Source: Verrucomicrobia bacterium S94
Lineage (GTDB): Bacteria > Verrucomicrobiota > Kiritimatiellia > Kiritimatiellales > Pontiellaceae
Assembly (NCBI GenBank): GCA_004299845.1
Contig: CP036201.1
Coordinates: 992,001 to 1,056,000, forward strand
Reading direction: 5' to 3'
DNA: 64,000 nt
Under the pieces are notes generated by a model. The model searched no databases. It had not been told where the DNA came from and saw only the letters and a list, made by a program, of their open reading frames with translations. Position numbers and translations under genes: made by a program. Below, piece by piece: positions 1 through 64,000 of the stretch. The first letter of the stretch is position 1. Every line of letters starts with the position of its first letter.

Positions 1-162
1 GATAATGCGGACGCTCATCTGAAGCGCACCGTTATGGGCCGCGAAGTGGTGGTGGCCGTCACGGACGGAAAACTGGATTTCGGTCCGTGGGAATCGATTT
101 TCTATTATGAACTCGACGGGATGCGCGATAAACGCGTCCTCGTCAAGATCATCGGGGAATAG
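1..162 (+). CDS. yjbQ: YjbQ/UPF0047 family protein, C-terminal part
   Basis: This is the 3' end of a gene that begins before the window; 53 codons remain, then TAG. The sequence has the typical end of the YjbQ (UPF0047) family: an AHLK-like stretch near the start ([10 protein letters not shown]), then a [11 protein letters not shown] loop, then [15 protein letters not shown] at the very end. Family members are small trimeric beta-barrel proteins, some described as having a side activity in thiamine phosphate synthesis; the true role is unclear. It converges on the UDP-xylose synthase gene with only four bases between the stop codons, so there is no room for a separate terminator. Confidence 0.85.
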
Positions 163-166
163 GCGG

Positions 167-1120
167 TTACTGTTTCAGCAGACCGTCAAAATATTCAATG
201 GTTTTCGCCAGGCCTTCTCGCAGTGGAACTTTCGGTTCCCAGCCGAGTTTTTCTTTGGCCAGCGTGATATCGGGTTTGCGCTGTTTCGGGTCGTCGGCTG
301 GCAGCGGCTCATAGACCAGTTTCGAGGATGAGTTGGTCAGTTCAATCACATTTTCCGCCAGTTCGATCATGGTGAATTCTCCGGGATTGCCGATGTTGAT
401 AGGACCGGTGATTTCATCGGGGGAATTCATCAGGCGGATCCATCCTTCAATCAGGTCGGAAACATAGCAGAAAGAACGGGTCTGTGTTCCGTCGCCGTAA
501 ATCGTGATGTCTTCGCCGCGCAGGGCCTGCATGATGAAGTTGGAAACAACCCGGCCATCGTGCGGATGCATGCGGGGACCGTAGGTGTTGAAAATGCGGA
601 CCACTTTAATGCGCAGGTTGTGCTGACGCCAGTAATCGAAAAAGAGGGTTTCGGCGCAGCGTTTTCCTTCGTCGTAACAGGAGCGGATGCCGATGGGGTT
701 GACGTGGCCCCAGTAGGATTCCGGCTGCGGGTGGACATCCGGATCGCCGTAGACTTCTGACGTCGATGCCTGGAAAACCTTGGCTTTCACGCGTTTGGCC
801 AGTCCAAGCACATTGATGGCGCCGTGAACGCTGGTTTTCGTGGTCTGCACGGGATCAAACTGGTAGTGAACCGGAGAAGCCGGACAGGCGAGATTGTAGA
901 TTTCGTCGACCTCGACATAGAACGGGAACGTGACGTCGTGACGCATCAGCTCAAAGTAAGGATTGCTCATCAGGTGTGCAATATTGGCCTTCCGCCCGGT
1001 GAAGAAGTTATCCATGCAGATGACATCGCATCCTTCGTCCAGCAGCCGTTCACAGAGAAAGGATCCCAGGAAACCGGCACCTCCGGTTACGAGCACCCGC
1101 TTTTTGATAACATTCTTCAT
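167..1120 (-). CDS. uxs: UDP-glucuronate decarboxylase (UDP-xylose synthase)
   Basis: An extended short-chain dehydrogenase that converts UDP-glucuronate to UDP-xylose, a cytosolic NAD-dependent step that supplies xylose for exopolysaccharide or glycans. The N-terminus has the Rossmann motif [12 protein letters not shown]. The catalytic Ser/Thr-Glu (STSEVYG), Tyr and Lys (CYDEGKR) follow in order, as do the UXS hallmarks [20 protein letters not shown] and [10 protein letters not shown]. About 317 residues is the normal bacterial length. I chose the ATG at 1120 because GGGGA lies 8 bases before it; an ATG at 1135 would add only five residues and has no ribosome binding site. Divergent from the aminotransferase gene. 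Confidence in the family is high. Confidence 0.93.
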
Positions 1121-1237
1121 AACGAAATTCCCCATTTATTTTTGTTTAGCACAATGGTCCCATCGGCGTAGGTTGAAATTAATTCCAATTCGCAGAGATT
1201 TAAGCAATGATCATCTGATTTAAATTTAAGGAGTATT

Positions 1238-2212
1238 ATGTCTGAATCGTTTGCCAAGCCCGTTGTCAGCCGCGATGAATGGATCGCTCGTCTTCCGGAC
1301 CGGGATAAGAAGCTCTATGCCATGTATTCATCGGTCACTGATTGTATTGTGACAGATCAGGCTGTGATGAACGTGCCGGTGGATGATCATATGGTTCATC
1401 GTGGCGACGGGGTCTTTGAATCGTTCAAATGTGTGAACGGCAGTCTGTACAATCTGGAGGATCATCTGGAGCGTCTGGAAAAATCGTGCCGTGCAGTGGG
1501 TATTGCGCTTCCGGTATCGCGGGAGGAGATGGGGCGGATTATTATTCAGACCGTGCGTGCCGGCGGACGGCCGAATGCGCTCATACGTCTGCTGCTTTCA
1601 CGCGGGCAGGGGACGATGGGGGTGAACCCCTATGCCTGTTATTATCCGGAAATCTATGTGGTGGTTTATGAGATGAAGGACGCGAAAATCGGACAGCTGC
1701 CGGAGGGGGCCAGTGTGGGGCTCAGCAAGATCCCGATCAAACCGGGTCTTTTTGCCCAGGTGAAAACCTGTAACTATCTACCGAATGTGCTCATGAAAAA
1801 AGAGGCGGTGGATATGGGGGTCGATTTTACCGTTTCGCTCGATGAAAACCGGTGTATTGCCGAAGGGGCGACAGAAAATATCGGTATAGTCACCCGCGGT
1901 AAGGAGCTGTTCATGCCGCCGCCGGACCGGGTGCTGGCCGGAACGACCGCCCGGCGGGCCATGGAGTTTGCGCAGCAGCTTAAAGCGAAGCGCATTCTGA
2001 CGAATGCGGAATTCCGGCCGATTAATCTCGGTGCGGTTCGGTCTGCAGCCGAGGTCCATATATACGGAACCACGCCGAACGTTACGCCGGTTACTGTATT
2101 TGACGGCAGCCCTGTCGGTGATGGAAAACCCGGGCCGATTGCACAGCGTCTTTTCGAGATGCTTAAAGAAGAGATGATTCCTGACAGCACACGTTTAACC
2201 AGGGTGTTTTAA
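1238..2212 (+). CDS. class IV PLP-dependent aminotransferase (BCAT/DAAT/ADC-lyase type)
   Basis: Fold-type IV PLP enzyme of 324 residues. The PLP lysine is probably K176 in the stretch AQVKTCNYLPNVL. The conserved Glu lies in CIAEGATENIG (about residue 209), and the N-terminal HRGDGVFESF segment matches the family entry motif. Members include branched-chain aminotransferase, D-amino-acid aminotransferase and aminodeoxychorismate lyase; the sequence does not decide between them. An AAGGAG ribosome binding site lies 5 bases before the ATG. The next gene starts two bases after its stop, so the two are translationally coupled. Confidence 0.85.
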   Translation: MSESFAKPVVSRDEWIARLPDRDKKLYAMYSSVTDCIVTDQAVMNVPVDDHMVHRGDGVFESFKCVNGSLYNLEDHLERLEKSCRAVGIALPVSREEMGRIIIQTVRAGGRPNALIRLLLSRGQGTMGVNPYACYYPEIYVVVYEMKDAKIGQLPEGASVGLSKIPIKPGLFAQVKTCNYLPNVLMKKEAVDMGVDFTVSLDENRCIAEGATENIGIVTRGKELFMPPPDRVLAGTTARRAMEFAQQLKAKRILTNAEFRPINLGAVRSAAEVHIYGTTPNVTPVTVFDGSPVGDGKPGPIAQRLFEMLKEEMIPDSTRLTRVF

Positions 2213-2214
2213 TT

Positions 2215-2679
2215 ATGGCTTTTGAAATTGAACGCAAATTTCTCGTGATTTCCGATGAGTGGAAGAATGCGGTGGTTGACTCCAGATCCTGCCGGCAGGG
2301 CTATCTGGTGACGGATCCGAAAAAAAGTGTGCGCGTTCGTGTGATGGGGGATCAGGGGTTTCTGACCGTTAAAGGTGCGACTGACGGGTTTTCACGTATG
2401 GAGTTTGAGTACGAAATCGACCTCGCCGACGCCCGCTATATGCTGATGCTCTGTGAGCAGCTGGTGGAAAAGACGCGCTATTATATTGAGCATGGAGGGC
2501 TGACCTGGGAAGTCGATGTGTTCGATGGGCTGAATGCCGGACTGGTGATGGCAGAAGTGGAGCTTGAATCCGAAAACCAGCACTTTGAAAAACCCGACTG
2601 GGCTGGAGAAGAAGTTTCAGAAGACGAACGGTATTTTAACGGCTATCTCTCGAAGCATCCGTTCAGTCAATGGAAATAG
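2215..2679 (+). CDS. CYTH domain protein (triphosphate tunnel metalloenzyme)
   Basis: A 154-residue protein consisting of a single CYTH domain. The signature ExExK is present at the N-terminus (FEIERKF), and alternating Arg/Lys/Glu strands follow (VRVRVMGDQGFLTVKG, FEYEIDL, WEVDVFDG), as expected for the charged tunnel that binds inorganic or organic triphosphates with divalent metal. Bacterial relatives act as tripolyphosphatases or thiamine triphosphatases, or as class IV adenylate cyclases; the short length fits the first group. It starts two bases after the aminotransferase and its 3' end overlaps the convergent glycosyltransferase-like gene by 17 bases. Confidence 0.88.
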   Translation: MAFEIERKFLVISDEWKNAVVDSRSCRQGYLVTDPKKSVRVRVMGDQGFLTVKGATDGFSRMEFEYEIDLADARYMLMLCEQLVEKTRYYIEHGGLTWEVDVFDGLNAGLVMAEVELESENQHFEKPDWAGEEVSEDERYFNGYLSKHPFSQWK

Positions 2680-3763
2680 ACGCCTCCCCGGCAAATCTAA
2701 GAATATGATCTGCGGCCAGTTCGGCACCGCCGCCCGGTATTTTTTCCGGTGGTTCCGGGGCGTTTTCTGTATTGGTGAGCGCGCGCTCCAGTTCGCCCGC
2801 ATAGAGTTCGGCATTAGGGATAAAGGTGTGGCGGCAGTAGCGCTTGATCGATTCAACGAGGATCGGATATTCAAGAAAATTTTTCCGGTCGGAATAGATG
2901 ATCGGTTTGTTGTTGGCGATACATTCGGAAACGATGCCGAATCCGGGTTTGGTTACCACATAGTCTACCGAGGCCACAATATCGGCAAAGCGGACGAGGT
3001 TGCGCGAAAGACAGCGTATGCCCGTTGTGCTCCAGTCGAGCGGTTCAACGGTAAAAAATTCATACCTTCGAAGGTGTGAAACTTTATCCAGAGCCGGACG
3101 GTCCAGGTTCAGGGCGGTAAAAGAAAGCAGTACCCAGGTTTTTTGTGGATCTGCGCCGGTGGCTTCCGCAATTCGCTCGCGATTCGGTGTTCCGGGGCTG
3201 GCGAGCAGCGGAAGTTCGATCCGGTTGGGGAAGATTTCCATCGATTCGGAAAAAGGCTGTTTAAGCAGCAGATCGGTTCGGCTGTAGACTTCGGCAAATT
3301 TGTCGACGAAGCGCTGCCAGCGTTTATCGGTTTCCGCAAACTCGGAGTAGATCCAGTTCCATCCGAAGTTGCCGCATCCAAGGTTGGGAACGGTTTCCTC
3401 TTGGGCGGCGGCCAGCGGGATGGCCGGAATATCGGCTACCACAACGCCGATGTTTTCGTTGCGCAGAAAGCGGCGTTCCTGATCGATCAGTTCTTTTTCA
3501 CGGCTGTAAAGTCGGATCAGGGCCTGAATGGAGGCCTCGAGGTCCACGCGGATGGAGTCTTTCTGAATCAGGCCGACGTCAAATATTCCGGGACGCAGTT
3601 CGATGTCGGGGAGCAGACGGCTTTTCATGAACTCTACGGGCAGGCCGGTTTTGACTATGATCGGCACTTCCGGTCGCACGGTTTTCAGAGCGTTGAGTAT
3701 ATCACAGGAGCGGGCGCCGTGTCCGTAGCCGTGCGCGGTAATGTAATAGGCGATTTTTTTCAT
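2663..3763 (-). CDS. MurG/arabinokinase-N-type glycosyltransferase-like protein
   Basis: A 366-residue cytosolic protein opening with KKIAYYITAHGYGHGAR. This glycine- and histidine-rich turn is seen in GT-B glycosyltransferases and in the N-terminal domain of plant L-arabinokinase-like proteins. A second Rossmann-like half contains VTKPGFGIVSECIANNKPIIY, which resembles the nucleotide-sugar-binding C-terminal half of MurG-like enzymes. No membrane segments are seen. The substrate is unknown. The ATG overlaps the stop of the upstream DUF456 gene in ATGA fashion, so these two are probably co-translated. Activity as a glycosyltransferase is inferred from fold similarity. Confidence 0.65.
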   Translation of the reverse strand: MKKIAYYITAHGYGHGARSCDILNALKTVRPEVPIIVKTGLPVEFMKSRLLPDIELRPGIFDVGLIQKDSIRVDLEASIQALIRLYSREKELIDQERRFLRNENIGVVVADIPAIPLAAAQEETVPNLGCGNFGWNWIYSEFAETDKRWQRFVDKFAEVYSRTDLLLKQPFSESMEIFPNRIELPLLASPGTPNRERIAEATGADPQKTWVLLSFTALNLDRPALDKVSHLRRYEFFTVEPLDWSTTGIRCLSRNLVRFADIVASVDYVVTKPGFGIVSECIANNKPIIYSDRKNFLEYPILVESIKRYCRHTFIPNAELYAGELERALTNTENAPEPPEKIPGGGAELAADHILRFAGEASISID

Positions 3764-4296
3764 GAGGTTATCGCAACGCCGATTGCAAGGAGGAGAGACA
3801 TCAGCACCGTCATGCCGATTTTAAGGAAGATAACGGCCAGTCGCGCAAAAACCGCACCGGTTGCAATGTGTGCAGCCTGCTCCGTTTTTTTCAGTCGGTT
3901 CTGTTCAACGAGAAAGGCGAAGATAAAGCTGCCGATCAGCATGCCCAGTAGATTTCCAATGATGGGTAATGGGATCAAACCGCCGAGAAAGAGTCCGGAA
4001 AATCCACCCATCGCCGCAGCAATGCCGGCCCGTTTTGATCCGCCGCGCTTTTGTACACCCCAGGTTCCGGCAAAGGCTTCAGCCACTTCGACACCGACAC
4101 AGAGCAGAGTGAAGAGGATTAAGGTCCCTACGTTTGGAAATTCCGGCCAGCGGTACCAGCTGATCAGTCCGGCGGCAGCAAGTACCAGCCAGGTTCCGGA
4201 AAGGGACAGGCAGGAAAGAATGAATGCCGAAAAGCAGAGCAGGGCGGCAAAGGAATAGATGCCGACCGAGCCCAGCGCCTGCCAGTCAAATTCCAT
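3760..4296 (-). CDS. DUF456 family membrane protein
   Basis: About 178 residues, nearly all in hydrophobic segments: an N-terminal pair (around YSFAALLCFSAFILSCLSL), the SLSGTWLVLAAAG turn typical of DUF456, then glycine-rich helices (GGFSGLFLGGLIPLPIIGNLLGM) and a C-terminal helix. The role of the family is unknown. A longer reading to 4395 would add an Arg/Pro-rich stretch that lies inside pepA, so I chose the Met at 4296, eight bases after the pepA stop. It overlaps the next gene by four bases (ATGA), and pepA, this gene and the glycosyltransferase-like gene probably form an operon. Confidence 0.8.
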   Translation of the reverse strand: MEFDWQALGSVGIYSFAALLCFSAFILSCLSLSGTWLVLAAAGLISWYRWPEFPNVGTLILFTLLCVGVEVAEAFAGTWGVQKRGGSKRAGIAAAMGGFSGLFLGGLIPLPIIGNLLGMLIGSFIFAFLVEQNRLKKTEQAAHIATGAVFARLAVIFLKIGMTVLMSLLLAIGVAITS

Positions 4297-4304
4297 GTGC
4301 TGCG

Positions 4305-5762
4305 TTAATCCCGGCTGCAGACCCACTGTACCAGGGTGCGGGCTCCGACGAGGGTGGCTCCGGGAGCCTGATACGGTTTGGCCGATTCCTCCCACGCGGT
4401 TCCGGCAATGTCGAAATGCGCCCAGGGAATGCCGTCCGGCACAAATTCCTGGAGAAATGCGGCTGCTGTGGCGGTGCCGGCGCCGCCGGATTTGCTGATG
4501 TTGGAAAGATCGGCGAAATCGGATTCCATGTCATCGGTATAGTCTTTAAAGAGTGGCAGCTGCCAGTGGCGTTCTCCGGCCTCTGCACCGTGTTTAATCA
4601 GAGTGTCGATCAGCTGCTGATCGTTCCCGAGAACGGCCGATGCCGCAGAGCCGAGGGCCACAATGCAGGCTCCGGTCAATGTAGCGAGATCAACGATCGC
4701 CTGCGGTTTGTAATCCGCAGCCAAACCTAGCGCATCCATCAGCACGAGCCGGCCTTCGGCATCGGTATTGAGGACCTCAACGGTTTTCCCCTTGTAGGCG
4801 GTTAGAATATCCCCCGGTCGGATGGCATTGGAGCCCGGCATGTTTTCGGCGGCACCCAGAATGCCGATCACGGGTGTTTTGGGTTTGATTTTCGCAATCA
4901 TCTGCATGGCGGTCAGTACAGCCATGCCGCCGCATTTATCGTAGCGCATCCAGCCCATGCCTTTTCCGGGTTTCAGCGAAATGCCGCCGGAATCGAAAGT
5001 GAGGGTTTTGCCGACCAGTACAATGGGGCGGACCTTTGTGTCCGTGCCTTTGTGCTCGAGTATGATCATGCGGGGTTCTTTGGCGCTGCCCTGGGAAACG
5101 CCGAGGATTCCGCCGCATCCTTTTTTCTCAAGCGCGGTTTTATTCATGATCCGGCAGTTGAGGCCGGTTTCTTCGGCCATTTTACGGGCCCAGTCGGCAA
5201 TGGATTCGGGGGTGGCCTGATTGCCGGGCATGTTGGCGATATCGGCCGTTGAAACAAGTGCTTCGCCGTGGGCTTGTGCTTTTTTGATGGCTGCACGCGA
5301 TTTCACTTTTCCGCAGAAGGTCAGCGAACAGGCCGGTTTTTTTTCTGCATCCGATTTGTTGATGTCATAGGTGTAGGTTCCCCAGGCGGCACCGCGGCCG
5401 GCGAGGAGATGGTAGCCGGCTTCGGAAACTCCCTTGAGTCGGATGGATGAAGCCATGGCAAAGGTTTTTAACCCGGCGGTTTTCCCTGTGCGTACGGCGG
5501 CGGCAGCGGCCTGTTCGAGCAGGGCGTTATGAAAATGTTCGGGTTCTCCGAGGCCGGTGACGATGATCTGTTTTCCGTCCATCGGAAAAACGGCGGTCTG
5601 TCCGGCTTTTCCTTTGAAGGCGGAGGTTTTAACGAGGGCGTCAACCTGCTTTGCAAGTGCGGTATTCCCGGCGGGAAGCAGGTTTTCCGATCCCTGGAAA
5701 AAAAGGATGAGTGCGTCTGTTCTGATGTCGGCCGGTGAGGCTGAGGATACTGAAATTTTCAT
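4305..5762 (-). CDS. pepA: leucyl aminopeptidase, M17 family
   Basis: Cytosolic di-zinc or di-manganese aminopeptidase of 485 residues that removes N-terminal amino acids from peptides. The C-terminal catalytic domain has the diagnostic NTDAEGRLVLMDAL signature, and before it GKTLTFDSGGISLKPG and YDKCGGMAVL, which carry the metal-binding Lys and Asp residues. The N-terminal third is the variable M17 macro-like domain. Some PepA proteins also bind DNA in Xer recombination; xerD is in the window but 38 kb away, so no link is claimed. First gene of a run of three closely spaced minus-strand genes. Confidence 0.95.
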   Translation of the reverse strand: MKISVSSASPADIRTDALILFFQGSENLLPAGNTALAKQVDALVKTSAFKGKAGQTAVFPMDGKQIIVTGLGEPEHFHNALLEQAAAAAVRTGKTAGLKTFAMASSIRLKGVSEAGYHLLAGRGAAWGTYTYDINKSDAEKKPACSLTFCGKVKSRAAIKKAQAHGEALVSTADIANMPGNQATPESIADWARKMAEETGLNCRIMNKTALEKKGCGGILGVSQGSAKEPRMIILEHKGTDTKVRPIVLVGKTLTFDSGGISLKPGKGMGWMRYDKCGGMAVLTAMQMIAKIKPKTPVIGILGAAENMPGSNAIRPGDILTAYKGKTVEVLNTDAEGRLVLMDALGLAADYKPQAIVDLATLTGACIVALGSAASAVLGNDQQLIDTLIKHGAEAGERHWQLPLFKDYTDDMESDFADLSNISKSGGAGTATAAAFLQEFVPDGIPWAHFDIAGTAWEESAKPYQAPGATLVGARTLVQWVCSRD

Positions 5763-5766
5763 AGAT

Positions 5767-6147
5767 CTATTGGACTCCTGCAGGAAGTTTTACATGGGGG
5801 TTGGCGGGGCGGTTGTTGACGGCGAAGCCGGCGCGTGCAATGGCTTCTTCAAAATTCATTTTCCGGATGGTGCTGCTCTGGTATTTCACGGTCATGGTCC
5901 GTGCCGGCAGATCGACGCTGCTGCTGACATAGCCCGGAATGGCTTTGAGTCTGTTTTGGATGTATGCTGCCGCAGCGGATGTTTTCATATCGGGTATATG
6001 ATAATCGGCAGAGACAATTTCCTTGCGAAAGCACCAGAACATGAAGGTCGGCTTGGAGTTCTGTTCTGTTAATCGGGCTTCATCGTCTTTACAGCCGCTC
6101 AGCATTAGCAGTGCGAGGGTTGAAAAAAATAGAGCTTTGCATTTCAT
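5767..6147 (-). CDS. lipoprotein with HMA-like fold lacking CxxC
   Basis: A 126-residue protein with a type II signal: a basic start, a hydrophobic core and lipobox LMLSGC with the cysteine at about residue 19. The mature part looks like a heavy-metal-associated ferredoxin-like fold: an amphipathic helix (AAAAYIQNRLKAIPGYVSS), the strand pair SSVDLPARTMTVKY, and FEEAIARAGF, which matches the second helix of HMA domains. The usual metal-binding CxxC is absent, so metal binding is unlikely by the standard mode. It lies four bases upstream of pepA. The function is unknown; the fold is an inference from pattern only. Confidence 0.55.
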   Translation of the reverse strand: MKCKALFFSTLALLMLSGCKDDEARLTEQNSKPTFMFWCFRKEIVSADYHIPDMKTSAAAAYIQNRLKAIPGYVSSSVDLPARTMTVKYQSSTIRKMNFEEAIARAGFAVNNRPANPHVKLPAGVQ

Positions 6148-6176
6148 GGTAAACCTTTCTGAACAGAATTTGTGTG

Positions 6177-8339
6177 TTACTCTAGTTCATGCATCAGTTG
6201 ATATCCATAAATATCCCGCCATTTTGGCGGAGTCTTGAAACCTTCGGCGATCAGTAGGCGGAAGCCGCTGACCTGATCGACGAGCGAGGGAAAAATCTCT
6301 TCGAAGATGTAGCAGAATTCATAATAATTACGATCCGCTTCCTCAAAGCGACCCTGAAGCTGGAGGGCAAGGCCGAGGCCGATCATGGGGCCCGGGCTGT
6401 CGGGATGTTTTTCGCGGACCCTTTCGTAAAGTGTGGCGGCGTCGGCATAGCGGCCCTGCAGAATAGATAGGTTGGCGGCCAGCAGCATGGCGTTATCGGC
6501 ATTGTCGGGATAAAATTTAATGATGGCCATACAGCTGGAAAGCGTACCTTCGATATTCCGCTCCATATAGGCACTGTTCATCTGCGCTTCGAGCATTTCC
6601 AGCGGCGGCGGCGCATTAAGCGCGCTGTAGATCAGGCGGACGCTTATGAGGGCGAAGAGGGTGGCTGAGATTATAATCAGGTCGCCGCGGTCGGCTTTGG
6701 CTTTCCGCATGAGTTTGAAGATATATCCGGAAACGGCACCTTTGGCGTGGTAGCGGTATTGGCGGATGGCCTGCACATTCATAATGAAGGCGCCGAGTAC
6801 GGGGTTGATCGGCAGGCGTTTTTCTTTTTCAACGGCCAGTCCATGCCATTCCACAAATCCCTGTAGTGTGATGCGGGAAAAATCGTTGAGCAATTGTCCG
6901 TTCGGATCGGCGGTTTTCAGGGCCTGGAAAACAAGCAGCTGCTGGAGCAGCGGGAACGAGTTATCATCCATTGCCGATTTCCGCCAGGTCAGGACACTCA
7001 GCCCGCCGGGCAGCTTTCCGGATTCCTTCACTTTTTCAAGTACGTTGATTTTATAGGTGTGCGGAAGGTCCGGCCAAAGCAGGGGAATGAATGATGGAAA
7101 TCCGCCCAGTGTACCCTCCCGGTCCCGCAGGAATGCGCGCGTGAAGGCATTGTCTTTCGGGTTCCAGAAGCGCTTAATAATATTGTTTTCAAGTGTGTTG
7201 CGTTCCGCCTCAAACAGGCCGGTGCTGGAGGTATGCTGTGCGGAGGCGGAAAGCATACGGTTCAGTGCATCAATTTCCGCCAGAAGAAGAACGGAAAGAT
7301 CTACCGTTGCCAGATCGGTTTTATAGAGCTCGGGAGAAAGGCACTCCGCCGAGTTTTTCCAGCAGTGAATGCCGGTCCGTTTGGGGTCAAAATGGTGGAG
7401 CATCCATTGAATGTGCCGCCGGAGCAGGGGGAGGACCGCGTTCAGAAAATCTTCATTTTTCCGGGTGTTCCATACGGTTTCGACGGTCTGGGCGAGAAGC
7501 GGTTTGGGGGCCTCAAGTGTGGAGTGGGCGGCATGCGGGGTAAAGTGGACCGGGATGGCTCCTGCACTGGTCTGGACTTTAAGGGTGCAGAGCAGGAGTT
7601 CTTCCGCCATCTCTATATCCAGCAGCTGCCAGGCCCGGGCCAGTGCAGGTATTTCGTTGATGTCCATCATCGGAATATCGGTGGATGATGCCTGACACCA
7701 GTGCAGAGGAATGTTTCCTTCGGGAGGACGCAGCGCTTTAAGCATGGATTCCGCACTGATTACTGCAAGCGCATCGTGATGCTGCATTTCTTCGAAAAGC
7801 GATGCCGCACCGGATCTCTTCTGAAGTTCGTTCTGAATGGCGGAGTCAAAATCGTCTGAGAGATAACGCTCTGCAATGCGTTTTGCTTCCGGTCGCAGGT
7901 GAGATTTGGTGATCAGGCAGAAATGCTGCTTTTGCACCGCCAGAAAAACCAGGTCATCTCCGATCTCAATCCATTGAAAGAGGTCTTCCTGGATTACCGG
8001 TTGTTCGGATATCAATGCGGGCGGAGCGATGCCTTCGAAATGTCCCCAGGCAACACCCGGTTCCGGAGACAGAACTTCGATGCCGGCTTTTTTATTTTTT
8101 CGAATGTGGTATGCGCAGAACCCATTGAACAGGAGGTTGGTACGGCTGTTTTTCGGGGGCGCGGTCTGCAGGGCCCATTCCGGTTGGTCGGTGTTGGCGG
8201 TGATATGGCCGGAGGTCTCCAGGGTGCGGAAAAACCGGTCAGAGCTGCTGGAGCGGTAGCTGGCACTGCAGCCGCGCGGCTCAATCGACCAGCCCGCTAT
8301 CCAAGGGTGGGCAGGATATGATCGGAAGGTAAATTTCAT
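6177..8339 (-). CDS. membrane-anchored (alpha/alpha)6 glucosidase-like protein with C-terminal TPRs
   Basis: About 720 residues (742 from the earlier ATG at 8405; neither start has a good ribosome binding site). The middle resembles the trehalase/GH63-type helical barrel: WNTRKNEDFLNAVLPLLRRHIQWM, then CWKNSAECL, FWNPKDNAFTRAF, and GGLSVLTWRKSAMDDNSFPLLQQLL. A single membrane segment follows (LIIISATLFALISVRLIY, about residue 575), and the last 150 residues contain two TPR-like helix pairs (NADNAMLLAANLSILQGRYADAATLYERV and its successor). A glycosidase-like domain tethered to TPRs across a membrane is unusual. Catalytic residues cannot be assigned with confidence. It stands alone between pepA's cluster and rpoD. 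Confidence 0.5.
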   Translation of the reverse strand: MKFTFRSYPAHPWIAGWSIEPRGCSASYRSSSSDRFFRTLETSGHITANTDQPEWALQTAPPKNSRTNLLFNGFCAYHIRKNKKAGIEVLSPEPGVAWGHFEGIAPPALISEQPVIQEDLFQWIEIGDDLVFLAVQKQHFCLITKSHLRPEAKRIAERYLSDDFDSAIQNELQKRSGAASLFEEMQHHDALAVISAESMLKALRPPEGNIPLHWCQASSTDIPMMDINEIPALARAWQLLDIEMAEELLLCTLKVQTSAGAIPVHFTPHAAHSTLEAPKPLLAQTVETVWNTRKNEDFLNAVLPLLRRHIQWMLHHFDPKRTGIHCWKNSAECLSPELYKTDLATVDLSVLLLAEIDALNRMLSASAQHTSSTGLFEAERNTLENNIIKRFWNPKDNAFTRAFLRDREGTLGGFPSFIPLLWPDLPHTYKINVLEKVKESGKLPGGLSVLTWRKSAMDDNSFPLLQQLLVFQALKTADPNGQLLNDFSRITLQGFVEWHGLAVEKEKRLPINPVLGAFIMNVQAIRQYRYHAKGAVSGYIFKLMRKAKADRGDLIIISATLFALISVRLIYSALNAPPPLEMLEAQMNSAYMERNIEGTLSSCMAIIKFYPDNADNAMLLAANLSILQGRYADAATLYERVREKHPDSPGPMIGLGLALQLQGRFEEADRNYYEFCYIFEEIFPSLVDQVSGFRLLIAEGFKTPPKWRDIYGYQLMHELE

Positions 8340-8444
8340 CCGGCAAATAGTGTTTGCTGCGGGGGAATTCTTCAAGTCAAATAAACCTGTGAAGCATACG
8401 TTCATATTTATGAAGGTTAAGGTTGACGGAGGGGCCGAAGTTGC

Positions 8445-8473
8445 TGTTTATTACTCGCTTTCTTCACTATAAT
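8445..8473 (+). promoter_or_regulatory. candidate sigma-70 promoter for rpoD
   Basis: A perfect TATAAT lies at 8468-8473, 35 bases before the rpoD ATG, with a weak TGTTTA 17 bases upstream as -35. The call rests mainly on the -10 element. Confidence 0.35.
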
Positions 8474-8508
8474 AGGTGGACTGTATACTTTTATAAATAA
8501 GGATCAAA

Positions 8509-10470
8509 ATGGCTGTTTCGAAAAAGAAGACCTCTGCGAAAAAAACTGCTGGTACTCAAAAAAGCTCTAAAAAAGCCTCGCCCGAAAAGAAAACAACCAA
8601 AACGATCACTGTCGCCAAAAAAGCCGCCGCACCAGGTGCGGCAAAGCTGGTTCCGGCGAAGAAGACCGCTAAAAAGGCTCCAGCCAGAAAAACGGCTGCT
8701 AAAAAGGCTCCGGCAAAAAAGAAAGCCGCTAAAAAAGCCGAGGTGGCAGAAGCGAAACCTGCAGTGGTGGATGTGCCGAAAACGCAGGAACAGAAAGTTG
8801 CAGCAACTGTTGCTGCTGTCGACGAAGCCACTGCCGGCGGCGTCTCGCTGATGGATCGTGAAGAGCGGAATGACCGGATCAAGGAGCTGATGGCTCTGGC
8901 GTCGGAGCATGGCTTCCTGACCTACGAGGATATCAACGAGGCATTCCCGGAAGATTTGGTGGTTGTTGAGGATATCGATAAAATCGTCGGACTTCTGCAG
9001 AGCATGGAAATCGACATTATTCGTCAGGACGATGTCGAGGAATATCAGGCCCGTCTGGAAAAAGAGCAGGCCGATAAACAGAGTGCGCGTTCAGATGTAC
9101 TTGATGACCCGGTGCGGATGTATCTCAAGCAGATGGGCCAGGTTCCGCTGCTGACCCGTGAGCAGGAGGTGGAGATCTCCATGCGGATTGAGGAAGCGGA
9201 AATTGCAACCACCAGCATGTTCAATCGGCTGGGTTGTGCAAAGGATGCTTATCTCGGTGTGATCGAGCGTCTTGAGCAGGGCAAGGAGCGTTTTGACCGG
9301 ATCATTTCGGATAAACATGTGGACTGCCGTGAAGACTATTTCAACGAACTTCCCAAGGTGTTGAAGGGTATTGATCGCAACAGTGATCTGAAGCGAAAAT
9401 ATTATCTGGAATACACCAAGGCGAAGAAGGACAGCCCGGAGTATAAAAAGGCGGTGAAAAACTTTGAGAAGGCTCAGGCGCGTCTTTCGGAGTATTTCAA
9501 GCAGCTCCATTTCAAGCAGAAAGCCATCGAGGATGTGGTACCGGAAGTGGATAAATATCATCAGAAAATGGTCCATCTCCAGGAAGAGGTTGAGCGCCTG
9601 AAAAAAAGTCGTGCGAAAAGTGCCGGTGCTGATCTGCGAGCTGTCCGCAAGGAGATTAAAGAGCTTGAAACCTATCTGAACATGGAGCAGAAGGAGTTCG
9701 AGAAGCACTATGCGGAACTCAAAGTATGGTTGCGTAAAGGGCTTAAGGCCAAGACCGAAATGATTGAGGCCAACCTTCGTCTGGTGATTTCGATTGCCAA
9801 AAAATACACCAATCGCGGTCTGTCTTTCCTTGATCTGATTCAGGAAGGGAATATGGGGCTGATGAAGGCGGTGGAAAAATTTGAATATCGTCGTGGGTAT
9901 AAATTCTCCACTTATGCCACGTGGTGGATTCGTCAGGCGATCACCCGCTCAATTGCGGATCAGGCCCGTACGATCCGTATTCCGGTTCATATGATTGAAA
10001 CCATCAACAAACTGATGCGGATTCAGAAACAGTTGCTGCAGGAGTTCGGCCGCGAAGCCACTCCGGAAGAACTGGCCGATGAAATGGAGCTGCCGGTCGA
10101 GCGTGTTCGGGCTATTCTGAAAATTGCCCAGCAGCCGATTTCGCTGCAGAGCCCGATCGGAGATTCCGATGATACGCATTTCGGCGATTTTATTGAAGAC
10201 AAGTCGGCGGAGAAACCGGATGAAATGACGGCTTTCAGCCTGCTGAAAGAAAAGATCGGGGATGTGCTGATGACGCTGACCGATCGTGAGCAGGAGGTGC
10301 TGACGCTTCGTTTCGGTTTGGTGGATGGTTATCCGCGTACGCTGGAGGAAGTCGGACGGAAGTTCAATGTGACCCGCGAACGTATCCGTCAGATTGAAGC
10401 GAAAGCACTGCGTAAAATGCGCCATCCGACGCGTATCCGCAAACTGGAAGGTTTTCTTGACGGCGAATAG
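8509..10470 (+). CDS. rpoD: primary sigma factor RpoD with lysine/alanine-rich N-terminal tail
   Basis: Main sigma-70 factor of 653 residues that directs RNA polymerase to housekeeping promoters. After a tail of about 80 residues comes region 1.1 ([22 protein letters not shown]), region 1.2 ([17 protein letters not shown]), a charged non-conserved insert, and region 2 with [33 protein letters not shown] and [12 protein letters not shown]. Regions 3 and 4 follow, ending in [20 protein letters not shown], the -35 reader. The tail is odd: [10 protein letters not shown]-like repeats of Lys, Ala and Pro, as in bacterial histone-H1-like proteins. Followed by a strong terminator. Confidence 0.97.
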
Positions 10471-10500
10471 CCTGAAACCTGTAGAAGAAGATTTAGAGAT

Positions 10501-10528
10501 CCGCCGCTTTCTAAGCGGCGGATTTTTT
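10501..10528 (+). terminator. rho-independent terminator of rpoD
   Basis: A nine-pair stem CCGCCGCTT / AAGCGGCGG with a three-base loop is followed by a run of six T. It starts 31 bases after the rpoD stop codon. Confidence 0.93.
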
Positions 10529-10859
10529 GTGCGTCAGACATGATATGTAGCTGGAAAAAAATTTCCAATGAGTCGTGATGAAGGAGAACTGGGCAGTTGA
10601 GTAAGAGCGTTGCTGTGAGGAGGGATCTGAAGGAATTTTAAAGCGAATTCTTGATGCCGCGGAGAGGAACTGCGGGCAGAACCGCTTGCCGGGTGCTGCG
10701 AACCGAGGCCGGTTCGCGGGGTTGAAATCTCCGGGGTCGGGGCGGGAGCCGCAAGGGCTGGAGCGGGCATTCCGGTCGCCGCAGGCACACCGCGCCATGG
10801 GGAGAGGCGGTTCGAGGAGATTGAGCGCGTAGGGTTTTCAGAACAGTATAGGAGTTTTA
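10529..10859. other. 331-bp region without a convincing gene, GC-rich core
   Basis: Between the rpoD terminator and the end of the convergent small gene. The part from about 10650 to 10830 is unusually G-rich on the plus strand with several short complementary stretches. Short reading frames exist on the minus strand (up to 95 codons) but have Pro/Ser/Arg-rich composition and no ribosome binding site. I see no RNase P, SRP or tmRNA signature. It could hold a structured RNA or be a decayed gene. Confidence 0.4.
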
Positions 10860-11252
10860 CTAATCTAGGCTGAGGTCGCCATGAATGCGGAGATGTTCCC
10901 GTTCTTTATCAACAAAAAGCTGGTTTTCGGGGAATGTTGCGGGAAGTTTTTCAAGGAGAAGCTGCTGAACCTTATCACGCATCTCCCGTTTGACCGCTCT
11001 GGGGACCTGACCGAGGGTGGAGATCCGGATGCTGACCACGTAGCCCGGACCGAATTCCGAGCCGAATCCGGCGGAATAGGATGCCCCGACATTAATAAGG
11101 CCGTCCATTTCCGGGTTTGAAGTGGTCCCTTCGGGAGGACGGTTTGGGTGTCTGGTGAAATATCCGCTGTATTCCGCCTCAAGAATGCGGTCGATTTCAT
11201 CGAAAACGTGTTTGAGCTTCAGTTCCCATTCTCTGGCTTTTGCAGTGCGCAT
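10860..11252 (-). CDS. hypothetical protein, 130 residues
   Basis: I do not recognise this family. A soluble protein with an N-terminal helix rich in Lys/Glu (AKAREWELKLKHVFDEIDRILE), a Pro/Gly-rich middle (RHPNRPPEGTTSNPEMDGL), a strand region (SEFGPGYVVSIRISTL) and a final helix-strand part. The ATG at 11252 is preferred over a TTG at 11288 because the extra 12 residues of the longer form are hydrophobic and lie in an AT-rich leader; neither has a clear ribosome binding site. The ordered alternation of helix and strand and normal amino-acid use suggest a real gene. It is monocistronic, between rpoD and pckG. Confidence 0.6.
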   Translation of the reverse strand: MRTAKAREWELKLKHVFDEIDRILEAEYSGYFTRHPNRPPEGTTSNPEMDGLINVGASYSAGFGSEFGPGYVVSIRISTLGQVPRAVKREMRDKVQQLLLEKLPATFPENQLFVDKEREHLRIHGDLSLD

Positions 11253-11394
11253 AAAGAAAAGAAGCCAAAATAATGGGACTGAATACAAGCGGAATTACTG
11301 AAAACCGTTCGTTGGCATAATTAAAATATGAATAATACGATCTTATTATATATAATATGATTTACGGACAATAGGTATTTTTTTACTGATTGAA

Positions 11395-11422
11395 TTGACT
11401 TTGAGCGGTGGGCACTTATGAT
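11395..11422 (+). promoter_or_regulatory. candidate sigma-70 promoter for pckG
   Basis: TTGACT at 11395-11400 and TATGAT at 11417-11422 are 16 bases apart and about 50 bases before the pckG start. pckG itself has an AGGAGG ribosome binding site directly before the ATG, which fits a highly expressed gene. Confidence 0.5.
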
Positions 11423-11470
11423 TCCCGCTTTTACCGAGAATTGGGTGTAATATAACTTAGGAGGTTAGAA

Positions 11471-13282
11471 ATGAGTGCTCCCACAACAAATCAGAAGCTG
11501 CTGGACTGGGTGGCTGAAGTAGAAACCATGTGCACACCGGATAAGGTGGTATGGTGCGATGGCTCCAAAGAAGAATATGACCGCCTGATGGCCGAAATGG
11601 TTGAGACCGGAATGGCGATCAAGCTGAATGAAGAAAAACGCCCGAATTCTTATGCGTTCAACTCCGATCCTTCTGACGTTGCCCGTGTTGAAAGCCGTAC
11701 TTTCATTGCTTCCGTTAAGGAGGAGGATGCCGGTCCGACCAATAACTGGGTTGATCCGAACGAGCTGAAGAAGACCATGACCGAGCTCTACACCGGCTGC
11801 ATGAAGGGCCGTACAATGTATGTGATTCCGTTCTCCATGGGTCCGATCGGTTCTCCGATTGCGAAGAACGCCGTTGAAATCACGGATTCCCCGTATGTTG
11901 TGTGCAATATGCACATTATGACGCGTGTTTCCACTGAAGTTCTGCGTCTGATTGAAAAAGAAGATTTCTTCATTCCCTGTCTGCACTCCGTAGGTTCTCC
12001 GCTCGAGCCGGGTCAGAAAGACAGTCGTTGGCCCTGTGCTCCGATCGAAGATAAATACATCGCTCATTTCCCGGAAGAAAACCTGATCTGGTCCTACGGT
12101 TCCGGATACGGCGGCAATGCACTGCTCGGCAAAAAATGTCTGGCGCTGCGTATTGCCTCCGCTATGGCCGGCCGCGAAGGCTGGATGGCGGAACACATGC
12201 TGATTCTGCGCTTCATCAGTCCGGAAGGTAAAAAATACCACGTGGCCGCAGCTTTCCCGTCTGCCTGCGGCAAAACCAACCTCGCGATGCTTCAGTCCAC
12301 TGTCCCGGGCTGGAAAGTGGAAACCATCGGCGACGACATCGCCTGGATGAAACAGGGTGATGACGGTCGTCTGTATGCGATCAACCCGGAAGCCGGTTTC
12401 TTCGGTGTAGCTCCGTTTACGTCCAAAGAAACCAACCCGATGGCTATGGCGTCTCTGGACAAAGACTGCATTTTCACCAACGTGGTCGTCACTCCCGATC
12501 TGGATGTATGGTGGGAAGACATGAATGTTCCGATCGAAAAAGGTACCGACTGGCTGAACCGTCCGTGGACCCCGGACATGAAAGACGAAAACGGTAAGCC
12601 GCTTAAAGGGGCGCATCCGAATAGTCGCTTTACGGCGCCTGCAAGAAACTGCCCATCGATCTGCCCGGACTGGGAAGATCCTGCCGGCGTTCCGATCGAT
12701 ATCTTTGTTTTCGGCGGAAAACGTACCTCCACCGTTCCGCTGGTGCATGAAGCATTTAACTTTGATCACGGGGTATTCATGGGGGCAACCGCTTCTTCGG
12801 AACCGACTGCTGCCGCCCTTGACCTGGGTAATGTTTCTTTGCGTTTTGATCCGTTCGCTATGACTCCGTTTATCGGCTACCATGCTGGTGATTACATGCA
12901 GCATTGGTTCGATATGGGTGAAAAACTCGGCGACAAAGCTCCGCGTGTTTTCTACGTAAACTGGTTCCAGAAAGATAACGGCAAATTCCTGTGGCCGGGC
13001 TTTGGTGAAAACAGCCGCGTTCTTAAATGGATGTGCGACCGCGTTGACGGCAAAGTCGGCGCCCGTGAAACCGCAATCGGCCTGATGCCGGAAGATGGTG
13101 ATATCAACCTTGATGGTCTGGATATCCCGGCAGAAGATTGGGAGAAGCTGATGAAAGTGGATAAGGAAGCGTATAAAGCGACTCTCGCAGACGCTCGTGC
13201 TTATCTGGCAAAACTCGGCGATAAACTGCCGAAGAAGATGGAAGAACAGCTCGATATGCTTGAATCCCGTCTGAATGCCTAA
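11471..13282 (+). CDS. pckG: phosphoenolpyruvate carboxykinase (GTP)
   Basis: Cytosolic enzyme of 603 residues that interconverts oxaloacetate plus GTP with phosphoenolpyruvate, CO2 and GDP. The P-loop FPSACGKTN holds the hyper-reactive cysteine (C266) that marks the GTP class. [15 protein letters not shown] and SMGPIGSP (substrate loop) and the metal-binding HMLILRF and GDDIAWM segments are all present, as is [17 protein letters not shown]. It is full length. Codon use is strongly biased towards C-ending codons, unlike its neighbours, as expected for high expression; this bias also creates a long open frame on the opposite strand. Two hairpins follow the gene. Confidence 0.97.
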
Positions 13283-13293
13283 GGGCATGCACG

Positions 13294-13316
13294 GAAGGCT
13301 GATTAGATCAGCCTTC
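13294..13316 (+). terminator. hairpin after pckG
   Basis: A perfect ten-pair stem GAAGGCTGAT / ATCAGCCTTC with a TAG loop lies 12 bases after the pckG stop. No T-run follows, so it may stabilise the mRNA end or act with the next hairpin. Confidence 0.55.
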
Positions 13317-13354
13317 TCGATAAGCGCTCCGCATGGCGGGCGCTCAGTTTCTTG

Positions 13355-13390
13355 ATAAAGCTCCGGTGATTGCGCCGGAGCTTTATTATT
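13355..13390 (+). terminator. second hairpin after pckG
   Basis: A twelve-pair stem ATAAAGCTCCGG / CCGGAGCTTTAT with an 8-base loop, followed by TATTATG. The T-run is imperfect, but the stem is strong; it is the likely end of the pckG transcript. Confidence 0.6.
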
Positions 13391-13854
13391 ATGCATACCC
13401 GTAAGGCGGCTAATCCACCGGAGTTAAGTTCGGCGTAAGGGAATTCAGCTTCGAACCTCTTATACCATTTACTACAACATTCCGGTCTTAACGACCGAGT
13501 TATTCCGCGCAGAGACGCACAGAGCGCGGAGCCGTTTGTGACTGAATTTCTCTGCGTCCTTGTAGGTTTCTCCCGACATCATTTGAGCTTTTTCCCCTTT
13601 CGAGAATGGGAACCATTACTCGTCGGAGAAAGGGGAGGAAAAAAGCTCCTCAGTTAAGTAAGCTCAGGAGCACCAGGGAACCGCCGGGCTTTTGACGAAA
13701 AGCTCGGCGGGGTTTCGGAAGAGATCATTCAGCGCCCAGAACCTGCCGGAGGCAGCGTTCATCGCAGAGCAGGGATCCTCCGAAGCTGCTCCGGTTTTAT
13801 CTCAAACAGTTGACAGAGCCTTTTGAGCTCACCTCTACAAGACGGAGAAAAACC
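13391..13854. other. hairpin-rich leader upstream of the IS110 transposase
   Basis: This 464-base gap has no gene. It contains the complementary octamers CGCAGAGA (13508) and TCTCTGCG (13549), a long imperfect inverted repeat (13585-13648), a 13-pair hairpin (13681-13710) and a 6-pair hairpin with a 13-base loop (13767-13791). It presumably includes the left end of the IS110 element, whose exact boundary I cannot place. Confidence 0.6.
13585..13800 (+). ncRNA. candidate IS110 bridge RNA
   Basis: IS110-group elements carry, between the left end and the recombinase gene, a structured RNA that pairs with target and donor DNA. Here the matching place holds three consecutive hairpins: 13585-13648 (imperfect, GAGCTTTTT paired with AAAAAGCTC), 13681-13710 (13 pairs, loop GACG) and 13767-13791. 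Position and structure fit; the guide loops themselves were not matched to target or donor sequences, so this is an inference. Confidence 0.4.
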
Positions 13855-14785
13855 ATGAAACATGAATTAACCCTGATTGCGGTTGACGTTAGCAAAGAAT
13901 CGCTGGAAATCCAGACGGATGAACGATCTTTTGATGTCCCGAACACTGAAAAAGGCATTGCCCGTTTAATTAAAGCAGCCAGAGCTGCTCAGCTGCCTTT
14001 TGTTGTTTGTGAGGCAACGGGCGGATACGAACGCCTGTTGCCGGAGAGCATGCATGCAGTAGATATACCGATCTGCAGGGCCAATCCAGCCCGGATAAGG
14101 GCATTTGCGGCCAGTGAAGGCATACAGGCCAAGACCGATCCGATCGATGCGGATGTAATCCTCAAGTTCGCAAAAAGTAAGGAATTACGTCCTGCAGCTC
14201 CGGTATCGAGTCGGCGCAGGGAATTGATCGCCCTGCTCGACAGGCGCGATCACCTTAAAGAACAGGGTGCACGGGAAAAGAACCGGATCCGGAACTCCCC
14301 CGACTTCATCCATGCCTCTATCAAACGCATGCTCAATGTCCTGAAAAAAGAAATCACAGCCATTGAGAAGCGCATCCGGGAACTGATCAAATCCGATGAG
14401 AGTCTGTCGGCCTGTTTATCCTGTCTCACTGCCATCAAAGGCGTTGGCGAAGTTAGCGCATGGATGATCATGGCCTTCCTCGGTGAAATCACGATGCTCA
14501 GCAGAAATGAACTCGTTGCTCTCGCCGGCGTTGCCCCCTACAACAGAGACAGCGGCAGATTTATAAGGAAAACGAAAAATCAAAGGCGGGCGTGCGAAGG
14601 TCAGAAAAGCTCTGTATATGGCGACCAGAACTGCAGCGATGTATAATCCTGTAATCAAAGCCTATACCGATGGACTCCAATCGCGCGGGAAACCCTATAA
14701 ATGTGCAATGGTCGCAGGGATGAGGAAAATGCTCATCCACATGCAGTCCGAACTTAGAAAAGCAGAAATAAAGGTTGAGTTATGA
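13855..14785 (+). pseudogene. IS110 family transposase (DEDD), frameshifted
   Basis: The N-terminal RuvC-like DEDD domain is intact: VDVSK (Asp), CEATGGYE (Glu) and KTDPIDAD (two Asp). The C-terminal Tnp_20 domain has IKGVGEVSAW and the catalytic-serine region VAPYNRDSGRF. Just after this the frame breaks: the A5 run at about 14576 has one A too many. Removing it restores a normal IS110 ending ([14 protein letters not shown], then [13 protein letters not shown]) that runs to the TGA at 14783-14785. In the sequenced frame the protein stops at 14646. It may be inactive, the base may be a sequencing error, or slippage at the A-run may rescue it. The start at 13855 follows a GACGGAG site. Confidence 0.85.
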
Positions 14786-15126
14786 CACAGTTGCTCTGCG
14801 AGGGATCAAATTTATACCGGATAGTTTTAACGTTTGGTATTATTCTGAAAGATCATTACATCGCCTTTGAATGCATTTATGACAAATTAAGCGTCTGCAT
14901 CGGGATGGCGGGAAAAGCAATGGGAAAAAAACGAGTTGTTGACGTTTTGAAGTATCACAAATAGAGGATTGGCTGAAGAATGTTATGTCCTGAGTAGCAG
15001 AGAAATCGCTGTCCCTGAAGAGGTGAGTCGCAACGTGTTCAGGCTCGGTGCCATCGATCTGAACCGATTGGATAGGTCTGGAAAATAGGAAAATGCAGTT
15101 TCTGCGGCGGTCTGTTCGTTCTGAAA
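14786..15126. other. 341-bp region without a gene
   Basis: It holds the probable right end of the IS110 copy and spacer up to the terminator of the GH110 gene. A 60-codon plus-strand frame starting at 14782 has no ribosome binding site and overlaps the restored transposase end; I see no gene. Confidence 0.5.
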
Positions 15127-15153
15127 AAGAAAAACCCCGCCGAAAGACGGGGT
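15127..15153 (-). terminator. rho-independent terminator of the GH110 gene
   Basis: Read on the minus strand, ACCCCGTC - TTTC - GGCGGGGT forms an eight-pair stem with one G-T pair, followed by a T-rich run. It lies about 50 bases after the stop codon of the GH110 gene. Confidence 0.85.
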
Positions 15154-15201
15154 CAACAGTATGAGGGCGCCCGAAGGCGGCCCGCCAACAACGCAAAGCG
15201 G

Positions 15202-17037
15202 TTATTTTTTTGCGGTCATTTCGCCTTTGACCTGAGCTTCAAAACCTTTGTTTTGTCCGACGATAAGATTTTCTGTATCGGCGGTTTTGGTGATGATGAT
15301 CGGATGGTCGAAGCCGGTGGCGGTATTGCCGCTGATTTCCACATTGCTGCAGTATTCCAGCTTAATGGTTTCTCCTTCTTCGGCTTTCGGGTAGTCGTCG
15401 GAATAGATCAGTTTATTGTTCAGAATTCTAAGGCCGTCGACGGAGCGGGCTTCGACCAGATGGCCGTTAAAGCTTCTGATGGTGTTGTTTTCGAAGGTGA
15501 TATTGCGATGGTAGCGACCTTCGCCCATGCGCTGATCTTCTGTAAAAAGCGGGGAGGCGAGGAGTGGGTAACGGTTGTCACGGGCATAACCGGGATTCAC
15601 AAACTCATTGTTGCGGATGGTTACATCGCGGACTGCGCCGGATTCATACCATTTGTTATTGTCGCCTTCGATCAGGATGCCGTGCATCTGGGAGGAGAGA
15701 TAGTTGTTTTCGATCAGAACTTTGCCTTTGGTGGTGACGAGAATGCTACGTGCGCGGTTTTCCCGGACGATATTGTTACGGAACTCCAGATCCGGATTCC
15801 AGGTCAGGTTTTCCACGGACATAATTTCCGGCAGGTTTTCCGGAACCTCTGCCACAGTGAGTACAAAGCGGTGTTCGTTGAGGAGTTTCAGACCGGTAAT
15901 GACGGTTTCCGAAACGGGAAGCACGGTGCTGCGGTCCATAAGGGCGATTTTATCGCCGGGTTCACCGAAGAGCAGCCCCCATTGCTGAAAGTGACTGATG
16001 TTACAAAGGAACTGGTTGTTGCCGAGGTATTCAGCGACAGGAACATAGGCCCCGTGAACGTTGATGGCATCGTCGAGCATGTGTTCGAAAAGACAGTTTT
16101 CAACTTTGATCAGTCCTTTGCAACCGATGAAGTGTGTGGCATCAGCCCGGGTGGAGACGACGCGATCGCTGCCGGAAGTCACTTTCATACCGTTGAGTTC
16201 AATGTTTTCGGTACGCTCCACAATAAGGCCCATGCCGCCGGCGTCGTAGACGGTCACGTTTTCAATTTTGATATCTTTTGAATTGGTGATGTGGATAGCC
16301 GGGCAGAGGCGGCTGGTGGGATGAACGCCGTAAACCACAAGGGTGGAACCAACCGGCGGCGGCTCTTTTTTGAAACATTTTTCCAGCTTGATGAGGTTTT
16401 TTCCGGGTTTGGACACTTTGACCGGCTTCCAGCTGTTTATAGCGTAGCGATCGGTGTCGTAAATAGGCGCATGAGTATCTTTGTCCCAGACCATATTGGC
16501 ACCGATGGGGTCCCATTGCCCCATACGGTCGAACAGCAGTTGGCCGTGCTGGATTTTATGCGGATAACGTGTTTCGTCGCATTCAAAGACAGCAGACTGC
16601 TTGTCGACGTTGCGTTCGATGCATTTCAGTTCGGCGTGGAAGGACCGTTTCCAGTCAATAGAAAAGTTTTTCAGGGTGGCTCCATTAACACGTTCGAGTA
16701 TAATAGGGATTACGCGGCCATGCATAAGAAAGAGCGACCCGTTGCCGTCGATGCTGATGTTCGTGGAATCGAACAGAGGGAATACCATCCGTTTGAGACT
16801 GTTATCATGATTTGAAACAGCTCGGTAGATTTCGAGTGCGTTGTCATGATGAAAATCGTAGGTCCCTTTCGGAAAGCTGAGCGTAACACCGGCTTCGTCT
16901 CCGATGGATTCGATCAGACGGTTAAGTGCGTATGTATTGTCTTTTCCCGGAACAATGCCGTAATCGGCTACGTTAATAATACGTGCCTCTGCGGCCAGTG
17001 CACCGAGAATGATGATGCATGTTAAAAGTGATTTCAT
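15202..17037 (-). CDS. GH110-like exo-alpha-1,3-galactosidase, parallel beta-helix
   Basis: Secreted protein of 611 residues. A signal peptide (KSLLTCIIILGALAAEA) is followed by a right-handed parallel beta-helix that starts with the usual INVADYGIVPGKDNTYALNRLI segment. The conserved catalytic area of family GH110 is visible: STRADATHFIGCKGLIKVENC and then DDAINVHG. Beta-helix rungs with NN and NE turns (IENNYLS, IRNNEFVNPG, FENNTIRSF) fill the C-terminal half. GH110 enzymes remove terminal alpha-1,3-galactose, for example from blood group B-like glycans or carrageenan-type polymers. The nearby sulfatases and SSS symporter suggest a pathway for a sulfated galactan. It is monocistronic with its own terminator. 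Confidence 0.85.
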   Translation of the reverse strand: MKSLLTCIIILGALAAEARIINVADYGIVPGKDNTYALNRLIESIGDEAGVTLSFPKGTYDFHHDNALEIYRAVSNHDNSLKRMVFPLFDSTNISIDGNGSLFLMHGRVIPIILERVNGATLKNFSIDWKRSFHAELKCIERNVDKQSAVFECDETRYPHKIQHGQLLFDRMGQWDPIGANMVWDKDTHAPIYDTDRYAINSWKPVKVSKPGKNLIKLEKCFKKEPPPVGSTLVVYGVHPTSRLCPAIHITNSKDIKIENVTVYDAGGMGLIVERTENIELNGMKVTSGSDRVVSTRADATHFIGCKGLIKVENCLFEHMLDDAINVHGAYVPVAEYLGNNQFLCNISHFQQWGLLFGEPGDKIALMDRSTVLPVSETVITGLKLLNEHRFVLTVAEVPENLPEIMSVENLTWNPDLEFRNNIVRENRARSILVTTKGKVLIENNYLSSQMHGILIEGDNNKWYESGAVRDVTIRNNEFVNPGYARDNRYPLLASPLFTEDQRMGEGRYHRNITFENNTIRSFNGHLVEARSVDGLRILNNKLIYSDDYPKAEEGETIKLEYCSNVEISGNTATGFDHPIIITKTADTENLIVGQNKGFEAQVKGEMTAKK

Positions 17038-17340
17038 AACCCAACCCTTTCAGTAGTTCACTTCACGGTTAAACCCAAATTGCCGTGACATAGGTCTATG
17101 TATACGTCTGTACGATTATGTGAGCTATATCAGTTTCCGTAAAAGAAATGCGGCTTTTTGTCATCATCTTCCGGAAACATTGGAGACGCGCTGGAATAAT
17201 CGGCCTGTTCAGCTGTCTGGTTTGCTGATTCACGCGGTATATGTATTTTATGAATTCTGAGGTTATTGCCAGGCAAGCAGGGATCATTGCCCGTAAGGCT
17301 GGATCAGGAGTTGTTCTGAAAACGTTTGAAGATGAAAGTT

Positions 17341-17820
17341 ATGAAATACCGGATCATCGCTGTTTGGATTTGTGCAGTGTACGCAGCTATGGCCAAAATG
17401 AATTGAATAAACCGAATGTGCTGTTTATTGACATGGATGATCTGCGCACGGAGTTGGGGGGACGGATCGCCCGTACTGCGGGAGTGGGGAGCAACCCCAT
17501 TCGACCGGCAATGCGTGAAATCTATTTCGATTCGTTTCTGATGGAAGTGGAGGACCCGATGAAGAAACAGATGGGGGAGCAGTGGGGTTATGATCTGTTT
17601 AAAAACATCTCATGGGCTATGTTGTGCGTACCGAGCGGCACCGCCTGATTGCATGGAAGGAAATACCGCATCCGGATGAGGAACCTGTTTTACTGAACTC
17701 AGCGATCATGAAACCAATCCGGATGAAACCGTGAACATTGCACTACACGGTCCGAAACTGGTAGAAGAACTGCTGCTCGGCTTTCCGGCGGTTGGAGAGG
17801 CGCGGTTCCAAGGATCGGAA
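17341..17820 (+). pseudogene. remnant of an S1 family sulfatase
   Basis: Pieces of one sulfatase gene lie in different frames. An ATG at 17341 begins a signal-peptide-like stretch (KYRIIAVWICAVYAAMA) that stops at once. In the next frame comes KPNVLFIDMDDLRTELG, the metal-binding start of S1 sulfatases. The formylglycine motif CxPxR and most of the catalytic domain are missing. Then GYVVRTERHRLIAWKE and, after another shift near 17694, ELSDHETNPDETVN match the C-terminal subdomain. So the gene suffered a large internal deletion and at least two frameshifts. It sits just before the symporter gene, probably its former operon partner. Confidence 0.8.
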
Positions 17821-17831
17821 AAAAGTAAAAG

Positions 17832-19589
17832 ATGCATCTGTTCGATTATATTGTAATTCTGCTCTACGTGCTGGGCATTGTCGGTGCGGGCATGGTGTTT
17901 GCCGGCCGGATGAAAAATTCAAAGGATATGTTTGCTGCGGGCGGGCAGTCGCCGTGGTGGGTTTCGGGGCTGTCCGGATTTATGACGATGTTTTCAGCGG
18001 GCACATTTGTGATCTGGGGCGGGATTGCTTATACATACGGATTCGTCGCGGTGGCGATTAATATGTGCTACGGCCTTTCGGCGCTGTTGGTCGGCTGGCT
18101 TCTGGCGGGGTTGTGGCGCAGGCTCGGGGTGAATTCTGCATCGGACTTTCTGCAATTGCGGTTCGGTTCTTCGATCGTTCAGTTCTATACCTGGTTTCAG
18201 GGTACCATCGGAATTTTTGCGGTGGGAGGTTCCATTTATGCGCTTTCCAAAATTATCTGTGCTCTGATGCCGCTGCCGCCGGGGCATCTGCTGGCTGACC
18301 CGGCCACCGGTATGCTGTCGGTTTCTTTTACATCTGTTCTGCTCTGCCTGGTGGTGATTGCCATTGCCTTTTCGGGAGGACTCTGGGCCGTATTAATGAC
18401 AGATGTGCTGCAGTTTATTATTCTGGTGGTTTCGGTGGTGATTGTGGTTCCGCTGATTCTGATTAAAGCCGGAGGATGGGGAACGTTTATTGAAAATGCA
18501 CCGGAAGGATTCACCTCTCCGGTGGCGGCGGATTTCACCTGGTGGTTCATGGCCGGATGGGTTGTAATCCATTTTTTTAAAATCGGTGGTGAGTGGGGGT
18601 TTGTTCAGCGGTTTACCTGTGTGTCGTCGGCCCGGGATGCGCGTCGGGCAGCCTATCTGTTCGGGGCCATGTATCTGATCAGCCCGCTTTTCTGGATGCT
18701 TCCTCCACTGGTTTTCCGGGTGCTGAATCCGGATGTGGATGCGGAACAGGCTTATATTCTTTCGTGCAGACTGGTGCTGCCGGCCGGTATGATGGGACTG
18801 ATGGTGGCCGCCATGGCGTCGGCCACCGCCAGTGCCGCAACTACGCAGCTTAATGTATTTGCCGGGGCCTTTACCACCGAGGTGTATCAGCGGTTGCTGA
18901 AACCGGATGCTTCAGATCGGCAGATGGTTTTTGCGGGACGTCTTTTCACGGTTATGCTGGGCGCAGTTGTTGTTGCCGGGTCGCTGCTGATTCCGCGGTA
19001 CGGGTATACAAGCTTTATTCTTGATCTCACGACGCTGCTCACTGGTCCGCTGGTGCTGCCTACGATCTGGGGGCTGTTTTCGAAGAAGATCGGTATTAAG
19101 GCGGTCTGGGGAACAACGCTGGTCGGATTTGTCAGTGCGGCGGTCGTAAAATTCGGTCTTTCGGCGAACGGGTTCCTGGCCGAAGTCTCTTTTCTTTCAC
19201 CGCTTTCAGACTTTATTGCGGCGCACAGCCGGATTGCTGATCTGACGTCGGGAATTCTGGTGCCGCTGGTTGTGCTGATTCTTCTCGAACTGGTGGAAAA
19301 AAATGAACAGCCGGGCTGGCGGAAGGTTCTGGAATCAAAACAGGCCTTTCAGGAATCGGAAGCGGTCGAGTCGTCCGCCCTGCCTGCAAAAATGGTGGCG
19401 ATAACACTGGCGGCTATCGCGGCGGTCATGACCGTGCTCGGCATTATCAACCGTGCGGAGTTAAAAGTACTGATTCTTTTCGCCCTGATTCTTGCCACTG
19501 TTGCGGCATTTCTCGGGTTCTTCATCCGTATGCGTTCAGCAAAATCGAAATCCGGTATGGCGAAATCGGGAAAGCCGTTGGTCAGGTGA
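17832..19589 (+). CDS. sodium/solute symporter (SSS family)
   Basis: Inner-membrane transporter of 585 residues with about 13-14 hydrophobic helices. The SSS pattern is clear: GMVFAGRMKNSKDMFAAGG after helix 1, GFMTMFSAGTFVIWGG in helix 2, and MASATASAATTQLNVFAGAFTTEVYQ in the middle, which carries small-residue helices of the sodium site. SSS proteins couple sodium entry to uptake of sugars, amino acids or similar solutes. The location next to GH110 and a sulfatase remnant points to a sugar released by them; this is inference. The start overlaps the sulfatase remnant's reading, and the ribosome binding site is weak. Confidence 0.92.
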   Translation: MHLFDYIVILLYVLGIVGAGMVFAGRMKNSKDMFAAGGQSPWWVSGLSGFMTMFSAGTFVIWGGIAYTYGFVAVAINMCYGLSALLVGWLLAGLWRRLGVNSASDFLQLRFGSSIVQFYTWFQGTIGIFAVGGSIYALSKIICALMPLPPGHLLADPATGMLSVSFTSVLLCLVVIAIAFSGGLWAVLMTDVLQFIILVVSVVIVVPLILIKAGGWGTFIENAPEGFTSPVAADFTWWFMAGWVVIHFFKIGGEWGFVQRFTCVSSARDARRAAYLFGAMYLISPLFWMLPPLVFRVLNPDVDAEQAYILSCRLVLPAGMMGLMVAAMASATASAATTQLNVFAGAFTTEVYQRLLKPDASDRQMVFAGRLFTVMLGAVVVAGSLLIPRYGYTSFILDLTTLLTGPLVLPTIWGLFSKKIGIKAVWGTTLVGFVSAAVVKFGLSANGFLAEVSFLSPLSDFIAAHSRIADLTSGILVPLVVLILLELVEKNEQPGWRKVLESKQAFQESEAVESSALPAKMVAITLAAIAAVMTVLGIINRAELKVLILFALILATVAAFLGFFIRMRSAKSKSGMAKSGKPLVR

Positions 19590-19862
19590 TCCGGAAGCGG
19601 CACCGGTCTGATCAAAATCAGTTTCAGTCTTTGAGTTCTGTCGCCATCCGTTCAGCGAGCAAAATCTGTGGTTCCGATGTTGTTAAACGCTTTGAAGTGC
19701 GCTGTTATGTACCCTTAGAGAGGGCGTTTTTTGTGGTTCTGCCGCTGCGGACCCGGGGAGTTCATTTTTTTTTGTGCGGAAACCGCTGTACTCAGGGCGG
19801 ATTTTCTTGGATAACTTCGCCCCTTTGATAGTACAACGAATTTAACTGAAGGACTTTACGAA

Positions 19863-20699
19863 ATGGTATCTTTGTTCATTTCCATCGCAATCTGGATTGT
19901 GATCAGCGGAGCCTGTATGGCTGCCGGTATTAAAAACGGTTCCATTGCATACGGCATTCTGGGATTTATTCTATCGCAGGTGGTGATCAGTCTGCTGACA
20001 CGTCGCAAATTTAAGGCGATCAATCATGAAATGCAGGAGTCACTTGCGGCCGGGCAGAAAAAGATCCAGCATAAAATCCACCAGTTTCAGACCAAGCCCG
20101 GTGGTAATCCGCGCCTGATCCAGAAACAGCTTGAGGCCGACCAGCAGGCTCTGTTCCGGCAGGCTCTGGATTTTATTCCGAAATTCGAGGCGTATAAAAA
20201 GTGGAATATCCTCATGGGTAAGCAGATTGCCACCATGCGTCTTCAATTTCTCTATCAGCTGAAGGAATTTGATCAGGTGGATGAAATTCTCAAGAACGGT
20301 TTTATGTCGAGTCCCGTGCTGTCCGATCCATTGCTGGTGGCCATGAAAATGGCGCGGCAGTATGCCAATAAAGATATCGCCGGTGCAGAGAAAACCTTTA
20401 AGCGTCATATCCGCTGGTTCCGTGATGATCGTGGAGCCTTGCTGTATGGTCTGATGTCCTGGATTCTGGTGAAAGAGAAAAAGCCCGACGAAGCGCGCGA
20501 CCTGCTGGCGAAAGCTAAAGAAAAAATGTATAACGAAACCATCAACCGCAACTGGGAGATGCTTTCCAACAACCGTGCGAAAAGTTTTTCCAATGTCGGT
20601 TTCGGGGATCAATGGTACAGCCTTTATCTGGAAAATCCACCGGCCCCGAAACAGCAGCGGGTGCGCATGAATGCCAAAGGCCAGCACCGCCCGTTCTAA
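19863..20699 (+). CDS. membrane-anchored helical-repeat (TPR-like) protein
   Basis: A 278-residue protein with two N-terminal membrane helices (LFISIAIWIVISGACMAAG and GILGFILSQVVISLLT) forming a hairpin, then a basic loop (TRRKFK) and a soluble helical domain. Helix pairs such as FRQALDFIPKFEAYKKWNILMG, DQVDEILKNGFM and KKPDEARDLLAKAKEKM look like degenerate TPRs. I do not recognise the family. Its own leader has a GAAGGAC ribosome binding site; no operon partner is evident. Confidence 0.7.
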   Translation: MVSLFISIAIWIVISGACMAAGIKNGSIAYGILGFILSQVVISLLTRRKFKAINHEMQESLAAGQKKIQHKIHQFQTKPGGNPRLIQKQLEADQQALFRQALDFIPKFEAYKKWNILMGKQIATMRLQFLYQLKEFDQVDEILKNGFMSSPVLSDPLLVAMKMARQYANKDIAGAEKTFKRHIRWFRDDRGALLYGLMSWILVKEKKPDEARDLLAKAKEKMYNETINRNWEMLSNNRAKSFSNVGFGDQWYSLYLENPPAPKQQRVRMNAKGQHRPF

Positions 20700-20825
20700 T
20701 CAGAATAAAACGAATACACCACTCCCGGGCGCATCGGATTCCTGCTGCCTTTAAGTCTAAAGAACCATTCAACCGCATCACCTTTTGTGTATGCTGATCT
20801 TTCTGTGTTATAAGGAAAGGGAGCT

Positions 20826-22631
20826 ATGAGGAGATTCGTTGGGCCGGTTCTTTCGCTGTTTATTCTGGTGATGTTTTCGTCGGCGCGGATGCCGAATGTG
20901 CTGCTGATTGTTACCGATGATCAGGGCTATGGCGATCTGTCGTGCCATGGGAATCCGTATATCCGGACGCCGGAGATTGATCAGCTTTATACCGATGGTG
21001 TACGGCTTACGGATTTTCATGTGGATCCCACCTGTGCGCCGACCCGTGCGGCTCTGATGACGGGCCGCTATTCCGCAAAAACCGGTGTGTGGCTGACTTA
21101 TGGCAGCCGGCATCATCTGCGTCGCAATGAAACCACCATGGCGGATGTTTTCAAAGCCAACGGCTACCGAACCGCTATTTTCGGAAAATGGCATCTGGGC
21201 GATGCCTATCCGTTTCGTGTGAATGACCGCGGATTTGATGAATCGCTTATCCATGGCGGCGGCGTGATTGCTGAAACGCCGGACTATTGGAACAACAATT
21301 ATTATGACGACACCTACTTCCGAAATGGAAAACCCGAAAAGGTAACAGGCTATTGTACCGATGTCTGGACCCGGGAGGCGATGCAGTTTGTGGAGCGGAA
21401 TAAAGAGCGCCCGTTCTTCTGTTATCTGGCCTACAATGCGCCGCACGGTCCGCTGCACGTTCCTGAAAAATACCGCAAACCGTTTGAAAAGGATCATGAT
21501 CCGAAACGCTCGGCATTTTATGGGATGATCGTCAGTATCGATGAAAATATCGGTCGTCTTATGGATAAGCTTCGGGTATTGGACCTCGAACGCGATACGA
21601 TTGTGGTTTTCATGAATGACAACGGAACCAACGGTGGGGCTTATGTCGGTCCGCATGGCCGCGACGGCTGGGTAAACAGCGGTTACAATGCCGGTATGCG
21701 CGGCACCAAAACTTCGCACTACGAAGGCGGACACCGGGCGGCCTGTCTGGTCCGCTGGCCGGCCGGAGGAATTGACGGCGGTCACGATTTAACCGGTCTT
21801 ACAGCGCATATCGACTGGCTGCCGACGTTTATTGACTGGTGCGGGCTTAAAAATACCTCAGCGTTACCGTTCGATGGCACTTCATTGGCCGAATCCTTCA
21901 GAACTGGGAAGGCTCCGGATCGCATACTGGTTGTACATGATCAAGGGCGTTTCGGCAGTCCTGTAAAGGACGGCCCATTGATCAAATACAAGGATTTTTC
22001 TGTCATGCAGGGGTGCTGGAGGCTGACCGGTGAAGCTGAGCTGTTCAATCTGAAAAATGATCCGTCGCAGCGGAAAAATGTCGCCGCCCAGCATCCGGAA
22101 AAAACGGAGCAGCTGAAAGGGGCCTATGAGAACTGGTGGGAGGCGGTTTCGGCCGACGAGGATGTTTTCTGTCCGTTTGTCATCAATCCGGAAAAACAAC
22201 GGGTGGTTATGATTTCCGCGCAGAATTATCTCGGAGGAAATGTGGCCTACAGTCAGCGCTCTGTGCGCAAGGGCGAAGGTGCGGAAACAGGCTGGACGAT
22301 GATTGATGTGGAAAAACCGGGAACATATGAAATCGCACTGCGCCGCTGGCCGCGCGAATCCGGGCTGGCGATCTGCGCTCTTCCGGAAACGTATTCGCAG
22401 AAACCCGAAACCCATTTTGTGGAAACTATAAACGATAAGGCGTTCAATGTTGAACGTGCACGTCTTAAAATCGGCGGATTTGACCGAACGGTTCCGGTTT
22501 CAGCAAGCGATCAGGAAATCGTTTTTGAAGTCCGGCTTGGGGCGGGGTTGCAGCGGATCGAATCCTGGTTCACGATGAATGACGGCTCCTGCAAAGCCGC
22601 CTATTACATTTATATTGAACCGGGTAAATAA
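20826..22631 (+). CDS. secreted S1 family sulfatase
   Basis: Hydrolase of sulfate esters, 601 residues, with a signal peptide (RRFVGPVLSLFILVMFSSA). The formylglycine motif is CAPTR with C70, followed by the second motif GRYSAKTG. Metal ligands D31 and D32 (VTDDQGYGD) and the later MNDNGTNGG are present. KWHLG holds the active-site Lys/His pair. After the catalytic domain (about 460 residues) there is an extra beta-rich C-terminal region (PGTYEIALRRWPRE, FEVRLGAGLQRIESWF) that may bind substrate. C70 must be oxidised by FGE or by a radical SAM enzyme; an FGE-like gene at the window end may not be competent. Substrate unknown, probably a sulfated polysaccharide. Confidence 0.94.
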   Translation: MRRFVGPVLSLFILVMFSSARMPNVLLIVTDDQGYGDLSCHGNPYIRTPEIDQLYTDGVRLTDFHVDPTCAPTRAALMTGRYSAKTGVWLTYGSRHHLRRNETTMADVFKANGYRTAIFGKWHLGDAYPFRVNDRGFDESLIHGGGVIAETPDYWNNNYYDDTYFRNGKPEKVTGYCTDVWTREAMQFVERNKERPFFCYLAYNAPHGPLHVPEKYRKPFEKDHDPKRSAFYGMIVSIDENIGRLMDKLRVLDLERDTIVVFMNDNGTNGGAYVGPHGRDGWVNSGYNAGMRGTKTSHYEGGHRAACLVRWPAGGIDGGHDLTGLTAHIDWLPTFIDWCGLKNTSALPFDGTSLAESFRTGKAPDRILVVHDQGRFGSPVKDGPLIKYKDFSVMQGCWRLTGEAELFNLKNDPSQRKNVAAQHPEKTEQLKGAYENWWEAVSADEDVFCPFVINPEKQRVVMISAQNYLGGNVAYSQRSVRKGEGAETGWTMIDVEKPGTYEIALRRWPRESGLAICALPETYSQKPETHFVETINDKAFNVERARLKIGGFDRTVPVSASDQEIVFEVRLGAGLQRIESWFTMNDGSCKAAYYIYIEPGK

Positions 22632-22744
22632 TTGGGTGTGACATTCGCGTTTGAGTTTGTAGTTTAACCACGTCTTCTCAGGTGCGTGAGATTTTGTGTG
22701 CCTCACAGCTGCGAGGAAAATCCGGAGCGTAGGGGAGAGTGAAA

Positions 22745-23041
22745 ATGAAACAGGATCCATCCATAGGTTCAGGCTGCTGGTATCTGGGGCAGATTTATAT
22801 CAATCCATCCGACAGGCGCATTATTATTCGCAGGCGTTCCCGTATCGGCTGGACCATCAATTTGGCGCGCCCCCTGGCCATCCCGGTCTTTCTGCTTATC
22901 TGTGTCTACGCTCTTGCCCCGTTCTATCTGCTCGATTGTTATGCTATTGATAATCCATGGGCATATTTCGCCGCATTTGTTTTTGTGCTGATTTCGCTGA
23001 TGGCATTCTGTCTTTCGGCGGAAAAGAAATTTGCTGAATAG
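22745..23041 (+). CDS. small membrane protein with DUF5808-like start
   Basis: 98 residues. The N-terminal segment YLGQIYINPSDRRIIIRRRS followed by GWTINLARP matches the DUF5808 pattern, a short beta-hairpin of unknown function. Two membrane helices follow (PLAIPVFLLICVYALAPFYLL and YFAAFVFVLISLMAFCL). The ATG at 22745 has AGGGGAG 7 bases upstream; a GTG two codons earlier is less likely. It stands alone. Confidence 0.7.
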   Translation: MKQDPSIGSGCWYLGQIYINPSDRRIIIRRRSRIGWTINLARPLAIPVFLLICVYALAPFYLLDCYAIDNPWAYFAAFVFVLISLMAFCLSAEKKFAE

Positions 23042-23141
23042 AATTCTCCGGATAATGCAGGGAAGCTGATTCGGAAATAATCTATCCAGGGTTGGAAATC
23101 CCGGCGTGGTTCGCTAAGTTGCGCGGTTTTGGGGAACTGTC

Positions 23142-24272
23142 ATGTATTTTGATTATGCTGCAACGACGCCTCCGGATGATGAGGTGCTGAAAACCTTTGA
23201 TGCTGTAAATCGCAATTTCTGGGCGAATCCGCATGCGCTGCATCGCCCCGGAATGCGGGCGGAGCAGCTGCTGGAACAGGCGCGCGTGCAGGTGCTTTCT
23301 TTGTTGGGGGCGGAAAACGGATTCCGCTGTATTTTTACGAGCGGAGCGACGGAATCGAACAACATGGCGATCCGCGGGGCGGCGAACCGGTTTAAATCGC
23401 GGGGGCGGCACCTGATTACATCGGCGGTGGAGCATCCTTCGGTCCTGACGGTTTTTCAATCTCTGGAAAGTGAGGGGTTTGAAGTAACGCTTCTGCCGGT
23501 TCTGGATAACGGGACGGTTGATCCTGAGGAGCTGAAGGCGGCGCTGCGGCCGGATACCACATTGATTTCGCTGATGCATGTGAACAACGAGGTCGGCGCG
23601 ATTAATGATCTGCCAACCCTCGGAAAGCTGATCAAGGAAAATTCCAATGCGGTATTTCACGTCGATGCGGCTCAGTCGGTGGGGAAACTGCCGGTTGATC
23701 TGAGTAAACTCCGGGTGGATATGCTGACATTTTCCGCGCATAAATTTTATGGATTGAAGGGTTCGGGTGCGTTGATTTTTCCGGAAAAGATGGTCTTTAA
23801 ACCATTGCTGTATGGCGGCGGTCAGGAATTCGGGCTGCGTTCCGGTACGGCGGATCCGGCGCGTGCCGCGGCGCTGGCGAAGGCACTTCGGCTTTCGCTG
23901 GAAAACTGGGATGAAAAGCTGGCGAAGGTGAGCCGGCTGAAATGTCGGATTGTGGAAGCACTTACAGAAATTCCGGATGTTGAAATCAACGGCTCGATAG
24001 ATGAGGGGTCACCGTATATCATTAATTGTTCGGTGGCCGGCATTAAACCGGAAACGATTCTTCAGGGGTTATCGGAAAAGGGCATTTATATTTCGACGGT
24101 GTCAGCCTGCTCGGCCCGGCAGACGATCGAAAGCGGGGTGGTGCGGGCTGTGACAGGAAGTCCGGAGCGTGCGCAGCACAGTATTCGCATCAGCCTGGCC
24201 TCAATCACTGTGCAGAAAGAAGTCGACACACTCTGCGCTACATTGTCCACTATCATTGAAATGCTCCGCTGA
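23142..24272 (+). CDS. cysteine desulfurase (NifS/IscS-like)
   Basis: PLP enzyme of 376 residues that takes sulfur from cysteine as a persulfide on its own cysteine. Start: YFDYAATTPPDDEV. The PLP lysine lies in FSAHKFYGLKGSG, the cofactor-contacting HVDAAQSVGK precedes it, and the active cysteine is in VSACSARQTIESG. It is slightly shorter than E. coli IscS and lacks IscU-linked neighbours. thiI follows 32 bases later, so the probable task is giving sulfur to ThiI for tRNA 4-thiouridine, as with NifZ-type partners in Gram-positive bacteria. Confidence 0.93.
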   Translation: MYFDYAATTPPDDEVLKTFDAVNRNFWANPHALHRPGMRAEQLLEQARVQVLSLLGAENGFRCIFTSGATESNNMAIRGAANRFKSRGRHLITSAVEHPSVLTVFQSLESEGFEVTLLPVLDNGTVDPEELKAALRPDTTLISLMHVNNEVGAINDLPTLGKLIKENSNAVFHVDAAQSVGKLPVDLSKLRVDMLTFSAHKFYGLKGSGALIFPEKMVFKPLLYGGGQEFGLRSGTADPARAAALAKALRLSLENWDEKLAKVSRLKCRIVEALTEIPDVEINGSIDEGSPYIINCSVAGIKPETILQGLSEKGIYISTVSACSARQTIESGVVRAVTGSPERAQHSIRISLASITVQKEVDTLCATLSTIIEMLR

Positions 24273-24304
24273 ACGCAGTCGGAATGAACATACAGGAATT
24301 TTAA

Positions 24305-25540
24305 ATGCAATATGACGCCATATTAATTCGTCTCGGAGAATTGTTTCTGAAGGGGAAAAACAGACAGCGGTTTGTTGACCGGTTGTTTCAAACCGCAAAA
24401 AACAAGCTCGCCGGTTTTCCGGAGCTGAAACTGGAAAAGGAACGTGATCATTTTATGGTGATGCTGAATGGAACGGATTGCGAGTCCGTGCTGAAGCAGC
24501 TTGACCTGGTGTTCGGTATCCACTCCTATGCGTTGGGCACGATGTGTGAATCCGATATGGACGCCATTTGCGCAACCGCATTGCCGGCGGCAATCCGTGC
24601 GTGTAAGAACAGGAAAAGCATTAAGTTCGAGTCGAAGCGCAACTGGAAAAAGTTCGGGCTCAATTCCATCGAAATTTCCCAGCGGGTTGCGCAGTATGTC
24701 GGTACGCATGCGCCGGAAGGATCAATTAAATTCAACGTCAAACAGCCGGATCTGGTGATCCGTGTTTTTGTGAAGGAGCATCAGACGCTGATTGTTTCGG
24801 AGGTGCGGCCGGCGGCGGGCGGGCTTCCGATCGGTCTGAACGGGCGGGCGCTGCTGATGCTTTCGGGCGGGCTGGATTCGCCGGTGGCCGGCTATTTCAT
24901 GATGAAACGCGGGCTTGTGGTGGAAGGTATCCATTTCGAGTCTCCGCCGTATACCACCGTCCGGGCCCGTCAGAAGGTTTATGATCTGGCGGAAAAGATG
25001 GCGCATTATCTTCCGCGTGGAAAAATGCTGATTCACATCGTTCCGTTTACGAAACTGCAGAGGGCGATTTTTGATAATGTGCCGGAGAGCTATGGCATGA
25101 CGGTGATGCGGCGCATGATGTACCGGGTAACGGAGCATATTGCGAATGACCGAAAAATCCGTCTGCTGGCGAACGGGGAAAGTCTGGGACAGGTGGCATC
25201 GCAGACACCTGACAGCATGTGGGCAATCAATGCCGTAACCCATCTTCCGGTGATTCGTCCGCTGGCCTGTATGGATAAGGTTGATATCATGGAGACGGCG
25301 CGGAGGATTGATACCTATGATATTTCCATCCGTCCGTTTGAGGACTGCTGCACGGTTTTTGTTCCTAAGTATCCAAGTACTTCGCCGTCGCTTAAAAAAT
25401 GCGAAAAATATGAAGGCTTTTTCGACTGGGCTCCGCTGGTGGAAAAATGTGCGCAGGCGGCGGAGACGGTTACGGTCGAGGCCGGCAAGCCGATCCGACT
25501 TGATACGGATACAACCGACGAAATCTGTTCGCTGCTTTAG
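24305..25540 (+). CDS. thiI: tRNA 4-thiouridine synthase ThiI, no rhodanese domain
   Basis: 411 residues. An N-terminal ferredoxin-like/THUMP region (residues 1-165) binds tRNA; the PP-loop SGGLDS is at 187-192. Near the C-terminus DCCTVFVPKYPSTSPSL marks the ThiI adenylation domain. The rhodanese domain of the E. coli protein is missing, as in the Bacillus type, where a dedicated desulfurase hands over the sulfur directly. The desulfurase gene just upstream fits this. The product is s4U at position 8 of tRNA, a near-UV sensor. Confidence 0.94.
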   Translation: MQYDAILIRLGELFLKGKNRQRFVDRLFQTAKNKLAGFPELKLEKERDHFMVMLNGTDCESVLKQLDLVFGIHSYALGTMCESDMDAICATALPAAIRACKNRKSIKFESKRNWKKFGLNSIEISQRVAQYVGTHAPEGSIKFNVKQPDLVIRVFVKEHQTLIVSEVRPAAGGLPIGLNGRALLMLSGGLDSPVAGYFMMKRGLVVEGIHFESPPYTTVRARQKVYDLAEKMAHYLPRGKMLIHIVPFTKLQRAIFDNVPESYGMTVMRRMMYRVTEHIANDRKIRLLANGESLGQVASQTPDSMWAINAVTHLPVIRPLACMDKVDIMETARRIDTYDISIRPFEDCCTVFVPKYPSTSPSLKKCEKYEGFFDWAPLVEKCAQAAETVTVEAGKPIRLDTDTTDEICSLL

Positions 25541-25617
25541 GAGTCTACAGCGGAGCAGGATGCGATCCCGGAAGAATAGGCTTTCAAGTCCGTCGCAAAG
25601 TTCTGCATAGTTTTGCC

Positions 25618-26487
25618 ATGAAAAAGATCGGACTGACTTTGGGGGGCGGCGGTGCTAAAGGATTTGCGCATCTGGCGGTACTTGAAGTATTCGATGAGCT
25701 CGGCATTAAACCTTCGTATATTTCGGGAACGAGTATCGGTGCTATTATCGGGGCGCTTTATGCATCGGGAAACACTGCTGAAGAGATTCATGAAATGATC
25801 AGCACCCTTTTTGTTGCTCCGAAAAAAAACGGCATTAAGACGATTCTTAAACCGAATGAGAATTTTAAGTTTCTTGAGCTGTTCGATCCCCATCTGAGTC
25901 TTAAACCGAAGGGACTGATCAAGGGGGAGAAGCTGCTCAATTTTCTTTATGAAAAAATCGGTGTGTCCACTTTTGAAGAACTGGAGATTCCGCTCAAAAC
26001 CGTGGCCACTGATTTCTGGCGGAATGAACAGGTGGTGTTCAGTTCGGGTGAACTGCTTCCGGCCATCCGCGCCAGTATGGCGATTCCCTATGTGTTCACT
26101 CCGATCTGTATGAACGACCAGGTGCTGGTTGATGGCGGACTGGTGAATAATGTTCCGCTGGATTTGCTGAGCTCTGAGTGTGATATTCGTATTGCCGTAG
26201 ATGTGATGGGGGAGAGCTCCAAACCCAAAACAAAAGTTCCGAATCCCATTGAGGCCATTTTTCATACTTACGAAGTGATGATGATCACGATTGCCGAAGA
26301 AAAGCGTATTTCGCATCCGGTGGATATCTTTCTGCGTATTCCGCTGGTGGATGCGGAACTGCTCGATTTTCATAAAACGGAACTGATTTATAACCAGGGG
26401 CTCGCCGTTAAAGAGGAATTCAGACGCCGACTGACGAAACTGCTCGAGAATAAACATTCGATTCTTAACTGGCTGCGGAGAAGATAA
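25618..26487 (+). CDS. patatin-like phospholipase (RssA/YlbK type)
   Basis: 289 residues with the patatin fold: oxyanion loop GGGGAKG (residues 9-15), the nucleophile motif GTSIG with the catalytic serine at about 41, and the partner aspartate in VDGGLVNN. No signal peptide is visible, so it is likely cytosolic or membrane-peripheral. It would hydrolyse acyl esters of lipids; the substrate is unknown. The upstream ribosome binding site is weak. The stop overlaps the ATG of the NYN gene (TAATG), so the two are coupled. Confidence 0.9.
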   Translation: MKKIGLTLGGGGAKGFAHLAVLEVFDELGIKPSYISGTSIGAIIGALYASGNTAEEIHEMISTLFVAPKKNGIKTILKPNENFKFLELFDPHLSLKPKGLIKGEKLLNFLYEKIGVSTFEELEIPLKTVATDFWRNEQVVFSSGELLPAIRASMAIPYVFTPICMNDQVLVDGGLVNNVPLDLLSSECDIRIAVDVMGESSKPKTKVPNPIEAIFHTYEVMMITIAEEKRISHPVDIFLRIPLVDAELLDFHKTELIYNQGLAVKEEFRRRLTKLLENKHSILNWLRRR

Positions 26488-26957
26488 TGCGTCCGGAATG
26501 GCTCATTATTGATGGCTATAATCTACTGCATTGCATTGCAGAGCTGAAGGTTTTGCTGAATGGCGAAATCGGGCTGGCACGGCATAAACTGGTTCGTATG
26601 GTTGAAGCGACCGCTCACCGCATGGCCCCGCAGACCACCATTGTTTTCGACGGCCGCGAGCAGGGGCAGGATGCGGCGCTGACGTCGAAGCATCTCGAAA
26701 TATTTTTTTCTCCGGGAAAACATACTGCAGATACTGTGATCGAGCGGCTGGTGGCTAAATTTCCTGCTCCCGGAAAAATTCTTGTGGTGACCTCCGATCG
26801 TGCAGAGGCCAATACGGTGCTCAGTGATGGGGCGCAGGTGATGTCGTGCCCGGAATTCCTTGCGCAATGCAATATGGATGCGCGAAAGACGGTTCCGAAA
26901 CAAACGCGCCCCGGACAGGTGCCCAGACTCGGAGATCTGTTTCCTGACGGAATATAG
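26487..26957 (+). CDS. NYN domain RNase-like protein (YacP/Rae1 family)
   Basis: 156 residues with a PIN-like NYN fold. It begins LIIDGYNLLH, the first acidic site; TIVFDGRE supplies the second, and the TADTVIERLV and VVTSDRA segments supply the others. Relatives such as Bacillus Rae1 are ribosome-associated endonucleases. The C-terminal tail is basic (RKTVPKQTRPGQVPR), which fits RNA binding. It starts on the stop codon of the patatin gene and converges closely with the PfkB kinase gene. Confidence 0.85.
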   Translation: MRPEWLIIDGYNLLHCIAELKVLLNGEIGLARHKLVRMVEATAHRMAPQTTIVFDGREQGQDAALTSKHLEIFFSPGKHTADTVIERLVAKFPAPGKILVVTSDRAEANTVLSDGAQVMSCPEFLAQCNMDARKTVPKQTRPGQVPRLGDLFPDGI

Positions 26958-26958
26958 A

Positions 26959-27894
26959 TCAGACGCCCATCTTCACACGGATTTCATTTTTCAGGCGTTC
27001 AACGTCTTCCGGAATAAGATATCCTGAAATCAGATTCAGTGCATTGGCCGCTCCGCACGCCATACCCTGTACAAGGGCTTCTTTCAGAGAACGGCCTGTA
27101 TTGAAAGCCAACGCCAGGCCCGCCGTGACGGCATCACCGCTGCCGATCGGATTGATGGCCCGGATTTCCGGTGGGAAAATTTCCAGAGACCGAACGGCAT
27201 CAAAATAAAACGAGGATTGTTTTCCCCGGCTGATAAAGACCGCCCGGGCACCACGTTCGATCAGTTTTCTGCAACCGGCGGGGATGTCATCGGTCCCCGT
27301 GACAGCAGTCAGCTCGTGGCTGTTGATTTTAATCAGTTCGGGATGGTGCTGTAGAGTCTGCAACAGCGGTTCACCCTGAGTATCAATAATCAGCTTTCCG
27401 CCCGCATTTTTTACGAGACGGCAGATTTCTGCATATCCGTCCAGAGGCGCACCGGCCGGCAGTTTCCCGGAAAGTGTTGTCCAGGTGCCGGAACGGTCCA
27501 GCGTCCGGAAAAGATCGAGCACCTTTTTCCAGTCCTTTGCAATGATAGGGGGCATCTCTTCCACCAGTTCCGTGGAGTCGGGATTCCCCGTTTCCACCAG
27601 CGTTTGACAGATGCGCGTTTCGCCTTCGACCTCGATATGGCGATAGTTGACTCCTTCGGCATCCAGCAGCTGTTCGAGTTGCCGTCCGTTGGCTCCTCCA
27701 ATAAATTCAATCAGTTCAGCGCATCCGCCGAGCTGATGAACCATCCGGGCCACATTGGCTCCTTTCCCTCCGATGCCGGTCGTAACCGATTCCGCCCGGT
27801 TGACCGCCCCTTTTTCAATTTTTTTGAATGTAATGATTCTTTGGATGCATGGCGTAAATCCGCAACAGATAATGGGTTTTGATGATGAGCTCAT
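26959..27894 (-). CDS. PfkB family kinase, 1-phosphofructokinase type
   Basis: 311 residues of the ribokinase fold. The 1-PFK subgroup start TPCIQRIITF and the GGKGANVARMVHQLGG substrate loop are present. Near the C-terminus INPIGSGDAVTAGLALAFNTG carries the anion hole and catalytic Asp. This subgroup includes fructose-1-phosphate kinase and tagatose-6-phosphate kinase. With a galactosidase in the same window, a role in galactose or tagatose use is possible but cannot be shown. No transporter or regulator lies beside it. Confidence 0.88.
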   Translation of the reverse strand: MSSSSKPIICCGFTPCIQRIITFKKIEKGAVNRAESVTTGIGGKGANVARMVHQLGGCAELIEFIGGANGRQLEQLLDAEGVNYRHIEVEGETRICQTLVETGNPDSTELVEEMPPIIAKDWKKVLDLFRTLDRSGTWTTLSGKLPAGAPLDGYAEICRLVKNAGGKLIIDTQGEPLLQTLQHHPELIKINSHELTAVTGTDDIPAGCRKLIERGARAVFISRGKQSSFYFDAVRSLEIFPPEIRAINPIGSGDAVTAGLALAFNTGRSLKEALVQGMACGAANALNLISGYLIPEDVERLKNEIRVKMGV

Positions 27895-27934
27895 AGGTTG
27901 GAAACATTAACCGAACTTTTTCTTAAAATCACAG

Positions 27935-27964
27935 TAGACAATGAAAAAAATTCGGGTATGTTAT
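27935..27964 (+). promoter_or_regulatory. candidate promoter of tRNA-Tyr
   Basis: TAGACA at 27935-27940 and TGTTAT at 27959-27964 are 18 bases apart, about 23 bases before the tRNA; TATGTT (27957, 16-base spacing) is an alternative -10. Confidence 0.4.
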
Positions 27965-27986
27965 TCGCTCCTTTCGAGGAAATCCC

Positions 27987-28071
27987 GGTGGGATAGCGAA
28001 GCGGTCAAACGCAGCAGACTGTAAATCTGCCCTCTACGAGTTCGATGGTTCGAATCCATCTCCCACCACCA
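27987..28071 (+). tRNA. tRNA-Tyr (GTA)
   Basis: 85 bases. The acceptor stem GGTGGGA pairs with TCCCACC, followed by A and an encoded CCA. The anticodon loop CTGTAAA gives anticodon GTA. A long variable arm (as in class II tRNAs) precedes the T-arm GGTTCGAATCC. All features fit bacterial tRNA-Tyr. Confidence 0.97.
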
Positions 28072-28075
28072 CTTT

Positions 28076-28100
28076 AAGCGCTCTGCGGAGCGCTTTTTTT
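28076..28100 (+). terminator. terminator after tRNA-Tyr
   Basis: AAGCGCTC - TGCG - GAGCGCTT is an eight-pair stem with a run of T directly after it, five bases past the CCA end. Confidence 0.9.
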
Positions 28101-28310
28101 GTGTCCGGATGGAAGGAGATGTTCTGTGAAATACGGCTTCGAGCCCCTATTTACTTATTTCAATTTTCCCAAATGGCATTTCCCGAAAATGCTTAAATTC
28201 AGAGGTGTGCCGCCGGATCATTTCCGTCTTTGCACGGAAGCCTTCTGTCTTCCTCTTTTTGGTGAGCCGCGCAAATTGAAGGGATGAGAACCGGATATGG
28301 CGTAAGTCTG

Positions 28311-29075
28311 TTAATACTGCATGGAATGGTTTGATATGTGGGGTGATGGAGGCCTGAAACGACCGGTTTTAAGAAAGAGGATCGTTTGTTGAATAACCTC
28401 TTTATTCCACATTATTGTGGTATGCGTGGTGTGGAGTTGCAGAAAGTCGCTGTACGTTTCTGGGCGGACCCGGGCGATTGCGACTTTGCCATCGTCCGGT
28501 CCGGGAATCAGCATGGATAGAATCGGGTTGATCGAGCGGTCGCCCGCAATGATGCCCAGTTCAAACTCCGGATCCTTCAGCCGGAGCGGGTGGCTGTCGG
28601 TTCCTGTGCCCAGCTGATCCCCGGCCGGACCGTTGATCCATTGATAAAGAAAGACGTTGCCGAGTTTGTCAGTTACTTCACTGCCGCGGCTCGGTGGGGC
28701 AAGCATGACGACTCTGCCAAGGTTGGGAAGCGTGTGATGCTCCAGGTGCTCGCGCAGGATCAGTCCACCCATAGAGTGCGTCACAAAATGGACCGTCTTC
28801 GTTCCGTCGATATCCGGTTCCAGTGACCGGAAAATATCGTGGGTCAGTTTTTCGATTGTGGCAGAGGTGGAAGGATAGTCGACGTTGATCACGTTGTATC
28901 CTTCCGCCGTCAATTTTCTTTCCAGCTTATTCATTGCCTTGCCGGACCGGGCCAGTCCGTGCAGCAGGACAACGGTTTCGGGGCTGGTTGCACAGGGTTT
29001 GTCTTTTGTACAGCCACAGCACAATCCGCAAATGAGGTATAGCAGAAACGGAGAGGTTGCAATTTGTTTTTTCAT
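28311..29075 (-). CDS. lipase-like alpha/beta hydrolase, lipoprotein
   Basis: 254 residues with an N-terminal lipoprotein-like signal (FLLYLICGLCCGCTKD, several possible lipid cysteines). The alpha/beta hydrolase core is clear: LLHGLARSG (oxyanion loop), then THSMGGLILRE with the nucleophile serine, and a plausible His in LQLHTTHTTIM. This looks like the PGAP1/triacylglycerol lipase group. The start codon overlaps the stop of the upstream acyl-lipid fusion gene (ATGA), so it probably works with it in lipid recycling at the envelope; the link is inferred from the coupling. Confidence 0.82.
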   Translation of the reverse strand: MKKQIATSPFLLYLICGLCCGCTKDKPCATSPETVVLLHGLARSGKAMNKLERKLTAEGYNVINVDYPSTSATIEKLTHDIFRSLEPDIDGTKTVHFVTHSMGGLILREHLEHHTLPNLGRVVMLAPPSRGSEVTDKLGNVFLYQWINGPAGDQLGTGTDSHPLRLKDPEFELGIIAGDRSINPILSMLIPGPDDGKVAIARVRPETYSDFLQLHTTHTTIMWNKEVIQQTILFLKTGRFRPPSPHISNHSMQY

Positions 29076-32000
29076 GATGCCCTCACAGTTTTATGAAGTG
29101 ACTGAAGGTCGAGTTTTCCGGTGCCCAGTGTCGGTAGTTCCGGCAGGTGGAAAAAGTTTGCAGCGCGCGGAATCCACAGATTAGGAAGTCCAAGACCCCG
29201 GAGTTTGGAAATCAGTGTTTCAGGGTCACCAGCGGCCGGAGTGTAGCAGACGGCCAGCTGTTCGCCTTTGGTCTGATCTTCAACTCCGACTACGGCTACG
29301 CAGGGTTCTTCGGTATCTGCAACCTGCTGCAGTGCCTCCTCAATCATACCGTGCGGCACCATTTCTCCGCCGATTTTACTGAAACGGGAAAGACGGCCGT
29401 TGATGTAGACGAAACCGGATGAATCCATTTTGGCGATGTCGCCGGTATTATACCAGCCCTCCTTCAGCACATCGGCAGTTCGTTCCGGCTGATTGAGGTA
29501 GCCCTGCATCACATTCGGTCCCTTGATCAGCATCAGCCCTTCGGTATCATCCGGCAGGGGTTCAAACGTTTCCGGATCAACGATGCGGACGGCGATGCCC
29601 GGCAGGGGCTGACCGGCACTGCCGGCTCGGTGTCCGTTTTTCAGGCTGAGCAATGCTACCGGCGAAAGTTCGGTGCAGCCGTAGCCTTCCATCGGCTGTA
29701 TTCCGTATTTTTCTTTAAAGGCGACGGCCACATCGGTGCGCAGTTTTTCGCCGCCGGTGATGACGTGTTTCAGCGATCGGAAATCATCGGCCGCTGCTTT
29801 CCGGGCGTATGCCTGTAGGAAGGTCGGTGTAACCAGCAGCGCTGTGAGTTTTTCTTCTCTGATCAACCGGGTCATACGGGTGGTCTGCAGCGGATTGGGA
29901 TGATAAACGGTCCGAATGCCTTTGAGCAGCGGCCACCACATCAGGCCGAGATAGCCGAATGCATGAAACAACGGAAGAACGGCGCACATGGAATCCCGGG
30001 TTGTGAAATCCTGGACGGCCTGCGTGGATTCCACATTTGAAAGTATATTGGCGTGGCTGAGCATTACTCCTTTCGGCGTGCCGGTGGTTCCGGAGGAAAA
30101 GATCAGAGTCGCAATATCCTCAGGTTGCGGTTCGCGTCCACCGGCCAGGTGTTTCGGAGAGGCGAACAGCGCGGATAGACCGGCGCGGAATTTTTCAGCT
30201 GGCGTCAGTTTTTTCAGCAGATCCTCCAGGTAGAGCCAATGTACCGGAAGCTTCGGCTGTTCCATGTTCCGGACAAAACGGCGCGAGGTGATAACATATT
30301 TTATTTCAGCCTGACGTATTGCTGAGGCCTGAGCTTCGGCGGAGGCTGTCCAGTTCAGGTTTACGGTCGTTTTTCCGGAGAGGGTAACGGCAAGATTGCT
30401 GATGACGTTCCCGACCGAGGTCGGCAGGAAAATGCCCAGATTTCTCTGATTATCCGTAATTGCTTTTAACCGGTTGGCCAGCGCGACGGCCCCGATCAGC
30501 AGTTTTCCGTAGGACGCCTGCTGTCCGAGTGTGTCCGAGGCTGCCGGGCGGAACCAGTTCCGGCGGGCCTGGGCGATGAACGTGTGAGGAAGCGTGTTTC
30601 CGGGTTTCAGACTCTGTTCGCGGGCATAGTCGGCACCGAGCTCGGCAATGACGCGGCGGGCTTCATCGGCCGGGGTATCGGTCGGTAGCGCCTTGCCGAA
30701 ACGAACCGAGACCGGACGGGGGAACTGTTCCGGTTTGCGGAAGCCCGGTTTTCCATTTTTAAAACTGAATATGCTGCCCCAGATGTTGCCGATATGTGCC
30801 GGAATGATCGGGCAACCGCTGTTGTGGGCGATTTTCTCAAAACCTTTATTGAATTTCATCAGATTGCCGTTGGTGGTCAGTGCGCCTTCCGGAAAGATCC
30901 CTACAATGGCACCGGCTTCCATGGCTGTACGAGCTTCTTTGAGCGAGCGGGCGAGGGCGCGGGGACCGTCGGAGGTGTGGATCGGAATGCAGTTGGTGAG
31001 TTTGAAAAAGGGGTAGGCCCATTTCCAGGTTTTGAAGACATCGCGCGACATGACAAACCGGATCGGTCGGCCGGTGGCGGCCTGCAGCAGCAGGGCGTCG
31101 GCATAGGCGGTGTGGTTGCAGATCAGCAGGGCTCCGCCTTCACGCGGTAGATTTTCCAATCCTTGGAAACGGATTTTATAGAGGCGCTTGACTAGGCGAA
31201 TCAGCCAGAAGCGCGTGAAGAAGCCCGGCAGGCGCAGGCAGGCGATTACAGCCGGTACTGCAGCGATGAGTCCGGTCGCCAGAACGCAGCCGCGGGCGTT
31301 TATGTGAAGGACGGCGGTGAGAACATAAAACAGTCCTGAAGCCGCGACCATGGTGGAGAAACTCAGGAAGCCGGTGGCTCCGAACACGGCGCCGCGTTTG
31401 TCAGCCGGTATGTGTTTCTGCAGGAAGGCGTTCAGCGGAACCAGATACATGCCGCAGCACATACCGAGCAGGACAATCCATCCGCCGATCACGATTGGTC
31501 CGGCGGCGAAGGACAGGCCGATGGCGCTGAGCATCACGCCAAGGGCGCCGACGGGAATCAGGCCGATTTCAATCGTATGTTTGGAGAGTTTTCCCGTCAG
31601 CAGGGCGCCGATGCCAATGCCGACGGCGGCCAGCGGGAAAAGCATGGGGGCGCGTTCGACGGTCATGCCGAGGACTTCGCGGCCATAGAGCACGAGAGTC
31701 TGTTGAAATAGTGCTGTGATGCCGCCGAAGAGCACGAGACCGAGTGCCGCCTGTTTGGCCCAGTCGTCGTCTTTGAGTGATTTTAGCGCATGAACGACAT
31801 CCGGGATAATCCACGGTGACGCATTCCGTGTTTTTCCAAAGGCCGGAACATCGGCCATTTTATACGAAGCAAATGCACCGATCAGTGCAAGGGCTGCACA
31901 GACCGTCAGAACCAGCAGGGAGCTGCGTCCGAGATAGCCGATCATCAGTGCAGGCAGTGCGGTGCCCAGAATGATGGCGACGTAGGTGGCGGCAGTCAGG

Positions 32001-32410
32001 TAGCCATTGGCGCGGGAGAGATCTTCATCTTTCACCAGTTCCGGAATAATGCCGCGTTTGGCCGGACCGAACAGGGCGCTCTGACAACAGAGCAGGAAAA
32101 GCAGTACATAGATCGGCCAAGCCAGACCGGAAAGCAGGGCGGGAATGGAAACTGTCAGCAGGCCGACTTCCATCCATTTACTGACAATGATGATGTTTTT
32201 TTTACTGAATCGATCGGCCAGCGCACCGGCCGTGTTGGAGAACAGGATGAAGGGGGTGACGAAGAGCGCTGAGCAGGTTGCAATGACTGTCGGCAGGCTC
32301 CGGTCACCTAAAAGGGAAATCAGAACTATAACGGCGGTCATTTTGAAGGCATTGTCGTTAAAGGCTCCGGTGAACTGACTGATATTTAACCATTTGAATG
32401 TATTTTTCAT
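29072..32410 (-). CDS. MFS transporter - acyltransferase - acyl-ACP synthetase fusion (LplT/Aas-like)
   Basis: A 1112-residue three-part membrane protein. Residues 1-400 form an MFS transporter (FTGAFNDNAFKMTAV, LFGPAKRGIIPELV) like LplT, which flips lysophospholipids. Residues 410-620 form a PlsC-type acyltransferase with NHTAYAD (H-x4-D) and FPEGALTTNG. From about 650 an AMP-binding acyl-ACP synthetase follows, with FSSGTTGTPKGVMLSH and YNTGDIAKMDSSGFVYINGR. Together they would import, re-acylate and recycle lysophospholipid. I chose the ATG at 32410 because AGGAGCGGAA lies directly before it; a longer frame to 32500 has no such site. ATGA overlap with the lipase gene. Confidence 0.92.
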   Translation of the reverse strand: MKNTFKWLNISQFTGAFNDNAFKMTAVIVLISLLGDRSLPTVIATCSALFVTPFILFSNTAGALADRFSKKNIIIVSKWMEVGLLTVSIPALLSGLAWPIYVLLFLLCCQSALFGPAKRGIIPELVKDEDLSRANGYLTAATYVAIILGTALPALMIGYLGRSSLLVLTVCAALALIGAFASYKMADVPAFGKTRNASPWIIPDVVHALKSLKDDDWAKQAALGLVLFGGITALFQQTLVLYGREVLGMTVERAPMLFPLAAVGIGIGALLTGKLSKHTIEIGLIPVGALGVMLSAIGLSFAAGPIVIGGWIVLLGMCCGMYLVPLNAFLQKHIPADKRGAVFGATGFLSFSTMVAASGLFYVLTAVLHINARGCVLATGLIAAVPAVIACLRLPGFFTRFWLIRLVKRLYKIRFQGLENLPREGGALLICNHTAYADALLLQAATGRPIRFVMSRDVFKTWKWAYPFFKLTNCIPIHTSDGPRALARSLKEARTAMEAGAIVGIFPEGALTTNGNLMKFNKGFEKIAHNSGCPIIPAHIGNIWGSIFSFKNGKPGFRKPEQFPRPVSVRFGKALPTDTPADEARRVIAELGADYAREQSLKPGNTLPHTFIAQARRNWFRPAASDTLGQQASYGKLLIGAVALANRLKAITDNQRNLGIFLPTSVGNVISNLAVTLSGKTTVNLNWTASAEAQASAIRQAEIKYVITSRRFVRNMEQPKLPVHWLYLEDLLKKLTPAEKFRAGLSALFASPKHLAGGREPQPEDIATLIFSSGTTGTPKGVMLSHANILSNVESTQAVQDFTTRDSMCAVLPLFHAFGYLGLMWWPLLKGIRTVYHPNPLQTTRMTRLIREEKLTALLVTPTFLQAYARKAAADDFRSLKHVITGGEKLRTDVAVAFKEKYGIQPMEGYGCTELSPVALLSLKNGHRAGSAGQPLPGIAVRIVDPETFEPLPDDTEGLMLIKGPNVMQGYLNQPERTADVLKEGWYNTGDIAKMDSSGFVYINGRLSRFSKIGGEMVPHGMIEEALQQVADTEEPCVAVVGVEDQTKGEQLAVCYTPAAGDPETLISKLRGLGLPNLWIPRAANFFHLPELPTLGTGKLDLQSLHKTVRAS

Positions 32411-32577
32411 TTCCGCTCCTGAAGATTTTTGTTCAACGGGAGCCCCTAATGCACGAGATATGCCATCGAAAATGGATGTGCTGTAACAGTCTGGAAACAA
32501 ACGGTTAATGTAAATTATCCGGTTTTGCTATTTTATATGAATGGACAATAATTGAATGTTTAATATACATAATATGT

Positions 32578-34008
32578 ATGAATATAAACTTCTTCAGAAT
32601 GGTATCGCAGGCGGCGTTCAGTAATCCGTTCAGCGACAAACGAGTGGATATTGACCGGCAGATTGTCGGGGCGGATGAGACGGTTGATTGGCATTCCGTG
32701 CTTCAGCCGCTGCTGATGAAGCTGGAAGAAGAAATTGAGCAGCTTAGGCGATCCGGTGATATCGTGATTGATCGTAAAGGAGGCGAGGATGCCTGGGCGG
32801 TGGGAGTCAGTATTCTGTTTCATGTTTTTCATCGCTATATGGAGCGGTTTGACCGGTTGATCGAGGAGCAGATCAGGGCGGGGGATGAGTCGCTCCGGGC
32901 ACCTTTTGCCTTCCAGTGTCTGGAGGAGCTGGTCGGGTTCGGGTTCGGCCGTGAAGATGCGCGGCGCTATGTGGCGATGTTTTATCAGATTCGCCGTGCG
33001 TATTATTTTATTTCAACCGGTTTGATCGGTGCATCGCCAGCGATGAAAAAGCTGAGGGCCCGGCTTTGGGATAATATTTTTACGCATGAAATTGCGTGGT
33101 ATGAATCGGGTTTATGGGACCGCATGGAAGACTTTTCCACCCTGCTGCTGGGGGAGACCGGTTCGGGCAAGGGGGCTGCTGCAGCAGCGATCGGGCGGTC
33201 GGGTTATATTCCGTTTAATCCTGTTGCGCAGAAATTCGAGGAGAGTTTTACCCGCGCGTTTGTTTCCATCAACCTTTCACAGTATCCGGCGTCGCTGATT
33301 GAATCGGAGCTGTTCGGGCACCGAAAAGGCGCGTTTACCGGGGCGATTGAAAAGCATGAGGGCATCTTTTCGCGGTGCAGTGCGCATGGGGCTATTTTTC
33401 TGGATGAAATCGGGGATGTGGGTATTCCGATTCAGATCAAGCTGCTGCAGGTGTTGCAGGAGCGGACATTCTCACCGGTGGGCAGTCATGAAAAACTGCG
33501 TTTTAACGGGCGGGTGATCGCCGCTACGAATAAGTCGATTGATGAACTGCGGCGCGCGGGTGAGTTTCGTGATGATTTTTATTACCGGCTCTGTTCCGAC
33601 ATCATCACGGTGCCGCCATTGCGGGAACGGATCCGGCAGACACCGAAAGAGCTGGAGCTGCTTGCCGGGCATCTGATGGGACGGATCTGCGGGACGGAGC
33701 TGAAATATCCAATCCTTGCAAAGCTCAAGGAGAATGTGGGGCACAACTATGCCTGGCCGGGCAATGTGCGCGAGCTGGAGCAGGCGATACGCCGTATTAT
33801 GATTACGGGATCGTATACCGGCGATGCCGCTGCGGAATCGCATACAGAGGTTTCTTTGGAACAGGCGATGTCATCCGGAAACGTTACAGCTAAGGAACTG
33901 GTGGAAAGATACTGCCGGGAGCTCTATGCGGTTTACGGCAATTATGGAGAGGTGGCGCGTCGGACGGGCCTCGACTGGCGTACAGTGAAAAAGAATGTGG
34001 GAACCTAG
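32578..34008 (+). CDS. sigma-54-dependent activator without receiver domain
   Basis: 476 residues. The central AAA+ domain has Walker A GETGSGKG, the sigma-54 contact loop GAFTGA, Walker B GAIFLDEIGD and the arginine-finger area FRDDFYYRL. The C-terminus is a Fis-type helix-turn-helix (NYGEVARRTGLDWRTVKKN). The N-terminal 170 residues are a helical domain, not a response receiver, GAF or PAS domain that I recognise, and no sensor kinase gene is nearby. The target promoters are unknown. No clear ribosome binding site precedes the first ATG; M8 is an alternative start. Its TAG stop lies within the target site of the following insertion sequence. Confidence 0.88.
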   Translation: MNINFFRMVSQAAFSNPFSDKRVDIDRQIVGADETVDWHSVLQPLLMKLEEEIEQLRRSGDIVIDRKGGEDAWAVGVSILFHVFHRYMERFDRLIEEQIRAGDESLRAPFAFQCLEELVGFGFGREDARRYVAMFYQIRRAYYFISTGLIGASPAMKKLRARLWDNIFTHEIAWYESGLWDRMEDFSTLLLGETGSGKGAAAAAIGRSGYIPFNPVAQKFEESFTRAFVSINLSQYPASLIESELFGHRKGAFTGAIEKHEGIFSRCSAHGAIFLDEIGDVGIPIQIKLLQVLQERTFSPVGSHEKLRFNGRVIAATNKSIDELRRAGEFRDDFYYRLCSDIITVPPLRERIRQTPKELELLAGHLMGRICGTELKYPILAKLKENVGHNYAWPGNVRELEQAIRRIMITGSYTGDAAAESHTEVSLEQAMSSGNVTAKELVERYCRELYAVYGNYGEVARRTGLDWRTVKKNVGT

Positions 34009-35617
34009 CAGTCTGTCGGACTTATCTATTTTAGATTTAAGGCACCTACGATAGACTGGTTTAGTCTTAACGGATTAGACTTATGGCTACTCGACTCAAA
34101 AACCTCGACCGCAATACCCCGATGCTTTTACCGCCGGATCTTCGCGACTGGATTCCTCAGAACCACATCGTTCATTTTCTGATTGATGCCGTGGAACGGC
34201 TTCCGAGCGAAAACTTCCACGTCAACCGGCGGGGAACCGGCGACGAGCAGTATCCACCGCGCATGATGCTGACCCTGCTCATCTATTGCTACGCTACAGG
34301 CCGCTTCTCCTCGCGCGTGATTGAGGAGGCATCCTGGTCGGATGTCATCGTTCGTTATATCTGCGGGGGCGACCTGCATCCCGATCACGACACCATCTGC
34401 ACGTTCCGCCGTACGAATCGCGAGCTGTTCGAAAAGGCTTTCGTGCAGGTGTTGCTTATGGCGCAGGAGACCGCCGGGCTCAAGAAGGTCGGCACCGTGA
34501 GCATCGACGGCACCAAAATCAAGGCCAATGCCAGCAGGCACTCCGCCGTCAGCTATAAATACGCAGGCGAGCAGATCGAACTGCTGCGCCGGGAGGTTGA
34601 GCAACTCACGGCCAAAGCCGAACAAATCGACAACGTTCCGCTCGACGACGGGCTGAGCATTCCAGACGAAATCGTCCGGCGCGAAGACCGAATCAAGAGC
34701 TTGGAGCAAGCCCGCTCCATCATCGAGGAGCGTTACAAAGAAGAACACCTGCAGAAACAAGCGGACTACGAAAAGAAGAAATCCAGGCGCGACGACCAAC
34801 GTAGAAATGGACGCAAACCGCGCGGCAAGGAGCCCCAGCCTCCATCGGAAACGCCGCCCGACCACAAGCAGTACAACTTCACCGATCCCGAAAGCCGGAT
34901 CATGAAAGCCGGGAACGGAAACCACTTCGAGCAGGCCTATAACGCACAGGCCGCAGTCGATACCGAAACCTATCTGATCGTCGGCCAGCTCGTCACCGAC
35001 GCACCCAACGACAAGCAGCAACTCAACCCCGTGCTCGAAAGCATCCCTGCCGAGGTTGCCGATCCGGAAAACGTTCTTGCCGATACCGGCTACTACAGCG
35101 AAGACGCCGTCAGGAAAGCGGAGGCCAACGCTGGTCCGAGCGTTTATTGCGCCATGGCCAAAAGTGGACACCACGTCAGCGTCGCCGATCTTGAAAAACA
35201 ATCCATCGCCCTTGCGCCGCCGCCGGACGCATCCGCAAAGGAGCAGATGGCCCACCGCCTCAATACGCCCGAAGGCAAAGCACTCTATAAAAAACGTAAG
35301 CAGACCGTGGAGCCCGTCTTCGGGATCATCAAGGAAGTCCTCGGCTTCCGCCGGTTCTCTATGCGAGGGAAAGAGAAGGCCGAAACCGAATGGAGCCTCG
35401 TCTGCCTCAGCTACAATCTAAAGAAAATCTTCACCCTATCGGGAAGGTGCGCCCCGGAACGACCGCTCCGAACCGCAAAACAGCACGCCAAGGCCTTGGC
35501 GCGACCTATTCTCGCGTTTTCCCGGGTTAAATCCTGCATCGAGATGAATTATTTGGCTTCAGCAGAAAAGTCTTTCGTAGTTTTGCAGTCAGGCAGTGTT
35601 TTAACTCCGACAGGCTG
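34009..35617 (+). mobile_element. IS1182-type insertion sequence, flanked by CTAG
   Basis: Terminal inverted repeats CAGTCTGTCGGACTTA (left) and, read from the right end inward, CAGCCTGTCGGAGTTA match at 14 of 16 bases. Both ends are flanked by CTAG (34005-34008 and 35618-35621), the apparent 4-base target duplication. The element is 1609 bp and carries one intact transposase gene. Uninterrupted, the host sequence would read from the activator's last codons through CTAG into CCGTACTC and then the shared terminator. Confidence 0.88.
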
Positions 35618-35621
35618 CTAG
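34083..35621 (+). CDS. IS1182 family transposase
   Basis: 512 residues. The N-terminal domain begins NLDRNTPMLLPPDLRDWIP, typical of this family; HDTICTFRR and VSIDGTKIKANASRH hold the first catalytic Asp, DTGYYSED the second, and KQTVEPVFGIIKEVLGFRRFSMRG the Glu. A charged coiled-coil insert (about residues 165-260) separates the first two parts. All catalytic segments look intact, so the element could be active. The stop codon TAG is not inside the element: it is part of the flanking CTAG copy, so translation runs through the right inverted repeat. Confidence 0.95.
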   Translation: MATRLKNLDRNTPMLLPPDLRDWIPQNHIVHFLIDAVERLPSENFHVNRRGTGDEQYPPRMMLTLLIYCYATGRFSSRVIEEASWSDVIVRYICGGDLHPDHDTICTFRRTNRELFEKAFVQVLLMAQETAGLKKVGTVSIDGTKIKANASRHSAVSYKYAGEQIELLRREVEQLTAKAEQIDNVPLDDGLSIPDEIVRREDRIKSLEQARSIIEERYKEEHLQKQADYEKKKSRRDDQRRNGRKPRGKEPQPPSETPPDHKQYNFTDPESRIMKAGNGNHFEQAYNAQAAVDTETYLIVGQLVTDAPNDKQQLNPVLESIPAEVADPENVLADTGYYSEDAVRKAEANAGPSVYCAMAKSGHHVSVADLEKQSIALAPPPDASAKEQMAHRLNTPEGKALYKKRKQTVEPVFGIIKEVLGFRRFSMRGKEKAETEWSLVCLSYNLKKIFTLSGRCAPERPLRTAKQHAKALARPILAFSRVKSCIEMNYLASAEKSFVVLQSGSVLTPTGC

Positions 35622-35662
35622 CCGTACTCATTTTTGTCCCTGTATGAAGCCTGTGGCACAAA

Positions 35663-35689
35663 AAAAGCCCGTCGAAATGACGGGCTTTT
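35663..35689. terminator. bidirectional terminator between the activator/IS and tsf
   Basis: AAAAGCCCGTC - GAAAT - GACGGGCTTTT is an eleven-pair stem with A-rich and T-rich flanks on both sides. On the minus strand it lies 22 bases after the tsf stop and ends in seven T; on the plus strand it would have served the sigma-54 activator before the IS insertion. Confidence 0.92.
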
Positions 35690-35710
35690 GATCGGTCTGA
35701 AAAATCAGAC

Positions 35711-36547
35711 TTATGCGCCGAGCTGGTAGCGGACGTAGCGCTTGACCGTAATGGTGTCGCCGAGTTCCTTGCTTTTTTCTTCCAGCAGTTTGGTGATGGA
35801 AACTTTGTCTTCTTTAACAAAGCCCTGCTCCAGGAAGCAGATCAGGCTGTAGAACTTGTTCGCTTTGCCTTTGAGGATGCCTTCCATAATGTTTTCCGGC
35901 TTGCCTGCGAGCTGCTTGCGGGCAATATCCATTTCCTCTTCCAGCTGTTCAGCAGGAACTTCATCACGGCTCAGGTAGGCCGGAGCCGCCGCTGCAACAT
36001 GCAGCGTGAGGTCTTTAGCCAGTTCCTGATAAACCGGGGATGCAGCGGTTTCTTCCTTTTCGAAGCCGAGTTCCAGCAGAACGCCGACTTTGCCGCCCAT
36101 ATGAATGTAGGAAGTGATGGAGCCTGTGCCTTCAACATCCCATTTAACGTTGCGCCGGAGTTTGATTTTTTCTCCGATCGCAGCCATAACGGTTTCAATT
36201 TTGTCATTCACGTCTTCCGCCATTTTGTCGGACTCGTGGTTCAGGGCATCCTGACGGAGTTCTTCAACAAATTTCTGGAAGTCTTCGTTACGGGTAACAA
36301 AGTCGGTCTCGCAGTTCACTTCGATCATACCGGCAGACTTGGCGTCGTCGGAAACAATCGCGGCAACCATGCCTTCCTTGGCTTCTTTGGAAGCCCGTTT
36401 GGCTGCTACGGCAGCGCCTTTTTCGCGAAGAATTTTAACGGCGGCATCGAAGTCTCCGTCAGTCTGCTCGAGAGCTTTTTTGCAATCGTCGATCCCCATA
36501 GAGGTGGAATCGCGAAGTTCCTTAATCATTTTTACGGTAATAGCCAT
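35711..36547 (-). CDS. tsf: elongation factor Ts
   Basis: 278 residues; guanine-nucleotide exchange factor for EF-Tu. The N-terminal UBA-like domain (VKMIKELRDSTSMGIDDCKKALEQTDGDFDAAVKILREKG) is followed by the core with NCETDFVTRNEDF and VLLELGFE. The C-terminal part ends with ...GDTITVKRYVRYQLGA, normal for the family. It lies 17 bases downstream of rpsB in the usual rpsB-tsf operon, and a strong terminator follows. Confidence 0.97.
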   Translation of the reverse strand: MAITVKMIKELRDSTSMGIDDCKKALEQTDGDFDAAVKILREKGAAVAAKRASKEAKEGMVAAIVSDDAKSAGMIEVNCETDFVTRNEDFQKFVEELRQDALNHESDKMAEDVNDKIETVMAAIGEKIKLRRNVKWDVEGTGSITSYIHMGGKVGVLLELGFEKEETAASPVYQELAKDLTLHVAAAAPAYLSRDEVPAEQLEEEMDIARKQLAGKPENIMEGILKGKANKFYSLICFLEQGFVKEDKVSITKLLEEKSKELGDTITVKRYVRYQLGA

Positions 36548-36564
36548 TTCTTAAGTCTCCAGAG

Positions 36565-37602
36565 TTAGTCTACTTTTTTCTCTTCAGATTTTTCTGCGGC
36601 AGCTTCTTCGGCCGGAGCTTCTTCAGCAACCGGAGCAGCTTCTTCTTTTACTTCTTCGGCTTTCGGCGCTTTGGCAGCAGGAGCTTCCTCTTTTACTTCT
36701 TCAGCCGGAGCGGCGGCAGCTTCGGCCTTTTTGGCTTCTTCTGCTTTTTTCTTCTGCTCTTTGATTTTCTTCAGCACTTCTTCGCGCTTCTTCTTGTCTT
36801 CTGCTTCTTTTTTCTGACGTTCTTCACGGGCCGCTTTGGCTTTTGCGCGCTCTTCGGCTTCAGCGGCTTCGCGGGCCTCGCGCTCGGCTTTAGCTTTTGC
36901 CGTGTATTCAGCGTCGGCGGCTTTCATGGTTTCTCCGAGAACGTCGCAGATCAGGCCGATGGAACGGAGGGAGTCGTCGTTGCCCGGGATCGGATAGTCG
37001 ACGAGGTCCGGATCGGCGTTGGTGTCAACCAGTGCCACGATCGGAATGTTGAGGCGTCTGGCTTCAGCCAGCGCCAGATGCTCGCGCTTAAGGTCGACCA
37101 CGAAAAGGGCACCGGGTTTTTTGTCCATCTGTGCAATACCGGTCAGGTTGCGTTCCAGTTTGTTAAGTTCGCGGCGCAGTACGGAAACTTCCTTCTTCGG
37201 AAGTTTGTCCATCGTGCCGTCTTTTTCCATTTTCTGGAGTTCGCGCATACGGGCCACCGAAGAGCGGATGGTTTTATTGTTGGTCAGCATGCCGCCGAGC
37301 CAGCGATAGATCACGTAAGGCTGGTTGGTGCTTTCCGCACATTCCTGGAAGATTTCGCGGGCCTGTTTTTTGGTGCCGACGAACAGCACTTTTTCACCAC
37401 GAAGAATTACATCCTTCAGGAAGGTTTTAGCCAGCTCGAGCTGGGACATGGTTTTGTTCAGGTCGATGATGTAGATCCCGTTTTTTGCGCCATGAATATA
37501 ACGTTTCATTTTCGGGTTCCAACGTTTGGTCTGGTGACCAAAGTGCAGACCTGCGTCGAGCAGATCCTGTACAGACACAGTCTTAGTGAATGAATCAGCC
37601 AT
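36565..37602 (-). CDS. rpsB: ribosomal protein S2 with long charged C-terminal extension
   Basis: 345 residues. The first ~235 are standard S2 (VQDLLDAGLHFGHQTKRWNPKMKRYI, NNKTIRSSVARM, DTNADPDLVDYPIPGNDDSLRSI). The remaining ~110 residues are almost only Lys, Glu, Ala and Arg, first as a predicted long helix (KAKAEREAREAAEAEERAKA-type), then with Pro and Val. Such tails exist in a number of bacteria but this one is long. AAGGAGAGG precedes the ATG. The tail may reach solvent from the small subunit back; its role is unknown. Confidence 0.97.
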   Translation of the reverse strand: MADSFTKTVSVQDLLDAGLHFGHQTKRWNPKMKRYIHGAKNGIYIIDLNKTMSQLELAKTFLKDVILRGEKVLFVGTKKQAREIFQECAESTNQPYVIYRWLGGMLTNNKTIRSSVARMRELQKMEKDGTMDKLPKKEVSVLRRELNKLERNLTGIAQMDKKPGALFVVDLKREHLALAEARRLNIPIVALVDTNADPDLVDYPIPGNDDSLRSIGLICDVLGETMKAADAEYTAKAKAEREAREAAEAEERAKAKAAREERQKKEAEDKKKREEVLKKIKEQKKKAEEAKKAEAAAAPAEEVKEEAPAAKAPKAEEVKEEAAPVAEEAPAEEAAAEKSEEKKVD

Positions 37603-37925
37603 TTTGCCTCTCCTTATAGTTTATTCTATTTAAGTTAAACAATCCGCTTTGGCATGCCCGAGGCACGAGCAGCCTTCGCTTCCAACCGGGACTTCCGGTT
37701 GATTAAGCCGCGCAATATACGGATACGTATGCACCCGGGCAAGGGTTTCCTTGAAAAAAAAGGTATTCCGGGAAAGGGGAGAGGGGGAGAACGCGAGAGT
37801 TCGGAGCAAGGAGTCCCCGGTCTTTATCGAGAATAATCTCGCAGTAAAACTAAAATGGTACCATATTTGAAGGTGTGAAAATTCCGGTGAACCATTACAT
37901 TATCGCCGGATAACCGGACGCTGAA
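37603..37925. other. divergent intergenic region of rpsB and the DUF255 gene
   Basis: 323 bases. The 60 bases next to rpsB are AT-rich and contain TAGAAT (minus strand, 37623-37628), a possible -10 without a good -35. A purine-rich stretch (37735-37815) follows. A 60-codon frame at 37654-37836 has no ribosome binding site and I do not call it. No conserved r-protein leader structure is obvious. Confidence 0.4.
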
Positions 37926-40022
37926 ATGATGACTGAATCTGAAAACTTCAACTGTACAAACCGCCTGATCAATGAAAAGAGTCCGTATCTGCTGCAGCAT
38001 GCGCATAATCCGGTGGACTGGTATCCGTGGGGGGATGAGGCGTTCCAGACGGCGCAGCGTGAAGATAAACCCATCTTTCTTTCGATCGGCTATGCTACCT
38101 GTCACTGGTGTCATGTGATGGAACATGAATCCTTCGAAAACGAAGAAATCGCGCGCCTGCTCAATGAAGCGTTTGTCTGCATCAAAGTGGACCGCGAGGA
38201 GCGGCCGGATATCGACAATATTTATATGACCGTCTGCCAGATGATGACGGGGCAGGGCGGATGGCCGCTGACGATAATTATGACGCCGGACAGGGAGCCG
38301 TTTCATGCGGCGACCTATATTCCGCCGGAGCAGCGGCACGGTCGGATCGGGATGAAACAGCTGGTGCAGCGGATTTCCGGTGTCTGGAACAATCAGCGGG
38401 AAAAAGTCCTCAAATCCGCCGGCCGGATCTTGGATGTGCTGATTGAACAGCAACGCTCCGGCAGGGGGGAGGATCTTGATCCGGGACTGCTGGAATCAGG
38501 GTTTAATGAGTTGATGAATCAGTACGACAAACTGTTCGGCGGGTTTGGTCTTCAGCCTAAGTTTCCTTCGCCGCACCGACTGATTTTTCTGCTGCGGCAG
38601 GGGAAAGCAGAGGGTGTGGCCGCTGTTGAACATACGCTTTCGGCGATGCGCAAAGGCGGGGTTTTTGATCAGATCGGGTTTGGATTTCATCGTTATTCAA
38701 CGGATCGAAAATGGCTGCTGCCGCATTTTGAAAAGATGCTTTACGATCAGGCGCTGCTGGCTTTTGCCTATTGCGAAGCCTATGAAATGACCGGGAAAAA
38801 ACTCTATAGTCAGGTGACTGAAGAGCTTCTTGAATATGTGATGCGCGATATGACGGTGCCCGACGAAGAGTCCCGTCATTCGGGCGGCGGATTTTATTCG
38901 GCGGAGGATGCAGACTCTGAAGGGGAAGAGGGATTGTTTTATATCTGGTCGGCGGAGGAGATGAAATCGGTGCTTGGTGCCGATTATGATTTTGTTTCCA
39001 GGCATTGGAATGTGCAGGATGGCGGAAATTTCCGTGATGAAGCTTCAGGCCGGCAGAGCCCCTGCAATATTCCGTATTTGTCTGAATGGTGCTCCGATGA
39101 AGATGCTGTGCGGATTTCCGAGCTTCGGAAAAAGCTGTTTGCGGTCCGGGAAAAGCGGGTGCATCCATTAAAGGATACCAAAGTGCTGGCGGACTGGAAC
39201 GGACTGATGATAGCGGCTTTTGCTAAAGCTGGGCGTGCTCTCGGTGATGAGAAATATACTGTCGCGGCGGAGCGCGCGGCAGCTTTTGTGGTTGCGGAAA
39301 TGCAGGATGAAGATGGAAGGCTGCGGCATCGCTGGCGGGAGGGGCATACGGCGGTTTCTGGGCAGTTGGAGGATTATGCCTTTATGATTTTCGGCCTGCT
39401 GGAGCTCTATGAAAGCACACTGGACTTTCAATATCTGAAAAAGGCAATGAACTATCAGGCGATTCTTGATGAACACTTTGCTGATGATGCCGGCGGTGGA
39501 TATTTTATGACGTCTGACGACGCGGAAGCGCTGATTGTGCGACCGAAGGAGTTGTATGACGGGGCGATTCCTTCCGGGAATTCCGTGCAGTTTTATAATC
39601 TGCTGAAACTGGCGCGAATGACCGGTAATCCGGAGCTGGATAAGCGGGCGGCCGAGACCGGCAGAGCGTTCAGTGGGATGATTGAGCGTTCTCCGGCCGG
39701 TTTTGCCCAGGCTCTGACTGCGTTGCAGTTTTCGGTTGGAGAAACGGTTGAAATTGTGGTGATCGGGGATAAGGAAGAGGCCCGGCCGATGATTGAATAC
39801 CTGCATTCCGTTTATCATCCGGGCAAGGTGATTCTGCTCAAGGATGCAGAACATGCGGATCAGCTCGCCGTGCTGGCTCCGTTCACCGAAGAGCAGCAGA
39901 TGATCGATGGAAAACCGACGGTGTATCTCTGCCGCAATTTTTCCTGCGAAAAGCCGATTAACAGGCTTGAGGAGCTGAAGGAGCGGTTTACAGCGAAGCG
40001 TAGGAATCCTCGTAAGTCATAA
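37926..40022 (+). CDS. DUF255/YyaL thioredoxin-like protein with six-hairpin domain
   Basis: 698 residues. The N-terminal thioredoxin-like domain has [25 protein letters not shown] and the CHWC motif at 59-62. The rest is an (alpha/alpha)6 barrel, as in N-acylglucosamine epimerase-like proteins ([61 protein letters not shown]). The family (human SPATA20, bacterial YyaL) is widespread but the reaction is not known. Two ATG codons in a row offer two starts. Its last 35 bases overlap the end of the convergent anti-sigma gene. Confidence 0.93.
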
Positions 40023-40464
40023 GGAAACTGAACGCGAGATCGTCTTCGGAAAAACCATCATATACGATGCTCGAAACCCGGGTTTCGGTATCCATCAGCT
40101 GGGTTTCCGTCATGATCAGTTCCATACCCACTTTGTCGGGGGAATAGTGCCCGAACGTGAGACCCAGTACAATGAGCAGTGAGGCGGCCAGTGGAATGAG
40201 CTGCCGCATTCCAAACATCGGAAGCCGTAATTTTTTCTTTTCAGGCACATTTTTCCGCGCCTCCCGCAGCACATTCTGTATTACTGTGGCTGACGGTTCC
40301 TCTTCCAGACTGTGGAATCGGGGTTTTGATTCGATCAGGGCAAACTGGAATTCCCGGCACGCTTCGCAGTCGTGCAGATGTGCCGCGAGCTCATTGGCCC
40401 GTTTCGCCGACAGTTCTCCGGTATCCTGTAACAGTATTGCTTTTTCAGCATCGTGGCACTTCAT
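39988..40464 (-). CDS. anti-sigma factor, zinc-finger type
   Basis: 158 residues. The N-terminal part holds [11 protein letters not shown] (H-x3-C-x2-C), which with [10 protein letters not shown] forms the zinc-binding anti-sigma domain. One membrane helix follows ([18 protein letters not shown], about residue 90-107), then a short periplasmic tail. It would hold the neighbouring ECF sigma factor at the membrane until a signal leads to release. Its ATG overlaps the stop of the sigma gene by four bases, the usual arrangement. Confidence 0.85.
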
Positions 40465-41051
40465 GAGATAGCCTCCTGCAGTTCTTCATATTCATCCTTT
40501 AATATAGAACGCAATTTGCCCAATGCATATTGCATCCGGGCTAAACAGGTATTGATCGAGCATTTCTGGAGTTTGGCAATTTCCTTGAATGACATGTTTC
40601 CATACATTCTGAGCATAAAGACTTCTTTCTGTTCTGCGGAGAGTGTACTTACCGCTTCATCAATCTGAACGCCCAGCATGGTTCCTCCGGATTCCTCCGC
40701 GGGGTTGATTCCCGGTGCGGCGAGGCGATCCTCCAGCGTTGAATCTCCATCGTCTCCACCGATTCCGCTCTGCATGGAAATATTTTTTCTGCTGCGCCGA
40801 GCCCGATCGATCACCAGATTATGGGCAATGCGAAACAGCCAGTTGAGAAAATTCTTATGTTTGAATTTATGCACGTTTTTAAGGGCCCGGAACCAGGTTT
40901 CCTGAAAGATCTCGTCGGCATCCTCGCGGCCTTCGGTCATTTTCAGAATAAATGAATAAAGCGGACGTTTGTATTTTTCCACCAGCGGTGCCAGCGCATC
41001 CGCGTCGCCGCCGAGGTAGGCATTAATACAATCAGTATCCGAAATATCCAT
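40461..41051 (-). CDS. ECF sigma factor (RpoE-like)
   Basis: 196 residues with region 2 (LVEKYKRPLYSFILKMTEGREDADEIFQETWFRALKN, then FLNWLFRIAHNLVIDRAR) and region 4 (LSAEQKEVFMLRMYGNMSFKEIAKLQKCSINTCLARMQYALGKLR). The spacer between them is about 45 residues. Controlled by the anti-sigma factor encoded directly downstream. The target genes are unknown; the adjacent type II secretion genes are plausible but this is only location. Confidence 0.93.
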   Translation of the reverse strand: MDISDTDCINAYLGGDADALAPLVEKYKRPLYSFILKMTEGREDADEIFQETWFRALKNVHKFKHKNFLNWLFRIAHNLVIDRARRSRKNISMQSGIGGDDGDSTLEDRLAAPGINPAEESGGTMLGVQIDEAVSTLSAEQKEVFMLRMYGNMSFKEIAKLQKCSINTCLARMQYALGKLRSILKDEYEELQEAIS

Positions 41052-41115
41052 AATGCGTAGTACTACGTGTTGCGTTTTTTAGCAAATCCGACCAATAAAC
41101 GGCCGGTCCGGGAAT

Positions 41116-41697
41116 CTATTGCAGGAATTCCGAAGTAATTTTTCCGGAGATGGGATCATTTTCCATGCGGATGGCGACGCCGCGCTTGTCTTCAATCTCG
41201 ATTTCAAACTTTTCGCACTGTCCATTCGGGAAGAAGCGAATCAGGTAGAGATCAGGGAATTCATCGTCTTCTTCCGTCCACTCCTTGTCGAATTCACGTA
41301 TGGTGAGACCTTCGGGGAGAATTTTATGGACTTCCTTTTCAATGCCGGCGGTTTCGCCGGATGTTCCGTCATCGTCTTTATAGCCCAGCCTTTTCAGCAC
41401 ATCCTGATCAATCTCGCCGTCGGCCGAATTGGTCTGAACCTGTTCGCCGCCCAGAAAAATTTCCATGGTTTCGTGATTCAGGGCAACCGTCATTACCTCT
41501 TCCCGCATGATCGCCATGCTTCGTGCATAACGACTCATGCGGCTGATGGTACGGGCCGTCGTTTTCAGGCCGGCTCCTTTGAGGGTTCCTGAAAAATAAG
41601 GAAGAGAAATTCCTGTAATGATAGCGACGATGACAATAACGAGCATCACCTCCATGAGGGTGAATGCCCGTCGGTTAAACTGGGGATGCTCCGGCAA
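41116..41697 (-). CDS. gspH: type II secretion minor pseudopilin (GspH-like)
   Basis: 193 residues with a type III (prepilin) signal RRAFTLMEVMLVIVIVAIITGISLP. The residue before the cleavage site is Ala, where Gly is usual. The periplasmic part (about 165 residues) fits GspH. The apparent start is TTG at 41697 with only a weak GGGA upstream; no ATG or GTG lies before the pilin signal. It follows gspG by five bases, so the start may be driven by coupling. Confidence 0.8.
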   Translation of the reverse strand: MPEHPQFNRRAFTLMEVMLVIVIVAIITGISLPYFSGTLKGAGLKTTARTISRMSRYARSMAIMREEVMTVALNHETMEIFLGGEQVQTNSADGEIDQDVLKRLGYKDDDGTSGETAGIEKEVHKILPEGLTIREFDKEWTEEDDEFPDLYLIRFFPNGQCEKFEIEIEDKRGVAIRMENDPISGKITSEFLQ

Positions 41698-41702
41698 AGG
41701 AG

Positions 41703-42104
41703 TTAATCCCAGTTATTTGCAGTGGCCTTTCCATCTTCCGACGTACAGGAGATGTCGAAAGTATGGGTGTTGTGAGTGCCGGGGGCCTGGTAGACAAACG
41801 GTTTTCCCCAGGGATCCAGCGGAATTTTTTTCTTCTGGAGAAAGGGGCCGCCTTTGGATTCGTCGAGCAACGCGTCCAGACTGCTGGGATAGGTTCCGTT
41901 GATGATTTCGTATTGCTGAACGGCCATTGAGAGTGTTGCGATGGTCGATTTCGCCGCATTCAGGTCGGCCTGCTGTTTTTTACCTCCGATGTTCAGGCCG
42001 TTCATGGTGACCCCGGCAATAATACCGAGAATAACCACAACAAGAATTACTTCAATCAGGGTGAATCCTGATTTTTTACTCAGATGCTTTTTGGTTTCTT
42101 CCAT
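41703..42104 (-). CDS. gspG: type II secretion major pseudopilin GspG
   Basis: About 133 residues. The signal KKSGFTLIEVILVVVILGIIAG has the canonical Gly and +5 Glu. The C-terminal domain has the GspG calcium-loop pattern: LLDESKGGPFLQKKKIPLDPWGKPFVYQAPG. The Met at 42104 is favoured because GGAG lies six bases upstream; the Met at 42110 is possible. It would form the periplasmic pseudopilus that pushes substrates through an outer-membrane secretin. It lies between gspF and gspH. Confidence 0.9.
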   Translation of the reverse strand: MEETKKHLSKKSGFTLIEVILVVVILGIIAGVTMNGLNIGGKKQQADLNAAKSTIATLSMAVQQYEIINGTYPSSLDALLDESKGGPFLQKKKIPLDPWGKPFVYQAPGTHNTHTFDISCTSEDGKATANNWD

Positions 42105-42127
42105 TTTCATCTCCGTACTCCTTTTAA

Positions 42128-43378
42128 TCAAAATCCGCTCAGTGTATCCGTGAGTGTTAATACGGGCAGCATGAGACAGATGGCCATGCCGCCGACGATT
42201 GCCGCAACCGCTACAATTAATAGCGGTTCCAGTACGGTTGTACACGTTTTAACCAGCCGGTCCAGTTCCGAGTCATACCGTCGTGTAATATGGGAAAGTG
42301 CATTCGGCATATCCCCGGTTTCCTCGCCGACCGCCAGCATATCGGTCAGAAGGCGCGGGAAAATTTTCCCCTGGGCCAGTGGTTTGGAAATGGTGGCCCC
42401 ATCGGTGACTTTATCGCGGGCTCGCCCCACTTCGTCGGCAATAACGACATTGCCGATTGTTTTCTGAACAATTCCCATGGCCGGCAGTACCGCCACGCCG
42501 TTGTGCAGCAGGGTACCGAATGTTCGGGAAAAATGGGCGTAGGCGTTGGCGCGGATGATGGAGCCCATAATCGGTATTCGCAGCTGCATCCGGTGCCATA
42601 GTGTTTTGCCCTGCATGGTTTTCAGCCAGCGTTTGAGGAAAATAATCAGCAGTGCAACAACGCCCAGCACAACCAGGCCGTATTTCAGGGTGAAATTGCT
42701 CATGGTCATAAGAATCTGGGTTGGGCGGGGGAGCTCGGCTCCCATCTCCTCAAAGGTGTTTGCAAAGCTCGGTACAATATAGATCATCAGCCCGATGACC
42801 GCGAGTCCGCCGATAGTCATGACGATGGCCGGATAGATCAGCGCGGAGATGACTTTTCCCCGGGCTTCGTGTACACGCTCGTAATGAACGCAGATATTTT
42901 CCAATGCGCCCGGAAGGTTGCCTGATGCCTCGCCGGCGCGGACGAGATTGACATAAAGAGCGGAAAAGGTTTCGGGATACATTTCCAGCGCATCGGAAAG
43001 AGAGGTGCCCTGTACAATTTCATCGCGCAGTGTTTCCACAATCCGACCGACTGCACTCTCATCTTTTCGGGCGGCAAGCGTATGTAAAGCCCGTCCAATG
43101 GTCATACCGGAGGCAACCAGATCCGAAAGTTCGCGGGAAAAGAGCAGCAGATCCTGCAGTTTCATACGGGGTTTACGTTTGAAACCCAGCTGGAAGTTGA
43201 GACCTTTCCGGTTTTCGCTGCTTTCCTGACGATGTGTTTTGGTGGTTTCCGTAATGGAAACGGGAATATGCCCCATCGATTCAATGACACGTACCGCACC
43301 GGAGCGGTCGTTTGATTCCACCACACCTTCTACGCGTTCACCGCCTTTTGAACGGCCGATATATTTAAAATGTGCCAT
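42128..43378 (-). CDS. gspF: type II secretion inner membrane protein GspF
   Basis: 416 residues with the usual two T2SSF domains: FSRELSDLVASGMTIGRALHTLA and the later FSRTFGTLLHNGVAVLPAMGIV, each followed by helices such as VMTIGGLAVIGLMIYIVPSFANTFEEMG and LIVAVAAIVGGMAICLMLPVL. Three membrane segments. It is the platform protein of the type II secretion machine. The ATPase (GspE) and secretin (GspD) genes are not in this window, so the system must be split or continue elsewhere. Confidence 0.93.
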   Translation of the reverse strand: MAHFKYIGRSKGGERVEGVVESNDRSGAVRVIESMGHIPVSITETTKTHRQESSENRKGLNFQLGFKRKPRMKLQDLLLFSRELSDLVASGMTIGRALHTLAARKDESAVGRIVETLRDEIVQGTSLSDALEMYPETFSALYVNLVRAGEASGNLPGALENICVHYERVHEARGKVISALIYPAIVMTIGGLAVIGLMIYIVPSFANTFEEMGAELPRPTQILMTMSNFTLKYGLVVLGVVALLIIFLKRWLKTMQGKTLWHRMQLRIPIMGSIIRANAYAHFSRTFGTLLHNGVAVLPAMGIVQKTIGNVVIADEVGRARDKVTDGATISKPLAQGKIFPRLLTDMLAVGEETGDMPNALSHITRRYDSELDRLVKTCTTVLEPLLIVAVAAIVGGMAICLMLPVLTLTDTLSGF

Positions 43379-43505
43379 AGCAAGTTCTGATTATTGGACA
43401 ACCCGAGGATTCTTCTGCAACAACTCGAAAAGAATAGAGAATGAATCGATTTTTGAAAGCCGCAAATGCAGTGGATGCACGATGATGAACGGAGATCGCA
43501 CCGCT

Positions 43506-44393
43506 TCAGGCCCGCGGATGAAACTGTTCGTGAACCGATTTAAGACGGTTGGGGTCAACATGGGTGTAGATCTGGGTGGTGGCGATGTCGGCATGACCGA
43601 GCATTTCCTGAATAACGCGCAGAGGAGCCCCGTTCTGCAGCAGATGACTGGCAAAAGAGTGTCGCAACGTATGCGGGGTGACATTTTTCATGATGCCGGC
43701 GTCTTTGGTGTATTTCTTGATGATCTGCCAGATGCGCTGCCGGCAGAGGGCGGTTTCCCGGCGCGAAACGAAAACATGCTGAAGATGCGGATTGTCGCAC
43801 AGTATCGGTCGGACTTCCTCGAGATAGCAGCGGAGAATATTGGCGGAATTTTCGGCAATCGGAATAACCCGTTCTTTACGCCCTTTGCCGATGACGCGAA
43901 TATAGCCGTCGTCCAGATGCAGGCTGGAAAGTGAAAGATTGGCCAGTTCCGAAACGCGCAGCCCGGAAGCATAAAACATTTCCAGCATCGCCCGATCCCT
44001 TACGCCCAGTGGTTTACGCATGTCAGGGGCGTTTAAAAGCAGTTCCACTTCCTTTTCCGATAGCGTATCCGGCAGGATTTTCCAGAGCCTGGGAGAATCC
44101 ATGGTGTCCGTAATATTTTTATCCAGCAGTCCTTCCTGTTGGAGATACCGGAAAAAAACCTTAATGGAAACCAGATGGCGCGAAATGGAGTTGGTCGACA
44201 TTCCTTTGGCCTTCATGGCCATGAGATGATCAAGCACCTGTTTGCGGCTGACCTGATTCAGCGAGGTAACCCCTTTTCGGGTAAGAAAATCAAGAAACTG
44301 ACTGATGTCATCCGCATAGGCTTTGCGCGTATTGATGCTCAGCCCGCGTTCCAGCGAAATATAATCCAGGAAACTTTCCAGAAAGATGTTCAT
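43506..44393 (-). CDS. xerD: tyrosine recombinase XerD
   Basis: 295 residues. The N-terminal SAM-like domain (FLDYISLERGLSINTRKAYADDISQFLDFL) is followed by the catalytic domain with the first Arg in ASGLRVSELANL, the Lys in VIGKGRKERVIP, HTLRHSFASHLL (H-x2-R), HADIATTQIY with the His and the nucleophilic Tyr. It is full length and matches XerD in every conserved spot. It resolves chromosome dimers at dif with XerC. No dif-like site was recognised here. Confidence 0.95.
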   Translation of the reverse strand: MNIFLESFLDYISLERGLSINTRKAYADDISQFLDFLTRKGVTSLNQVSRKQVLDHLMAMKAKGMSTNSISRHLVSIKVFFRYLQQEGLLDKNITDTMDSPRLWKILPDTLSEKEVELLLNAPDMRKPLGVRDRAMLEMFYASGLRVSELANLSLSSLHLDDGYIRVIGKGRKERVIPIAENSANILRCYLEEVRPILCDNPHLQHVFVSRRETALCRQRIWQIIKKYTKDAGIMKNVTPHTLRHSFASHLLQNGAPLRVIQEMLGHADIATTQIYTHVDPNRLKSVHEQFHPRA

Positions 44394-44422
44394 AGTGCAT
44401 AAAATAGTACACTAAAGTCAGA

Positions 44423-44464
44423 GCAACAAGGTTCGCGATGAAATGAAGTGCTGAACCTTGTTGC
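44423..44464. repeat. perfect 12-bp inverted repeat between xerD and the PASTA/HhH gene
   Basis: GCAACAAGGTTC (44423-44434) and GAACCTTGTTGC (44453-44464) can form a stem with an 18-base loop. It follows the PASTA/HhH gene (minus strand) and may end its transcript, although no T-run follows. It could also be a protein-binding site. Confidence 0.5.
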
Positions 44465-44495
44465 CCGGCATTTGGAAAAGGCTGACGGAAAGAGA

Positions 44496-45428
44496 TCAGT
44501 TTGTGCTGATTCTGATCCACTCTTCCACGTCTTTCTGAGTTACATTGAAAGCGCGGGGTGTTTGAATTCTTTTTTCCTGAATGGCCTTTTTACTCAAGCG
44601 CAGAAGTTTTTCCGGATCAGTTTTCGACAATTCCCCGAGGGAGCGAATGCCTACCCCCTTAACGAGCAGTTCGACCACTTCATCCTTAAGGCCAAGCAGG
44701 GTCATTTTTGACATGAGATTGGCCATATCGATGAAGCCTTGGGCCCGCTGCTCATTCGTTTGCAGAATTTTTGCCAGCCGGTCGGCTTTGGTCAGGCTGA
44801 GTTCTCCGACAGAGCGAATGCCATTACCTGCCAGTGTTTTTCCGGTTTTTTCCCCGATCCCGTCGATTTCAGTCACCGGCGTACTTCCTAAATTAACCCA
44901 GAGGTCGATCGTCTTATCTTTCCGGGGTTTTGCTGTCGGTGTGGGTTTCTGCTTTAGAATCAGTCCAAAGCTGTCCCGTCCAGCGGCATCAACATCCTTT
45001 TTAGCTGCTGCATGAGCAGTATAGCTCCAGCCGTTTTTTTTGAGTACGGAAACCGCTTCCTGAAGGGAAAGTCCTTTCAGATCAGGAACTTTGACAGTTT
45101 CCTGCGGGGGGGTGGTGGGGCTGACGGGAACCGGTTCTTCTTCGGGATTGCCGACCACACTGGTAAATCCAATTTTCAGTGTGGAGATCATGGAGGGATT
45201 TATTTCGTTCCGGGCGATATCTTCTGTCGTTAACATACGCACCATGGGAGTGCCGCGGGTATCTGAATAAACTACACCCTTGAGTTCAAGCTCCGCGTTA
45301 CTGAGCATCATATTTGCAGGAACATTGATTTCTCCAAGCATGGATCGTTGAGCGGATGTGAATGATTCGCCAACGGAACGAAGTAATGCATTGAGATCCA
45401 TTTCCTGCGTATCTTTTTTAGTTGTCAT
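44496..45428 (-). CDS. PASTA plus helix-hairpin-helix protein with DUF2589-like start
   Basis: About 310 residues without a signal peptide or membrane segment. Residues 1-110: a helix (LNALLRSVGESFTSAQRSML) and a strand region (NMMLSNAELELKGVV) that resembles the matching parts of the next two genes. Residues 125-200: a PASTA-like unit (VKVPDLKGLSLQEAVSVLKKNGWSY). Residues 200-310: two helix-hairpin-helix units (EIDGIGEKTGKTLAGNGI and VVELLVKGVGIRSLGEL), often DNA- or protein-binding. The combination is unusual: PASTA is normally extracellular. The longer frame to 45488 has no better start. Last gene of a four-gene minus-strand cluster. Confidence 0.75.
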   Translation of the reverse strand: MTTKKDTQEMDLNALLRSVGESFTSAQRSMLGEINVPANMMLSNAELELKGVVYSDTRGTPMVRMLTTEDIARNEINPSMISTLKIGFTSVVGNPEEEPVPVSPTTPPQETVKVPDLKGLSLQEAVSVLKKNGWSYTAHAAAKKDVDAAGRDSFGLILKQKPTPTAKPRKDKTIDLWVNLGSTPVTEIDGIGEKTGKTLAGNGIRSVGELSLTKADRLAKILQTNEQRAQGFIDMANLMSKMTLLGLKDEVVELLVKGVGIRSLGELSKTDPEKLLRLSKKAIQEKRIQTPRAFNVTQKDVEEWIRISTN

Positions 45429-45456
45429 TTTTAAATTATTCCTGCGCGTTTTCTGT

Positions 45457-45999
45457 TTATTCGGTTTCTGTTGAGCGGGAAGGCTCAATACGAAGCGGAG
45501 AAGGGACCGGGACCATGGTGGCGGTCAGTTTGGAGGCGAGCTTAACCTCTTTACCGATTTTGCGCTCAGCCTGAACATTGTGTGTGTTGGCAAACAGGAC
45601 TTTCCGGCCCTTGGTTTCCGATTTTTCGGTGGTGTCCTCCATTATTTCCAGATCCATGGAGACCTCAATTGTGGCTTCGGAAAAACGGTAAAATGTCGGC
45701 TGCATGCCCAGCTCCAGCAGGGAAACGCTTTGAGGCGGGGCACTTTCATAGGAAACCTTCCCGTCAGCATCAATTGTTTCTTTAATTTCGCGAACCAGTT
45801 CAACTTTGGTTTCGGCCAGCTCCTGAAGCATTTCAGCGGATGCCCGATCCAGATCCAGCTGTGCATCGGCAACGCCTTCAGCCATCATGCGAATTAAATC
45901 AGCAAAAGATATTCTTGGTGTTTCTGTAACTTTTATTTCTGCCGGAACAATCGGAGTGCGGAACGCTCGGACAGTGTTTTTTTTCGTATATTGGGGCAT
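45457..45999 (-). CDS. DUF2589-like protein A
   Basis: 180 residues, no signal peptide. A helical start (ISFADLIRMMAEGVADAQLDLDRAS) is followed by LAETKVELV and DADGKVSYES, then the core strand SLLELGMQPTFYRFSEATIEVSMDLEI, then a conserved RKIGKEVKL and a C-terminal VPVPSPLRIEPS. The layout matches DUF2589, a family of unknown function. It shares the FYxFSEATIEV core with the gene just upstream. GAGGAG lies 10 bases before the ATG at 45999; the frame to 46020 is less likely. Twenty-eight bases separate it from the PASTA/HhH gene. Confidence 0.78.
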   Translation of the reverse strand: MPQYTKKNTVRAFRTPIVPAEIKVTETPRISFADLIRMMAEGVADAQLDLDRASAEMLQELAETKVELVREIKETIDADGKVSYESAPPQSVSLLELGMQPTFYRFSEATIEVSMDLEIMEDTTEKSETKGRKVLFANTHNVQAERKIGKEVKLASKLTATMVPVPSPLRIEPSRSTETE

Positions 46000-46119
46000 A
46001 GCTTTCTCTCCTCGGGGCATAAGATTTTAAGAAAATTAAATAATCGGAAACGGCATCCGATTTGTTGATATCAGAGCCGTTTCCGAAAACCTTTAATCGG
46101 GCTTGTTCGTGAGCCGAGG

Positions 46120-46644
46120 TTATTCCGAATTGTCGGCAGGACGGTTATCAACCAGTATCAGCTCCGGTTCAAGACGGGGCGGAGGGGGAACCGGTGTCAT
46201 TTTGGTGACCAGACGGCTGGTACCATGAACCTCTTTACCGAATTTCCGGTTGTGAGAAACATCAACACTCACAGAAGCGCTCCAGCAGCCGAAGCCGACT
46301 TTGGCTTTGGCACTGACGTCAACATTCGTTTCACGTGAAGTGGTGGTTTTGATGTCCATCGTAACCTCAATGGTTGCTTCGGAGAACTGATAAAATGTTG
46401 GCATCAGGCCCACCTGCAGCAACGAAACATCAACCGGATCCGCATTCGTGAATTCCACGCTGCCGTCCGCATTGATCGTTTGAGTAACCGCCATAACCAG
46501 CGGTACTTCCGTGTCTGCCAGAAGTTGAGCGGTTTCCACTGAATTTTCATCCAGGGCGCGCTGAGCTTCAGCAATACCGAGTCCGAGCTTCATCACCATC
46601 TCGGGCAGAGGTACCGCGAGTAATTCATGTCCTACACTTGCCAT
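46120..46644 (-). CDS. DUF2589-like protein B, paralogue of A
   Basis: 174 residues. The same order of parts as protein A: VPLPEMVMKLGLGIAEAQRALDENS, LLADTEVPLV, INADGSVEF, SLLQVGLMPTFYQFSEATIEVTMDI, RKFGKEVHG and VPPPPRLEPE. Between the core strand and the RKFGKEV segment it has a Gly/Ser-rich strand pair (KVGFGCWSASVSVDVSH). Good ribosome binding site (AAGGAG, 7 bases). Two adjacent paralogues suggest a hetero-oligomer. I know of no defined function. Confidence 0.78.
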   Translation of the reverse strand: MASVGHELLAVPLPEMVMKLGLGIAEAQRALDENSVETAQLLADTEVPLVMAVTQTINADGSVEFTNADPVDVSLLQVGLMPTFYQFSEATIEVTMDIKTTTSRETNVDVSAKAKVGFGCWSASVSVDVSHNRKFGKEVHGTSRLVTKMTPVPPPPRLEPELILVDNRPADNSE

Positions 46645-46705
46645 GTGCTTGCTCCTTCTTTTGTTGGTTTTAATTAAGTGTCTCTGCCGCGCAGGTCTCG
46701 TGCGG

Positions 46706-47023
46706 TCAGTCTGGCGCCGTTCTGCCGCCAGTCGTCAGCATTTGAGCCATTCTGGAGAGACGTTCCGTGTCTACATTCACAGGGCCAATATGCGAAATTC
46801 CGATATCGTTTTTCAGTGCCAGGTACGTTTCAAAAGGAAGAAGGGCCAGAAGTTTATTGGAGCTCAGTTGCATCACTGTTTTTCCGCCGATTTTTTCCGG
46901 AAGCCCTTTGGGGAGTATATTTTTCCCGATCATCAGATACATTCCGCTTGCCGGGCCGGCCATACTGATTTCAGCCCCCATTGCATCAGAAAACTTAGAG
47001 TGTCCAACGCTCCCTCTTTTCAT
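46706..47023 (-). CDS. small orphan protein, first gene of the cluster
   Basis: 105 residues that I do not recognise. It has alternating glycine-rich and hydrophobic parts (MGAEISMAGPASGMYLMIGKNILP, GGKTVMQLSSNKLLALLPFE) and a C-terminal helix (DTERLSRMAQMLTTGG). No signal peptide. The ribosome binding site is weak. The even use of codons and the location 60 bases before protein B support a real gene. It is the first gene of the four-gene cluster. Confidence 0.6.
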   Translation of the reverse strand: MKRGSVGHSKFSDAMGAEISMAGPASGMYLMIGKNILPKGLPEKIGGKTVMQLSSNKLLALLPFETYLALKNDIGISHIGPVNVDTERLSRMAQMLTTGGRTAPD

Positions 47024-47116
47024 AATTCACGATTCTGAGTTTATGAAATTAAATAACAAGATAAAATTACAACTTTTAAAGTCATGTTTGATTTGTTGGG
47101 GTTGATGGTAAAAAAG

Positions 47117-47149
47117 AAAAGGGCCGCGTTAAAAAACACGGCCCTTTTT
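47117..47149. terminator. bidirectional terminator between purC and the DUF2589-like cluster
   Basis: GGGCCG and CGGCCC form the core of a hairpin extended by A- and T-rich arms, with one inner mismatch. On the minus strand it ends in TTTTCTTTTTT and lies 27 bases after the purC stop. Confidence 0.85.
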
Positions 47150-47175
47150 GATGGGTGTAAGATGCGGTAAAAAAT

Positions 47176-48069
47176 TTACACGTTCAGCTCTTCGCCGGTA
47201 AGCAGTTTGTAGGCTTCCAGATATTTATCGCGGCTCTTGAGCAGGATTTCTTCCGGAATCGTCGGGCCGGGAGGGGTTTTATCCCAGTCCAGTGTTTCAA
47301 GGTAATCACGGACAAACTGTTTGTCGAATGAGAGCGGGGAAGATCCCGGTTTATAGGAATCCGCCGGCCAGAAGCGGGAGCTGTCGGGCGTCAGTACTTC
47401 GTCAATCAGGATCAGTTCGCCATTCACCATACCGAATTCAAACTTGGTGTCGGCGATGATGATGCCTTTGGTCAGTGCATAATCCGCTGCGGTTTTATAG
47501 AGGTTTAGGCTAACGTCTTTCAGCTTATTGCCCAGCTCTTCGCCGACAATCTCCTTCATCTGTTCAAAGGAGATGTTTTCGTCGTGGCCTTCGTCAGCTT
47601 TGGTGGACGGGGTGAAAATCGGTTCATCGAGTTTGCCGGCCATTTCATAACCGGGGCGCAGCGGCATACCGCCGATGGTACCGGATTTCTGGTATTCCTT
47701 CCAGCCGGAGCCGATCAGATAGCCGCGAACAATACACTCAACAGGAAGCAGTTCAGCTTTTTTAACCAGCATGGATCGACCTTTCAGCAGTTCTTTGTGC
47801 TCCTGCAGTTCCGGCGGAAAGTCCTCCACGTCGGTAGAGATCATGTGGTTTTTCACGACGTCACCGGTACGGTCGAACCAGAATTTGGAAATCATATTCA
47901 GGACACGGCCTTTATCCGGAATGCCGTCGGGCATGACCACGTCAAATGCGGAAATACGGTCGGAGGCAACAAACAGATACTGATCGCCGAGGTCATAAAC
48001 CTCGCGGACTTTGCCCGATTTAAATTTTTCAATGCCTGGAAGTTCAATTTTCGTAGCAGCTGGGGTCAT
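47176..48069 (-). CDS. purC: SAICAR synthetase
   Basis: Purine synthesis: CAIR + aspartate + ATP gives SAICAR. 297 residues. GKVREVYDLGDQYLFVASDRISAFDVVMPDGIPDKGRVL is the ATP-binding start; later VECIVRGYLIGSGWKEY and the typical DTKFEFG and LIDEVLTPDSSRFW. The Met at 48069 has GGAGAATCATC directly before it and matches the usual start; a frame to 48138 adds an Arg-rich stretch without support. Single gene with its own terminator; no other pur genes are nearby. Confidence 0.96.
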   Translation of the reverse strand: MTPAATKIELPGIEKFKSGKVREVYDLGDQYLFVASDRISAFDVVMPDGIPDKGRVLNMISKFWFDRTGDVVKNHMISTDVEDFPPELQEHKELLKGRSMLVKKAELLPVECIVRGYLIGSGWKEYQKSGTIGGMPLRPGYEMAGKLDEPIFTPSTKADEGHDENISFEQMKEIVGEELGNKLKDVSLNLYKTAADYALTKGIIIADTKFEFGMVNGELILIDEVLTPDSSRFWPADSYKPGSSPLSFDKQFVRDYLETLDWDKTPPGPTIPEEILLKSRDKYLEAYKLLTGEELNV

Positions 48070-48274
48070 GATGATTCTCCATGAAGTTATGGTTCTTAAA
48101 ACGCGGCGTACTTTACGAATCCGGATCGGGGCGTGCAATCAAAACCCGACTATATGAGTAACAAATACGCATTTTGACGCAAAAAAGCGGTCCTTATTTA
48201 TTTTACCAAATCGAGGTTTGGCGGCTCTCTGTGCGAGGCGTATATTGTTTTGAATTGATTTTCAGGGAAATGCA

Positions 48275-49114
48275 ATGATTGACCTACACACACATTCAGT
48301 CTATTCCGACGGTACGAATACGCCGTCAGAACTGATAAAAATGGCGGATGAGCGAGGGCTTTCCGCTATGGCGCTGACCGACCATGATACGGTCGGCGGG
48401 CTCGAACCGCTGTTCGAAGCTGCTGCGGATTCCGGTGTGGAGGCGATTCCGGGAATCGAACTCAGTGCCGAATGTGCAAAGGGAACAATGCATATTCTCG
48501 GCTATTTTTTCGACCACACGAATTCGATGCTGCTCGAAAAGATCGATACGGTTCGGGAAGGCCGCGAAGAGCGGAATCATGAAATTCTCAAGCGCCTGAA
48601 CAAACTCGGTTATCGCCTTATGTGGTCCGATGTCGAAAAGCAGGCCGGGGCTGATGTGGTGGGGCGGCCGCATTTTGCCGAAGCTCTGGTGCAGCGTGGA
48701 CTGGTGAAAAACCGTAAATCAGCCTTTGAACTTTTACTGGCCAAAGGGCGTCCCGCTTATGCCGAACGCTACCGCTATACCGGCCGCGAATGTGTTGAAC
48801 TGATCCGCAATGCCGGAGGAATTCCGGTGCTGGCACATCCGGCCACCATTTATCTGCCCGATGATCAGCTCCGAGGTTTGATTATGGGACTGACGGAAGC
48901 CGGACTGGGCGGACTTGAAGTCTACTATGCGGAACATCACCCGGAAAATATCAGGAAATTTAAACGCTGGGCCGATGAACTGGGGCTCATCAGCACCGGC
49001 GGTACCGATTATCACGGCTCCAATACGCCCGATCTGAAACTTGGAACCGGGTTTGGTCAGCTTCGCGTTCCCGATGAGGCACTGGAACAGTTGAAAACAG
49101 CAGCCGGTAAATAG
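48275..49114 (+). CDS. PHP domain phosphoesterase (YciV/TrpH/RNase AM type)
   Basis: 279 residues with the PHP metal-binding series: DLHTHSVYSDGT, ALTDHDTVGG, IPGIELSAE, HILGYFFD, LAHPATIY, GTDYHGSN. The short insert between the fourth and fifth motifs fits the 3',5'-nucleoside bisphosphate phosphatase / 5'-3' exoribonuclease group. Cytosolic. It stands alone. Confidence 0.92.
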   Translation: MIDLHTHSVYSDGTNTPSELIKMADERGLSAMALTDHDTVGGLEPLFEAAADSGVEAIPGIELSAECAKGTMHILGYFFDHTNSMLLEKIDTVREGREERNHEILKRLNKLGYRLMWSDVEKQAGADVVGRPHFAEALVQRGLVKNRKSAFELLLAKGRPAYAERYRYTGRECVELIRNAGGIPVLAHPATIYLPDDQLRGLIMGLTEAGLGGLEVYYAEHHPENIRKFKRWADELGLISTGGTDYHGSNTPDLKLGTGFGQLRVPDEALEQLKTAAGK

Positions 49115-49444
49115 TCGTTGACGGAGCATCCGCGACCTGCAGTGACAGGGGCTCCTGCCGGTGATCATCACACTTACCGATACATTAATCGGTCATCCGT
49201 AACGGTTTTAAAATAGAGTTTTTCCACTGAATCGGGGAACTCAGCGATCGACTGTTGCGGAGAGGTTTCAAAATGGCGCAGGGATTAAACGCGATCGGGT
49301 TCTCTTTTTCCCGGGCATTATACGGTTGGATCAACGTTTCAGCGGGTAATCCGTAGCGTGTAAATTATATTTTTTTTAAGTTTAAGCTTTTATATACATT
49401 ACTTTTCTTTTTTATAATCCCTTCATTTAAACAGAGGGGAATTT
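49115..49444 (+). promoter_or_regulatory. 330-bp leader of the secreted hydrolase, with candidate promoter
   Basis: No gene. The last 90 bases are very AT-rich. TATAAT lies at 49413-49418, 26 bases before the ATG, with TTTATA (49389-49394, 18-base spacing) as a possible -35. GAGGGG lies 6 bases before the ATG at 49445. The upstream part (49150-49330) has no recognised element. Confidence 0.45.
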
Positions 49445-52400
49445 ATGAAGAAAAGGGAATGGGGCGTGCCGGCTTTTCTGGCGGCGTTTTGTTTTCTGAG
49501 CATGCCGGAATCCGTGTTTACACAGGAGTTCCGGATCAGCGGATACGATGGAGATTCGATTACGGTTGAATATCCTCCGTGTTTTGACGGGGCCTACCTT
49601 TTTGTCGAGCAGGGGACCAATCTTGTCGATCAGAACTGGGAAACCGTGGATTATACGCAGGTCAGCCTGGCGGAGGAGGATGCGGTATCCTTTGCCGTGT
49701 CTTCGACCGGCCGGACAGCAGCTGCCACGGGAGCGATTTCAGCCGCCGAATTGCCGGAGACCGGCGGAGAGCATGAAAGCGGATTTGTCCGGATCAGTGC
49801 CGTCTCTTTCGTGGATTCCGACGGGGACGGTCTCGACAATGTCACGGAATATGCACTGAACCTGAACCCGTATGAAAAGGATGCCCCGCAGGTTTCACTG
49901 CCCGAAGATGACGGCGATCCCCGGCCGGTGCCGGGATCTGTCGACAGTGCTCCGGGCGACTGGAATACGCCGCCGTCTGCAGTGTACCGGAATGCAGGAT
50001 CTGCCTATGAGCTGATCAATCATCTGATTCTGGCGCTGGAAGGAACCAACGGAACGTTCACGGCTCAGACATCTGCTGCAGCGCTGGGCGGCTGGATCGA
50101 ACAGCAGTGCGGGAGCTGGTATCCGCCGCTGGAGAATGATCGGTTTCCGATTGTGTACGGCGGCCGTTTTTTCAGGATGGAGACCAATGGATTTGAATGG
50201 GCCGGAAAGGAGCATATTTATCCACTGGCTTTTTATGATTATGCGGCATCCGGCCATGCGGATGCCGTCCCTCAGTTTATTAATCATCTGGTCCGTTTGT
50301 CCGAAACAGACCGGCCGGGACTGGCGGTACTGCCGGACGGTTCCTCCGTTCTGGTCAATGCGGAAAATCCGTGGACTCCGGAAAAGGTGAATGCCTGTCT
50401 GCAGCAGTTCAGAACGGTGGTCTGCCGGCTGCAGTCGGTAGATGAAAACGGCGGTTTTGCGGCATCAGACAGTAACGCCATGGCCAGAGCAACGTGGAAT
50501 TACTGGGGCACCTATAATGCCGCAACGGAATATTATCATCAGCCGCAGCAGCTGATCCGCTCTGAGTGGAAATATAATGCTGAACAGGGGGAGTGGGAGC
50601 AGGTTCCGAATGAAGACGGCGCCATTGTCACCATTTTCGCTCAGAATCAGCAGTTTGAATTTACGGGAAATCTGCGCCGGTATGGCTTCGGCAGAACGGT
50701 CCACCGCGGTTATATGAAACTGATGGATGAGGTGGAATGGCAGATTGGATATCCCGATGAAACCAGTGCATATAAACGCAGGTATGACCATCTCCCGGAA
50801 GGATTCCGGACCAACGGAATTTTCCGGACATTCACCGCCTCGGATCATGAAACCGCCTGGCTGGCCGCCGCGGCAACAAACTACAGCGCCGAAGCGTTCT
50901 GGGACTGGACGGCGCCGGATCTGACGGGCGGTACAGCGTGGACCGACCGGACGCTGGTTTATGACCGGGGCGGTTATATTGCGGACGGCTATGTGTATTC
51001 CGGATACTATCCCTCCTATGTCTCTCCCGATGACTATACCGTTCTTTCAACCCTGTCGCCCCCGGTCTTTACCGAACAGTCGCTCATTATGGATATGGAC
51101 CGCAACGGCGCCATTGATGCCGACGACTTCTATCGTGTGGACGCATCCCATCCCTACCGCTTCTGGATGAATGAAGACGGTAACGATGCGGCCTATCCTG
51201 AAGCCGATATGGAGGATTTCTTTCCTGCCATGTTCAAAGGAACCGGTTCAGCCCAGACCTTTAAACTGTCAGCGAATATCGACATGGATTATATTCAAAC
51301 CACCATGTTAACCAACAACACCCAGGCGTATTTACATGATATTGATCTGGCGCAGTCGCTGGCCGGTCAGATCCGGTCCCTGGATGCCGGCGATCAGAGC
51401 CCGGCTGTTTTTTCAGAAAACGAGATCGTTCTGCTGGCGGCATCTGAAGTAAACACTAATGCACAGATCTATGTCCACACGCTTGAAAACGGGGTGGAGA
51501 TCTCAATTTCCACCAACTATTTCTCCTTCAGCTCCGTCACCAACATGTACCGCATCAAAAACCTGCGGGCCGGCGGTGTCAGCTTCCTCGATCCACCTTC
51601 CAACTGGCCCGACGAACTCACCAACGACAGGGACTTCGTTTTTGTGCATGGGTATAACGTGAAAGATGATTTCTCGTTACTCAAGTTTGATGAATTGGAT
51701 ACGCCCGCTCGTTTATGGCATCGTGAGATTTTTAAACGCCTGTGGCATGCCGGATTAAATGCTCGGTACAACGGGGTCATTTGGGACGGAACTCCCAGTT
51801 CGTATGCCGGTAAAAAACACTATCATCACTCTGTTATCAATGCTTTTGCCACCGCTCCGTTGCTGGCAACTTATTTAAATACATTCGATGATCCTGTGGT
51901 GATGGCGCACAGCTTAGGCAATATGGTCGTGGGGTCGGCGATTGTGGACTATAATGCGGATGTTTATCAGTATTATGCCATGGATGCTGCGGTTGCGCTG
52001 GAAGCCTACGGCGATGTTGCTCCGACGAATCACATGATTCCTGACTCACTGTTTGCTGTTCAGAATGATGGGTGGCTTTGTTTTAAGGGATATAGCTGGA
52101 CCAATTACCCTTCGGAAACCTACGCCTCTGAATACTATCGCCTGTTTAAGGATAGTGGCGATTCGCGCACCAACCTCACCTGGCGGCATCGCTTTGCCGA
52201 TATCCAGACCAAAACCGACGTCTTCAATTTTTATTCCAGTACGGAAGATATTTTGCGAGTGGATGATAAAATTGACATGCTGGATATCATCGATATTGAC
52301 GCGGATCTGAAGATGAGTTTTCCGCCGGTCGATTTTGATTTCTCTACTCCGTACGCGTGGCAGCTGCAGGAAATGTATAAAGGGCTGGATCAAATTCCGA

Positions 52401-52981
52401 TTATCAATGCGCCCGGCGGCGGTATCAGCAAATATGGAGGCTGGGGATTCATTGAAGATGGCGACTCCTGGCATATTAAAGAGTGGTTTAAAATTTTTGA
52501 TGTCGGTCCGCGCAAGCCCAGACTCTATTTTGAGAAATTGGAAGACACGGATGAGAACAGGGAAACGCGTGATGAATTCAGGGCTTTGCTACAGATCGAC
52601 CCGCTCTTCCGGCACGAACCCGAAGAGCTGTTCAGCGAGAATGCCGCCGCTTTCGCCGCCGGAACCATCGGATCACACGGCGGAAATCTGGAGTATCACA
52701 CCGGCGATAACGACCTCGATATCTCGCAGGTGAAAATCCGCGATTGGCTTCTCGCCAAGGCGTTTCCGTCCAGAACGAGGCCGATGGGATCAACTGCAAC
52801 TAGAGATATTGGCGGAGGCTGGAGCGATGTGAATTTCGATATGCACTCATTGTATATGACTGATCCGAGTAAATGGCATCATGAAGATGACGATGAAAAT
52901 AAGGAGTGGCGGCATAGTGATCTAAAAAATATGCCTTATGTTCACATCTATAAACTGTACGATAAATTGATTGGTTATTGA
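49445..52981 (+). CDS. large secreted alpha/beta hydrolase (lipase/esterase-like)
   Basis: 1178 residues. A signal peptide (WGVPAFLAAFCFLSMPESVFT) leads into a beta-rich region with one calcium-type motif (DSDGDGLDNVTEYALNLNP, about 120-140) that is common in secreted proteins of this group. Residues 150-700 are beta-rich and unknown, with a second acidic EF-like loop (DMDRNGAIDADDFYR). From about 725 a hydrolase domain follows: DFVFVHGYNV (oxyanion loop) and AHSLGNMV with Ser823 as nucleophile. The tail (residues 1030-1178) has DEFRALLQIDPLF, ENAAAFAAGTIGSHGGNLEYH and DWLLAKAFPSRTRPMGS. These parts recur in the truncated copy downstream. Substrate unknown. Confidence 0.75.
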   Translation: MKKREWGVPAFLAAFCFLSMPESVFTQEFRISGYDGDSITVEYPPCFDGAYLFVEQGTNLVDQNWETVDYTQVSLAEEDAVSFAVSSTGRTAAATGAISAAELPETGGEHESGFVRISAVSFVDSDGDGLDNVTEYALNLNPYEKDAPQVSLPEDDGDPRPVPGSVDSAPGDWNTPPSAVYRNAGSAYELINHLILALEGTNGTFTAQTSAAALGGWIEQQCGSWYPPLENDRFPIVYGGRFFRMETNGFEWAGKEHIYPLAFYDYAASGHADAVPQFINHLVRLSETDRPGLAVLPDGSSVLVNAENPWTPEKVNACLQQFRTVVCRLQSVDENGGFAASDSNAMARATWNYWGTYNAATEYYHQPQQLIRSEWKYNAEQGEWEQVPNEDGAIVTIFAQNQQFEFTGNLRRYGFGRTVHRGYMKLMDEVEWQIGYPDETSAYKRRYDHLPEGFRTNGIFRTFTASDHETAWLAAAATNYSAEAFWDWTAPDLTGGTAWTDRTLVYDRGGYIADGYVYSGYYPSYVSPDDYTVLSTLSPPVFTEQSLIMDMDRNGAIDADDFYRVDASHPYRFWMNEDGNDAAYPEADMEDFFPAMFKGTGSAQTFKLSANIDMDYIQTTMLTNNTQAYLHDIDLAQSLAGQIRSLDAGDQSPAVFSENEIVLLAASEVNTNAQIYVHTLENGVEISISTNYFSFSSVTNMYRIKNLRAGGVSFLDPPSNWPDELTNDRDFVFVHGYNVKDDFSLLKFDELDTPARLWHREIFKRLWHAGLNARYNGVIWDGTPSSYAGKKHYHHSVINAFATAPLLATYLNTFDDPVVMAHSLGNMVVGSAIVDYNADVYQYYAMDAAVALEAYGDVAPTNHMIPDSLFAVQNDGWLCFKGYSWTNYPSETYASEYYRLFKDSGDSRTNLTWRHRFADIQTKTDVFNFYSSTEDILRVDDKIDMLDIIDIDADLKMSFPPVDFDFSTPYAWQLQEMYKGLDQIPIINAPGGGISKYGGWGFIEDGDSWHIKEWFKIFDVGPRKPRLYFEKLEDTDENRETRDEFRALLQIDPLFRHEPEELFSENAAAFAAGTIGSHGGNLEYHTGDNDLDISQVKIRDWLLAKAFPSRTRPMGSTATRDIGGGWSDVNFDMHSLYMTDPSKWHHEDDDENKEWRHSDLKNMPYVHIYKLYDKLIGY

Positions 52982-52992
52982 GGAGAATTAAG

Positions 52993-53919
52993 ATGAAGTG
53001 GATTAATCTATGTTTTGCATTACTACTGAATGCGGGATGTGCTTTCGCAAATCCTGCGGAGACCAAATATACAGTTCGCGTGCTTGATGCTGAAACGGGA
53101 CTCCCCGTAACCAATGCAACAGTTCAGACAACATTTCTGCAAAAACGCGATCCGTGGGGGACAGGAAAGGGCAAAGAAAATCGTGTAAAAAAAACAGTTG
53201 ATGAAAATGGTGAAGCGGTTTTGTCAGGTCGAACCATCCAGAAAGGTGAAGGGGCAACCGCTTTTGCTGAAGGTTATTATTCAGATATTGAAAGCTTCCG
53301 TTTTACGGGGAAGAATCTCGCCCTCAACCGATGGGAACCTTGGAATCCAACCATTGAAATCAAAATGCGACCCAAGAAGAACCCAGTGCCGATGGTTTAT
53401 AAAGAAATACTCCGTCAAAAAGTCCCCGTCAAACAGGGACGGGTTGGTTTTGATCTTGAAATTTCAGACTGGGTCGAACCTTATGGAAATGGCAAGTCAT
53501 CGGATTTTATTTTTACTTTGGAGACCGTTACTGAACCCAAACAAGGAATCAAATATATACTCTCCTTCAGCAATCCGTATGATGGAATACAAGAATACCT
53601 TCCGCCTGATAACTTGAGGAGTGAATATATTTTTCCGTATGAGGCACCAACCAATGGTTACAATATTTCACTAAGCAAGTATCGGTTTCTATACTATCCT
53701 GTCATACCAAATGAACCGGCCAATAATCTAAAGGAGGATATCAATTATATTTTTCGTGTTCGCACAAAAGTTGATGAAGAAGGCAATGTCACTTCTGCCT
53801 GTTACGGAAGAATAAAAAAAGAAGTGGTATTTTCAGATACACCGCTAATGGATTTGCAATATTGGTTCAATCCTGATCCTCAAAGCCGGAGTCTGGAATC
53901 GCTTAAGAAACCGTATTGA
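52993..53919 (+). CDS. secreted carboxypeptidase-regulatory-like partner, copy 1
   Basis: 308 residues. Signal peptide KWINLCFALLLNAGCAFA, possibly a lipoprotein by the Cys. Then a beta-sandwich like carboxypeptidase regulatory domains: TKYTVRVLDAETGLPVTNATV, then DENGEAVLSG and AEGYYSD. A second part contains ALNRWEPWNPTIEIKMRPKKNPVPM, a segment shared by all copies, then DGIQEYLPPDN, FRVRTKVDEEGNVTSACYG and QSRSLESL at the end. AGGAG precedes the ATG, 11 bases after the hydrolase stop, so the two are co-expressed. It may be an adaptor, inhibitor or immunity protein for the hydrolase. Confidence 0.75.
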   Translation: MKWINLCFALLLNAGCAFANPAETKYTVRVLDAETGLPVTNATVQTTFLQKRDPWGTGKGKENRVKKTVDENGEAVLSGRTIQKGEGATAFAEGYYSDIESFRFTGKNLALNRWEPWNPTIEIKMRPKKNPVPMVYKEILRQKVPVKQGRVGFDLEISDWVEPYGNGKSSDFIFTLETVTEPKQGIKYILSFSNPYDGIQEYLPPDNLRSEYIFPYEAPTNGYNISLSKYRFLYYPVIPNEPANNLKEDINYIFRVRTKVDEEGNVTSACYGRIKKEVVFSDTPLMDLQYWFNPDPQSRSLESLKKPY

Positions 53920-53929
53920 TCTTTGACAA

Positions 53930-55294
53930 TTGAAAGCCGTCCTGCTCTTTCTCCGACCTGAACCTGAAGCGTTGTTCAATGAGAATGCCGCCGCTTTTGC
54001 CGCCGGAACCATCGGTACGCACGGCGGAAATCTCGGATATCACGGCATAATCCGGGACGGTATTGGAGAAGGTTCCTTACGGACGCATTACCAGAATTCA
54101 GTGGTGAACGCTTTCGCGACTGCTCCGAGGGTTGCTGACTATATTCAATCCCTCTCATCCACGGAAACCATTGTATTGGCGCATAGCCTGGGCAATATGG
54201 TGGTCAGTTCTGCTATCTGCGAATACAATGCCCCGGTCCGGCAGTATTATGCCTTAAATGCCGCTGTGGCACTCGAAGCCTACGGAGATGTAACGAGCAA
54301 TGAAGCCTTAATTCCGGATGTCTTTTTTTGCTGGGAACGGGAAGGGTTTCTGGATTATGAACGGCGGGGCTGGCGGGACTATCCGCATGAAACCTGGGCT
54401 TCGGAATGGTATCGTCTGTTTCCGGAAAACGATCCGCGGGCAGAGCTGACCTGGCGGCACAAGTTTGCGGATATTCAGAAAAAAACAGCTGTATTCAACT
54501 TTTATTCCAGCACCGAGGATGTGCTTCGTGTGCTCGACGATGTAAATTCCATTATCAAATTGATCGACTGGAGTTCCGTCCGTCCCGAATTACGGTTTCA
54601 TGTTTTTCCCCTGACTTTTACCTCTGACAAAAAATGTGCATGGCAGTTACAGGAAATGTACAAAGGATTAAATGACTGGGTAGCAACGTATTTCGGAGGA
54701 GGATCAAGTAAGCAGGCGGGATGGGGATTTACGAAGGAGGATGGAATGCATGTAAAAACTGTACGGAAAAAAACACCGGGCAGCCATCCCCCAAGCTACA
54801 GCTACAGAAAGTACACGGAAACTCCTGCCGCAGCCACCAATGCACTGAGTACTTTGCCGGGTAATGAAACCCGGCGGGCAGACTATCTTGAAAAACTGAA
54901 AACCGATCCGCTCTTCCGGAAAGAACCGGCGATCCTCTTCGATGAAAACCATGCGGCGGATTTTGTGTCCGGTACCGTCAGTGACTATGCCGGCCATCTT
55001 GATTATACCAATGATGACACCGAACTTGATATTTCTAATGTTATTGTCAGGGATTGGCTTCTCGCAAAAGCATTCCCATCAAGGACCGGGCCGATGGGAA
55101 GTGCAGAGAATAAAGAGTGGGATGCATTAATCGGAAATTACGACATGTCAGCGTTGTACATGACTGATCCTGATAGTTGGTTTGATGACGATAAATATTT
55201 GGAACGTGCTACGTGGCACCACAGTGACTGGAAGAATGCCCCTTATGTGCATGTTTATAAGTTGTTCGATAAAATTACGACTAAAGAGAATTGA
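53930..55294 (+). pseudogene. truncated, chimeric second copy of the secreted hydrolase
   Basis: The frame has only a TTG start, no signal peptide and lacks the ~700 N-terminal residues of the full gene. Its first ~35 codons (EALFNENAAAFAAGTIGTHGGNLGYH) match the C-terminal tail of the full hydrolase at 52625-52700. It then jumps back into the hydrolase domain (NSVVNAFATAP, AHSLGNMV with Ser86) and continues to the tail (DPLFRKEPAILFDENHAADF, DWLLAKAFPSRTGPMGS). So it is a fusion of one copy's tail to another copy's middle, a typical result of unequal recombination in a tandem array. Probably not secreted. Confidence 0.75.
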
Positions 55295-55295
55295 T

Positions 55296-56231
55296 ATGAA
55301 ATCACTTATTATTCTGAACTTGGCATTATTGCTTTCTGGTTGTGCGTTAGCACAACCTCCCAGTACTAAGTTTACTGTTCAGGTAACTGATGCAGAGACA
55401 GGTACCCCTATCACAAACGCATGGGTAAGGACTGGATTTAAAGAACGAGCGGATCCTTGGGGAGCCGGAGTTGGGAAAAGTACACGTGTACAAAAACAGG
55501 TTGATTCTGATGGGGTTGCCCTTTTCAAGGGTAACACTATTTCCGAAGAACGTGGAGGCCGTGTATTTGCTGACGGATATTACAGCCACGGGTTCGGCAT
55601 GAAATATTCCTATAATATTGCGCTCAATCGGTGGGAGCCGTGGAACCCGACTTTTGAAGTGAAGATGCGCCCGAAGAAGAATCCGGTTCCGATGTATCAT
55701 AGAGAAGGTCATTGGAGTGCATTTAAAGTGCCCGAGTACGAAAAGCTTTTAGGGTATGATTTGGAAAAGCAGGATTTTGTTTCTCCCCATGGAAAAGGCT
55801 CAAAAGCAGATCTGTTTTTTGAATTTAAACGGGATTTCAAAAACTCTCAGAATTATGATGTTTCATGCAGGCTCACATTCCCTAATGAGCATGACGGCAT
55901 ACAGGAATATTATTTTGATGAAGCGATACAAAGTAGCTTTAAATGGCCTTATCTTGCTCCGACCAATAATTATCAACCGACTGTAGAATGGCATTCAACT
56001 CGAAGTAATGCCGGGGCTATAAGCAATAATTTCAAAGAAAACGTGAATTATATTTTTCGGGTTCGAACACAGGTTGATGATGAAGGGAATATTACATCCG
56101 CCTGCTATGGGAAAATATCCGGTCCCTTCGGACTCGGATGGGCCGATTGGGTAAACTGGGTGTATTGGTTTAATCCTGTTCCGAACGAGCGGTCGCTGGA
56201 ATACAACGGTGTAAATCTGCTGAAGAAATGA
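55296..56231 (+). CDS. secreted lipoprotein partner, copy 2
   Basis: 311 residues; lipobox LALLLSGCALA. Aligned with copy 1 throughout: TKFTVQVTDAETGTPITNAWV, ADPWGAGVGK, ADGYYSHGFG, ALNRWEPWNPTFEVKMRPKKNPVPM, EHDGIQEYYFDE, FRVRTQVDDEGNITSACYG, and the ending NPVPNERSLEYNGVNLL. Starts two bases after the truncated hydrolase. The conserved lipobox puts it in the envelope. Sequence differences lie mainly in the middle (residues 130-230), as expected if each copy fits a different partner. Confidence 0.75.
   Translation: MKSLIILNLALLLSGCALAQPPSTKFTVQVTDAETGTPITNAWVRTGFKERADPWGAGVGKSTRVQKQVDSDGVALFKGNTISEERGGRVFADGYYSHGFGMKYSYNIALNRWEPWNPTFEVKMRPKKNPVPMYHREGHWSAFKVPEYEKLLGYDLEKQDFVSPHGKGSKADLFFEFKRDFKNSQNYDVSCRLTFPNEHDGIQEYYFDEAIQSSFKWPYLAPTNNYQPTVEWHSTRSNAGAISNNFKENVNYIFRVRTQVDDEGNITSACYGKISGPFGLGWADWVNWVYWFNPVPNERSLEYNGVNLLKK
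56178..56211 (+). repeat. 34-bp direct repeat, first copy
   Basis: An identical 34-base stretch occurs at 57012-57045. It encodes VPNERSLEYNG at the end of partner copies 2 and 3. Identity at DNA level, including silent sites, in otherwise diverged genes points to recent duplication or conversion. Confidence 0.9.
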
Positions 56232-56242
56232 AGGGATATTAC

Positions 56243-56698
56243 ATGAAGATCAAACTCCTGATGACGTTGATGATATTGGCATTGGCCGGCATTTCTGTGG
56301 CCGGTGTTCCCGGGATACCTGTTTTGAATGCCAAGGTGGGATATCCGCAGAAACTGTCTGGAGAAGTAGGGTGGATTTTAGGACCTTCTCGTGACGGAGG
56401 CAGTTGGAACACCGAGTCAACGGGAGCATACGTATCCATAAGTCCGGGGATTGCGGGAACCAAACTTTCTGTCGGATATGCTGCACTTGACGTTAATATG
56501 ATAGGTTGGGCAGGAGCTCGCTTATCGGCAAGCTATATGTACATCTATGATGATGTAGGCAAGTATGATGCTGAATCCCAATACCTGGGGCCTGAATATA
56601 ATTTGAGCATTTTGTTGTTTACGGCCAATCTCGGAGTCTTATGGCCTGTAAATGGCGGTGATCCAAGGATCATTGCCGGAATTGGGGTCGGGTGGTAA
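56243..56698 (+). CDS. small secreted beta-rich protein
   Basis: 151 residues. Signal peptide KIKLLMTLMILALAGISVAG. The mature part is rich in Gly and aromatic residues with alternating strands (AKVGYPQKLSGEVGWILG, GTKLSVGYAALDVNM, ARLSASYMYIY, IIAGIGVGW), which looks like a small outer-membrane barrel or a barrel fragment. Ends in GVGW, a typical aromatic last residue of outer-membrane proteins. I do not recognise the family. The ATG at 56243 is preferred over 56228, which overlaps the previous stop. Confidence 0.55.
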   Translation: MKIKLLMTLMILALAGISVAGVPGIPVLNAKVGYPQKLSGEVGWILGPSRDGGSWNTESTGAYVSISPGIAGTKLSVGYAALDVNMIGWAGARLSASYMYIYDDVGKYDAESQYLGPEYNLSILLFTANLGVLWPVNGGDPRIIAGIGVGW

Positions 56699-56792
56699 AT
56701 TTTTCGGGAAGGTTTTATGCAGGTCAACCGGATATACCTGACAGATTCGGGATCTTTTTTAGGGGCGTAATAACAACAAACTGCTTATCCGT

Positions 56793-57071
56793 TTGTGCAG
56801 CGGAAGGTTCAATGAAAATAATTCTTCATACTGTTGTTCTGCCGGAGCGATCCAATTGTGTCATACGCTTAAAAAAGAGAGGAACTGTATTATTCGAACG
56901 CGAACGAAGGATGATGAGGGCCAAATTATTTCAGCCTGTTACGGATATTTTGAGGGTGAAATCATGTTTCTACCCAAAGGAGAATTCAGCTTTTCCTATC
57001 ATTTTAATCCGGTTCCGAACGAGCGGTCGCTGGAATACAACGGTGAAAATATTTTAACGGAGGAAAAATAA
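56793..57071 (+). pseudogene. partner copy 3, C-terminal remnant
   Basis: About 90 codons match only the end of the partner family: AGAIQLCHTLKKERNCIIRTRT aligns with AGAISNNFKENVNYIFRVRT of copy 2, then DDEGQIISACYGYFEG, HFNPVPNERSLEYNGENIL and the stop. The N-terminal two thirds and the signal peptide are missing. The 5' boundary is uncertain. The stop overlaps the ATG of the ankyrin gene (TAATG). Confidence 0.7.
57012..57045 (+). repeat. 34-bp direct repeat, second copy
   Basis: Identical to 56178-56211; see there. Confidence 0.9.
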
Positions 57072-58182
57072 TGTCGATTATAAAGCACATATTCTTAGTT
57101 ATTTCTTTAATGCTTATAGGGTATGCTCCGGTTACATCTCTGTCTGCGGAGAACATTGGCGGTGTGGATTGTGCATCTATACAGGATGAGTATAGAAGAC
57201 TTGTTGAAATTGCCCAGAATGAGGATGCTTTCGCATTAGGAGTTTTCATGGTGGAGCAGATGATATTAAGCGGAGAGGATGTTCCGGATGAAATTCAGGA
57301 GAAAATCAGAATCGGTGATCCATTCCTTCAACAGGGTTCTGGTCTCAGGCTTAGAACTATTTTTGATTTAAAATTCAAATCTGCCGTAGGGGTCGGTTTA
57401 AAAAATATTAAGTCAGAACATATTGTAGCCGAAGTGGTTGATGCAAACTTTGAGGACAAAGTCCTTGTCCGGTTCAGTTATTTGGGTCAGCCGTTGGAAA
57501 CTCAGTATTATTCTCTGAGAAATGGAGAAATTGACCCTTTTTCAGGTATTCTGCCTGAAGAGGAGAAAGTTCTTCGCAGGGAAAAAAAGCATCAGTTGGA
57601 ACAGCTGATTCGGGCCATAGAGAGAGAGGATTGGGAGGCGTTTATCGCCTTATTGGACAACGGGGCTCCGTTGTGGTCTGAAGACGGGAATAACCCTCTG
57701 GTTGCCGCGATAGCTTTCGATCACCCGGATTATACTCAGGAGCTTATAAATCGAGGGGCAGATCCGGATTGGTGGATGAATCTGGGCATTTCGATTCATG
57801 AATATGCTTACAGGATGAAAGCGATACCCCATCTTAAAATTATGGGGAAATATGAACTGTATGAAGAAAAACTGGCTGAAAATGTGCTGACAGCCGAAGG
57901 TGAAAGACCTGCTTATTTAATTGGAAACTGGTCGCATGGAACTGAAATGGCGGAGTCGACTGTTTCCTTGCAAAGTAATGGCACGGGTTTCCTTATCCAG
58001 GCGGTCATGGGGGGCGCAAATGTCTGTGGGATACTGATGGTAATGAGGTAAGCGTCTATATAATCGATCCGAGGGTTAGTGAACTCAGTTCAATACCGCA
58101 TTATGTGTTTGTCTATTACGAGGAGGAAGACATGCTCGTTGAGTCAACGTCTGGAGCCAGATATAAACGGACTGGCAGATGA
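57071..58182 (+). CDS. secreted ankyrin-repeat protein, frameshifted near the 3' end
   Basis: A signal peptide (KHIFLVISLMLIGYAPVTSLSA) leads to an unknown helical and beta region; residues 195-235 hold an ankyrin pair (EAFIALLDNGAPLWSEDGNNPLVAAIAFDHPDYTQELINRGADP). The C-terminal part (GNWSHGTEMAESTVSLQSNGTGFL) looks like a lipocalin-like strand series. The frame as sequenced stops at 58051. One more G in the G6 run at 58009-58014 would restore CLWDTDGNEVSVYIIDP and a natural end (TSGARYKRTGR) at the TGA 58180-58182. The coordinates here cover the restored gene. It may be an assembly error, a phase-variable tract or a true mutation. Confidence 0.65.
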
Positions 58183-59037
58183 AAATATCCCGCACAATCT
58201 GCAACGTGATAGCAATGGTCTTGTATTCAGGGGCGGCGCTGGTTTGTGAGGCGCGGTATGTTGGTACGAGAATTACACTTGTTATGCTGGATGCTGATAC
58301 TGCAGAACCGGTTACAAATGCATATATTTATGAGAGAGATGCTCGTGATCCCAAGGACCTCAAAATGTTCAGGGCAACAAGCCGGGGAGAAATTATTGTT
58401 GAAAAAGACCGGGCTATTTTTTCCTGGGGAGGTCTGTTCACGCCGATGGGTACTATTCATCCAAAGTAAATATTAAAATAGGGGAGAATGAACGGTTGCT
58501 GTTACGGGAAACAAAACAGTGGTCTCCGACAGAAACGGTATGGATGAAAAAAATTCATCATGCGGAAAGTACAATACACGGATATACAACGATGGATTTC
58601 CCGGCGTATGACATTCCGTTGGGATATGATCTGGTGAAAAACTCATGGGTTCATCCATACGGAAACGGAAAAGTAAGTGATTTGATTTTAATATACCCTG
58701 AGCAGCTGAGTGATGATCCTCGGCGTTGGTGCCATATTACATTCCCCAATTCGAAGGATGGGATTCAGCAATATTTTCCAAACGAGAGGGAAAAACAGTC
58801 CGTGTTTAAGTTTCCCTATGAAGCGCCACTTATCGGATATACCAATCGGATATCCAAATACACAACATGGGGTATTCGTCCTGAGAAGAGCAATTGCAGC
58901 AGGAATAATTTATATATATTTCGTATTCGCAGTAAGATGAGTGAGGATGGGAAAGTCAGTGGGTTGTATGGTGTTGTTTTTCAGGGATTTAATATGAGCA
59001 TTGGGTCGGGAAGCGAGTTCGGGTTTCAATTTAGAAT
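58179..59037 (+). pseudogene. partner copy 4, 5' part, frameshifted and split by insertion sequences
   Basis: Signal peptide (SRTICNVIAMVLYSGAALVCEA), then TRITLVMLDADTAEPVTNAYIY as in copies 1 and 2. One shift between about 58405 and 58440 (near a T6 or G4 run) separates this from the rest, which continues as ADGYYSSKV in another frame and then YDIPLGYDLVKNSWVHPYGNGK, SKDGIQQYFPNE and FRIRSKMSEDGKV. The gene is cut at TTTAGAAT (59030-59037) by the ISL3 element; its end is at 62801-62859. Joined across one target copy, the frame runs on as GFQFRINTNEFSRSLEFKEQK. Confidence 0.85.
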
Positions 59038-59043
59038 GCCTCT

Positions 59044-59336
59044 TCAGCAAAATCTGTGGGTTGCTTCCGGCTCCGGGAGGTCGCCCATCGTGTGAAACAG
59101 GGCGATTTCAAGCACTTCGTAGCTTCGAAAGCCGTATGCTTTTCTCGTTACCAGATTTACTTTGCGGTTCAGGCCCTCGACGACGCCTGATGAATAGGCC
59201 TTCTTGGCTTTGAACCAGTTCAGGATCAGCGGCTGATGCCGCCGGATCGTTCCGACAAATTTTTTCATAGGATCGAGTCGCGAGCGCATGGCTCGGGTGC
59301 TCCATTTCTTGAGATACCATTCTGCCCAGTATGGGC
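59044..59336 (-). pseudogene. ISL3 transposase, C-terminal part
   Basis: Carries the end of the DDE domain: RPYWAEWYLKKW, STRAMRSRLDPMKKFVGTIRRH, NWFKAKKAYSSGVVEGLNRKVNLVTRKAYGFRSYEVLEIALFH. The Glu of the DDE triad is in VVEGLN. The stop lies within the left inverted repeat. Joined to the N-terminal part over one copy of GTATGGGC, the frame is continuous (NYTSP-YWAEWYLKKW). Confidence 0.9.
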
Positions 59337-59395
59337 GTAAACGTCTCTTCGTCGACCCCGTAGTCAGGCTTGCGATTCGCTGATACGGTATCGGC

Positions 59396-59716
59396 ATGGA
59401 TAACAATACTCAAGAAACATGTCGGAGACGAGTTTACCGCAGCGCGGCAGTTCGTCAGGAGTTCGTAGCTCAGTTTCATCGGAGCGGCCTTTCGGCGGTG
59501 AAGTTCTGTGCGGAGCACGAGATCAATCTGCAGACGTTCTACAGCTGGCTCGCAAAAGAGCGCAAGAACTCACCGCCGATGCAGGAAGTTCAAGTGAATC
59601 TGCCTGCTCCGAGACTGGAAGTTCGGGTCTGTTTCCCCAATCAGGTGGAGGTTCGCATGCAGGTGGATTCTCCCTCGGCATTGGGGACAGTGTTTCGTGA
59701 GGCTGCACAATGCTGA
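59396..59716 (+). CDS. tnpA: IS66 accessory protein TnpA
   Basis: 106 residues. The N-terminal half is a helix-turn-helix of the transposase-8 type (RQEFVAQFHRSGLSAVKFCAEHEINLQTFYSWLAKERK), which probably binds the element's ends. The C-terminal half is short and beta-rich. The end overlaps the ATG of tnpB, so translation is coupled. Confidence 0.88.
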   Translation: MDNNTQETCRRRVYRSAAVRQEFVAQFHRSGLSAVKFCAEHEINLQTFYSWLAKERKNSPPMQEVQVNLPAPRLEVRVCFPNQVEVRMQVDSPSALGTVFREAAQC

Positions 59717-60060
59717 GCCTAACAGGATCGCTGCGGGTGTTTCTTGCCGTGGAGCCGGTTGATTTGCGGAAGAGTTTTAACGGGTTGCATACCGTTGTGC
59801 TCGAACAACTGAAGGAAGATCCCTGTTCCGGGGCGTTGTTTGTTTTTACGAACCGGCGAAGAACCTTGATCAAATCGCTTTACTGGGATGGAACGGGAAT
59901 GTGGGTGATGATTAAGCGGTTGGAGCAGGGGCGCTTTACCTGGCCGAAAGGCGTAACGGGCGATGATAAAAAGCTGGAGCTTGCCCCGGAATCCCTATCG
60001 CTTCTACTGGACGGAGTGGATCTCAGACGCGGCTCTCTCAAGCCGTGGTATCAGCGATAA
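59710..60060 (+). CDS. tnpB: IS66 accessory protein TnpB
   Basis: 116 residues, the IS66 Orf2 family: VFLAVEPVDLRKSFNGLH near the start, then GALFVFTNRRRTLIKSLYWDGTGMWV and KRLEQGRFTWP. Needed for transposition in this family; the mechanism is unclear. It overlaps tnpA by seven bases. Confidence 0.95.
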   Translation: MLSLTGSLRVFLAVEPVDLRKSFNGLHTVVLEQLKEDPCSGALFVFTNRRRTLIKSLYWDGTGMWVMIKRLEQGRFTWPKGVTGDDKKLELAPESLSLLLDGVDLRRGSLKPWYQR

Positions 60061-60102
60061 TTATTGAAGTTTCTATCAGATTTTCCGCCGGGTTTTGGTA
60101 TA

Positions 60103-61698
60103 ATGCATCCCATGGATTTTAATCGGGAAAACTTCGATCTGCTGCTGGAGAAGAGCGCTTCTTTTGAAGCGCTCGAATCCGAAAGTGAGCAGCTTAAATC
60201 CAAAATAAAAATCCTGGAAGAGAAGGTTCAGTATCTGCTGAAGAAACTGTTCGGGCGCAGTTCGGAAAAACTGAGTCCGGATCAGATGGAGCTGGCCTTT
60301 GAAGAACTCTACGCATTGCAGAAGCAGCTGGAGGAGGCCGAAGAGTCGGCGGATGAGATGCCGCAACCGGAGGATCCAAAAGACTCTCGTCGCGGGAAAC
60401 GTAAACCACTGAAAGAACGGGTGCCGGAAGATCTGCCTGTTGAACGGGTTGTGATCATTCCGGATGAAGTACAGGAAGAACCGGAGCTCTATAAGAAAAT
60501 TGGCGAAGAAACGGTTGAAGAACTCGACGTGGTTCCGTCCCGTTACTTTCGTCGTATTATTGTCCGCGAAAAATATGTCCTGATCGATGATCGTGAAGCC
60601 GCTCCGGTGATTGCCCCGGCCCCGGAGCGACTGATTCAAAACAGCTATGCCTCAGCCGGACTCATCGCACAGATTATTCTGAACAAATACTGCGACCATC
60701 TTCCCCTGTATCGACAGGAATGGATTTTAAAGTATCGGTACGATATCGAAGTCAGTCGGAAAACGATGGGCAACTGGATGTATCTGACGGCCAATTGGCT
60801 GACGATGATTTATGAATCCCTTCGAAATGAAATTCGACAAAGTGGATATATTCAGGCCGACGAAACTGTTATCAAGCATCAGGACAAGCAAAAGGACTAC
60901 TGTCCTAACGGATACCTATGGGTTTATCACAGCCCGGGGGTCGGCGCGCTGTTCGAATGGTTCGCAAGCCGGGCCAATGAGTGTCTGGACGGAATGCTCA
61001 CGGATTTTTCCGGCTATCTGCAAAGCGACGGCTACGAAGCGTATCCATGCTGGTTGAATAAACCGGACCACACTGAAGAAAAAGAATCCATCATCCATGC
61101 AGGGTGCTGGGCCCATGCACGTCGCAAGTTCGTAGAGGCCGGCGACTCCATCTCGCGCAAAATCGTCAAACACATCGCCAAGCTCTACCGCATCGAAACC
61201 GACCTGCGGAAGACGCCTGAACTCGACCGATCCGCAGTTCGTCAGAAGGACGCATCACCCATCCTGGAAAAACTGAAAACCATTCTGGAGCGAGAAAAGA
61301 CACGTCAGCTCCCGAAAAGCAAACTCGGCGAAGCCATTCGCTACACTCTGAGCCGGTGGGACAGCCTCACTCATTATGTCGATCACAGCCGCCTGGAAAT
61401 CGACAACAACCTCGTGGAGAATGCCATCCGGCCCACGGCCATCGGCAAGAAGAACTTCCTGTTCTTCGGCAGCCCGGACTCCGGACAGACCAGCGCAGTC
61501 ATTTACAGCCTGGTCGAAACCTGTCGCAAACTCGATATCAACCCCGCCGACTATCTGAGAGAAGTCCTGGACGCCCTGCCGACCATGGACAGTCGGGATG
61601 CCCCCGACTGGACGCCAGCCCAATGGAAGGCGCGCCGGGAAAACGCCGAACCTGCTCCATCATCCAAGACCTTATCAGCATCTCGCGAGGCTGCATAG
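60103..61698 (+). CDS. tnpC: IS66 transposase TnpC
   Basis: About 531 residues from the ATG at 60103 (60112 also possible; the frame is open to a TTG at 60064). An N-terminal coiled coil (FEALESESEQLKSKIKILEEKVQYLLKKLFG) is followed by the zinc-binding/HTH region and DDE domain: GYIQADETVI (Asp), YLQSDGYEAY (Asp), GCWAHARRKF and DNNLVENAIRPTAIGKKNFLF (Glu). All catalytic segments are intact. Confidence 0.95.
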   Translation: MHPMDFNRENFDLLLEKSASFEALESESEQLKSKIKILEEKVQYLLKKLFGRSSEKLSPDQMELAFEELYALQKQLEEAEESADEMPQPEDPKDSRRGKRKPLKERVPEDLPVERVVIIPDEVQEEPELYKKIGEETVEELDVVPSRYFRRIIVREKYVLIDDREAAPVIAPAPERLIQNSYASAGLIAQIILNKYCDHLPLYRQEWILKYRYDIEVSRKTMGNWMYLTANWLTMIYESLRNEIRQSGYIQADETVIKHQDKQKDYCPNGYLWVYHSPGVGALFEWFASRANECLDGMLTDFSGYLQSDGYEAYPCWLNKPDHTEEKESIIHAGCWAHARRKFVEAGDSISRKIVKHIAKLYRIETDLRKTPELDRSAVRQKDASPILEKLKTILEREKTRQLPKSKLGEAIRYTLSRWDSLTHYVDHSRLEIDNNLVENAIRPTAIGKKNFLFFGSPDSGQTSAVIYSLVETCRKLDINPADYLREVLDALPTMDSRDAPDWTPAQWKARRENAEPAPSSKTLSASREAA

Positions 61699-61721
61699 GG
61701 GGTGATCCAAAAGACGCTTAC

Positions 61722-62768
61722 GTATGGGCTCGTGTAGTTCCAGAAGAGCTGGAAGCTTTCCTTGAGCAGATAGGCCCGGACGCTCTTCAGGTCGTAGGTG
61801 AGCACATCATTGAGTTTGAGTGCCTGTTTCTCGGTGAGGTTTTCCGGGTTTTTGAGCAGGCAGTATTTCGTATGTTTAAGCACCTCGTCATCGCAGCCCT
61901 CCTGCCGTAAGCGTTTGACCTCGTCGATACGAACCTGGTTCACGGCTTTGTTCAGATGCTGAATGATGTGGAAGCGGTCGAGCACATGCAATGCCTGCGG
62001 GGCCTTTTTAGCGATGACCTTGAGGTAGGCCCTCCACATGTCGGAGCAGACGAACTCCAGCCGGGCGCAGCGATCCCGGCCGAAGGCCCGGAAGATCCGC
62101 AGCAGGGTTTTGGCCGTACGGTCTTTACCGACGAACAGCAGGCGGCGCATCCCCGCATCGATCTGGTAGACCACGGTAAGGTATTGGTGTCCCTTGCCGT
62201 ATTGGATTTCGTCCACGCCGATGGCCATCACGCCGTCAAGGTTGCGGTGCGCCAGCCCATAGTTGACAATGGCTTTGACCGAGCGGTAGACCGTGTCCCA
62301 GCTTGTGTGGAACGATTCGGCGGTTTCCTTCCACGAGAGTCTGCGTGCCCAGCGGGCAAGAAACAGCTGAAACGCTTTGGTTGTATGCGACTTTCCATCC
62401 GCCCACGGAACCTTTTCGACCTTTACACCGCATTCGGGGCAGTTGACTCGGCGCATTCGGTATTCAAGTTGGACGGGAATATTCCAAAGCGGAACGAATT
62501 CGAATTGCCGCACCGATTGGCGGTCGTAGCATTTCCTTGGCTTGCCGCACCCCGAGCAAAGCACCTTGCCGTTGAGTCGGGGCCTGATTTCCGCCACCAA
62601 CGCCGGACCGGCATTACGCAGTTCCAGACGGCAGGCGGAGTAAACAAATGATTTGAGCGGATGAACTCTGTTGAGTAGGGTCTGGATTCGCACCGGGCAT
62701 ACCTCTTCTGTGTTGTGCAGTTCTGGTAGACCACACATTACAGATAAGTTGCCCGGTGCGTTAATCAT
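61722..62768 (-). pseudogene. ISL3 transposase, N-terminal part
   Basis: Carries the N-terminal zinc fingers (CSGCGKPRKCYD and CPECGVKVEKVPW), a helix-turn-helix (RLSWKETAESFHTSWDTVYRSVKAIV) and the first part of the DDE domain (AIGVDEIQYGKGHQYLTVV; VCSDMWRAYLKVI). It ends at the target copy GTATGGGC, where the IS66 was inserted. The open frame runs on into IS66 sequence to 61551, but that part is not related. The start may be M at 62768 or at 62738. Confidence 0.9.
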
Positions 62769-62800
62769 TATTTTTTACCCACAGATTCAGCAGAAGACCC

Positions 62801-62859
62801 TTTAGAATTAATACGAACGAGTTTTCCCGGAGTCTGGAATTCAAGGAACAAAAATAGAC
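62801..62859 (+). pseudogene. partner copy 4, 3' part
   Basis: After the right target copy TTTAGAAT (62801-62808), the bases continue the frame of copy 4: TNEFSRSLEFKEQK and TAG at 62857-62859. This matches the NERSLEYNG ending of the other copies and proves where the gene was cut. Confidence 0.88.
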
Positions 62860-64000
62860 ATGAACTCCAAAGCTGTATTTTTCACCGCGATGGTTATGTT
62901 CTCTTCCAGCGCAGTTGCTCACACTGATTATGAACGCTTTCGAGATTTATCTATAAAATGCCGGAAAACAGACGTATTTGCATCAATATTTTTTGCAGTC
63001 AAGGCCCAGAAAGAGTTGCCGGGAAAGTCAGATGAATTATGGCCTTTGATCAATCAGGGTGTTTTCAATGATATGGTCGCTGTTTCAAATGCTGCATATG
63101 CCCCGCTTCAGGGCACGTACTACTATTTTATTCTCGGGGAGAAAGGAATCTCCAAGCAAACATCTGAATATCGTTTGGCTGATGGAAGCGAAGAAGCATT
63201 GAGGAACAGAAAACAATTGCAGAAAAATACAACCTGCCTATCGAAGTTGAAAGCCGTAAGAGCAAAATTAAGTTTCGACTGATCCCACCTCAACAACTGA
63301 CAATGACCGGGCGAAGTGAATATGGAAATATTCTGCGTAAAGTTAAATCAGAAGGGCCTTTCTATGTGGGGAAATATGAAGTCACCCAAGAACAATGGGA
63401 ACATGTGATGGGATATAACCCATCGTGTGAAAAGTGTAGGGATCCCAAGCTTCCCGTCAACAATGTGCTTTGGGATGAATGCGAGCGATTCGTTGAAAAG
63501 CTCTGTGAATTGGAGGGGGTTGCTCCGGGGACTTATCGTTTGCTCTATCTATCAGAATGGAATGTTGTTGCTCGGGGAGGGACTCGGTCAAAGTTTTATT
63601 TTGGAGAATGGGTCAATACCGGATTTGCCAACATCAGACCGGTCGTTTCAAAAAATGGAGTTCATGAGAAAGGGATTAATCATATTGTGTATCCCGGACA
63701 GTATCCGCCCAATGCGTGGGGGTTATATGATTTGTACGGGAACGTAGAAGAATACGTGCTTTCTTCCGGTGAAATCCTCGGGAAAAAAACGGCCTGGGGG
63801 AAACAGCCCTATGCTACAGCTTATTCCACGTTGGGCGGTAGTTTTAGCTGCTCCTCCCTTAATTATGAAGGGGGGAGCGGAAAGGTTCGGTATGATCAGC
63901 GAAAATGCGGGGTGGGTTTTAGAATAATGCGGATATCGCCTTTAGTTTATAGGGAAGGTTATTCGTTTGGAAGTGATTATGTTGGCGGGCAGCATATCAA
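62860..64000 (+). pseudogene. secreted SUMF1/FGE-like protein, frameshifted, runs off the window
   Basis: Starts directly after copy 4's stop with a signal peptide (KAVFFTAMVMFSSSAVA). The first frame ends at 63282, but from about 63195 another frame continues (EEQKTIAEKYNLPIEVE, KFRLIPPQQLTM) into a formylglycine-generating-enzyme-like domain: PFYVGKYEVTQEQWEHVMGYNPS, VNNVLWDECERFVEKLC, LLYLSEWNVVARGG, NAWGLYDLYGNVEEYV, LGGSFSC and VGFRIM. One base shift joins them. In active FGE two cysteines five residues apart are needed; here CSSLNY has only the first. So it may be a non-catalytic SUMF1 protein. It is open to the window end. Confidence 0.7.

Follow-up and report, generated by a model that had tools for sequence, protein, structure and literature searches.

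The window examined here, a 64,000-nt stretch of the Verrucomicrobia bacterium S94 genome (a single 4.1-Mb contig), contains an operon, S1-B-A-H, that encodes a conserved, uncharacterised set of proteins occurring in both bacteria and archaea. We found no functionally known system with the composition of this operon, although its individual parts come from families that are known, in some cases only distantly. The initial annotation knew of no described system of this kind, and none was found in the open literature; subscription papers lay outside our search. In that literature, DUF2589 receives a single passing mention and Trypco2 is treated only as a predicted adaptor, and the work on PASTA with helix-hairpin-helix (HhH) domains, on haloarchaea and on Haloarcula gives, by its titles and abstracts, no account of the operon or of a cytosolic archaeal PASTA-HhH protein. 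We tentatively propose that the operon is horizontally mobile and builds a self-assembling cytosolic protein structure; this is a serious possibility rather than an established one, as the assembly is inferred and no function has been shown. The operon also provides a testable way into the DUF2589-like proteins.

The cassette in the window and its distribution

The ORF list and the sequence confirmed four ORFs on the minus strand at 44496-47023 (Table 1). The four-gene cluster of the initial annotation is thus real in the window, although the usual bacterial operon has five genes and the window lacks C1. The listed H ORF of 330 aa begins at TTG; the ATG at 45428, which gives 310 aa, agrees with the family. 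The start of A is probably at 45999, on a better ribosome site. None of S1, B, A and H has a signal peptide, as had been claimed, or a transmembrane segment (maximum 19-residue hydropathy, 0.78-1.28). The PASTA and HhH regions attributed to H were recovered by Pfam, with matches to PF03793 (E 1e-10), PF14229 (DUF4332; E 4.9e-9) and PF14520 (HHH_5; E 8.5e-8).

Table 1. Features of the cassette, in window coordinates
Feature	Position	Strand	Basis
Whole cassette, between purC and Xer-type recombinase gene	44394..47175	-	Absent at purC/xer junction of six same-genus genomes
S1, small alpha/beta-looking protein, 105 aa, opens operon	46706..47023	-	Orthologues clustered with B
B, helix and long beta-hairpin protein, 174 aa, most conserved subunit	46120..46644	-	Homology and AlphaFold2
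Tip of B hairpin, residues 104-132, amphipathic arm 1 and aromatic turn	46249..46335	-	Periodicity analysis
A, paralogue of B, 187 aa (180 aa from probable start 45999)	45457..46020	-	Identity to B
H, N-terminal unit, PASTA and HhH/DUF4332, 310 aa, closes operon	44496..45428	-	Pfam, AlphaFold2, BLASTP
Hn unit of H, residues 1-93, same superfamily as A and B by profile	45150..45428	-	Profile comparison
PASTA domain of H, residues 112-179	44892..45095	-	PF03793 E 1e-10, above cut-off
Tandem HhH/DUF4332 region of H, residues 190-306	44511..44861	-	PF14229, PF14520, structural matches
Terminator-like hairpin at operon end	44421..44466	-	-24.2 kcal/mol, z -4.6
Terminator-like hairpin 3' of purC, separating purC from cassette, then T-rich run	47117..47148	-	-23 kcal/mol, z -7.4

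By eye, the flanks of the cassette contain purC, an Xer-type recombinase gene, type II secretion genes and PHP genes, and the cassette is bounded by terminator-like hairpins. The purC and xer genes are adjacent, 68-163 bp apart, in six same-genus genomes; in the window genome they are separated by 2.8 kb with four genes. The closest relative (G035) has a PurC that is 97% identical. A single-protein search detected B in 1 of 289 genomes of the phylum sample, namely the window genome, and in none of the seven listed same-genus genomes. A single insertion is a simpler explanation than repeated losses. No tRNA gene was found in window positions 40000-50000, giving no sign of tRNA-linked insertion.

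A scan of GTDB representative contigs with the A/B alignment recovered 37 loci from Chlorobiota, Gemmatimonadota, Thermodesulfobacteriota, Pseudomonadota, Chloroflexota, Kiritimatiellota, Cyanobacteriota, Bacillota, Nitrospirota and Acidobacteriota and from a haloarchaeon. Family profiles indicated that most of the complete bacterial loci have the order S1-B-A-Hn-C1 on one strand; two loci (L005 and L007) have the order B-S1-A-Hn-C1. In the five-gene loci A adjoins B or sits one gene away, and S1 orthologues lie in the same cluster as B in 32 bacterial and archaeal loci. The initial annotation would have been refuted had the genes not been clustered elsewhere; they are clustered in more than 30 bacterial and 20 archaeal loci. 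Beyond the five genes, no flanking gene was generally conserved, and the TPR genes next to the Nitrospira and Pseudanabaena loci are too common to count as partners.

A plasmid of Sphaerotilus sulfidivorans carries a five-gene version of the operon with a B protein 77% identical to that of the window. In the B tree the window locus lies closest to L010, from a Pontiellaceae MAG (Kiritimatiellota); both the window and L010 lack C1 and instead have H, in which PASTA-HhH replaces the small terminal domain of Hn (Hc). On this tree Chloroflexota and Pseudomonadota each require five label changes, a pattern consistent with transfer, to which MAG binning errors may contribute. Named isolates, which are unaffected by binning, also carry the operon (Pelovirga, Rhodoferax, Sphaerotilus, on its plasmid, Sandarakinorhabdus, Parerythrobacter and the haloarchaeon Salinigranum), and the operon is open to study in these cultured strains. 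A phage origin of B was rejected, as no relative was found in IMG/VR contigs or phage records.

Among the sampled Halobacteria, 27 of 391 genomes were positive, compared with 1 of 400 Chloroflexota genomes. In twenty haloarchaeal regions, B and A are usually accompanied by a further short paralogue (T), S1 and a protein with a coiled coil. All ten of the coiled-coil proteins tested contained PASTA, and eight contained HhH (PASTA E 9.1e-11 in L035). BLASTP aligned H with a haloarchaeal protein (L094) collinearly over residues 13-239 (22% identity; E 2e-6 in a small set), a span that includes the unit, PASTA and HhH. Because haloarchaeal operons encode a collinear protein with a coiled coil, the unit, PASTA and HhH, the PASTA-HhH protein of the window is a recurrent part of the system and not an oddity.

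Several individual loci showed features of their own. In one haloarchaeon (L109:4231-4906), the B coding sequence is spread across several frames and is either a pseudogene or an assembly error. Deeper-branching B-like genes (L038:3043-4701, L039:3841-5985 and L040 at about 4400-5963) adjoin genes for proteins with a long linker that is disordered or charged; these proteins end in a glycosyl-hydrolase-5-like part, with a Cellulase match at E 1e-11 in L039 and no Pfam match in L038. In a Pseudanabaena MAG (L014:3831-7126), the genes that follow the operon encode a vWA-looking protein and a protein of 728 aa whose C-terminal domain matches OmpA (E 2e-14). The C1 protein of an Acidobacteria locus (L032:7589-9199) contains an InlB-type B-repeat (E 4e-13), a repeat usually seen outside the cell, and has no apparent signal peptide. 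A BFVD model (A0A516MP19) resembles B (E 1.3e-5), and DUF2589 occurs in one unannotated 4-kb phage record.

The shared unit and the conservation of B

A and B are 43% identical (E 2e-29 in a whole-genome search), and hhalign aligned their profiles at 100% (E 2e-48), which substantiates the likeness noticed in the initial annotation. The archaeal paralogue T matched both B and A at 98% and Hn at 88.6%, and C1h matched Hn at 91.5%. The direct values were lower for Hn-C1c (53%), B-Hn (35%) and A-Hn (23%), and the 98% obtained for C1h-C1c is inflated by the coiled coil in both profiles. Reversed-profile controls reached at most 10% for all pairs and at most about 3% for B-Hn, A-Hn, T-B, T-A and T-Hn. 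Plain BLAST detected no similarity between the N-terminus of H and A or B. The initial annotation had claimed that the three N-termini are kin and would have failed had profile comparison found them unrelated; by this comparison Hn is related to A and B, with a weak direct link and the main link via T, and the Hn unit of H and C1 join A and B through archaeal intermediates. Since the hhalign values are high relative to the reversed controls, B, A, T, Hn and C1 are assigned at the profile level to one superfamily, which has a distant relation to DUF2589 and a possible one to Trypco2. Profile comparison revealed no relation of S1 to the B, A, T, Hn or C1 units, and Hc is unrelated to PASTA (0.2%). 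Hn is usually a stand-alone protein of about 160 aa, and C1, at 170-540 aa, has a coiled coil and the conserved unit at its end.

Searches of S1, B and A against Pfam, NCBIfam and PHROGs gave no assignment, and no enzyme domains were found in the core proteins. A match of A to the sliding-clamp model NF002219 was dismissed as chance (19.5 bits against a cut-off of 293). AlphaFold2 predicted for B a helix (residues 13-44) and two strands (84-107 and 130-152), each of more than 20 residues, at pLDDT 70 and pTM 0.48, leaving the hairpin tip unresolved at low confidence. A PDB fold search with this model gave no significant match (Foldseek E 0.5 or more); many of the weak matches are builders of rings, tubes or pores with long hairpins, including some membrane pore stems. 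All 31 B sequences, unlike A, show amphipathicity at beta periodicity in arm 1 of the tip; that of arm 2 is not significant. The model of H was better resolved (pLDDT 84), and its HhH part gave structural matches over residues 181-246 to Pol theta, RadA and the NusA C-terminal HhH (Z 9-9.8); this part filled the fold-search list, which says little about the N-terminal unit and PASTA.

B shares 57-84% identity with its counterparts from most of the bacterial loci and from haloarchaeon L035. Between loci, B had a median identity of 72% and A one of 53%, with Hn, S1 and C1 at about 34%; in 431 of 432 genome pairs, B showed higher conservation than Hn and S1. The loci were recruited via conserved B peptides, which biases B conservation upward; the dN/dS values of eight close pairs, which are much less affected, lay at 0.02-0.11 for B and reached at most 0.31 in the other genes. 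These values indicate that all of the operon genes are under selection, strongest on B. Because the genes occur together, the contrast between B and its partners is most simply interpreted as a difference in constraint rather than in transfer date. Slow evolution of this kind is expected for a polymer-forming subunit, although it could alternatively reflect one critical binding surface.

Proposed assembly and alternative roles

If the operon does build a cytosolic structure, the long beta-hairpins and N-terminal helices of B and A would mediate their co-assembly into a ring, tube or filament. Copies of Hn and C1 would enter this assembly through the shared unit and carry variable outward parts (a coiled coil, PASTA, tandem HhH or the Hc domain); in the window, H would merge the role of Hn with PASTA-HhH and replace C1. 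S1 might control or cap the assembly, which is a guess. The ligand of the PASTA and HhH parts would be an intracellular protein or nucleic acid and not peptidoglycan.

We favor self-assembly because the five-gene order is conserved across most bacterial loci, the unit is shared and B is the most constrained protein; because the B model has a long amphipathic hairpin and its weak matches include builders of rings, tubes and pores; because the core proteins lack an enzyme domain; and because PASTA and HhH lie on one chain in peptidoglycan-free haloarchaea. Mobility is favored because the operon is spread across phyla and forms a clean cassette in the window genome. Against assembly, no oligomer has been predicted or seen, and the predicted structure of B is of middling quality without a significant match to a known structure. 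A fuller version of the proposal, which is possible but somewhat less likely than not, is that a new intracellular ring, tube or filament is common to, and passed between, bacteria and archaea, is made from four diverged DUF2589-like copies, and bears a cytosolic PASTA/HhH decoration in haloarchaea and Kiritimatiellota that binds a target other than peptidoglycan.

The operon could instead be an intracellular conflict (defense) module in which a Trypco2-type adaptor unit detects infection and brings in an effector encoded elsewhere. The patchy, horizontally spread distribution fits such a role, as do weak matches to PF19631 (Trypco2), the best of which were E 0.012 among A/B members and E 0.011 among Hn members, both below the cut-off, and E 0.044 in the window B (14.5 bits; cut-off, 24.2); hhalign aligned Hn with Trypco2 at 20%. 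Trypco2, a predicted adaptor, has been described alongside trypsin-like peptidases as part of predicted conflict systems (PMC7159879, PMC10907252). However, no trypsin-like peptidase was found in the flanks of the cassette (by eye) or in the annotated plasmid locus, and neither the operon nor any conserved neighbor was seen to encode a nuclease, peptidase, TIR or NTPase. PADLOC was uninformative, giving no core defense protein match beyond cross-hits: H matched PD-T4-6 via PASTA only, and the matches of C1 were to coiled coils. B is also strongly conserved rather than fast-evolving, unlike typical sensors, and we consider a defense role unlikely.

Insertion of the amphipathic hairpin of B into a membrane as a pore or anchor, under the control of S1, H or A, is more improbable still. 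The consistent amphipathicity of arm 1, the aromatic, glycine-rich turn of B, both lacking in A, and the pore stems among the weak Foldseek matches point in this direction; however, those matches are not significant, the tip is of low confidence, arm 2 does not reach significance for this property, and comparable hairpins also form tubes that are soluble. A simple killer is also at odds with strong purifying selection on a set that is freely transferred. Least plausible is a nucleoid- or transcription-associated scaffold organized by a B/A core with tandem HhH bound to DNA or the transcription machinery, since the resemblance of the H HhH to the NusA C-terminal, RadA/Rad51 N-terminal and polymerase HhH (Z 7.5-9.8), the HhH of the haloarchaeal proteins and the coiled coils of C1 are offset by the absence of HhH from most bacterial members (it occurs in only 2 of 24 Hn proteins) and by the fact that the ligand of NusA/RadA-type HhH is often protein rather than DNA.

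Comparison with known systems

The initial annotation called the paralogues DUF2589-like, which holds for a distant relation and not for Pfam membership. The B profile aligned with that of DUF2589 at 96% (E 4e-9, 149 columns; reversed control, 7%) and matched a plasmid DUF2589 protein at E 3.6e-5. PF11655 itself matched neither A nor B of the window, nor any other protein of the window genome, and was matched by 2 of 53 A/B-family members (E down to 4e-4). A and B are thus classed, on profile evidence, as distant relatives of DUF2589 that fall below the Pfam cut-off. The uncharacterised DUF2589 proteins resemble B and A in having a helix followed by a strand motif and a last strand that enclose a variable insert, and their genes, like those of the units of the operon, are also found as adjacent paralogues. 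However, the DUF2589 loci have other partners, such as a conserved protein of about 90 aa, and profiles of S1, Hn and C1 detected nothing at two plasmid DUF2589 loci. Three DUF2589 loci, on two unrelated plasmids and a bacterial genome (L056:2248-2499, L069:5930-6193 and L070:5920-6195), have in common a third small gene of about 84-92 aa that bears '...RGSILGLEKNFSLFNLGEHQVVLQWMVYHIGF.RKP..L', which suggests a separate conserved DUF2589 operon; a muramidase-looking gene lies near the locus in L069. In another arrangement (L048:814-3140 and its neighbors L049 and L050), two DUF2589 genes flank a third unit-like gene behind a LytTR-looking regulator; it occurs in 8 of 145 genomes of the phylum sample, all from a single genus that we guess to be Akkermansia.

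Trypco2 is similar in being a short helix and beta-hairpin unit; it differs in being encoded by a stand-alone gene beside peptidases or NTPases of predicted conflict systems, neighbors that we did not notice by the operon. S1 resembles the subtilisin propeptide/inhibitor I9 in the spacing of a GG-V motif, a hydrophobic strand and an L..h.gI..V motif; however, its best PDB profile match, the Tk-subtilisin propeptide, is not significant (E 1.3), and no subtilase was noticed beside the operon. Pfam searches of 27 S1 members gave only isolated matches at E 0.06-0.17, none of them to I9, and the single I9 match in the host genomes is, as far as seen, unrelated to the operon. In a cyanobacterial locus (L055:28-1947), a subtilase gene, a small I9-looking gene and a Trypco2 gene stand in a row by eye; S1 may be the counterpart of this small gene.

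PASTA kinases and penicillin-binding proteins have in common with H and the haloarchaeal proteins a genuine PASTA domain, usually read as a peptidoglycan sensor. H differs from them in lacking a kinase or transpeptidase domain (no Pfam match), a signal peptide and a membrane helix. The PASTA of the operon also differs in being present in haloarchaea, which have no peptidoglycan, and there it must therefore bind something else. Because a conserved PASTA protein sits in peptidoglycan-free archaea, a PASTA match alone should not be read as evidence of cell-wall binding.
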